Part shown: positions 1-33,874 of the stretch, piece by piece
Layout of the letters: the number at the start of each line of letters is the position of its first letter
How positions within the stretch are numbered: position 1 is the stretch's first letter
NCBI GenBank assembly: GCA_021797825.1
Contig: JAJZZA010000035.1
Location: 1-33,874 of the forward strand
Origin: Bacillota bacterium
GTDB taxonomy: Bacteria; Bacillota; Sulfobacillia; Sulfobacillales; Sulfobacillaceae
Reading direction: 5' to 3'
DNA: 33,874 bases
Notes under the pieces: generated by a model
What the model was told of the DNA's origin: nothing
What the model saw: the letters and a program-made list of their open reading frames with translations, nothing else
The model's database searches: none
Program-made: the position numbers and the translations under genes

Positions 1-56
1 TCTTCTCCCTCTGGGAGGCGTATCACACCTATCACGGGTTGTCTCACAAATAGTCA

Positions 57-126
57 ACCGCCGTATACCGAACGGTACGTACGGTGGTGTGGGGGGACGG
101 AGGCGAAACGCCTCCTCCTACCCGAT
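57..126 (+). ncRNA. Group II intron domains 5-6 (3' end of an upstream intron)
   Basis: Bases 58-65 (CCGCCGTA) pair with TACGGTGG near 79-86 around a GAAC loop, giving the short bulged hairpin of a group II intron domain 5. It is followed by the GGTGGTGTGG-type 3' strand. A second GC-rich hairpin (GGAGGCG/CGCCTCC) and the run CTACCCGAT then resemble domain 6 with its branch-point A and an intron end near 126. The rest of this intron would lie left of the window. The domain 5 stem differs in sequence from the one at 2175-2212, so this is a different intron and not a duplicated end. A circularly permuted layout is a less likely alternative. Confidence 0.6.
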
Positions 127-477
127 GGAGGTGAAAGTCCTCCCGTGAGCTGACCACAGCGAACGAAAGGAAGTGCAACTGCATGAGGGTGACCGAGCGT
201 GGGAAGGAAGCATGGAATGAAACCGTGAGCCGATGAACAAGAACTGGATACGAGGCACGATGGAACAGGGCGAGCAGGCACATCACTGCAAAGCTTTTGT
301 GGTCAAGGTGAAATCGTGTAGATCCAGCGGTTGTGCGGGGAAAGATCGCGTTCTTACCTGGGGAGATCTCGCCTCATGCCTGAAAGGGCGACGGCGCAAG
401 CCGGAGCGAGAAGTCAGCAGAGGCCGTAGTAGCTGGGCAACCAGTCAAGGGCCGAACGAGAAGGAGAGCGGGAAGTT
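127..477 (+). ncRNA. Group II intron RNA, 5' region (domains 1-4 part) upstream of the RT
   Basis: This 350-base stretch has no convincing coding sequence; a 82-codon open frame from 233 shows no recognisable protein. It resembles, from memory, the ribozyme segment preceding reverse transcriptases of this class: a purine-rich section with GAACGAAAGGAAGTGCAACT near 163-182, then GGGGAGATCTCGCCTCATGCC near 360, then GTCAGCAGAGGCCGTAGTAG near 413. It runs straight into the RT start at 478. I could not place the intron 5' end (a GTGYG start) with confidence. It directly abuts the domain 6 that ends at 126. Confidence 0.55.
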
Positions 478-1185
478 ATGACACTTGGCGGTGCATCGCA
501 TCAGAAGCCTGGGCAACCAGGGCGAGACGTAATTGGCGCGGGTGAATCCCGTGTCAAAGCGGCTCGTGATGAAGCACGTCCGGCGTGTCAACAACAGGAA
601 GGCTTAGGGCGAGACGGTCTGCTGACGCAGGCTCTATCGCGTGAGAACCTGGCAGCGGCGTGGAAACGCGTCAAGGCCAACAAGGGTAGTGCAGGCGTCG
701 ATGGATTGACGATTGACGAGACCTCGGAATTCCTCAGGACCCACTGGCCGCGCAGACGGGCGGAACTTCTGAGCGGAACCTATCGGCCTCAAGCCGTGCG
801 CCGCGTAGAGATTCCGAAGCCGACAGGTGGCATGCGGGAGCTGGGTATTCCAACGGTCTTGGATCGGCTGATTCAGCAAGCCCTACTACAAGTTCTGCAA
901 CCGATGATTGACCCGATATTCTCGGAATTCAGCTATGGCTTTCGCCCAGGTCGGAGTGCGCATGACGCGGTGCTGCAAGCACAGCGCTACGCGCAGGAAG
1001 GCTATCGGGTGGTGGTCGATGTGGATTTGGAGAAATTCTTTGACCGGGTCAATCACGACATCCTCATGGATCGGCTGGCCAAGCGCATTGCCGATAAGGC
1101 CGTCCTGCGGCTGATTCGGCTCTACTTGCAGGCCGGGATCATGACGAATGGCGTGGTCATGGATAGGTCGGAGGGAACGCCGCAA

Positions 1186-1217
1186 GGGGGCCTATGCAAA
1201 GCTTTGCATAGGCCCCC
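1186..1217. repeat. 32-bp perfect palindrome at the left end of the MITE-like element
   Basis: Five G (1186-1190), the terminal repeat CCTATGCAAAG, its complement CTTTGCATAGG and five C (1213-1217) form an uninterrupted 16-bp self-complementary arm. The left five G belong to the reverse transcriptase codons. The palindrome therefore either uses the target's G run or the element carries its own CCCCC matching it. Confidence 0.9.
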
Positions 1218-1235
1218 CTATGCGAAGCAAGTAAC

Positions 1236-1298
1236 TATGCAAAGTAAACCCTGAAAAAGTGCCTGTTACTGGACACATGCCTCGATTTACTTTGCATA
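1236..1298. repeat. 63-bp inverted-repeat module 1 of the MITE-like element
   Basis: TATGCAAAGTAAA at 1236-1248 and its exact reverse complement TTTACTTTGCATA at 1286-1298 enclose 37 bases. The geometry matches module 2 exactly. The paired 13-bp arms look like binding sites for a recombinase or transposase, which is inference. Confidence 0.85.
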
Positions 1299-1418
1299 AT
1301 GTGTCTGGCTGCCGGAGCTGAAAAACCAGTGACAGACCGTCAAATGTCTTATGTTTCGACTAAAGGAGGTGTTTTTCGGGGTTCGGGGCGGCGATGCCGA
1401 CCGTTTTCCTCAGCTTAT

Positions 1419-1481
1419 TATGCAGAGTAAACTCAGCGCAAATACCTTGAAACCGGCGTGTGCGACCATTTACTTTGCATA
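1419..1481. repeat. 63-bp inverted-repeat module 2 of the MITE-like element
   Basis: TATGCAGAGTAAA at 1419-1431 (one change from module 1) and TTTACTTTGCATA at 1469-1481 enclose 37 bases. Total length and core length are identical to module 1, although the core sequence is mostly different. Confidence 0.85.
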
Positions 1482-2174
1482 GTCTCCCGCTTTGCATAGG
1501 GCGGACCTCTGTCGCCGCTCCTGGCCAACGTGCTGCTGGATGAAGTGGACCAGGACTTACAACGGCGTGGGCATCGCTTTGCACGATATGCCGATGACTG
1601 CAACGTCTACGTTCGCAGCCAGAAGGCTGGCGAGCGGGTACTGCTCTCGCTTAGGAAGCTTTACGACAAGCGCCACCTGAAGGTGAACGAGAAGAAAACC
1701 GAAGTGGGACCGGTCTTTGGCCGCAAATTCCTTGGCTATTGCCTACGGCGGTGGTCAAAGGACACGGTCAAGATCGCCGTCGCGCCCAAGGCGCTCGACA
1801 CGTTCAAGCAACGCATCCGGCTCATCACAAGTCGGGTCGGCGGCAACGGCATGACCCAGATCGCTGAACAGATGCAGGCATACCTGCCGGGCTGGAAGTC
1901 CTACTTCCGTCTCGCGCAGACCCCGCACATCTTCAAGCATCTGGACTCATGGACGCGCCACCGCCTGCGGGCGATCCAACTCAAACACTGGCGCGTGGGC
2001 ACGACTGTCTACAGTCGTCTCCGGGCGCTTGGTGCAACTCATGAGCTGGCCGCTCAAATTGCTGGCGGTGCTGGGCATTGGTGGGGACACAGTGAAGCAG
2101 GTCTGAATCGTGTCCTTACCGTCAAATACTTCGACGATCTTGGAATACCTCGACTCACATGACCTCAACTTCTC

Positions 2175-2247
2175 GAACCGCCTGGTGCGGACCCGCATGC
2201 CAGGTGGTGTGGCCGGGGCGCGGCTAACTGCCGCCCCCTATGCCGAT
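2175..2247 (+). ncRNA. Group II intron domains 5-6, 3' end of the RT-carrying intron
   Basis: Right after the RT stop, CCGCCTGG pairs with CCAGGTGG across GTGCGGACCCGCATG, followed by TGTGG: a domain 5 hairpin. GGGGCGCGGC then pairs imperfectly with GCCGCCCC, followed by CTATGCCGAT, fitting domain 6 and an intron end near 2247. The position 12 bases past the RT gene is normal for these introns. Confidence 0.75.
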
Positions 2248-2278
2248 CCACCGTCGAGTAAGGGGCGCCCCACATTCC

Positions 2279-3559
2279 CTACAGGAGGCCAGCGGTCCGT
2301 GAGGGTGTCATCGATTGCCGCGTCAGCTTAGGGCGACGTGGCACCTTTTCGATGGGGCCTTCCGCCCAGAGCATTTTGGCGCGTAACACCTCGAAGCTAT
2401 AGCCGCGATCCATACGGTCCGTCGCCCGAATCAGGCTATTGAGGCTCTCCGTGTACCCATTCGTGACGGGATGGGCAAAATACGCCAAGATTTCCCCCTG
2501 CCAGTGTTTCCAAGCGGTAAGCACCTCCCCAAACGCCTCGCGGATCTCCCCTGACAACGCCTGTTCCCATGCCACAAACCGTTGCTCGGCCTGCGCACGA
2601 CTTGTGGCCGCATACAGACCAAAAAAGGCTTCTTTGGTCTGGTGCACTGCCCCAAGTACGGGATAATTTTTGACCCATGCCGATAACAGCAGTGCCTCCT
2701 GATCAGTCAGGTCCGCTGTGCGCTTAAGCAAGATAAACCGGTCATGCATGAGCCCGCGCCGCTGGGCGGGGGAGAGCGCGATCCGCAACTATTTTCGCAC
2801 CTGCTCGACGGCGGCATTGGCCATTTTCACCACATGAAACTTGTCCACTACAATCGTCGCCTGGGGCAATACGGCGCGGACGGCCTCTTTATACGGACGC
2901 CACATATCCATCGTGACCACGGCGATGCGGTCCCGATGCGGGATGTGGGATAGATAGCGCATGATCGTGTCTTTATTGCGATTGACTAAGATGTCCACAA
3001 GCGTCCTTTCCTGGACATTGGTTATTACGGCACGGGGCCGGATGAGGTGAATTTCGTCGAGGCCCAACCATGTGGGCGTTTCTACGCGACGACTCTCCTC
3101 CCAACGAGCGACCGCCTCTTTAAAAATTTGCCGGACGGTGCCTTCGCTGGCTCCCACGTCCTCGGCGATGTGCACAAAGGGGCGCCGCAAGGCTTCCTGG
3201 GCAATCCATGTCACCAATCGCTCCGTCATCAGCCGCTTGGCATCCACCGCCGGCAACGTTTCATAAAAGGTTCTGCCGCAGACCTGACAGCGAAAGCGAC
3301 GGGTTTGCAGATATAACGCCACCCGCTTGCCATGCATGGGAAGGTCCTTGATCCATTGCGTCCGGCGACCAAACCCCACGAGCTGAACGGCGTGGCAATG
3401 CGGGCATGCTGCCAACCCATCACTCGTTTTTGCAGAAACGTGGTAGGCATCGTCTATCTTACGAACATCCGTGATCACGTATCCAGGAAGATTCAAGAGA
3501 TTCGGCATCGATTGCAATGGCGTGCCTCTCAAAGGTATTTGTAGCGTCGATCCAATCAT
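2279..3559 (-). pseudogene. ISL3-family transposase with an in-frame amber stop
   Basis: A cut-and-paste transposase of about 425 codons read from 3559 down to 2279. The N-terminal zinc finger is seen as CPHC and CQVC, then an HTH region. The DDE domain has WLGLDEIHLI, VTMDMWRPYKEAV and VVDKFHVVKMAN in the first part and GYTESLNSLIRATDRMDRG (the Glu) in the second. A TAG at about 2789-2791 (EQVRK-stop-LRIAL) interrupts a frame that continues perfectly on both sides, so the break is a single nonsense change. The likely native start is the ATG at 3508 (MPNLLNLPGY, the family's usual beginning) and not 3559. I found no matching pair of terminal inverted repeats. The sequence is otherwise undecayed, so inactivation looks recent. 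Confidence 0.85.
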
Positions 3560-3618
3560 GGCCTACGATTTTTGCATAGCGTGCGGCGAACAGGAAATCA
3601 ATCATAGCCTACGATTTT
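3554..3618. repeat. Pair of near-identical 19-bp direct repeats
   Basis: Bases 3554-3572 and 3600-3618 read AATCAT(G/A)GCCTACGATTTT, with one difference, and start 46 bases apart. They lie just upstream of the ISL3 transposase and may be an element end or an unrelated duplication. Confidence 0.6.
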
Positions 3619-3633
3619 ATAACGAGGGGTTTG

Positions 3634-3798
3634 ATGGTACCCAAAAAGTTGGATCAACCACAGAATACGAATCCCCCGTATTTCCCCAACCTCGGTGCGA
3701 TTAGAGAAGCCGTTGGACGCTTCCGATTTCTGGAGGAGGCCAAAACTGAAATTCAGTCACGACGCTGCCGTCTTCCAGGCGATCCAAAGAAAACTTAA
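3634..3798 (+). CDS. Small basic hypothetical protein (54 aa)
   Basis: ATG at 3634 is preceded by GAGGGG about five bases away, and the frame stays open to TAA at 3796-3798. The product begins MVPKKLDQPQ, is basic and Pro-rich at the start, and has a short predicted helix around GAIREAVGRFRFLEEAK. I recognise no family. It lies between the ISL3 transposase and unassigned sequence, so it may be a fragment of a larger lost gene. Real expression is uncertain. Confidence 0.35.
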   Translation: MVPKKLDQPQNTNPPYFPNLGAIREAVGRFRFLEEAKTEIQSRRCRLPGDPKKT

Positions 3799-4024
3799 GT
3801 ACGATTAATATAGAGCAGTTTCCCGACCGAGCTGATCAATATGCGTACCTTGTGACCTGACCGCATTTCCTCATCATCCACGCCCTGGATGCCGGTCTGG
3901 TCTGGTCACAGAGGCTTGAGCCGCGGTTTCGGGGGCGAGAGTCCCGGTGGAATTCTGGTGCCGCAGGGTGCATGGCGGTTGGCGATAACGACCAGCCGGG
4001 TGGTACAATAGACCTCAAAGGGGG

Positions 4025-4231
4025 GTGTGTCGGGTGTTAAAGCGGCTAGACGGTCCCGACGCCGAGCAGTTCCATCGCTTCGTAGACGACGAGAACACCA
4101 TTGTCGTCGTGGATGGAGTGCCGTATCTCATCGCGCGCCTCCCGTTATTGAACGAAGTGGGCTTGGAAATTGAGGGGGACCTAAACCTCGTCCCCATACA
4201 CCGGGGGTTTGTCTGGGGTCCGTTCGGGTAG
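4025..4231 (+). CDS. Hypothetical protein (68 aa)
   Basis: GTG at 4025 follows the purine run AAAGGGGG, and a TACAAT box lies about 20 bases before it. The product is acidic in its first half (DGPDAEQFHRFVDDEN) and has an alternating hydrophobic pattern (TIVVVDGVPYLIARLPLL), suggesting a small alpha/beta fold and no membrane segment. It ends HRGFVWGPFG. I recognise no family. It stands alone between mobile-element debris and the spoIIIA operon. The preceding stretch 3799-4024 shows nothing I can identify. Confidence 0.4.
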   Translation: MCRVLKRLDGPDAEQFHRFVDDENTIVVVDGVPYLIARLPLLNEVGLEIEGDLNLVPIHRGFVWGPFG

Positions 4232-4317
4232 AACGGGGGAAAATGAACAATTTTGGTCGTGCTGACTTGCGGAACTTGGGAAAAAACTACCCCAAAATTT
4301 CTCATCAGACTCATTTT

Positions 4318-4652
4318 TCACTCAGTTTGACGGACCTTCTTCAAGTGCGCGGTGGGCTCCGCTTGCGTGGCAAATTGTCTATTCTTGGCCGCATGGTGAA
4401 TTTGATGATGGCGTTTCTTGCCCTTATCGCTGACGGCGGCCTTTGTGTTGGCCAGAATGCGCTCAAAATCCGTGCCATACCGCCGATTGTGTTGATCCGG
4501 GAAGAGACTGCACCCTGGGTACTAAAATTGTCATCGTTATACACTCAACAGATGTTGCCACGAATACTCGCATTTTCCAGCATGTCACAGGCACGACCAC
4601 ACGCCGACCTTTGACGGGACTGGCCATGCCGATATACTGCTTGCCCTTGGCT
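4318..4652 (-). pseudogene. TnpB-like transposon protein remnant
   Basis: Read on the minus strand in shifting frames. One piece (about 4545-4652) gives GKQYIGMASPVKGRRVVVPV. A second (about 4318-4500) gives DQHNRRYGTDFERILANTKA followed by SDKGKKRHHQ and a TGA at 4318-4320. The second piece resembles the region after the first RuvC Asp of IS605/IS1341 TnpB proteins, where a YGT.F...L....D..S.KGKKR pattern recurs. Stops and frame changes separate the pieces and no start remains. The assignment rests on motif memory, not alignment. Confidence 0.45.
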
Positions 4653-4691
4653 GGTTAGGATGGCCGGAATTTCTGGCCACTCCGATCAAAG

Positions 4692-4720
4692 GCATATCCT
4701 GCTGACCTGTCCCATACATA
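4692..4720 (+). promoter_or_regulatory. Sigma-E-type promoter of the spoIIIA operon
   Basis: GCATATC at 4692-4698 and CATACATA at 4713-4720 are separated by 14 bases. The sigma-E consensus as I know it is KMATATT, 14-15 bases, CATACAnT; the match is 6/7 and 7/8. SpoIIIA is a mother-cell sigma-E operon in Bacillus, so sequence and biology agree. The GTG of spoIIIAA lies 47 bases downstream. Confidence 0.7.
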
Positions 4721-4766
4721 TCAAAGCGGCCGGGATGAGCGGTCCGGTTGCGGGGGAGGTGGGTCG

Positions 4767-5681
4767 GTGTCGGGTCCGTGGCAATATCTGCCTAATCCTT
4801 GGCGGCAAGAGATTGCGCAATTGTCCGAGGAGACGCACCGGACCTTGGAGGAAATTCGTTTTCGCCTGGGCCGCCCGGTACTGCTGTACGGTCCCGATTG
4901 GATTGAGGCTTTGGCCGGGGACGGTCCTAGGAGTCTGGACGGACCGCAAATGGAACGGATTCTGGCGGTCCTGGTCGATCACTCCATTTACGCCCGGGTG
5001 GATGAGCTGCGCCAGGGATACGTGACGCTCCCGGGGGGACATCGGGTGGGCGTGGCGGGACGCGCGGTGGTGGCAAACGGCCGGGTGGAGACGGTGAACC
5101 AGGTCTACGGTCTCAACATGCGGCGGGCGCGGGCAGTTCCCGAGGCCGGGGCCCACCTGCTGCGGAGATTGGCGGGATTGGGGGTGCGGGGTGGCTCGCT
5201 TCTCTTGCTGTCGCCGCCGCGCTGCGGAAAAACCACGCTATTGCGAGATCTGTGCCGAACCCTCAGCGACCGCGGCGTGCGGACCGTGGTCATCGACGAG
5301 CGGTCGGAAATCGCCGGTTTGGGCGGAGTCGGCGGGCCGGGATTCGATCTGGGTTTACACACCGATGTGCTGGACGGATGGCCTAAACCCGACGGGATAG
5401 CGGTGGCGCTGAGGGTGTTGTCGCCCGACTTGTTGATTGTCGACGAACTGGGGCCGGATGCGGACGTGGCGGCGGTTCGACAGGCGCGCTACGGCGGGGT
5501 GGACGTGGTGGCGACAATCCATGCCGGGTCGATGGCCGACCTGGCCATGCGCCCGGGGTTGGCGGAATTGGTGGATGCCGGGGCGTTCGATGCGTTGGTG
5601 CTGTTGAGCCGGCGCCTCGGTCCGGGAACGGTGGAACGGGTTTGGCCCCGCACCGCGCTGGCTGAGGACGGGCGGGCATGA
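4767..5681 (+). CDS. spoIIIAA: Stage III sporulation protein AA, ATPase
   Basis: ATPase of the SpoIIIA-SpoIIQ channel, facing the mother cell, related to type II/IV secretion motors; it is needed for late forespore gene expression. 304 residues, the usual size. Walker A SPPRCGKTTLLRDL lies near residues 148-161, with an Arg in the loop where many P-loops have Gly. Walker B LLIVDELG is near 222-229, and a VDVVATIHAGS segment follows, as in secretion ATPases. GTG at 4767 follows GGGGGAGGTG seven bases upstream. First gene of an eight-gene operon behind a sigma-E-type promoter; its stop overlaps spoIIIAB by 4 bases (ATGA). Confidence 0.95.
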   Translation: MSGPWQYLPNPWRQEIAQLSEETHRTLEEIRFRLGRPVLLYGPDWIEALAGDGPRSLDGPQMERILAVLVDHSIYARVDELRQGYVTLPGGHRVGVAGRAVVANGRVETVNQVYGLNMRRARAVPEAGAHLLRRLAGLGVRGGSLLLLSPPRCGKTTLLRDLCRTLSDRGVRTVVIDERSEIAGLGGVGGPGFDLGLHTDVLDGWPKPDGIAVALRVLSPDLLIVDELGPDADVAAVRQARYGGVDVVATIHAGSMADLAMRPGLAELVDAGAFDALVLLSRRLGPGTVERVWPRTALAEDGRA

Positions 5682-6178
5682 AATGGATGGGCATGGGCTT
5701 GCTGCTGGGCGCGTCCCTCTGGCTGGCTCGGGTAATGGCCCGCCCGTATCGGCTGCGGGTCGCGGCGCTGGACGATTGGCGGCAGATGCTGGGACAGCTC
5801 GAACCGCTGATTGGCTGGAGGCAGATGCCTTTGGCGGAGGCCTTTGCCCGGGCGGCGCGCACGCATCCTGGCCGGCAGCGGGCGGTTGCCAGTCTGGTCG
5901 GCTCGTTGGGCAGTCGCGATGAGGACTTCGCCACGGCGTTTTCCCGCGCGCTGGCCGCCGATTCCGCCCTATTTGCGGAAGACCGGGAGGCATTGATGGC
6001 CTTGGCCCCGGTATTGGGGAAATCGGTGGCGGGATACCAAGTCCAGCACCTGGCCGATGTGCGCGGGGATATTGAGCGAATACTGGCGGAGGCCCGCCAG
6101 TACGGGCTCAAAAAGGCCCGTCTGGTCGAGTCGCTGGTGTCGGTGGCCGGCATCGCGGCGATCATTCTCCTGATCTGA
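5678..6178 (+). CDS. spoIIIAB: Stage III sporulation protein AB
   Basis: Membrane component of the SpoIIIA complex, with a fold related to GspF-type platform proteins (family knowledge). 166 residues. A hydrophobic N-terminal segment (GMGLLLGASLWLARVMA) and a C-terminal one (VAGIAAIILLI) flank a soluble helical part rich in Arg, Glu and Ala. The C-terminal region has the family-like EARQYGLKKARLVESLV. The ATG at 5678 overlaps the spoIIIAA stop by 4 bases, implying translational coupling to the ATPase it probably contacts. Confidence 0.92.
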   Translation: MKWMGMGLLLGASLWLARVMARPYRLRVAALDDWRQMLGQLEPLIGWRQMPLAEAFARAARTHPGRQRAVASLVGSLGSRDEDFATAFSRALAADSALFAEDREALMALAPVLGKSVAGYQVQHLADVRGDIERILAEARQYGLKKARLVESLVSVAGIAAIILLI

Positions 6179-6193
6179 CGATTGGGGTGGAGT

Positions 6194-6391
6194 ATGGCGA
6201 ATATCGACCTGATTATGAAGTTGGCTGGAGTGGGCATCTTGGTCACGGTCACCTACAGTGTGCTGGAGCGTTTGGATCGGAAGGAATGGGGCCAGTTGGT
6301 CGCTTTGGCGGGCATCGCCATTGGTTTTTTAATGGTTCTGCGCGAAGTTTCGCAATTGTTCCAAACCGTTCGCACCCTGTTCAATTTGTAG
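6194..6391 (+). CDS. spoIIIAC: Stage III sporulation protein AC
   Basis: Small integral membrane subunit of the SpoIIIA channel. From ATG 6194 it has 65 residues, close to the 68 of Bacillus: two membrane helices (LAGVGILVTVTYSVL and LVALAGIAIGFLMVL) joined by a charged loop DRKEW. A TTG at 6182 in the same frame would add four residues, but the ATG fits the family start (MANIDLIMKLAGVG) better. A GGGGTGG precedes it closely. Confidence 0.92.
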   Translation: MANIDLIMKLAGVGILVTVTYSVLERLDRKEWGQLVALAGIAIGFLMVLREVSQLFQTVRTLFNL

Positions 6392-6420
6392 GGGGCCGGC
6401 GCCGCGGGAGGGAGACAGCC

Positions 6421-6813
6421 GTGCAGTCAATTCTGCAGGTGGTGCTGTTAGGTCTGGCCATCACGGTCGTTCTCGTCACCATCCGGGAACAACGCCCGGA
6501 ATGGGGATTCATCCTGCGGGTGGGCAGTGGCGCCGTGCTGTTGCTGCTGGTGGCGGGGCCGCTGACCCGAGTGGCGGGCGAGGTGGCGCACCTGGCAACC
6601 CTGGCCAATGTTCGGGGCATCTATCTGGGGCTGGTGCTGAAGGTCATTGGCATTACCTACCTCACCACGTTTGCCGCCCAGGTGGCATATGACACGGGGG
6701 AGTCCGGCACCGCCTGGAGAGTGGAAGTGGCTGGCAAGATTCTCATTCTGGTGCTATCCCTGCCTCTGATTGCGGCGATTACCGAAACTGTGCTCAAGAT
6801 GATTCCATCGTAG
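6421..6813 (+). CDS. spoIIIAD: Stage III sporulation protein AD
   Basis: Polytopic membrane subunit of the SpoIIIA complex. 130 residues from GTG 6421, which follows GGGAGGGAG at a good distance; the frame runs open further upstream but only through spoIIIAC sequence in another phase. Four hydrophobic stretches are visible: VVLLGLAITVVLV, GSGAVLLLLVAGPL, LVLKVIGITYLTTFAA and AGKILILVLSLPLIAAI. The motif AYDTGESGTAWRVEVAGK between the last two is typical of the family. It resembles SpoIIIAC in its paired-helix design. Confidence 0.92.
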   Translation: MQSILQVVLLGLAITVVLVTIREQRPEWGFILRVGSGAVLLLLVAGPLTRVAGEVAHLATLANVRGIYLGLVLKVIGITYLTTFAAQVAYDTGESGTAWRVEVAGKILILVLSLPLIAAITETVLKMIPS

Positions 6814-6843
6814 CCCTTGCGGCCCGGAGACCCAGGAGGGGAT

Positions 6844-8013
6844 ATGCGAAAGCACTGGTTGGCCGGGTTATCGCTCGGTTTGGCGGTTCTGGCGGTGGCT
6901 CCCGGCGTAAAAGCCGCCAGTTTGCCGACGGTGGTGCAACAGCAGGCGAAAACGCTTGACACCTCTGCCCTGGACCGGCAACTCAACCAATTGGTCCGCG
7001 GCCACCCCGGGGTTGCCATTCCGGGGGTGGGGCAAATCGTGTCGGACCTGTTGCATCACCAAAACCCGTTCAATCCGCAGACCTTGTTGCGGGCGTTGGC
7101 ACTGGCGGCGGCGGGCGACCTGGCGACCGAGAGCCGGCTCTTGGGCATTATCCTGCTACTGGCCGTGATGGGAGCGCTGCTGGGTCGTTTGGGGGAATCG
7201 GTCGCAGGGTCCGAGCGGGGCGGAATGGTGCAAGTCTCGCGGTTGGTCGTGCTGTCCGCCTTGATGCTGGTGGCGTTGCGTTCGTTTGGCCTGGCGGTCG
7301 GTCTGGTCACCAGCCTGGTGGGCGAGCTTGTTCACCTGATGGAAGCCACCATTCCGCTGTTGGTGGTGTTGATGGCAGGCTCGGGAGCGATCGCGTCGGC
7401 GGGAATCTTTCATCCCTTAATGCTGGCCACCGTGAATTTGGTGGCTGTGTTGACCAAACGTTGGGTCCTGCCGCTGATCCTGCTGGCCACCATTGTCGAG
7501 CTGGTCGGCGATTGGCTGCCGCGATTTTCGCTGAAAAACCTGGCTTTGCTGCTGCGCCAAACCGGTCTGACCCTGTTGGGCGGCCTCATGACGATTTTTT
7601 TGGGCGTGATGACGGTGCAAGGGGCCGCGGGTTCGGTGGCGGACGGCGTGACGCTCAAAACCGGCAAGTTTCTGGCCAGCACGTTTGTGCCGGTAGTGGG
7701 CAAGATGTTTTCCGATGCCATGGAAGCGGTGCTGGGATCGTCGCTGTTGCTGAAGAACGCAGTGTCTGTGGTAGGGGCGCTGGCCATCATCGTGACGGTA
7801 ACCTTTCCCTTAGTCAAGCTCTTTCTCATGATGTTCCTCTTTCGGGTCGGCGCGGCCGCGGCTCAGCCGCTCGATGTGGACGGGGTGAGCGACACGCTGG
7901 CCACCATGGCGACCGCCGTGGGCTGGCTGGTGGCGATTGCGGGTTCGGTGGCGTTGATGTTTTTTCTGGTGCTGACCGTGGTCGTCAGCACGACCAACGG
8001 GGTCCAACTCTAA
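6844..8013 (+). CDS. spoIIIAE: Stage III sporulation protein AE
   Basis: Large multi-pass membrane protein of the SpoIIIA channel, distantly transporter-like. 389 residues from ATG 6844, which follows AGGAGGGG. A signal peptide is evident (MRKHWLAGLSLGLAVLAVAPGVKA), then a periplasmic-type segment to about residue 85, then many hydrophobic helices to the C-terminus. The LASTFVPVVGKMFSDAMEAV and LLKNAVSVVGALAI segments are family-like. A TTG at 6817 in the same frame is open but would disrupt the signal peptide. The TAA stop shares its last A with the spoIIIAF ATG. Confidence 0.93.
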   Translation: MRKHWLAGLSLGLAVLAVAPGVKAASLPTVVQQQAKTLDTSALDRQLNQLVRGHPGVAIPGVGQIVSDLLHHQNPFNPQTLLRALALAAAGDLATESRLLGIILLLAVMGALLGRLGESVAGSERGGMVQVSRLVVLSALMLVALRSFGLAVGLVTSLVGELVHLMEATIPLLVVLMAGSGAIASAGIFHPLMLATVNLVAVLTKRWVLPLILLATIVELVGDWLPRFSLKNLALLLRQTGLTLLGGLMTIFLGVMTVQGAAGSVADGVTLKTGKFLASTFVPVVGKMFSDAMEAVLGSSLLLKNAVSVVGALAIIVTVTFPLVKLFLMMFLFRVGAAAAQPLDVDGVSDTLATMATAVGWLVAIAGSVALMFFLVLTVVVSTTNGVQL

Positions 8014-8495
8014 TGCTGGCTTGGGTGGCCCAATGGGTCAAATCGCTCGTGGTCATCGTGCTGTTGGGAAACGTGGCCGAGTTCCTGTTGCCCAAAGGGG
8101 ATTTAAAGCGCTATGCCGGTTTGCTGGTGGGGCTGGTGGTTCTGCTGGCCATGATTAGTCCTTTCGGCGTGATGTGGCGCGGTGTGGCGGTGCCTACGCT
8201 GAATGGGGCGGGAACGGCGGCCTCCGGTTCCTGGCAGACCGCGGTGGCCCAGGAAGAGTTGAGTCAAGCGCGGGCGATGGTGATGGCCCTGCCCGGCGTC
8301 ACGGCGTGTCAAGTGCGGCACCTGGGATCGGGGGCGGTGGCGGTGAGCGTGACGGCGGATGGCCAGCAAGCCACCACTACCCTTATCCGCTACGCCAAAG
8401 CGGCGGTCGCCGTGGCCACCGGCAGCCAGCAGCCGGTGCGGGTGTTCATCAAGCGCCCCGCCGCCATGATTCACAACCGGCGCTCGAAGCCCTAA
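8013..8495 (+). CDS. spoIIIAF: Stage III sporulation protein AF
   Basis: Membrane-anchored ring-type subunit of the SpoIIIA complex. 160 residues. Two N-terminal membrane helices (VKSLVVIVLLGNVAEFLL and YAGLLVGLVVLLAMIS) precede a soluble domain of about 100 residues. That domain contains QARAMVMALPGVTACQV and a beta-strand run GAVAVSVTA, the ring-building motif fold seen in SpoIIIAF/AG/AH (family knowledge). It starts at ATG 8013, overlapping the spoIIIAE stop (TAATG). The Ala-rich linker in the middle is probably flexible. Confidence 0.9.
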   Translation: MLAWVAQWVKSLVVIVLLGNVAEFLLPKGDLKRYAGLLVGLVVLLAMISPFGVMWRGVAVPTLNGAGTAASGSWQTAVAQEELSQARAMVMALPGVTACQVRHLGSGAVAVSVTADGQQATTTLIRYAKAAVAVATGSQQPVRVFIKRPAAMIHNRRSKP

Positions 8496-8518
8496 GACCA
8501 GAAAACGAGGGGGGAGTC

Positions 8519-9034
8519 ATGCCGAGCGATTTTCGGGAGTGGTGGCAGAAGCTTTTGAGCCAGGACCGCCCGACCTTGATTCGTCTGGGACTGGTCGGTC
8601 TGTTGGGGGTCTTGTTGATGACGTTTGGGAGCTTGGGGATTCCGGCACTGTCTTTACCGAAGACGAAAGTCGCCGCTCCGCCGACCAATGCGCTGGTGGC
8701 GCAAGAGGCGGAGGTGGCGCGGCAACTGGCCGCCATTCTCGACAAAATTCCCCGCGTGTCGTCGGTGTCGGTGGCGGTGACCCTGAGCCGGAGTATCCAA
8801 GCGCAGTTTGCCCAACAGACTCCCGGCGGCCAGGGCAACGGCACCACCCCGGTGGTGGTGGCCACCGCCAGCGGTCAAAGCGTCGTGCCTTTGGATGAAA
8901 TCGGTCCGTTGGTGGGCGGGGTGGTGGTGGTCACCCCCAGCGCCCAAAATCCGGTCGTTCGCTCCGAATTGGCCCAAGCGGTAGAAACTTTGCTGCAAGT
9001 CGAGCCCTATCAGGTGCTGATTCTGCCCAACTAA
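8519..9034 (+). CDS. spoIIIAG: Stage III sporulation protein AG
   Basis: Ring-forming channel subunit in the mother-cell side of the intermembrane space. 171 residues, a little short for the family. One membrane helix (IRLGLVGLLGVLLMTFG) follows a short cytoplasmic start. The soluble domain contains ARQLAAILDKIPRVSSVSV, an insert rich in Gln, Gly and Thr (about residues 98-120), the GGVVVVTPSAQNPVVRSEL segment and a terminal VEPYQVLILPN. ATG 8519 follows ACGAGGGGGGAG. Next gene is spoIIIAH after a 77-base gap containing a hairpin. Confidence 0.92.
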   Translation: MPSDFREWWQKLLSQDRPTLIRLGLVGLLGVLLMTFGSLGIPALSLPKTKVAAPPTNALVAQEAEVARQLAAILDKIPRVSSVSVAVTLSRSIQAQFAQQTPGGQGNGTTPVVVATASGQSVVPLDEIGPLVGGVVVVTPSAQNPVVRSELAQAVETLLQVEPYQVLILPN

Positions 9035-9070
9035 CAGGCTTTGCGTGTGGCGGGAGGCCGTTTAGTGCGC

Positions 9071-9093
9071 GCGTGGTCACGGACCACGCTTTT
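9071..9093 (+). terminator. Terminator-like hairpin between spoIIIAG and spoIIIAH
   Basis: GCGTGGTC (9071-9078), loop ACG, GACCACGC (9082-9089) and then TTTT form a perfect 8-bp stem with a short U-run. The spoIIIAH ribosome site AAAGGAGG begins immediately after it. It could attenuate read-through into spoIIIAH or protect an mRNA end; the U-run is short for full termination. Confidence 0.5.
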
Positions 9094-9111
9094 AAAGGAG
9101 GAAGATGCTCC

Positions 9112-9612
9112 ATGAAACGTCCGCAAGTTATCCGTTTCGCCGCGTTCGTCACGGTGTTGGCGGTTTTGCTGGGATACGTGGTGTACCATCGGACGAGTCC
9201 CGAAACAGCTTCAACCCCGTTGCAGACCACCCTGCGCGCACAAAGCGCCGCCGTCCAGTCGCTGCAAAACTATTTCGTCAACTATCGCATGCAGCGTGAC
9301 CGGGTTATGAGCCAGGAGATTGCAACCTTGAAAAGTTTGACCGGCAATCCCGGCATCTCCACCCCAGCCAAAAACCAGGCCGCCCTGACGCTGGTGCGCG
9401 ACACCCAGGAATTGAAGCAGGAAATGGCGATGGAAGGATTGTTGAGCGGCCGCGGATTTCCGTTGTCCGCGGCCACCGTGACGCAAGGGCAAGTGGTGGT
9501 GATGGTGGGTGCGACGCACTTGACGTCCCGGCAAATCGCCGTGATTGCCGACACCGCCACCCAAGTGACCGGCCTGCCGCCCCAGGACGTAGTCATTTTG
9601 CCCAAGTCGTAG
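9112..9612 (+). CDS. spoIIIAH: Stage III sporulation protein AH
   Basis: Mother-cell protein whose extracellular YscJ-like domain binds forespore SpoIIQ to join the two membranes. 166 residues. One N-terminal membrane helix (IRFAAFVTVLAVLLGYVVY), a linker rich in Thr, Gln and Ser, a coiled helix (YRMQRDRVMSQEIATLKSL), then the ring domain with GQVVVMVGATHLTSRQIAVI and TGLPPQDVVILPKS. An upstream GTG at 9073 is in frame but lies in the hairpin. ATG 9112 sits 10 bases after AAAGGAGG. Last gene of the operon, followed by a strong hairpin. Confidence 0.93.
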   Translation: MKRPQVIRFAAFVTVLAVLLGYVVYHRTSPETASTPLQTTLRAQSAAVQSLQNYFVNYRMQRDRVMSQEIATLKSLTGNPGISTPAKNQAALTLVRDTQELKQEMAMEGLLSGRGFPLSAATVTQGQVVVMVGATHLTSRQIAVIADTATQVTGLPPQDVVILPKS

Positions 9613-9632
9613 ACCAGTTAACGTTGCTCCGG

Positions 9633-9659
9633 AGAGGGACGGCCAAGGCCCGTCCCTCT
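9633..9659 (+). terminator. Hairpin after spoIIIAH
   Basis: AGAGGGACGG (9633-9642) and CCGTCCCTCT (9650-9659) form a perfect 10-bp stem with loop CCAAGGC, 20 bases past the spoIIIAH stop. There is no U-run (CTAGACATT follows), so it may be a weak terminator or an mRNA 3' end stabiliser. Confidence 0.55.
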
Positions 9660-9716
9660 AGACATTGGCAGTCGGTTATGGTCTAGTAATCAGTGATCGA
9701 CAGCGGAGGTGTAGGC

Positions 9717-11063
9717 GTGTTTAATAAGATTTTGGTAGCCAACCGAGGGGAGATCGCCATTCGGGTCATGCGGGCGGCGCGCGAGTTGGGCGTGAAAACC
9801 GTCGCCGTCTATTCCGATGCCGATAAGGACGCCTTGCACGTGCGATACGCCGACGAGTCGTATCCGATAGGCCCCGCGCAGGCCTCCCTCAGCTATCTAC
9901 ATATTCCCAATTTGATTAATGCCGCGGTGCAAACCGGTGCCGAAGCCATTCATCCGGGGTATGGATTTCTCTCCGAAAACAACCATTTTGCGCAAGTCTG
10001 CGAGACCTGGGGACTGGTCTTCATCGGTCCGCCGGCCGAGGCGATCAAGCAGATGGGCATCAAGGCGGACGCGCGGAACATGATGCGCGAGGCCGGAGTG
10101 CCGGTGGTGCCCGGTACCGAAGGGACGGTCACCGACCTGCACCAAGCGATGCGGGTGGCGGAGGAGATTGGCTACCCGATTTTGGTGAAGGCGTCGTCCG
10201 GGGGGGGTGGCCGGGGGATTCGGATCGTGGAACAGCCCGATGCCTTGGGGGAAGCTATCGAACGGGCCAGCCGGGAGGCGCGGTCGGCCTTTGGCCAAGG
10301 GGATGTGTACCTGGAAAAATTCCTCCACAACCCGCGGCATATTGAAATCCAGGTGATGGCCGACAAATTTGGCCGGGTGGTCACGCTGGGCGAACGGGAG
10401 TCCTCTTTGCAGCGCCGCCGGCAGAAAGTGTTGGAGGAATCGCCGTCCGTAGCCCTGACCCCCGAATTGCGGGCCGCCATGAGCGAAGCGGCGGTGCGGG
10501 CGGCGCGGGCGGTGTCGTACACCAGCGCCGGCACCTTGGAGTTTTTGCTGGATGAGGCCGGCCACTTTTATTTCATGGAGATGAACACGCGGGTGCAGGT
10601 GGAGCATGCGTGCACGGAAATGGTGACCGGATTTGATATTGTCAAAGAACAGATCCGGGTGGCCGCGGGATTGCCCCTGTCCATCGCGCAAGAGGAGGTG
10701 CGGCTGTTCGGGTGGGCGATCGAGTGCCGGATTAACGCGGAAGATCCGGACAACCAATTTCGGCCCAGTCCGGGGGCGGTCACGGTCTGGCAAGAAGCCG
10801 GGGGACCGGGCGTGCGGGTGGATACCGGGGCGGAGACCGGCACCGTGGTGCAGCCGTTTTATGATTCCCTGTTGGCCAAGCTGGTGACCTGGGGTCGCAC
10901 CCGCGAGGAGTCCATCGCCCGGATGCGCAGGGCTTTAGCGGAATTTCGGGTGGAGGGCGTCAAAACCACTATCGATATGCATAAGCAGCTGATGGAAGAC
11001 CCCGAGTTTAACGCGGGCCGAATTCATATCAATTTCCTGGCCGAACGGTTCAAAGGAGCCTAA
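9717..11063 (+). CDS. accC: Acetyl-CoA carboxylase, biotin carboxylase subunit
   Basis: ATP-dependent carboxylation of biotin on the carrier protein, first half-reaction of malonyl-CoA formation in fatty-acid synthesis; cytoplasmic. 448 residues, standard. The N-terminus FNKILVANRGEIAIRVMRA is diagnostic. The ATP-grasp glycine loop KASSGGGGRGIRIV is near residue 160, EMNTRVQVEHACTEMVTGFD near 288, and ECRINAEDP near 338. The GTG at 9717 follows GCGGAGGTG, while the in-frame ATG at 9693 adds eight non-family residues, so I prefer 9717. In Bacillus, accB for the biotin carrier precedes this gene; here nothing of the kind lies between spoIIIAH and accC. Confidence 0.96.
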   Translation: MFNKILVANRGEIAIRVMRAARELGVKTVAVYSDADKDALHVRYADESYPIGPAQASLSYLHIPNLINAAVQTGAEAIHPGYGFLSENNHFAQVCETWGLVFIGPPAEAIKQMGIKADARNMMREAGVPVVPGTEGTVTDLHQAMRVAEEIGYPILVKASSGGGGRGIRIVEQPDALGEAIERASREARSAFGQGDVYLEKFLHNPRHIEIQVMADKFGRVVTLGERESSLQRRRQKVLEESPSVALTPELRAAMSEAAVRAARAVSYTSAGTLEFLLDEAGHFYFMEMNTRVQVEHACTEMVTGFDIVKEQIRVAAGLPLSIAQEEVRLFGWAIECRINAEDPDNQFRPSPGAVTVWQEAGGPGVRVDTGAETGTVVQPFYDSLLAKLVTWGRTREESIARMRRALAEFRVEGVKTTIDMHKQLMEDPEFNAGRIHINFLAERFKGA

Positions 11064-11117
11064 CGGTTGCAGGTCGGAAAGCAGGCGGCAAGCACCGGGA
11101 GGAGTGGAAAGGGTAGC

Positions 11118-11516
11118 ATGGGCGAGCAAGAGCGGCCGCTGACAAACCAAAAGACCATTCCGGTGGTGCTGATTGCCAACGACGTGATTGGCACCATCGC
11201 CGGAATTGCCGCCACCGAGGTGGATGGTGTGGCCGGGATGAGCGGCGGATTGGTCGAGGGAATTTCGGAAAAATTGGGGAAACGGACTTCCGGCAAAGGG
11301 GTTCGGGTGGACGTGACGGACCAAATGGTGACGCTTGACCTGTTCTTGGTCGTGCAGTTCGGTGCTAAAATCCCCGAGGTGGCGGTGCGGGTGCAAGATG
11401 TCGTCAAACGGCAAGTCGAGAGCATGACGGGGCTCGGCGTGAGCAGTGTCAACATTCATGTGCAGGGGGTGGCGATTTCCCCCGGGGGGCCCGAAGATCC
11501 CGAGTCGGCGGAGTAG
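11118..11516 (+). CDS. Asp23/Gls24 family protein (YqhY-like)
   Basis: Asp23/Gls24 proteins are small envelope-stress or membrane-associated proteins; the YqhY member sits beside accC and nusB and has been linked to fatty-acid metabolism. 132 residues. Seen here: IPVVLIANDVIGTIAGIAATEVDGVAGMSG (first 20 shown by the family as the core start), KGVRVDVTDQMVTLDLFLVV and VQDVVKRQVESMTGLGVSSV. ATG 11118 follows AAAGGG; an in-frame TTG at 11067 would add 17 poorly conserved residues. The acidic, Pro-rich tail (PGGPEDPESAE) is probably disordered. Confidence 0.9.
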   Translation: MGEQERPLTNQKTIPVVLIANDVIGTIAGIAATEVDGVAGMSGGLVEGISEKLGKRTSGKGVRVDVTDQMVTLDLFLVVQFGAKIPEVAVRVQDVVKRQVESMTGLGVSSVNIHVQGVAISPGGPEDPESAE

Positions 11517-11528
11517 GAGGAGTTAAGC

Positions 11529-11951
11529 ATGGCGCGGCATCATGCGCGAGAATTGGCCTTGCGTGTTTTGTTTGAACAGGATCTGGCCCACACCGCCGTT
11601 GACGAGTTGTTGGAACGGACGCTTAAAGGGGTAGGTTCCGACGACCGCGCGTTTGCCACGCTTTTGGTCTCTGGCACCAATGCCCATCTGGCGGCGCTGG
11701 ACACCGTCATCGCCGCGGCGGCGATTGACTGGAAAGTCCGCCGGATGCCCACCATTGACCGCAATATCCTCCGCCTGGCGGCTTACGAGATGGTTCATGA
11801 GCGTTCCGTGCCCGTTTCGGTCATCATCGATGAAGCGGTCGAACTGGCGCAATCTTACAGCACCCCGGAGGCCAAACGGTTTGTCAATGGGGTGCTGGCC
11901 ACCCTGTCCCGTACAATTCGCCCGGAAGGTGATCCCGATCGGGTCCGATGA
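11529..11951 (+). CDS. nusB: Transcription antitermination factor NusB
   Basis: RNA-binding partner of NusE (S10) in rRNA antitermination complexes. 140 residues, normal length, all helical. Typical signatures are MARHHARELALRVLFEQD at the start, DRNILRLAAYEM near residues 77-88, and VIIDEAVELAQSYSTPEAKR then FVNGVLATL near the end. ATG 11529 follows AGGAGGAG at eight bases. It ends eight bases before the Kae1-like gene. Confidence 0.96.
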   Translation: MARHHARELALRVLFEQDLAHTAVDELLERTLKGVGSDDRAFATLLVSGTNAHLAALDTVIAAAAIDWKVRRMPTIDRNILRLAAYEMVHERSVPVSVIIDEAVELAQSYSTPEAKRFVNGVLATLSRTIRPEGDPDRVR

Positions 11952-11958
11952 GCGTGCC

Positions 11959-12909
11959 GTGCTGGGTTTGGACACCAGCGCCTATACGACCTCGCTGGCG
12001 GTGGTGGTCGAGGGCCGGGTCGCCTACCAGAGTCGCCAGCTATTGCCGGTGCCGGCCGGACGGCGCGGTCTCAGTGCCCAGGAGGCGGTGTTCGGGCATG
12101 TGCGGCAGCTGCCCCGGTTGGTCGCCACATGGCGGCAAAGTATGCCGATGCCGCGGATGCGGATGGTGGCGGCCTCCGCCGCACCCCGTCCACAAACGGA
12201 TTCCTACCTGCCGGCTTTTGTGGTCGGTGCCGAAACCGCACGCTTGCTGGCGCATCTTTGGGACGTCGAGCTGTTTCCTACCACCCATCAAGAAGGGCAT
12301 ATCCGGGCCGGGTTGCAAAGTGTCGGCCAGCTTCCCGAGGGACCGTTTTGGGCGCTGCATGTTTCGGGGGGGACCACGGAACTACTGGAGGTGGCGCCCC
12401 GTGCCGGGGGCGGTTATGCGATTCGGGCGATTGGCGGCACGGATGACCTTTACGCCGGGCAATTGATCGACCGGGTTGGCGTTCGGCTGGGGCTGCCGTT
12501 TCCCGCCGGGGAGGCGCTTGAGCGCTTGGCGGCGTCCGCTTCCGAAACTGCGGCGATTCCCGTTCCCCGTCCCCGGCAGGTCGGGCATCGTTGGGCTGTC
12601 AGTTTTTCCGGACCCGAGACCGCGGCTCAGCGCTTGTTGGATAAAGGGGCCGACCCGGCTGCGGTCGCCCACGGGGTAGAACGCGCCACGGGCCGCATTT
12701 TGGCCGGGTTGGTCAAGGCGGCGGTGCCCCCTGGATGGTTGTTGGTGGTAGGAGGGGTCGCGGCCAATCTGACGCTGCGGGCGGTCATGCAGGCGGAGTT
12801 GGCCGGGGCTGCGGGATGGCAGGTGCTCTTTGCCAACCCCGATCTGAGCCGGGACAATGCGGTGGGCGTGGCTCTGCTGGGATGGGATCGGCTGGCGGCC
12901 AGCCTCTAA
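11959..12909 (+). CDS. Kae1/TsaD-like ASKHA domain protein
   Basis: Related to TsaD/Kae1, the tRNA threonylcarbamoyladenosine enzyme, but a divergent paralogue; its reaction is unknown to me. 316 residues from GTG 11959 (MLGLDTSAYTTSLAVVVEGR, the phosphate-binding start of the fold). The TsaD metal motif HxxxH is kept as THQEGHIRAGL near residues 112-122. WALHVSGGTTELLEV near 134 and LLVVGGVAANLTLRAVM near 260 are ASKHA nucleotide motifs, and PDLSRDNAVGVALLG near the end fits the TsaD metal Asp. The usual family peptide NPLVAVNHMEGH is replaced by ELFPTTHQEGH. The frame is open far upstream through nusB in another phase. It lies directly between nusB and folD. Confidence 0.8.
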   Translation: MLGLDTSAYTTSLAVVVEGRVAYQSRQLLPVPAGRRGLSAQEAVFGHVRQLPRLVATWRQSMPMPRMRMVAASAAPRPQTDSYLPAFVVGAETARLLAHLWDVELFPTTHQEGHIRAGLQSVGQLPEGPFWALHVSGGTTELLEVAPRAGGGYAIRAIGGTDDLYAGQLIDRVGVRLGLPFPAGEALERLAASASETAAIPVPRPRQVGHRWAVSFSGPETAAQRLLDKGADPAAVAHGVERATGRILAGLVKAAVPPGWLLVVGGVAANLTLRAVMQAELAGAAGWQVLFANPDLSRDNAVGVALLGWDRLAASL

Positions 12910-12935
12910 TACCGGGAGAGAAAGGCGGCGGGTGC

Positions 12936-13796
12936 ATGGGACAAGCGATAGTGTTGGATGGCAAACGGGTGGGCGCCGAGATTCGGCAAGCAGTGGGCCG
13001 GGAGGTTGAAGCCTATCTGAGCGCCCACGGGCGGCGACCGGGACTGGCGGTGGTGTTGGTGGGCAATGACCCGGCGTCGGAAATCTACGTGCGGAACAAA
13101 CGGCGGGCGTGCGAAGACGCCCACATGCATTCGGTGCAACGGCGGCTGCCGGAGACGGCGACCACCGACGACGTGGTGGCGGTCGTGCGCGCGCTCAACC
13201 AGGATCCGCAAATTCACGGTATCTTAGTGCAGTTGCCGGTTCCGCGCCACGTGGACAGCAGGCGGGTGCTGGCCGAGTTGTCCCCCGACAAGGATGTCGA
13301 CGGGCTGACGGAAACCAATCTGGGTCGGTTGGCGGCTGGCCAGGCGGGCCTTCGCCCCTGCACGCCGATGGGCGTGCTGGCCATTTTGGATCGCTACGAT
13401 ATCCCCCTCTCTGGACGGCGGGCGGTGGTTGTGGGACGCAGCCGGCTGGTGGGATTGCCGCTGGCGCTATTGCTGATGGCGCGCGACGCCACGGTGACGG
13501 TGGTGCATTCGCGGACAGCCGATCCGGTCCGGGTGGTGCGAGACGCCGAGATTGTGGCGGTGGCGGCGGGTCGCCCGCAGATGGTGACCCGGGAGTGGAT
13601 TCGGCCGGGAGCGGCGGTGGTCGACGTGGGCATCAACCGGACTCCGCAGGGACTGGTGGGTGATGTTGAGGCCGGAGTGGCCGAGGTTGCGGGCTATCTG
13701 ACGCCGGTTCCGGGGGGGGTCGGGCCGATGACGATTGCCGGTTTGCTGCGCAACACCTGGCAAGCGTTTTTGGCGCAAGAGGCGGATCGCACATGA
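12936..13796 (+). CDS. folD: Bifunctional methylenetetrahydrofolate dehydrogenase/cyclohydrolase
   Basis: Interconverts 5,10-methylene-, methenyl- and 10-formyl-tetrahydrofolate with NADP, feeding purine and formyl-Met synthesis. 286 residues. The catalytic region SEIYVRNKRRACED near residues 49-62 has the conserved Tyr and Lys; ILVQLPVP lies near 92; DKDVDGLTETNLG near 115; the nucleotide loop VVGRSRLVGLPLALLL near 157; GYLTPVPGGVGPMTIAGLL near the end. ATG 12936 lies 26 bases after the previous stop. The stop overlaps xseA by 4 bases. Confidence 0.96.
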   Translation: MGQAIVLDGKRVGAEIRQAVGREVEAYLSAHGRRPGLAVVLVGNDPASEIYVRNKRRACEDAHMHSVQRRLPETATTDDVVAVVRALNQDPQIHGILVQLPVPRHVDSRRVLAELSPDKDVDGLTETNLGRLAAGQAGLRPCTPMGVLAILDRYDIPLSGRRAVVVGRSRLVGLPLALLLMARDATVTVVHSRTADPVRVVRDAEIVAVAAGRPQMVTREWIRPGAAVVDVGINRTPQGLVGDVEAGVAEVAGYLTPVPGGVGPMTIAGLLRNTWQAFLAQEADRT

Positions 13797-15013
13797 AGCC
13801 GATGACGGTGACCGAACTGGTGCAGGGCATCCGGCGGGTGGTCGAAGGCGTTGTCGAGTGGCAACGGCTGTGGGTGGTCGGGGAATTGTCCGCCGTCAAA
13901 CACCACAGTTCGGGTCATTGGTATTTCCTGATCAAAGATGCCACCGCCCAAATCCGAGCGGTCATGTTCCGCCGCGACGCGGCGGCGTTGAAAGGGCCGC
14001 TCAAAGATGGCATGGCGGTCCTGGCGTTTGGCCGGGTGGGGGTTTTTGAACGCGACGGCCAGACCCAGTTTTATGTTTCGGTGGTCGCGGAACAGGGCCA
14101 AGGGCAGGCGGAACGGGAACTCGAAGCGTTAAAGCGCCGACTGTACGACGAAGGATTGTTTTCCCGGGCCAAGCGGTCTATCCCGCTGCTGCCGCGCGGG
14201 GTCGGGGTGGTCACTTCGGGCAGCGGCGCGGCGCGGTATGATATTGAAACGGTGATTGGGCGACGCTATCCGGGGATGCCGATCATATTGTATCCGGTGC
14301 AGGTGCAAGGCAGCGGCGCGGCCGAGGCGATTTGCCGGGCGGTCGCCGCCATGCAGACGGAGCCGGTCGATGTGCTGATCGTAGGCCGCGGCGGGGGATC
14401 GCGCGAAGATCTCATGGTGTTCAACCAGGAAGCGGTGGTGCGTGCACTCTACGAGTCCAGGCTGCCGGTCATCTCGGCGGTCGGTCATGAAATCGACACC
14501 ACCCTGGTCGATCTGGTGGCGGATTTACGCGCTCCCACCCCGTCGGCGGCGGCGGAATTGGCGGTGCCGCTGCGAGAGAGCCTGGCGGCTTGGCACCAGA
14601 CCTTGTGGGCGCGCGCCCGGAATGCGGTGGAGCGCCGCCTGCGGTGGGAGCGTGACCGGCTGGGGGGATGGACCGGGCACGGCATTCTGGCACATCCCGA
14701 AGGGATGGTGCGGGACCACCGGCATCAGCTGGACCGCTTGGAGGAGCGCTCGGATCGGGCGCTGGAACGGGTGATGACGCAAACCCGCCATCGTTTGGAA
14801 CGGGTGGTGACCCAGTTGGCGGCGTTGAATCCCGAGGCGCCGTTGGTCCGGGGTTACGCCTACGTGACCTCCGCCGAGGGGAGGCTGGTGTCGGCCGCCG
14901 ACATCATAGGGGGCGAACGCTATCGCGTTCACTGGTATAATGGGGCGAAATGGATGACGCCGGTGGCGGACGAGCGGGGGGAAAACGCGGATGGACGAGA
15001 CCAAGGCGCCTGA
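13793..15013 (+). CDS. xseA: Exodeoxyribonuclease VII large subunit
   Basis: Single-strand-specific exonuclease with XseB, used in mismatch and damage repair. 406 residues. The N-terminal OB-fold (TVTELVQGIRRVVEG, GHWYFLIKDATAQIRAVMF) is followed by the catalytic domain: GVGVVTSGSGAARYDI, VDVLIVGRGGGSREDLMVFN, then VISAVGHEIDTTLVDLVAD and RAPTPSAAAELAVP. A long Arg/Glu-rich coiled coil covers about residues 265-345. It ends with the family-like NPEAPLVRGYAYV. The ATG at 13793 overlaps the folD stop; the next ATG at 13802 (MTVTEL) is an equally good start. Confidence 0.96.
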   Translation: MKPMTVTELVQGIRRVVEGVVEWQRLWVVGELSAVKHHSSGHWYFLIKDATAQIRAVMFRRDAAALKGPLKDGMAVLAFGRVGVFERDGQTQFYVSVVAEQGQGQAERELEALKRRLYDEGLFSRAKRSIPLLPRGVGVVTSGSGAARYDIETVIGRRYPGMPIILYPVQVQGSGAAEAICRAVAAMQTEPVDVLIVGRGGGSREDLMVFNQEAVVRALYESRLPVISAVGHEIDTTLVDLVADLRAPTPSAAAELAVPLRESLAAWHQTLWARARNAVERRLRWERDRLGGWTGHGILAHPEGMVRDHRHQLDRLEERSDRALERVMTQTRHRLERVVTQLAALNPEAPLVRGYAYVTSAEGRLVSAADIIGGERYRVHWYNGAKWMTPVADERGENADGRDQGA

Positions 15014-15206
15014 AGATGTCGGGCAATATGAAGCCATCATAGCCCGCCTGGAAGAGATCATTCGCCTGCTGGAAGGGGGGCGGGCACCGTTGGCAGAGAG
15101 TCTGCGTCTCTTTCAGGAAGCCAAACGTTTGAGCGGGATCGCCAATGACCTGCTGGAACGGGCCGAAACGGTTCTGCACGCCAGCACTCGGGCTGAGGAG
15201 GGCTAA
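14991..15206 (+). CDS. xseB: Exodeoxyribonuclease VII small subunit
   Basis: Small subunit that binds the XseA coiled coil. 71 residues with the family core YEAIIARLEEIIRLLEGGRA then PLAESLRLFQEAKRLS, a helical hairpin. ATG 14991 overlaps the end of xseA by 23 bases in another frame, and its stop shares an A with the ispA start, so xseA-xseB-ispA are tightly coupled. It has a short acidic tail. Confidence 0.94.
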   Translation: MDETKAPEDVGQYEAIIARLEEIIRLLEGGRAPLAESLRLFQEAKRLSGIANDLLERAETVLHASTRAEEG

Positions 15207-16090
15207 TGCCGGAAATTGCCCAGTGGCTGGTGGAAACCCGGGTCACCATTGACAATTGGATTCGCGACGACCTGCCGTGGCGTCAAGACCTGGCCGGCAC
15301 CGTGGAGGAAGCCATGCGCTACTCGCTGTTAGCCGGAGGCAAACGGTTGCGCCCGCAATTGGTATTGGCGGCAGCGGCGCTGACCGGTGAGCCCACCGAC
15401 CGTTTCCGGCTGGCGGCGTTGGCGGTCGAATATCTGCACACCTACTCCCTGATCCATGACGACCTGCCCGCCATGGACAATGACGATTTGCGCCGCGGGT
15501 TGCCCACCTCGCATAAAGTCTATGGGGAAGCCATGGCGATTTTGGCCGGCGACGCGCTGTTGACCGAGGCCTGGGGCAAGATGGCGGCGTTGGCCGGGGA
15601 GGGGTTTGATCCGGCGCACGTGGTGCGGGCGCTGGCGGTGCTAAGCCGGGCGGCGGGACGCGGGGGACTGATTCGGGGTCAGGTGCTGGATCTGGCCGCT
15701 GAGCACCAGACGGTGGGCCTGGAGCAGCTCGAGGAGATTCACCGGCTCAAAACCGGGGCCCTGTTTGAGGCCTGCTGCATTCTGCCCGCGGTGCTGCAGG
15801 GGGACCCGGAGGCCGAGCGGCGGCTGGCGCGGTTCGCCCGCCACTTTGGGTTGGCTTTTCAAATTGTGGATGATATTTTGAATGTAATTGGGGACCGGAC
15901 GGTACTGGGCAAGGCGACCGGTACGGATGTGGCGCTGGGCAAGGCCACCTATCCGCGGCTCTTGGGGATTGAGGAGGCGCGACGGTTGGCCCGCCACCAC
16001 GCCACGGAGGCGGATAAGGCGCTGGGCGGAGGAGCGGCCGCCGACGTGTTGCGGGGTCTCATGCGGTTTGCGGTGGAGCGGGAATGGTAG
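15206..16090 (+). CDS. ispA: Polyprenyl (farnesyl/geranylgeranyl) diphosphate synthase
   Basis: Condenses isopentenyl diphosphate with allylic diphosphates to short-chain prenyl diphosphates for quinones and lipid carriers. 294 residues. The start region has LLAGGKRLRPQLVLAAA. The first Asp-rich motif HDDLPAMDNDDLRRG lies near 84, with the extra residues between Asp pairs typical of bacterial FPP synthases. The second, FQIVDDILNVIGD, is near 217. The basic pocket residues and KATYPRLLGIEEAR are present. Placed just before dxs, so MEP-pathway entry and prenyl chain elongation are co-transcribed. Exact chain length cannot be read from sequence. Confidence 0.95.
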   Translation: MPEIAQWLVETRVTIDNWIRDDLPWRQDLAGTVEEAMRYSLLAGGKRLRPQLVLAAAALTGEPTDRFRLAALAVEYLHTYSLIHDDLPAMDNDDLRRGLPTSHKVYGEAMAILAGDALLTEAWGKMAALAGEGFDPAHVVRALAVLSRAAGRGGLIRGQVLDLAAEHQTVGLEQLEEIHRLKTGALFEACCILPAVLQGDPEAERRLARFARHFGLAFQIVDDILNVIGDRTVLGKATGTDVALGKATYPRLLGIEEARRLARHHATEADKALGGGAAADVLRGLMRFAVEREW

Positions 16091-16142
16091 GGATGGCGGG
16101 GATCGGTGGTCACGGACCGGCGCGAAGGAGGCAGGCAAAGGC

Positions 16143-18029
16143 ATGTCCAGATTATTGGAAACCATAGCGTCGAGCGAGGACGTAAGAGGTCTTACGCTCG
16201 CTCAACTGGAGCAGTTGGCGGGAGAGCTGCGCGAGGCGATCATTACCACCACCGCCCGCACCGGCGGTCACATCGGGGCCAGCCTGGGGGCGGTGGAAAT
16301 TATTCTGGCGTTGCACACCGTCTACCGCACCCCTCGCGACAAAGTGGTCTTTGACATCGGACATCAGGCCTACGCGCACAAATTGCTTACCGGGCGGCGC
16401 GAACAGTTCGGGTCCATTCGGCAACTCGACGGATTGTCGGGATTCCTCAAACGCCGGGAAAGCCCCTACGACGTGTGGGAAGCCGGACACGCCTCAACCT
16501 CGCTGTCGGCGGCGCTCGGGATGGCGGTGGCACGGGATATGCGGCAGGAGACGCATCAGGTGGCGGCGTTGATTGGAGACGGCGCGCTGACGGCGGGAAT
16601 GGCGTGGGAAGCGTTAAACCATATCGGTCATTTGAAGACCCGGATGGTGGTGGTGGTCAACGACAACTCCATGTCGATCGCCGCCAATGTCGGCGCATTT
16701 TCCCGTTATTTGACCGGACTGCGCTCGGCGCCCGGCTACACCCGACTGAAACAGGACATCGAAGCCCTGTTGGAAGCGGTGCCGGTGTTGGGGGCACCGC
16801 TCATCCGCACCGCGGAAAAAGTGAAGGATTTGGCGCGGCACGCGGTCGTTCCGGGCAATGTTTTCGAGGAATTGGGCTTTAAGTATTTTGGTCCGGTGCG
16901 CGGCCATGATTTGGGCGATTTGATTCCGGTATTGGCGCACGCCCGTGAATTTGAGGGGCCCGTGGTGGTGCATGTGATAACCCAAAAGGGCAAGGGCTAT
17001 CGACCGGCCGAGGAACGGCCGATGCAGTTTCACGGGCCCGGGCCGTTTGAGGTCGACTCCGGCCGTTTCATCAAAAAGGCAGGGCCGCCGTCGTACAGTC
17101 AGGTCTTTAGCGAGACGTTGGTGGAACTGGCGGAAAAACGCGAGGATATCGTGGCGGTGACCGCCGCGATGCCGGATGGGACCAAATTGGAACTGTTTGG
17201 CGACCGCTTTCCGGGCCGGCTGTACGATGTCGGGATTGCCGAACAGCACGCGGTGACGTTTGCCGCAGGGTTGGCCGCGGCCGGCATGCGCCCCGTGTTT
17301 GCGGTGTACAGCACCTTCTTGCAGCGAGGGTATGATCAACTGGTGCATGATGTCTGTCACCAGCAACTGCCGGTGCTGTTCGGCATTGATCGGGCCGGGC
17401 TGGTGGGCTCGGACGGCGCCACCCACCAGGGTGTCTTCGACTTGGCCTTTCTGCGCCCGATTCCCAACTTGGAGATTGCGATGGGCAAGGATGAACGGGA
17501 ACTGAGGAATTTGGTGACGGCGGCGCTAGAGCGGCCGGGCGCGGTCGCCATCCGCTACCCGCGGGGCCAGGGCCGCGGTCTCGATCTGTCGGGACCGCCT
17601 GATCCCATCGAATGGGGGCGGGGCGAGTGGATCCATCAGGGACGGGACTTGACCCTGGTGGCGTTGGGCCCGATGACCTACACGGCGCTGGCCGCCCGCA
17701 CCGAATTGGAGCAACTGGGGTATCGGGTCGGCGTGGTCAACGCTCGGTTTGTCAAGCCCTTGGACACCGCGCTGTTGGCGGAGGTGGCGGCTTCCAGCGG
17801 GGCGCTGATGACGCTGGAAGAACACGTGGTGGCCGGGGGATTCGGCGCGGCGGTGCTCGAGTGGGCTAGCCAAGAAGGGGTGTCGCTGCCGATTCGCACG
17901 GAAGGGCTGCCCGATGAATTTATTGATCATGGGCCGGTACCGCACTTTTTGGAACACTATGGTTTAACCGCAGACGCCATTGTGCGCAAGGCCAAAAGCT
18001 GGCTGGGGCCCGTAAAGAGACGGGCGTGA
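16143..18029 (+). CDS. dxs: 1-deoxy-D-xylulose-5-phosphate synthase
   Basis: Thiamine-diphosphate enzyme joining pyruvate and glyceraldehyde-3-phosphate, first step of the MEP isoprenoid pathway, also feeding thiamine and pyridoxal. 628 residues, standard. TPP-binding GDGALTAGMAWEALN is near 145, followed by VVVVNDNSMSIAANVGAFS. His motifs TGGHIGASLGAVE and DIGHQAYAHKLLTGR lie near the start. The transketolase central domain has YDVGIAEQHAVTFAAGLAA, and GSDGATHQGVFDLAFLRPIP follows. ATG 16143 lies 12 bases after GAAGGAGG, with a nearer AAAGG. The open frame upstream of the ATG only shadows ispA. Confidence 0.97.
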   Translation: MSRLLETIASSEDVRGLTLAQLEQLAGELREAIITTTARTGGHIGASLGAVEIILALHTVYRTPRDKVVFDIGHQAYAHKLLTGRREQFGSIRQLDGLSGFLKRRESPYDVWEAGHASTSLSAALGMAVARDMRQETHQVAALIGDGALTAGMAWEALNHIGHLKTRMVVVVNDNSMSIAANVGAFSRYLTGLRSAPGYTRLKQDIEALLEAVPVLGAPLIRTAEKVKDLARHAVVPGNVFEELGFKYFGPVRGHDLGDLIPVLAHAREFEGPVVVHVITQKGKGYRPAEERPMQFHGPGPFEVDSGRFIKKAGPPSYSQVFSETLVELAEKREDIVAVTAAMPDGTKLELFGDRFPGRLYDVGIAEQHAVTFAAGLAAAGMRPVFAVYSTFLQRGYDQLVHDVCHQQLPVLFGIDRAGLVGSDGATHQGVFDLAFLRPIPNLEIAMGKDERELRNLVTAALERPGAVAIRYPRGQGRGLDLSGPPDPIEWGRGEWIHQGRDLTLVALGPMTYTALAARTELEQLGYRVGVVNARFVKPLDTALLAEVAASSGALMTLEEHVVAGGFGAAVLEWASQEGVSLPIRTEGLPDEFIDHGPVPHFLEHYGLTADAIVRKAKSWLGPVKRRA

Positions 18030-18032
18030 CCG

Positions 18033-18842
18033 GTGAAAACGAGCAGACGGCTTGATGTGCGCATGGTGGAGGCCGGCCTGGTGCAGAGCCGCAGTCAGGC
18101 GCAAGCCCTGATTCTGGCCGGTAAGGTGTTGGTCAACCGGCGGCTGGCGGTCAAGGCGGGAGGGGTTGTGCGCCCCGAAGACCACATCGAGGTCCAAGAG
18201 CGCCTGCCGTATGTCAGCCGGGGCGGTTTGAAACTTGCGCGGGCGATAGAGGTTTTCGGGCTCTATCCGGCGAATTGGACGGTCGTGGATGTCGGCGCCT
18301 CCACCGGGGGATTTACGGATTGCTGGCTTAAGCATGGGGCGGCCGAGGTTTACGCCGTGGACGTGGGCTATGGGCAGTTGGACTGGCGGCTCAGGACGGA
18401 TCCGCGGGTGAAAGTGCTGGAGCGCACCAACGGACGTTACCTGCGTCTGGCCGATCTGGCCCGCCAGCAGCCGGTTGACGCGGCTTCGGTTGACGCGTCG
18501 TTTATCGGGGTGCATTTGCTGTTGGGGCCGTTGGCTTCCATCGTCCGTCCGGAAGGGGTGGTGGTCGCATTGATTAAGCCGCAGTTCGAAGCCGGGCCGT
18601 CCCGGGTCGGCAAGGGCGGGGTCGTGCGCGATCCGGCCGTGCACCGCGAAGTTCTCGAGCGGTTTATGGATCGCATCCCGGCATTGGGCTACGGGGTCGA
18701 AGCGCTGGCACCGTCGCCGGTGCGGGGACCGGAAGGGAATATTGAATTTCTGGCGTGCTTGCGGGTAGGCCATGCCGGGAGCCAGGCCATCGACCCGCAA
18801 GCCGTGATCATCGAAGCTTGGGAGAAGGGGTCGCAGCCATAA
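18033..18842 (+). CDS. tlyA: TlyA-family 2'-O-methyltransferase with S4 domain
   Basis: Family of rRNA 2'-O-ribose methyltransferases (TlyA modifies 16S/23S rRNA in mycobacteria; Bacillus YqxC is the syntenic member); whether this one does so is not known. 269 residues. The N-terminal S4 RNA-binding domain (RLDVRMVEAGLVQSRSQAQA, KVLVNRR) spans about residues 6-65. The SAM domain follows, with YVSRGGLKLARAIE, VVDVGASTGGFTDCWL near 83 and ALIKPQFEAGP carrying the catalytic Lys. A GTG start at 18033 lies four bases after dxs; the stop overlaps the nadK ATG (TAATG). Confidence 0.93.
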   Translation: MKTSRRLDVRMVEAGLVQSRSQAQALILAGKVLVNRRLAVKAGGVVRPEDHIEVQERLPYVSRGGLKLARAIEVFGLYPANWTVVDVGASTGGFTDCWLKHGAAEVYAVDVGYGQLDWRLRTDPRVKVLERTNGRYLRLADLARQQPVDAASVDASFIGVHLLLGPLASIVRPEGVVVALIKPQFEAGPSRVGKGGVVRDPAVHREVLERFMDRIPALGYGVEALAPSPVRGPEGNIEFLACLRVGHAGSQAIDPQAVIIEAWEKGSQP

Positions 18843-19693
18843 TGCGGGTATTGGTCTGGCCCAACCCGGAAAAGGATCAGGTGCGGGGTCTGACCGCGCA
18901 GATTCACCGCTGGCTCACCCGGCATCATGTGGACATGATGGTTCCGGCCGAGTTGGCCGACGCCATCGGTTTGCCCGAACTGGGCCGGCCCTGGGACGAG
19001 ATTATGCGGGAATCGGTGGTCTGGACGATTGTTCTGGGCGGGGACGGGTCGTTGCTGCGGGCGGCCAAGCACCTGGCCCCGTTGAACAGCCCGATTCTGG
19101 GCGTAAACCTTGGACACCTGGGGTTTTTGACCGAGGTGGAAGTGCCGGACCTCTATGCGGCCCTGGCCGCCTTGCTGCGCCAGGAATACGACCTTGACGA
19201 ACGCCACCTGCTGGAGGCCCGGGTGTTGCGGGACGGCGCGCCGGTAGCCAGTTTCCAGGCGATGAACGACGTGGTGGTGACCAAGGGGCCGTTTGCCCGC
19301 CTGATTCATTTGGAGACGTTCGTCAACGAGGCGTACGTCACCACCTACCCGTCCGATGGACTGATTGTGGCCACCCCGACCGGCTCCACTGCCTACTCGC
19401 TCTCCGCCGGCGGTCCGGTGCTGAGCCCCGATTTGAATGTGATGGTCCTGACCCCGATTTGCCCGCATTCATTTTTTGACCGGTCGATCGTGATTGACAC
19501 CAAAGAGACAGTTCGCATTCGGGTGCGCACCACGCACCGGGACACCCTGGTCACGATTGACGGACAGGAAGTCCATCCGCTGATGGATGGCGATGAGGTG
19601 GTGGTAGCGGCCAGTCCCGGCACCATCCGGCTGATTCGGCGCCCGGGCTGGAGTTTCTTTCACGTCCTGCGGGGCTGGAGAAAGGGGCACTAA
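18842..19693 (+). CDS. nadK: NAD kinase
   Basis: Phosphorylates NAD to NADP. 283 residues. The catalytic GGDGSLLRAAK is near residue 65, NLGHLGFLTEV near 90, the NDVVVTKG loop near 142, and PTGSTAYSLSAGGPVL near 178. The C-terminal lid includes VTIDGQEVHPL and ends GWSFFHVLRGW. The ATG shares an A with the tlyA stop and its own stop overlaps argR the same way, so tlyA-nadK-argR are a coupled string as in many Bacillota. Confidence 0.96.
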   Translation: MRVLVWPNPEKDQVRGLTAQIHRWLTRHHVDMMVPAELADAIGLPELGRPWDEIMRESVVWTIVLGGDGSLLRAAKHLAPLNSPILGVNLGHLGFLTEVEVPDLYAALAALLRQEYDLDERHLLEARVLRDGAPVASFQAMNDVVVTKGPFARLIHLETFVNEAYVTTYPSDGLIVATPTGSTAYSLSAGGPVLSPDLNVMVLTPICPHSFFDRSIVIDTKETVRIRVRTTHRDTLVTIDGQEVHPLMDGDEVVVAASPGTIRLIRRPGWSFFHVLRGWRKGH

Positions 19694-20154
19694 TGGCGGA
19701 CATACGGCACGACAAAAGGAGCCGGCAATCTCTTATTCAAGAGATTATCAGCCATCAGGCGGTGGAAACCCAGGAAGAGCTCGCAGACCTGCTGGAGGCT
19801 CGCGGGATCCAGGCGACCCAGGCTACCGTGTCGCGCGATATCAAGGAGATGGGCTTGCTGAAAGTGCCTTTTCGGGAACGACACCGCTACGCCTTGCCGG
19901 AATCGGGTGCCAGCGGGTCGGCGGAACGCATGAAAAGAATCTTGCGGGAAGTGCTGCTCGGTTATGTGGTCAGCGAAAACCTGGTGGTGGTCAAAACCGT
20001 GTCGGCGGGCGCCGAGGTCGTGGCGGAGGCGATAGACGCAATGCAGTGGCCGGAGGTGGCGGGAACCGTAGCCGGGGAAAACACGGTGCTGGTGGTGGCC
20101 CGTTCGCGGGCGGATGCGCCTGGCTTGGCTCGGCGGCTGGAAGAATTGAAATAG
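19693..20154 (+). CDS. argR: Arginine repressor ArgR/AhrC with altered arginine-binding motif
   Basis: Hexameric arginine-dependent regulator of arginine biosynthesis and catabolism. 153 residues. The N-terminal winged helix has LIQEIISHQAVETQEELADL and ATQATVSRDIKEMGLLKVP, with the SRDIKE recognition helix intact. The C-terminal oligomerisation domain ends with GTVAGENTVLVVARSRADA. In characterised ArgR/AhrC proteins this peptide is GT(I/V)xGDDT, and the two Asp contact the bound arginine; here they are Glu and Asn. DNA binding looks normal, so corepressor response could be changed. ATG 19693 overlaps the nadK stop. Confidence 0.94.
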   Translation: MADIRHDKRSRQSLIQEIISHQAVETQEELADLLEARGIQATQATVSRDIKEMGLLKVPFRERHRYALPESGASGSAERMKRILREVLLGYVVSENLVVVKTVSAGAEVVAEAIDAMQWPEVAGTVAGENTVLVVARSRADAPGLARRLEELK

Positions 20155-20166
20155 GAATGGTGAGAG

Positions 20167-21846
20167 ATGCTGCGCGCGCTCAGGCTGGAAAACTACACAT
20201 TGTTTGATGCCGCGTCCTGGGAATTCGGGGAGGGGTTTACGGTTCTGACCGGGGAGTCGGGGGCGGGTAAATCTCTGGTCATGGAAGCCATCACGGCGGC
20301 TCTGGGCGCGCGCCTGCCGGCAGACCGGGTGGGTTCCGGAGTTGGCCCGCTGCGCATCCGGGCGGCATTTGAATTGGGTCGCGAGCATCCGCTATGGGCT
20401 GAACTGACGGGCTGGGGAATCGACCCGCCCGCCGAGGACGATGACGGCTGGTTAATCATTCAGCGCGAGTTGACCCGCGAAGGACGCGGAACGGCGCGGC
20501 TGCAAGGACGTCCGGTGCCCCTGCAAGCGATTCGGCAGTTGGCGCCACAGCTAGTGGTCGTCGCCAGTCAGCACCAGGCGCTGCGAATTGTGGAGCCGGC
20601 GGCCATTCGGGATTGGGTCGACGGTGTGGCGGGACTGGAAACCGAGCAGTTGGCGGTCCGCCAGGCGGTGGCGGCGTTGCGCGAAGCCGAGCGGCGGGTG
20701 GCTGAGGCGGGGGCGCAGCGGGTCGCGCCGGAGGAGGCCGCAGCGTTGCGCGAGGCGTTAAGTGAAATCGAATCGCTGGCGTTAACGGCCGATGAGGAGG
20801 AGCGCCTCGCGGCCGAACTCACCCGCATGCGTGGCGGACAACGATTGTGGGAAGGCTATCACCAAGTCCGCACGCTGTTGGATGGGGGCAACGAGGCGCC
20901 GGGCCTGTTGAGCACTTTAGGCGAAATCAGTCGGATTGTGGGAGCGCTGGCACGCATCGACGACAGACTGGCGCCGCTAGGGGAGTCGCTTAGGGAAATT
21001 GAGGCACGGACCTCGGATTGGGAGCTCGATCTGGCACGCTGGGCGGAGGATTTGAATTTGGATCCGTTGGCCTTGGAACGGGTGCAGGAACGGGCCGACC
21101 GCATCGCGCGCATCAAACGCAAATACGGGCCATCATTGCCAGACGTGTTGGCCGAGGCAGAACGGATCCGGCGGGTGCTGCACGATTTTGACGAGGGAGA
21201 GTGGGAGCTGACGCAGGCCGCGCGGCGCTTGGCGGAGACCCAAAGGCTCGCGGCGGAAGCGGCCCGCGACTTGTCGAAGCGCCGTCGCGCCGCGGCGAAC
21301 GCGGTCGCCGCGAGATTGCGGGGGCTGGTCCGGGAGATGGATATGCCGGGGGCCGAAGTCGAGTTGCAGATAGAGCCGGCACCGCTCTCCCCACACGGCA
21401 GCGACGACATGGATTTGCTGTTTTCGGCCAATCCCGGGCAGCCCCTGCGGCCGTTGTCCAAAGTCGCCTCCGGCGGGGAAATCGCGCGGGTCGCGCTGGC
21501 GATGGCCGTGATCGGCCGAAGCGCGGACGGGACCGCCTATCTTTTTGATGAGGTCGACGCCGGGCTGGGCGGGGTGAGCGCGGCCCGGGTCGGGGAATTA
21601 TTGCGCAAGTTGGGGGATACCACGCAAGTGATTGCGATTAGCCACCAGCCCTCGGTCGCCGCCCGGGCTCACGACCACTGGACGGTCACCAAGATGGTTG
21701 TCGCCGACGAGGCGCGCTCCCGTACGCTGCGCGTGGTCGGGGCTGCCCGAGAGGATGAAGTGGCGCGTATGCTGAGCGGGTCGGAGACCGGGGTGGCGCT
21801 GCGCCATGCGCGGGAGTTGCTGAGCGGAGAGTCCGACGGTGACTAG
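20167..21846 (+). CDS. recN: DNA repair protein RecN
   Basis: SMC-like ATPase acting early in double-strand-break repair. 559 residues, typical. Walker A GESGAGKSLVMEAITAAL is near residue 28. The coiled-coil arms (Ala, Glu and Arg-rich) run roughly from residue 160 to 400. The ABC signature appears as KVASGGEIARVALAMAV near 433 and Walker B as YLFDEVDAGLGG near 458, followed by ISHQPSVAARA. The linker peptide QHQALRI and GTARLQGRPVPLQAIRQL match the family. ATG 20167 lies 12 bases after argR. The last 8 bases overlap the next gene. Confidence 0.96.
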   Translation: MLRALRLENYTLFDAASWEFGEGFTVLTGESGAGKSLVMEAITAALGARLPADRVGSGVGPLRIRAAFELGREHPLWAELTGWGIDPPAEDDDGWLIIQRELTREGRGTARLQGRPVPLQAIRQLAPQLVVVASQHQALRIVEPAAIRDWVDGVAGLETEQLAVRQAVAALREAERRVAEAGAQRVAPEEAAALREALSEIESLALTADEEERLAAELTRMRGGQRLWEGYHQVRTLLDGGNEAPGLLSTLGEISRIVGALARIDDRLAPLGESLREIEARTSDWELDLARWAEDLNLDPLALERVQERADRIARIKRKYGPSLPDVLAEAERIRRVLHDFDEGEWELTQAARRLAETQRLAAEAARDLSKRRRAAANAVAARLRGLVREMDMPGAEVELQIEPAPLSPHGSDDMDLLFSANPGQPLRPLSKVASGGEIARVALAMAVIGRSADGTAYLFDEVDAGLGGVSAARVGELLRKLGDTTQVIAISHQPSVAARAHDHWTVTKMVVADEARSRTLRVVGAAREDEVARMLSGSETGVALRHARELLSGESDGD

Positions 21847-22288
21847 CGCGGTGCCCTGGGGGCATTCGATTGTGTTGAGCGCCCTGGTCAGCGCGGCGAC
21901 GGCGCAAATGGGGAAATTTGGCTTGGACGCGGTCAGCCGTCGCAAGGCACGGCTGGAGCGCCTAATCGGGGCCGGAGGCATGCCCTCTGCCCACGCCGCA
22001 ATGGTGGTGGCGCTGATGACCGGCGTGGAGGCCGCGGACGGATGGCGCTCGACCGCGTTTGCGATGGCCGCGGTACTGGCGCTGATCGTGATGTACGACG
22101 CAATGAGTCTGCGCCGGACGGTGGGACGGCAGTCGCGTTATCTTAACCAGGTCCGCCGGCTCAATTCGCCAACGCTGACCGACGCCGCCGAATTTCCCGA
22201 ATTCGTGGGCCATAACTTGTGGGAGGTGCTGGTCGGCGGGGCCTGGGGCGGGATGGTTGCCCTGATGCTGGGAGCGGGACGCCCATGA
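21839..22288 (+). CDS. Divergent PAP2 family protein (DUF212, YuiD-like)
   Basis: DUF212 proteins are small membrane proteins with a divergent PAP2-type phosphatase signature; their substrate is not established. 149 residues. Features are the N-terminal hydrophobic segment HSIVLSALVSAATAQ, the phosphatase-like GAGGMPSAHAAMVVALMTGV near residues 40-59, VMYDAMSLRRTVGRQSRYLN near 85, and GHNLWEVLVGGAWGGMVALM at the end. The GTG start at 21839 overlaps recN by 8 bases and its stop overlaps the glycosyltransferase by 4. Coupling to the next gene suggests the two act on the same lipid, which is inference. Confidence 0.88.
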   Translation: MTSAVPWGHSIVLSALVSAATAQMGKFGLDAVSRRKARLERLIGAGGMPSAHAAMVVALMTGVEAADGWRSTAFAMAAVLALIVMYDAMSLRRTVGRQSRYLNQVRRLNSPTLTDAAEFPEFVGHNLWEVLVGGAWGGMVALMLGAGRP

Positions 22289-23346
22289 AAGTGCTCATCG
22301 CCAGCCTGCCGATTGGCACCGGCCATGATATCGCTGCGCGGGCGCTGACCGAGTCCTGTTTGACCCGCGGGTTTGAGGTCGAGTTTTCCCATCATTTGGT
22401 TGGGCGCGCCCGGTGGGAGACGGCAATGTATTTTCTGACGATTCACCGGTTGCCGGCACTGTACGCCGCCGCATTCCGCCAGGCGGACCGTTCGGAAATG
22501 GTGTGGCGCCGACATCGCCAGAACTGGCGGAGGGTCGGACAAAATCTTTTGGACGAGGTCTATCAGGCGCATCGGCCGGATGTCGTGCTGGCCACGCACC
22601 CCTTTGCCCTGTCGGCGTGGGCGGCGCTGCGCGAACGGCGGCCATCCCTGCGGCTGGTGGCGGTGCTGACCGATTTGTCGGTCCACCGGTTTTGGTTTGA
22701 ACCGCTGGCCGACGCCTATGCGGTGTGGCTTCCGGAACAGGTCGAAGAACTGCGGCGGTACGGCGTGCCCAGCGAACGAATTTGGCCCACCGGTATTCCC
22801 ATTCGGGCATCCTTTCAGAACGGCAACCTGTTTTCGCGCTACCGCCAGGGGCCGATTATACTGTTGGGCGGGGGGTTGGGTTTTGGACCATATTATCGCA
22901 TTTTGAAACAGTTGTCCGGGCTTCCCCACCCGGTTCTGGCGATATGCGGCCACAATGAAAAATTGCGTTGGCAACTGGACCAGCATCGTTGGCCGGAACG
23001 GGTGACGGTGTTGGGCTATGTCGACCATATGCCCGAACTCTTGCGGCAGTCGCGGATGGTGGTGGGCAAACCGGGCGGAGTGACCGCCGCCGAGGTGGCT
23101 CAGAGTCAAGTGCCTTGGGTGGTGACGCACTGGATTCCGGGGCAAGAACAAATCAATCGCGATCGTTTGATTGCGCATGATTTAGCCGTGCGGGGCGACA
23201 CTAACCTGCAAGCGGTGGCGATCGAGCTGTTGCGCGATGGGTCTTTTGCCCGACAAAAAATGTTGGAGGGTCAGCGATTGTGGGCGCGTCCGCTGGCGGC
23301 CGATCACATTGTCGAACGCTTAGCGGGGATGACCAGCAAATCTTAG
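22285..23346 (+). CDS. MurG/UgtP-like glycosyltransferase (GT28, MGDG synthase type)
   Basis: Glycosyltransferase of the monogalactosyldiacylglycerol synthase/UgtP type, expected to add sugar from a nucleotide donor to a membrane lipid. 353 residues. The N-terminal acceptor domain starts MKVLIASLPIGTGHDIAARA, with the GTGH loop that in this family binds near the lipid. The C-terminal donor domain has ILLGGGLGFGP near 193, VTVLGYVDHMPELLRQSRMV near 241, then VVGKPGGVTAAEVAQSQVPW and PGQEQINRDRL, matching the GGxTxxEA and PGQE(x)xN motifs. No signal or strong membrane helix is visible; it is probably peripheral. The acceptor cannot be deduced. Confidence 0.88.
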   Translation: MKVLIASLPIGTGHDIAARALTESCLTRGFEVEFSHHLVGRARWETAMYFLTIHRLPALYAAAFRQADRSEMVWRRHRQNWRRVGQNLLDEVYQAHRPDVVLATHPFALSAWAALRERRPSLRLVAVLTDLSVHRFWFEPLADAYAVWLPEQVEELRRYGVPSERIWPTGIPIRASFQNGNLFSRYRQGPIILLGGGLGFGPYYRILKQLSGLPHPVLAICGHNEKLRWQLDQHRWPERVTVLGYVDHMPELLRQSRMVVGKPGGVTAAEVAQSQVPWVVTHWIPGQEQINRDRLIAHDLAVRGDTNLQAVAIELLRDGSFARQKMLEGQRLWARPLAADHIVERLAGMTSKS

Positions 23347-23376
23347 AATCACCGCCAGTGGGTTCGCCCCGATTCG

Positions 23377-23409
23377 GCCCGGAACCGTTTTTCGGTCCGG
23401 GCTGTTTCC
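23377..23409 (+). terminator. Intrinsic terminator after the recN-glycosyltransferase block
   Basis: GCCCGGA (23377-23383) pairs with TCCGGGC (23396-23402), extended by CCG/CGG around a TTTTT loop, and is followed by TGTTTCCTTT. It stands 30 bases past the glycosyltransferase stop and separates it from spoIVB. Confidence 0.7.
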
Positions 23410-23507
23410 TTTCCTGTCATCACATGACTCGGTTTCCGGGGGTTCGGGTGCCCTCGGTCGCGCACGTTAAGGGCAAGACGCGCGAGGCAATGAGGAGGTG
23501 ATGGCGG

Positions 23508-24812
23508 GTGGCTAGGGGACAACACGATCGGGGGCGCCAGGGCTGGCGGCGCAAGGCAGCCGGTCTGGCGGGAGCGGTGGCGGTGGTCGCGATCGGATTT
23601 TCGTCTCCGGTCGATCGATGGATGGCGCTGCCCTCGCCGATCGAGGTGCCGGCGGGACAGGAGGTGGCGTTTGCCTGGTCGCCATGGCTGCCCTGGCCGA
23701 CGGCATCCTCGGCCCAATGCCGCCCGCTATTGACCGGACACGGTTCGCGGCTGACGTTGCTGGCGACGGGGGCCGGCTATTGCCGCTTGCCGTTGCGCTG
23801 GTTTGGGTGGTTGCCCTGGCGTTCTTTGCCGGTTAAGGTTACCAAACCGGTCGACGTGATTCCGGGAGGCGAATCGGTCGGCGTGCTGGTGCATACCCGG
23901 GGATTGCTGGTGACCGGATTTTCGCCCGTGGAGGCCAGCGTTGGGCGGCGCGATCCGGCAGAAACGGCAGGCATCCAACGCGGGGACATCATCGTCCGGA
24001 TCGGGCGGCGCACCGCCGGGTCGGGGAATGGATTGCGGCAGGCTGTGAATCGAGCGGGTCATCGGCACCGCCCGGTGGAGTTGACAACCGTCAGCGGGAA
24101 ACGGCGCCAAACCTGGCCGGTGTGGCCCGTCTGGTCGCCCCGGACCCACCGTTATCAAATCGGGTTGCGGACAGAAGATCGCGCTAGCGGGGTGGGTACC
24201 CTCACCTTTTATTTCCCGTCCTCGGGCCGCTATGCCGCGCTCGGCCACAGTCTGACCGACGGGCTGACACGGCAGCCGGCGGCGGTCCTCGGGGGCCAGA
24301 TCCTGGGGGCCGCCATTGTCGGGATTGTGGACGGGACTGCGAACCATCCGGGGCAAAAAGTCGGGGTGCTGGCGGGTTCCCGCAATATTGCGGGATCGGT
24401 TCGGCATAATGGAGAATTTGGCATCGTGGGCCGGCTTCGGCACCCGCCATTTTTGGGTCCCGCGCGTCCGGTCCCGATCGCCTTGCCGGATCAGGTGCGC
24501 CCCGGTCCCGCTCGCATCCTCACCGTGTTAAAGGGGCAACAGCCGCAAGCCTTTGCGATTGACATCCTGGCCGCGACCCGGCAGACCGCCCCGGAGACCA
24601 AAGGGCTTCTCTTTAAAGTGACCGATCCCCGCTTGTTGGCCAAGACCGGAGGGGTGGTGCAGGGCATGAGCGGCAGCCCCATTTTGCAGGATGGGAGGTT
24701 GGTCGGCGCGGTGACCCATGTCTTGGTAGGCCGACCCAGCCTGGGTTTTGGCTGCTACGCGTATTGGATGGTCAGCCAGTCGGCTTTAAGCGATCCATCC
24801 CCCGGAGATTAG
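23508..24812 (+). CDS. spoIVB: SpoIVB serine peptidase
   Basis: Forespore-made peptidase secreted into the intermembrane space; it cleaves SpoIVFA to trigger sigma-K activation. 434 residues. A single N-terminal membrane helix (AAGLAGAVAVVAIGFSS) is followed by a Trp/Pro-rich region and a PDZ domain containing DPAETAGIQRGDIIVRIGRR (about residues 145-165). The S55 peptidase domain follows: AALGHSLTDG with the catalytic His at 247, and KTGGVVQGMSGSPIL with the Ser at 388/390, preceded by VTDPRLL carrying the likely Asp. GAVTHVLV follows as in Bacillus. The GTG at 23508 is eight bases after AGGAGGTG. A four-codon ATG-GCG-GGT-GGC-TAG frame lies between them and overlaps the start. Confidence 0.95.
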   Translation: MARGQHDRGRQGWRRKAAGLAGAVAVVAIGFSSPVDRWMALPSPIEVPAGQEVAFAWSPWLPWPTASSAQCRPLLTGHGSRLTLLATGAGYCRLPLRWFGWLPWRSLPVKVTKPVDVIPGGESVGVLVHTRGLLVTGFSPVEASVGRRDPAETAGIQRGDIIVRIGRRTAGSGNGLRQAVNRAGHRHRPVELTTVSGKRRQTWPVWPVWSPRTHRYQIGLRTEDRASGVGTLTFYFPSSGRYAALGHSLTDGLTRQPAAVLGGQILGAAIVGIVDGTANHPGQKVGVLAGSRNIAGSVRHNGEFGIVGRLRHPPFLGPARPVPIALPDQVRPGPARILTVLKGQQPQAFAIDILAATRQTAPETKGLLFKVTDPRLLAKTGGVVQGMSGSPILQDGRLVGAVTHVLVGRPSLGFGCYAYWMVSQSALSDPSPGD

Positions 24813-25111
24813 AACAGTGCTCTAAACTCAACTGTCTCAGGTCAAAATTGGGCATTGTGCGTTTGTTTATGCGGCTTTGCGGGATTTTTGACCCGGACTT
24901 GACTTCTGGCGGCCGTTGATCCGGTCGCGGAGTGGTGCCGGAAGTTTTCGCACCAACGCTTGCTAAAGGGCCCACTAACTGGCCCGTTAATGCATTAAAG
25001 AGGTCTCATTTCGGAGTCGCGGACCATGATTGGCATCGTTAACTAATGTCGTCGTCATCGAGCGGACGCGTTGTCGTCGGCTATAACGAGATGAGGTAAG
25101 AAAAGGAACGG
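24813..25111. other. Intergenic region after spoIVB, no gene seen
   Basis: No start with a ribosome site and family-like product is present on either strand. Two short inverted motifs (GGTCAAAATTGG near 24840 and GGGATTTTTGACCC near 24880) could be worn insertion-sequence ends. No clear terminator follows spoIVB. Confidence 0.4.
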
Positions 25112-25370
25112 ATGGGCTTGGGGGAGTCGCTCAGTCCGAAGGTGGATTTCGTCTTCAAGCGAACTTTTGGCGCGGAAGCTCCTCAGGACGTGCTGGTCAG
25201 TTTCCTCAATGCGGTATTTGAGGACGCGGGACACCGTTGATTGCGAGCCTGGAGATTCTCAACCCGTTTTCGGAAAAGGATGCCTTGGGACAAAATGTCC
25301 GTCCTGGACGTCATAGCGCGCACCCAGTCGGGCATGCGGGTGGATTCAGGCGACCGATTTTAAAACTGGA
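25112..25370 (+). pseudogene. Rpn/PD-(D/E)XK nuclease family remnant (PDDEXK_2)
   Basis: Rpn-type proteins are nucleases that promote RecA-independent recombination and often accompany mobile DNA. ATG 25112 after AAAAGGAAC begins a family-like start, LSPKVDFVFKRTFGAEAPQD then VLVSFLNAVFEDAGHR, followed by TGA. The homologous continuation is in another frame (LIASLEILNPFSEKDALGQ) and then a third (MSVLDVIARTQSGMRVD). These are the expected successive blocks of the family, with the nuclease core LDV visible. At least two frameshifts plus loss of the C-terminal two-thirds make it non-functional. Confidence 0.75.
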
Positions 25371-25400
25371 AAATGGAGGGTCAACGGGCTGTTGAACATC

Positions 25401-25670
25401 TCAGGCTGGGCTTGCTGGCGGCCGCTGGTATCGGCCAAACGCTCGCTGATCACCTGTTTGCAAGGCCCACACGTCGGCTAATCCCGACCACCAGTGCCCG
25501 CTGCATAGCTCGTCGGCCTGCACCAACTGCCACAGCCGTGCGCTGAGATTGCGGTGCGGTGAATACGTCGGCAGCCAGAGCCCGGTCATCCCGAGGCATG
25601 CCGCCTCGGCCATCACCGAGGCCTGGCGTGGCTAGCCGGCATGATCCAAAGTGACGATTGGCCGCCAACC
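25401..25670 (-). pseudogene. IS630-type transposase C-terminal remnant
   Basis: On the minus strand, VMAEAACLGMTGLWLPTYSP followed by HRNLSARLWQLV matches the C-terminal LPxYSPxLNxIExLW block of IS630 DDE transposases, although the catalytic Glu of that block reads as Ala here. Just upstream in another frame, GWRPIVTLDHAG fits the preceding Asp-containing strand. Traces may continue to about 25960 in mixed frames. It lies directly against the truncated Rpn gene and probably cut it. Confidence 0.55.
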
Positions 25671-26748
25671 GTCCTCCTGAGGGCCCGCGCCGCGGATATT
25701 GATGATCGGTTCATCGCCCCGCACCGTCCCCCGCAGCAGCTCGTGGTCCAGGCGGCCCGGAACCGACAAGACGCCGATCCCCCGGAACAGGATCGGTGGC
25801 GGCGGCCGAAGCCGCGCGCCTGGTCACCGGGTATCGCTCTCGCAGGCGGATTGAACGCTGGCCTGTCACCCGGAAACCCCGGGGGAGCCACATCCAAACC
25901 GTCCCATTCGCCACGCGTGCGCGGCTGGCCCGCGCGGTCATGCGGTATTCGAGGGGTGTCTGGCGGGGGCTGGGGGATGACCTGCCCGGTGCGGGTTGCT
26001 CCCCATCAGTCGCGCACTGCCCACCCCGACGGCGGGATCGCCGCGGCCACTCCCTGCAATGGCTCGCACCCCTGTGCCCCGACCTCAGAGCCTGCCTGAC
26101 GACGAAGTCGTGCGGCTGTACGGGCAGGGGAATGCGCGGGTGGTGTGTTCAAGGGGGGATACAGCGGCTCCTGCGGCCGAAGGGTTCGATACCCGAGGGC
26201 GCACCGGTGCGAGTGGGGACGCTACGGCCTTCAGGCCGAAGAGGATTCCATAGCTCCGTTCATCCCCGCCGTTCGCAGTCTCGCGCATGGCCTCCGAAAA
26301 AAGGGGGGGATTAGCGACCTGTGCCCCGAATGGGGGAATTAAGCCCCGGGAGGATGGCGAAATGATTGTCACCGCGGCGATTAGAGATCGTGGCGCTATG
26401 TGCTAATATCAGCGTCCGGCACCTTTTGCGCAAATGCCGGCATATCTGCACTCGGCAAATATGGCTGGTCGGTTCCCTACACTGCGCGAATACAGACGTT
26501 TTATCGGCACGACTCCGGCCACATCCCTCTGGGGAAGCGATGTTCCTTTCGTGTAAACCCGCGCATCGGTGCTCGGCGAAATCTCCCCAGGACCCGCGAG
26601 CCCGGAGAACCAGGTTGGGGGGCTATGGCGTGTCGCCACAGATCGCGCGAGCGCTTAAGAAAGCCGATGGGGAATTTCGACAGTAGCAGGGATTTGGCAG
26701 GTAAACAGAGAATCGTTCGTCAAATTCCTCCAAGGGGAGGATGGGGGG
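25671..26748. other. Decayed mobile DNA, no intact gene
   Basis: About 1.1 kb without a credible intact gene. At 26058-26150 a plus-strand frame reads MARTPVPRPQSLPDDEVVRL and resembles, weakly, the N-terminus of IS66-type transposases. At about 26150-26290 the peptide LLRPKGSIPEGAPVRVGTLR and the hairpin ACGGCCTTCAGGCCGAAG look like the 3' end of an IS605-type tnpB with its overlapping RNA. The piece 26400-26680 shows nothing I can name. TTCGACA at 26676-26682 equals a Spo0A-box heptamer but may be chance. Confidence 0.35.
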
Positions 26749-26982
26749 GTGGTGTCAATTGCCGCCAATTGGTGGTTGTTTGGCTGGCTGATTGTGGCCA
26801 TCTGGCTAGGCATCATGTGGGTTATGGCTCAGCATGGCCGGGAACTGTGGGGACGGGTGCGGGCCATCTACAGTCATCCGGCAGTGGTCGAATATTGGCG
26901 AAAAATGCAAACCGGCAGCGATTCTTGTGATGATGTGACGGAAATCGAATCTCCGCGGGAAGAAGGAGATCCGGAAGAATAG
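26749..26982 (+). CDS. Small single-pass membrane protein upstream of spo0A (77 aa)
   Basis: GTG 26749 lies about eight bases after AAGGGGAGG. The product has one membrane helix near the N-terminus (WLFGWLIVAIWLGIMWVMA), then a basic amphipathic part (HGRELWGRVRAIYSHPAVVE), and an acidic tail rich in Asp, Glu and Ser (DDVTEIESPREEGDPEE). I recognise no family. It ends 54 bases before spo0A, in the same direction, with a candidate promoter overlapping its stop, so it could be co-transcribed with spo0A. The good ribosome site and coherent topology favour a real gene despite its setting beside mobile debris. Confidence 0.6.
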   Translation: MVSIAANWWLFGWLIVAIWLGIMWVMAQHGRELWGRVRAIYSHPAVVEYWRKMQTGSDSCDDVTEIESPREEGDPEE

Positions 26983-27005
26983 GAGAAGTGTTAGGAGAAG
27001 CGAAC
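26979..27005 (+). promoter_or_regulatory. Candidate sigma-H promoter for spo0A
   Basis: ATAGGAGAA (26979-26987), 11 bases, then AGCGAAC (26999-27005) match the sigma-H pattern RnAGGAwWW-N11-12-RnnGAAT at 8/9 and 6/7. The spo0A TTG is 32 bases downstream. Bacillus spo0A has a sigma-H promoter, so the position is sensible. The purine-rich local sequence raises the chance of a false match. Confidence 0.45.
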
Positions 27006-27036
27006 TGGGAATTTTTTACGGCAGGAGGCAGGAACA

Positions 27037-27819
27037 TTGGCGATAAAGATACTCATCGCAGACGACAACCGCGAATTTTGTGAGCTAATCAAAGAAGCCA
27101 TTAGGCAAGAAGACGGGTTGGATGTCATTGGGGTATCCAATCATGGAATGGACGTTCTCGATTTTCTGACCCGGCAAGTGCCGGATGTCATCGTGTTGGA
27201 CATCATCATGCCGCACTTAGACGGGATCGGAGTGCTCGAACGGTTAAACCAGATGGATCTCGAGCGACGTCCGAAAGTGGTTGTCCTGACCGCATTCGGG
27301 CAGGAAACCATGACCCAGAAGGCGCTGGAATTGGGAGCCGATTACTATATCTTAAAGCCTTTTAACTTGAAGGTGCTGGCGTCTCGCATCAAGCAACTGG
27401 CGGGCGCCCCGCTGCCGGAGAAAAAACCTGCGCTTCCTGCCGGCAAGCTGTCGCTGGTCCCGGTCAAGCACCTGGACGTGGAGGTAACCAATGTGATTCA
27501 TGAGATCGGCATTCCCGCGCACATCAAAGGGTATCTTTATCTCCGCGAAGCCATTCTGATGGTCATTAACCAGGTGGACCTGCTAAGCGGCGTGACCAAA
27601 GAACTGTACCCGGCGATTGCGGTGAAATACAAGACCACCCCGAGCCGGGTTGAGCGTGCTATCCGTCATGCCATCGAAGTGGCGTGGGCGCGCGGCAATG
27701 TCGACGTCATTAACGGCATCTTTGGCCATACCGTCAACCGTGATCGGGGGAAACCAACCAACTCCGAATTTATCGCGATGGTAGCGGATAAGTTGCGGAT
27801 GCAGATGAAGGCGAGTTGA
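27037..27819 (+). CDS. spo0A: Sporulation response regulator Spo0A
   Basis: Master regulator of entry into sporulation; phosphorylated through a kinase or phosphorelay, then binds 0A boxes. 260 residues. The receiver domain starts [20 protein letters not shown] with the acidic pair D9-D10, phosphoacceptor D55 in [13 protein letters not shown], the Thr in VVLTAFG and the Lys in YYILKPFN. The DNA-binding domain contains [39 protein letters not shown] and a terminal [14 protein letters not shown], all highly conserved. The TTG start at 27037 is nine bases after AGGAGG. Usually next to spoIVB; here 2.2 kb away. Confidence 0.97.
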
Positions 27820-27827
27820 AGGGCAAG

Positions 27828-27855
27828 GGGGCGCGCATAGCGCCCCGTGTGCCTT
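27828..27855 (+). terminator. Terminator-like hairpin after spo0A
   Basis: GGGGCGC (27828-27834), loop GCATA, GCGCCCC (27840-27846), then GTGTGCCTTTT. A strong 7-bp stem nine bases after the spo0A stop, with a delayed short T-run. Confidence 0.6.
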
Positions 27856-28256
27856 TTGGAGCGGGAAATGGGAAAGGGGCCGGACTGCACCGCCAGTGAG
27901 CAGGTGACAATGATGGGGCAGGCGGGAAGGGTTGGCCTATTCGCATCCCATTCGGGGCATCCCATCCCCCCTGCGGAAGGGCGCGATATCGACTCGCCGG
28001 GTGGGTTCCACCCGGTTTGCTATCCATCGGAGACGTGACTCTCTTCCTCGCCTGCCAAAGGATCCGTGGTGCGCGCACCAGATTTTGCCCGTACTGCGCA
28101 CGCGGGTTAATCCCCCTGGCGCCGGCAACGCCCTCCCGTCTCAGGGTCCGGGATTGTACCGCACCGGGATGTATGTCCGGGTTTGGTGGGAACGGACGCA
28201 TTGTAGAGACTCATGCCCGTGGCGTGCTGCCCAAACAATTTTGGCGGCAAGCGGGA
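27856..28256. other. Intergenic region with one extra hairpin
   Basis: About 400 bases with no supported gene. CCGGGTGG (27997-28004), loop GTT and CCACCCGG (28008-28015) followed by TTT form a second terminator-like hairpin. It points toward the convergent end of the csoR-like gene. Nothing else is recognisable. Confidence 0.4.
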
Positions 28257-28526
28257 TTAGCCGTAACGGATCAAATCCTTGATGGCGTTTTTCATGTCTT
28301 CCGTGTTTACGGTGGCGTTGGACAATTCGGTCACGTGCTCGGCCACGCTGCACGCGCTGACAATGCGGGAAACTTGCTTTACCGCGCCTTCGACCGCTGC
28401 CACTTGGGTGAGGATAGCCTGACACGATTCTTCGCGTTGGACCATGGCTTGAACGCCTCGGACCTGTCCTTCGATCCGCCGAAGCCGTCGCAAGATGTCA
28501 TCCATATCCCAATATACCTGCCGCAC
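28257..28526 (-). CDS. CsoR/RcnR/FrmR-family (DUF156) transcriptional repressor
   Basis: All-helical tetrameric repressors that release DNA on binding Cu, Ni/Co, persulfide or formaldehyde. 89 residues from GTG at 28526, which follows AAAGGAG; an in-frame ATG at 28556 would add ten unlikely residues. The core reads DDILRRLRRIEGQVRGVQAM then ESCQAILTQVAAVEGAVKQV, with the conserved Cys. Aligned to E. coli RcnR (Cys35, His60, His64), the Cys and the second His are kept (AEHV), but the His60 position is Ser with a Cys just before it (SACS). The ligand is therefore unclear. It follows the DUF433-like gene by 30 bases, probably in one operon. Confidence 0.88.
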   Translation of the reverse strand: MRQVYWDMDDILRRLRRIEGQVRGVQAMVQREESCQAILTQVAAVEGAVKQVSRIVSACSVAEHVTELSNATVNTEDMKNAIKDLIRYG

Positions 28527-28555
28527 TCTTTCTGCTCCTTTCGCCGAACGGCGCA

Positions 28556-28912
28556 TTAACGATCCGGTTGCAGCGTGCCGTTCTGCCAGGCTTCATCGAC
28601 ACGCCGGTTCCAGGATTCCCAGGTTTCGGGCATCGGGTGGTGTGCAGACAGCCAGCCGAGAAACCACAGCATCGCCCGAAATTCCTCGGCCCGGATGCCC
28701 AGATCCCGTGCCAGTTCGGGGACAGCGGGGTGGGCTTCCAGTGCCTGGAGCAGCGCCGGCACCTCAATCCGCGACTGGCGGAGATACGGACTGCCGGCGA
28801 ATTGGCCGGGCTCTTGGCCGATCTGCCGGAATACAACCCACAATGGAAACTGACGGTTGCTGCGGTTGTCAACCCAATAGTCTGTCCGCAGTTCGGATTC
28901 GTCCACAACCAT
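28556..28912 (-). CDS. DUF433-like small protein
   Basis: 118 residues from ATG at 28912, preceded by GGGAGAGGGG. The frame stays open upstream to 29086 without a convincing start. The middle (GSPYLRQSRIEVPALLQALE then LARDLGIRAEEFRAMLWFLG) fits the DUF433 pattern of a short beta-loop followed by a helix-turn-helix, found in VapB-like antitoxins and in stand-alone proteins. The N-terminal part (DYWVDNRSNRQFPLWVVFRQ) is not typical and may be an added domain. No toxin partner lies next to it; instead the CsoR-like regulator follows 30 bases downstream. Function is unknown. Confidence 0.6.
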   Translation of the reverse strand: MVVDESELRTDYWVDNRSNRQFPLWVVFRQIGQEPGQFAGSPYLRQSRIEVPALLQALEAHPAVPELARDLGIRAEEFRAMLWFLGWLSAHHPMPETWESWNRRVDEAWQNGTLQPDR

Positions 28913-29404
28913 CGCCCCTCTCCCCAATGATAATCGATCCGCTTGCCGGATCAATGCGCGATGACAAATAAGGGGAAAAAGCGGTCGACGGACCGGGTCA
29001 ACCCTGGGTTCGGGCCTAGTTTTTTCCCCTCGGCCAGCAGATTGTTGCAGGCTTGATCTCGAGCGGGCGGGGGCAGTGCGATGCATCGGGCTCCCCGTGG
29101 CGTCCGGCCGCCCCGGCTGGGGTATGCGAAGGGTCCGGTGCGGACCGCGGCCGGAAGAGCGCGGGCGAGTTTAGGAGGAATTGGTCGGCAACGCGTTCCC
29201 GTTCTGATGGACCTATCCAATTCTGATCATCCCTCACCAAATCTGGTGCCCTCTTCCGGGTTCATCGCGCCACCGCCGGTTAGGGCCGTTGGCCGGTCGT
29301 CCCCCAAGGCGGGACAGACTCCCACAGTACGGGACGGGCCGGTGCCCCGTGGTTTCTGGTCCACGGGCGGGCGCTCACCAGGTTGTCACCGAGCAGTCCT
29401 ACCG
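28913..29404. other. Non-coding stretch downstream of IS607 tnpB
   Basis: About 490 bases without a supported gene. Read on the minus strand, it continues from the tnpB 3' end and should hold the right end of the element and any guide-RNA (omega RNA) scaffold. GC-rich self-complementary pieces such as CCGTGG/CCACGG near 29347-29365 are present. The exact element end is not visible, as IS607 elements lack inverted repeats. Confidence 0.3.
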
Positions 29405-30606
29405 TTAGGCAGGAACGGGTGAGCAGTCGCTCGCCGAATCCCCAGGACTCACCGTAAAGCTCGTCTCGGCCACTATGCGTAAATTGATCGCGGCATTAAC
29501 ATCCGGTCATGGTGCGCGTGGCAAACGGGGCAGGTCCACTCCCGTACCGACCGCGACACTTTCGGGACACGATACCCACAGGTCGAGCAGGTTTTGCTGC
29601 TCGGAAACCAGCGGTTGACCACCACCACGCTGACCCCGTGGTGGGCCGGCTTATATTCTAAATGCCGCCGAAATTCGCCAAAGCCCATATCGGCAATGGC
29701 TCGGGCTAGCTTGGGGTTTTTGAGCATCCCCGCCACGTTCAGATCCTCGATGGCGAGGACATCGAAACGCGCAACGAGATCCGTCGTCAGTTGAAGGAGC
29801 GCATCCGCCCGGATATGCGCAATCCGCGCATGGCATCGAGCAATACGCCGTTGCGTCTTGACCATGTTCTGTGACCAGGGGATCCGCATCCCCTTCGGGA
29901 TCGGGTCGCCGGGCTTGGGCCCAGCACGGATCTTGGCGGATTCCGTCTGGCGACTGACCGGTTGCGATAACCGCCGAAGCTGACTTTGTGCGGCGGCATA
30001 GGCTTTCGGTCCCCCAATCTTCTCGCCGGTGGAGAGCGTCGCCAACGCCGACACGCCCAAATCCACCCCGCCCCCCGTTTGGTTTTCACGGCGGACGCCA
30101 GGCGGGTCCGGCATCTCGACGCTGACGCTCAAAAACCAGCGGTTGGCGGTCCGGGAGATCGTGCCGCCCGGCACTTTCCCCACGAAACGTAATGATTCGT
30201 GCATCCGCACCCCGCCCAACTTCGGGATCTGCACTTTGCCGCCCTTGACGGTAAATTGCGAGCGAAAAGCGGTCGTAGCGGCCCTTCTTCTTAAAGGTGG
30301 GATAGACCCGGTGCCCCCGAAGAAATTCTGAAACGCGTGGCCCCAGTGGATGATCGCCAGCCGGGGGGCACTTTTCGTCACATCGAGCATCCAGGGAAAC
30401 TGCTCCCGTTTGCGGGCGTTCAATTGCCGCCGCAGGGCCGCCTCGGACGGTTTCGGCAACGTGGGGGCGCCTTTCCGCGCATCATATTGTTGCTGCCATT
30501 GATCCCAGGCCCAGGTGGACGCCAAGCGCGCCGTTCCCGCGGCTTGGCGAAAGTGCGTCTCCTGCCCATCGTTGGGATCGAGGGCAATTTTATGGGCCGG
30601 CATCAT
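29405..30606 (-). pseudogene. tnpB: IS607-type TnpB (RNA-guided nuclease family), frameshifted
   Basis: TnpB proteins are RNA-guided DNA nucleases, the ancestors of Cas12. The main frame is 377 codons from ATG 30606 and includes the RuvC Asp in GGGVDLGVSALATLS, Glu in DVLAIEDLNVAGML, and zinc-finger pairs CSTC and CPVC. Near 30254-30320 the family peptide RGHRVYPTFKKKGRYDRFSL is found only in another frame, with the main frame reading a non-family stretch, so two compensating indels are present. After CHAHHDR (about 29500) a missing base shifts the frame. The correct DVNAAINL, holding the last catalytic Asp, lies in the next frame and would end at TAA 29405-29407. The ATG overlaps the tnpA stop by 4 bases. 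Nuclease activity is very unlikely. Confidence 0.88.
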
Positions 30607-31229
30607 GACGACGCTTCCTCCACCGCGTGCTTCACGCCCTGCAACAATTTCTGGTTCTTGCGGGAGCGGCTGCCATACAGGCGGGCCGAAAACACCGTGA
30701 TGATTTCGAGGACATCCTGCGCCACCTCTGCCTCAAAGGGGGTGTCGTCGCCTTGGTTGAGGATCACGACTTCCACGTGCTTCGCTTCACAAATGGCAAA
30801 GACCAGTTCCGCGCCGAAACGCAGCAGGCGATCTTTGTGCGTGATGATGAGCCGATCGATGCGATCGGCCAGCATGTCATTGAGAAGACGCTGGAGACCC
30901 GGGTTGTGATAATTCATCCCGGATCCGAGATCCGCCACGACCGCAAGGGTCTACCCCGGACGGGCGCAGTAGAGTTTCCGCACGTGCTGTTGCCGCGCCA
31001 GGTCGTCTTGCGGGTCGTGGCTTGATACGCGGGCATAGGCGACGGTGTTTCGCGTCACGTCCGCACCAGCCCGGAAGCGTTCGGGGCACAGCTTCGCCAA
31101 GTCATAGCGACGATGGCCGCCGGCAGTGTGCTCCGGGCCGAGTTTTCCTTCGCGTTCCCAACGGCGTAACGTGGAAATCGATACGCCGAAGGCTTGTGCG
31201 CCTTCAGGAATAGTCACTAACGTGGTCAT
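30603..31229 (-). pseudogene. tnpA: IS607-type serine recombinase TnpA with amber stop
   Basis: Serine-recombinase transposase of IS607 elements. From ATG 31229 the N-terminal MerR-like helix-turn-helix (AFGVSISTLRRWEREGKLG, GGHRRYDL) is followed by the catalytic VAYARVSSHDPQDDLARQ with the nucleophile Ser. The frame meets TAG at 30951-30953 (YCARPG-stop-TLAVVADLGSGMN), where family members carry Trp, and then continues in the same frame through RLIITHKDRLLRFGAELVFA and VVILNQGDD to 30603. One nonsense change therefore breaks an otherwise intact protein of about 208 residues. Confidence 0.88.
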
Positions 31230-31291
31230 AGTAGACAGGTTAGCATAGAGGTTTAGTGAGATTGCAAGGAAACTGCTCAAGCCCTCTCGTC

Positions 31292-31621
31292 CTATTTAAA
31301 GATCTGGGTGGTCCGCCATTTTTGGTAAAAGACAATGCCTCTGCGTTGGATGTGATTCTGAACATCTTTGTCATCGATCTGGTCCAAAATGGACAGGTCA
31401 ACTATATAGGGGATCGAGGATTCCTCCAGTTCCCGGGAAATCCGCACTAATACCTTGTGCGTCAGTTCCTTGCTTCCGACCAGTGTCAAATCAATGTCCG
31501 ATCCCGTCTTGTAGTTCCCCTTAGCCCGAGAGCCATAGAGAATAGCGTGATCCACTTCGGGATGCCGGTGCAAGATATCATGGATGGCACGAATCGTTTG
31601 GTCTGACAGGCCAAATTTCAT
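31292..31621 (-). CDS. mntA: MntA-type nucleotidyltransferase antitoxin
   Basis: Minimal nucleotidyltransferase that, in HEPN/MNT pairs, AMPylates and silences the HEPN toxin. 109 residues. The signature GSRAKGNYKTGSDIDLTLV (about residues 30-48) has the exact GS-x10-DxD spacing, and a third Asp in YIVDLSILDQI (about 72-82) completes the metal site. ATG 31621 overlaps the HepT gene by 4 bases, so the pair is translationally coupled. It lies just upstream of the decayed IS607 element on the same strand. Confidence 0.88.
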   Translation of the reverse strand: MKFGLSDQTIRAIHDILHRHPEVDHAILYGSRAKGNYKTGSDIDLTLVGSKELTHKVLVRISRELEESSIPYIVDLSILDQIDDKDVQNHIQRRGIVFYQKWRTTQIFK

Positions 31622-32046
31622 GAGTTCTTTTCCTCGTCTCGCAAGTCCTGCATACGCTGGATGAGGGTTTCGAATTGCGGCAAATATTCCTCGCGAATCG
31701 CAGTCAGAATTCTATTGGCCGTCTTTTCATCATACATATGGGCACTTTGGTTCCGATCCCCAATCATATCCATCCACACCTCACCAGCCTGAATCAGCCC
31801 GACCTTGAAGGCTGTACGTACAACATCCCGTGATCCGTACAAGCCTTGCGTGCCTTGATACTCGAGAAAGTCCTTCAACACGTTCCAAGCCAACTCATAG
31901 GTAAATTCGAAAGCTTTTATCATCCCCTGCTGTTCGAGGTCAGATAATGGACGAGAATCGGCTAGTCTTTTAGCTTCTCGCAACCGGTCCAAAGCATGAT
32001 CAAAGTGGGCCAAACGTTGCGTCCAGCGAACATCCTGATCCGACAC
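31618..32046 (-). CDS. hepT: HepT-type HEPN toxin
   Basis: HEPN RNase toxin of a HEPN/MNT (type VII) toxin-antitoxin pair. 142 residues, all helical, of the HI0074 nucleotidyltransferase-partner type. The motif RNQSAHMYD near residues 98-106 is an exact Rx4HxY: Arg and His form the RNase site, and the Tyr is the residue modified by MntA in the Shewanella system (family knowledge). KAFEFTYELAWNVLKDFLEY and GLYGSRDVVRTAFKVGLI are typical. The GTG start at 32046 follows AAGGGGA. The pair appears intact among broken elements. Confidence 0.88.
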   Translation of the reverse strand: MSDQDVRWTQRLAHFDHALDRLREAKRLADSRPLSDLEQQGMIKAFEFTYELAWNVLKDFLEYQGTQGLYGSRDVVRTAFKVGLIQAGEVWMDMIGDRNQSAHMYDEKTANRILTAIREEYLPQFETLIQRMQDLRDEEKNS

Positions 32047-32311
32047 GAGAACCGTCCCCTTTCTTCAGAAAAATTATAGCACCACACAGATCATCGATTC
32101 CCACATATTTGGGGAACAGCGAACTCGCCAATCACGCACGCTTAGATCAGACATTGCGCACCGACAAATTCTATTTGAGGAATTTACTCTGAAACGGCTG
32201 AGTCATCCCCAGTTTCGCCCACTTAAATAGATTGAATATTATGCGCAAAGGAAATGGTGGTCACTCTGTCGAAGAAGTAAGTTTCCACAAACCACTTCGA
32301 GGAGGACCACC

Positions 32312-33130
32312 ATGTTTGGACTTCAGTCTATCACAGCCGACTTCACGATGCACGGGACGTTGCGGAAGTCGCAGCGGACAACCTTGGCCGTCTTGGTGTG
32401 GGCGCTCATGCACCACCCGGTGTTGGAGATTGCGGCCCTAGGCCACCGTCTCGCCGCCGCCCATACCACGACCGCCAAACCCGCGATTAAACGGGTCGAC
32501 CGCTTTTTGGGGAATCTCCGGGTGGATTTGGAGGTCGCCTGCGGCGACCTGATGACGACCGTCATGGGGTCTGCGCGCACCGTCTATCTCCCCTGGGACT
32601 GGACCGATCCGAAAGCCCAGGATGGGGGCTTCCAAACCCTGAGTATCAATGTGCCCGCCCATGGCCGCGCCATCCCGATCGCCTGGACCACCGTCGCCAA
32701 GGTCGACCTGAAGAACCGCATGCGGGATTACGAGGAGGCGTTGTGTGCCCGCGTCGCCCGTCTCTTCCCGACGGGCTGCCACCCCATTCTCCTCGCGGAT
32801 TGGGGCTTTGCCACCACGCGCTTCTTTCGGTTCTTGGACACGCTCGGCGGGGATTGGATTATCCGCAGCCAGGGCAGCGTGTGGGTCCAATGGGCTTAGG
32901 AATGGATACCCCTGAGCCTGCTGGGCAAGCGGCGCCCGCTGCAATTAGACGGCTCGGTCCAGTATGGGAAGCAGGCGGCCGGCGGATCGTATGTCGGTCG
33001 CCTGGTGGTGTATGCCGACACTGCCCACGCGAATCCCGGGTTTCTCCTGGCCTCGGCGGGCTTAGATGACCGCCCGTGGGGCGAAATCGTGGCCGCCTAT
33101 GGTCAACGGTTTACCTACGAAGAGTCGTAC
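32312..33130 (+). pseudogene. IS4-type DDE transposase, interrupted by a stop and then a group II intron
   Basis: Cut-and-paste transposase. ATG 32312 after GAGGAGGACC begins a frame with VYLPWDWTDPKAQDGG (first Asp), ILLADWGFATTRFFRFLDT (second Asp), then WVQWA followed by TAG at 32897-32899. Past the stop the same frame continues as EWIPLSLLGKRRPLQL and WGEIVAAYGQRFTYEESY. Y-GQ-R-FTY-E is the IS4-family Y(2)R(3)E signature. The protein similarity ends at 33130, exactly where GTGCG starts the intron-like sequence. The expected C-terminal part, with the (6)K, is absent and would lie beyond the window. The 265 bases before the ATG hold no gene and may include the element's left end. Confidence 0.82.
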
Positions 33131-33874
33131 GTGCGCTTGGAAGTGACCGCCTAATGCGGCCACGCGGACGAGTTTGAACTCTGTCTTAGCCAGGCAGGGG
33201 ACTTGATATGAGAATGGTCCGTCATCACCCGGCTTATCCGAACGGGAAACCCGACGGGGAGTGTAGCATGCCGGGAAACGGCCCAAGTCCGTCAACCATC
33301 CGACGGCGACTGCGGGTCAGATGACCGGGACGATATGAGGATAAAGGCTGATCGGCCTGAACGACAGCGAGAGGGGTTTTATCTTCAGCTGCGGCGGAAC
33401 GATGGGTGTCAACGCCGCATGGACGCAGGGCGGCACAGAGTGTAGGACTGCGACCACCACCATATCGTGCGTCCGCCCAGCCGCCACCCGCGGAAAATCG
33501 CCAACGTCGTCTCCGACCATCGTCCCTGCTGGTTCAAACCCGCCTAACCAAGGATGACCTCAACCGGAACGCTGACCACCGGTCAGCTATGCGCCCCGGC
33601 GCTGAATATCCGGCAAGGTCACGGAGTCCCCGTAGTAGTCAGCGGTCGGCAAAGCCGGCCACACGGCCAAGGGGGACGGTTTATTCTCTAAGACACGTAA
33701 GCAAGGATGCGTGAGGCATCATAAGTCCCCAAGTCGTCTTGGCCCAGCTACGGCCTGTAGTTGCTGAGTAAATGGAGAGCCGTATACATCGAGAGGTGTA
33801 CGTACGGTTCGGGGGCGAGCATCCGGAAACCCGTCTCTGCAAGGAGACCTCGGCGCTGGATGCTTAGCCTACAC
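33131..33874 (+). mobile_element. Group II intron without a recognisable ORF, nested in the IS4 transposase
   Basis: It begins GTGCG at 33131, the group II 5' consensus, directly at the break in transposase coding. The following sequence is structured and non-coding (GGGAAACCCGACGGGGAG near 33243, GTAGTAGTCAGCGGTCGGC near 33632) and holds no reverse transcriptase. A 34-base domain 5 follows at 33777-33810. After it, GCATCC (about 33819) and GGATGC (about 33860) can pair as domain 6, and TAGCCTACAC at the window edge fits an intron end ending in AC. Total about 744 bases, the size of an intron lacking its ORF. It would need a protein supplied elsewhere to move. Confidence 0.7.
33777..33810 (+). 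ncRNA. Group II intron domain 5
   Basis: GAGCCGTA at the 5' side pairs with TACGGTTC at the 3' side, TACATC/GGTGTA form the upper stem, and GAGA caps it as a GNRA loop. The AGC triad at 33778-33780 is intact. Exactly 34 bases, the standard length. Confidence 0.85.

Follow-up and report, generated by a model that had tools for sequence, protein, structure and literature searches.

The 306-bp element at positions 1193 to 1498 of the window, a stretch of 33,874 nucleotides from a Bacillota contig, is very probably a non-autonomous derivative of a RIT (recombinase in trio) element that has lost ritA, ritB and ritC, has kept the recombinase sites of both ends, and appears to have been integrated in trans into a group II intron RT gene (Table 1). 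RITs are defined by three overlapping tyrosine recombinase genes in that order (PMC3414803), and the window element, which holds no ritA, ritB or ritC, lacks the three adjacent overlapping tyrosine recombinase genes of an autonomous RIT. In the ORF list, no ORF of at least 80 aa is confined to its interior. The ends are common with full-length RITs, the arms and their spacing being those found in the trio-bearing L018, L082 and L083, and the identity to an end of L082 is 86% over 72 bp.

Table 1. Predicted features of the element and of the RT gene that it interrupts (positions in the window).
Feature	Position	Strand	Basis
Group II intron RT/maturase gene, 5' part, to the GTPQGG codons	478–1191	+	TIGR04416 positions 2–182 (2–185 in the genome search); Pfam RVT_1
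Crossover core at the RT 5' junction, AGGGGGCC, Q-GG codons	1185–1192	+	Position common to relatives; joining 1192 to 1507 restores the frame
Palindrome P, TATGCAAAG.CTTTGCATA, two abutting half-sites	1193–1210	.	Perfect repeat; same element and offset in many RITs
Second core, inverted form, GGCCCCCC	1211–1218	-	Reverse complement matches the direct core at 7/8
Left outer arm TATGCGAAGC, 17 bp outside the inner arm	1219–1228	+	Offset 17 in 51/57 RIT ends
Left 63-bp module: inner arm, 37-bp core, inverted inner arm	1236–1298	.	Repeats; spacing class 60–63 (ATG to CAT)
Interior after loss of the recombinase genes	1299–1418	.	ritABC at the equivalent place in relatives
Right 63-bp module	1419–1481	.	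Repeats; contig C67, same genome, matches 74 bp of the right end at 99% identity
Right outer arm GCTTTGCATA	1489–1498	-	Inverted repeat
Crossover core at the RT 3' junction, GGGCGGAC	1499–1506	+	Junction sequence
Same RT gene, 3' part with the maturase domain, starts GGPLSPLLAN	1500–2162	+	TIGR04416 from position 181; Pfam GIIM

The two modules each consist of 13-bp arms around exactly 37 bases. In the left one, TATGCAAAGTAAA (1236–1248) and TTTACTTTGCATA (1286–1298) are complementary at 13 of 13 positions, and in the right one, TATGCAGAGTAAA (1419–1431) and TTTACTTTGCATA (1469–1481) at 12 of 13. The original prediction of two equal 63-bp inverted-repeat modules with unequal cores is thus correct to the base. 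Allowing up to two mismatches, the module 13-mer occurs in 4 copies in the window, against 0.14 on average and never more than 1 in shuffles, and among 1000 dinucleotide shuffles of the element any such module was found in 6 and two separate modules of equal span in 0, which rules out chance as the source of the modules. The heptamer that was also thought to form the element termini turned out to be two distinct things; it does form the outer arms, but its leftmost copy belongs to the separate palindrome P.

When GTDB genomes were scanned for inverted pairs of CTATGCAAAGTAAA with the gap left free between 20 and 45 bases, six loci were found and every gap was 36 or 37, so the genomic check proposed for the arm pairs gave the expected geometry. 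Locus L018 from Paenibacillus koleovorans, a contig of 3.4 kb, has two modules that enclose three overlapping tyrosine recombinase ORFs, and all three inferred proteins match Pfam Phage_integrase. The complete genome of Candidatus Formimonas warabiya contains a locus, L082, with the recombinase trio and both ends. A second gene-less copy of about 345 bp is present in Paenibacillus alkaliterrae (L014), and its two module cores are similar to those of the left and right modules in RIT L018. With the trio between the modules in L018 and L082 and another relative that is gene-less, the window element is best read as an internally deleted RIT. The catalytic residues R164, H264, R267, H290 and Y299 are invariant in ten RitC sequences of relatives, and the closest solved structure is XerD. 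The anticipated recombinase gene near full-length relatives is therefore the trio of L018, and its place between two modules supports the earlier preference for paired protein-binding sites of recombinase type over a hairpin. A search of plasmid DNA with the element gave two weak 41-bp matches only, both in Halorussus, and a looser arm pattern matched 4 of 398 genomes of the phylum, where L089 and L090 lie in RT genes and L047/L094 and L048 are at most candidate RIT ends.

Like the MITEs of insertion sequences, the window element is short and gene-less, has terminal inverted repeats and has presumably been moved in trans, and some insertion sequences have several repeats per end. That it should be a MITE of an insertion sequence with a DDE transposase and multi-repeat ends is nevertheless highly improbable, as the relatives with these ends carry tyrosine recombinases and one exact target site is used in all of them, and not varied sites; the window element thus differs from such MITEs both in its origin from a tyrosine recombinase element and in its target. 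A multi-repeat end of IS21 type was likewise considered and set aside in view of the recombinase trio in L018.

The spacing of the ends was counted in 55 non-redundant RitC-side (right) flanks from plasmids, viral contigs and a few genomes, with ATG..CAT arms that match at 8 or more of 10 positions over a span of 40–100; by this criterion 19 of the 55 flanks have no arm pair. A total of 57 arm pairs were found, against 1.3 in shuffled flanks, with 26 at 60–63 bp, 7 at 71–73, 14 at 77–80, 9 at 88–90 and 1 elsewhere, which means that 56 of the 57 fall at 60–63 or 71–73 bp or at those values plus 17, in bins that were chosen post hoc and named after the data had been seen. The offset between outer and inner arm, scanned at 12–23, is 17 in 51 of 57 ends, and the longer pairs (77–80 and 88–90) are therefore those between an inner and an outer arm. 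The inner classes of 60–63 and 71–73 are about 11 bp apart, corresponding to one helical turn, as expected of duplex-bound proteins, and as judged from these sequences the spacing is a phasing of protein sites that would face the same side of duplex DNA and not a hairpin. The window modules are 61 bp by the ATG–CAT measure, or 63 with the flanking T and A, and belong to the main class. The constant spacing foreseen for other copies holds for those with TATGCAAAG arms, with modules of 62–64 bp, but 63 bp is not universal because the second spacing class is one helical turn longer. A plain hairpin was set aside given the helical spacing classes.

Two other functions for the modules were considered. 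As single strands the modules fold with -10.9 and -9.1 kcal/mol, a property that sites of the integron attC type, recombined as folded single strands, should have, but there is no GTTRRRY motif in or near the element (the nearest is at 1974), the classes one helical turn apart point to proteins bound to duplex DNA, and the junctions are outside the modules, so that attC-like sites can hardly be what the modules represent. The modules might instead be mainly operators for the transcription of ritA and not parts of a recombination complex, since the left one is located directly upstream of ritA in full elements; this is improbable because the same module also follows ritC, with no gene there whose transcription it could start, and because both modules are kept in gene-less copies (the window and L014). 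The 63-bp module would rather be an inverted, helix-phased pair of inner sites that is probably bound by recombinase when the synaptic complex is assembled. The modules themselves are not the crossover site, and the crossover is outside the outer arms.

The window RT gene is broken in the conserved GTPQGG (PQGG) codons, with a match to profile TIGR04416 to position 185 upstream and from position 181 downstream. Joining base 1192 to base 1507 gives an empty site with one uninterrupted RT frame of 456 aa, reading SEGTPQGGPLSPLLAN, and in-frame empty sites are also found in L044, L046 and L097. Intron RNA domains are located upstream of the interrupted RT (Rfam). In tblastn searches with the RT halves, the RT alignment stops at PQGG/PQGS or restarts at GGVISP/GSVVSP-type residues at the element ends. 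Insertions at these RT codons are those in the window and in C51 and C67 of the same genome, in L014, L015, L019, L087, L089, L090, L044, L097, L046 and L104, and on both sides of L082; the full-length RITs with ritABC and such ends that lie at these codons come from Bacillota, Rhodococcus (L044, L097), an Agrobacterium pTi (L046) and an IMG/VR contig (L104). A RIT recombinase acting in trans would have integrated the gene-less element at the PQGG codons, thereby breaking the gene. The RIT of L082 is flanked on either side by the 5' half of a different RT gene, the two halves being inverted relative to each other, and each of its ends has a palindrome; recombination between two insertions probably gave rise to this arrangement.

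The RT-targeting RITs group in a single, moderately supported RitC clade (90/69; 88% of bootstrap trees), and other RITs are inserted in other conserved codons, namely Walker A of an IstB ATPase (L117, with the 3' part in L093), PYSPES of an rve transposase (L084 and L092) and DAQxWGVPQRR of a C5 cytosine methylase (L148). Additional targets are an HK97 gp10-like gene (L107) and another ritC gene (L116). Comparison of these junctions suggests a clade-specific homing of RITs to conserved codons, and with a conserved motif of a widespread gene family as target, a target would nearly always be available.

The 8 bases that separate the target from the outer arm can be read as RT codons; in the window they are AGGGGGCC at the 5' junction and GGGCGGAC at the 3' junction, which is consistent with strand exchange near the left edge of this 8-bp core. 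Each end would then consist of an outer half-site beside the core. The RT 5' side, and only that side, has an extra palindrome of 18–20 bp followed by the core in inverted form. Of the 10 RT 5' junctions that could be read, 9 have this arrangement (window, L014, L044, L046, L082 twice, L087, L097 and L104), C51 being the one without, and it also occurs on one side only in many RITs that target other genes. The inverted and the direct core match at a mean of 6.0 of 8 positions over 28 loci, compared to 2.7 in permutations. L044 and L097, two near-identical RITs, point in opposite directions within RT genes that are themselves near-identical, and both have the palindrome on the 5' side of the RT. 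Five viral contigs (L184–L188) have the palindrome with element arms on both sides; they look like a RIT that abuts the end of another element and not like a circle junction, and were not taken as evidence for the double site, and a stricter RT-specific double-site pattern gave no matches in viral contigs.

In our interpretation, the RIT carries a symmetric double attachment site that has the palindrome at its centre. The circular form would have the order arm4-c-arm1.arm2-c'-arm3, with two inverted crossover sites back to back, and integration through either half would give opposite orientations, while the polarity of the core would leave the palindrome on the target 5' side. Such a symmetric site would account for RITs that are found in either orientation and yet keep the palindrome on the RT 5' side. 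The palindrome and the inverted core should then be the remains of the double attachment site of the circular form. The model needs no separate inversion step, and core' could preserve the sequence of an earlier target, of which L014 would be a case.

The main alternative concerns the palindrome and leaves the rest of the RIT reading as it is. Under it, every insertion event would create palindrome P and the inverted core anew through a local inverted duplication at the 5' junction of the target, by snap-back replication or from a hairpin end. Such a duplication would fit the frequent exact match between the inverted core and the inverse of the direct one, the strong fold of single-stranded P (-17.6 kcal/mol, z -5.8) and the unusual one-strand routes that have been proposed for the related SE and Tn554 (PMC10214605). 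The inverted and the direct core, or the two halves of the palindrome, differ in several loci, however, for example L014, L087 and L104, and in L084 and L088 P is not identical to the outer arm beside it, suggesting that P is inherited and not freshly copied, and we regard the duplication as rather unlikely, although it is the strongest competitor of the double attachment site. As a general proposal, RITs may integrate through a double site of two inverted crossover sites that share a 20-bp palindromic centre, with clades tuned to conserved-motif codons in widespread gene families that are mostly other mobile elements (group II intron RT, IstB ATPase, rve transposase, C5 methylase and ritC), a proposal that in our judgement has an even chance of being right.

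The full-length relatives resemble the RITs of Cupriavidus metallidurans in having an overlapping trio, a length of about 3.5 kb, terminal inverted repeats and a location inside genes of mobile elements (PMC2864759, PMC3414803), unlike which the window copy is without genes. Published RIT insertions are in radC and in a Tn6049-like transposase gene (PMC2864759, PMC3414803), and the PQGG target in RT, the phased 63-bp modules and the one-sided palindrome with its inverted core have no counterpart in the accessible parts of the same two descriptions. The working of the trio has been called difficult to understand, with no convincing binding sites found (PMC3414803), and RITs have been given 34-bp terminal repeats, with target specificity and movement listed as not tested (PMC10214605). 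SE, GInts and Tn554 also use tyrosine recombinases and several recombination proteins, are target specific and have a short junction core, which is 6 bp in SE and Tn554, but their gene sets differ and the accessible parts of the sources describe no comparable palindromic double site (PMC10214605, PMC5385486). RITs themselves are known, and a literature search gave no report of RT-targeting RITs, gene-less RIT derivatives, phased modules or a double attachment site, so the RT target, the site anatomy and the double-site model appear to be new as judged from the accessible literature. The phased modules, the crossover core, the palindrome and the predictable empty site provide concrete DNA substrates for the first RIT assays, and RITs would inactivate group II introns and other mobile elements naturally and with codon precision.

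The host genome has nine fragment matches to group II intron RT, three of which are cut at the PQGG position, and a profile search of the whole genome gave no group II intron RT match reaching the family cut-off. No intact RIT with arms of the window type was found in it, the RIT recombinase matches being of other types or fragments, and contigs C51 and C67 end inside elements of the window type. The 3' end of a second group II intron is located at 56–126 of the window (Rfam Intron_gpII), just upstream of the interrupted intron, and two group II introns seem to lie in tandem at the start of the window. At 2279–3559 on the minus strand there is a transposase-like gene, which we take to be of ISL3 type, and which is broken into two ORFs at 2788/2789. 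An 80% identical copy of the element interior (window 1291–1408), without any arms, is located at about 1752–1864 of L013 (contig C131 of the same genome).
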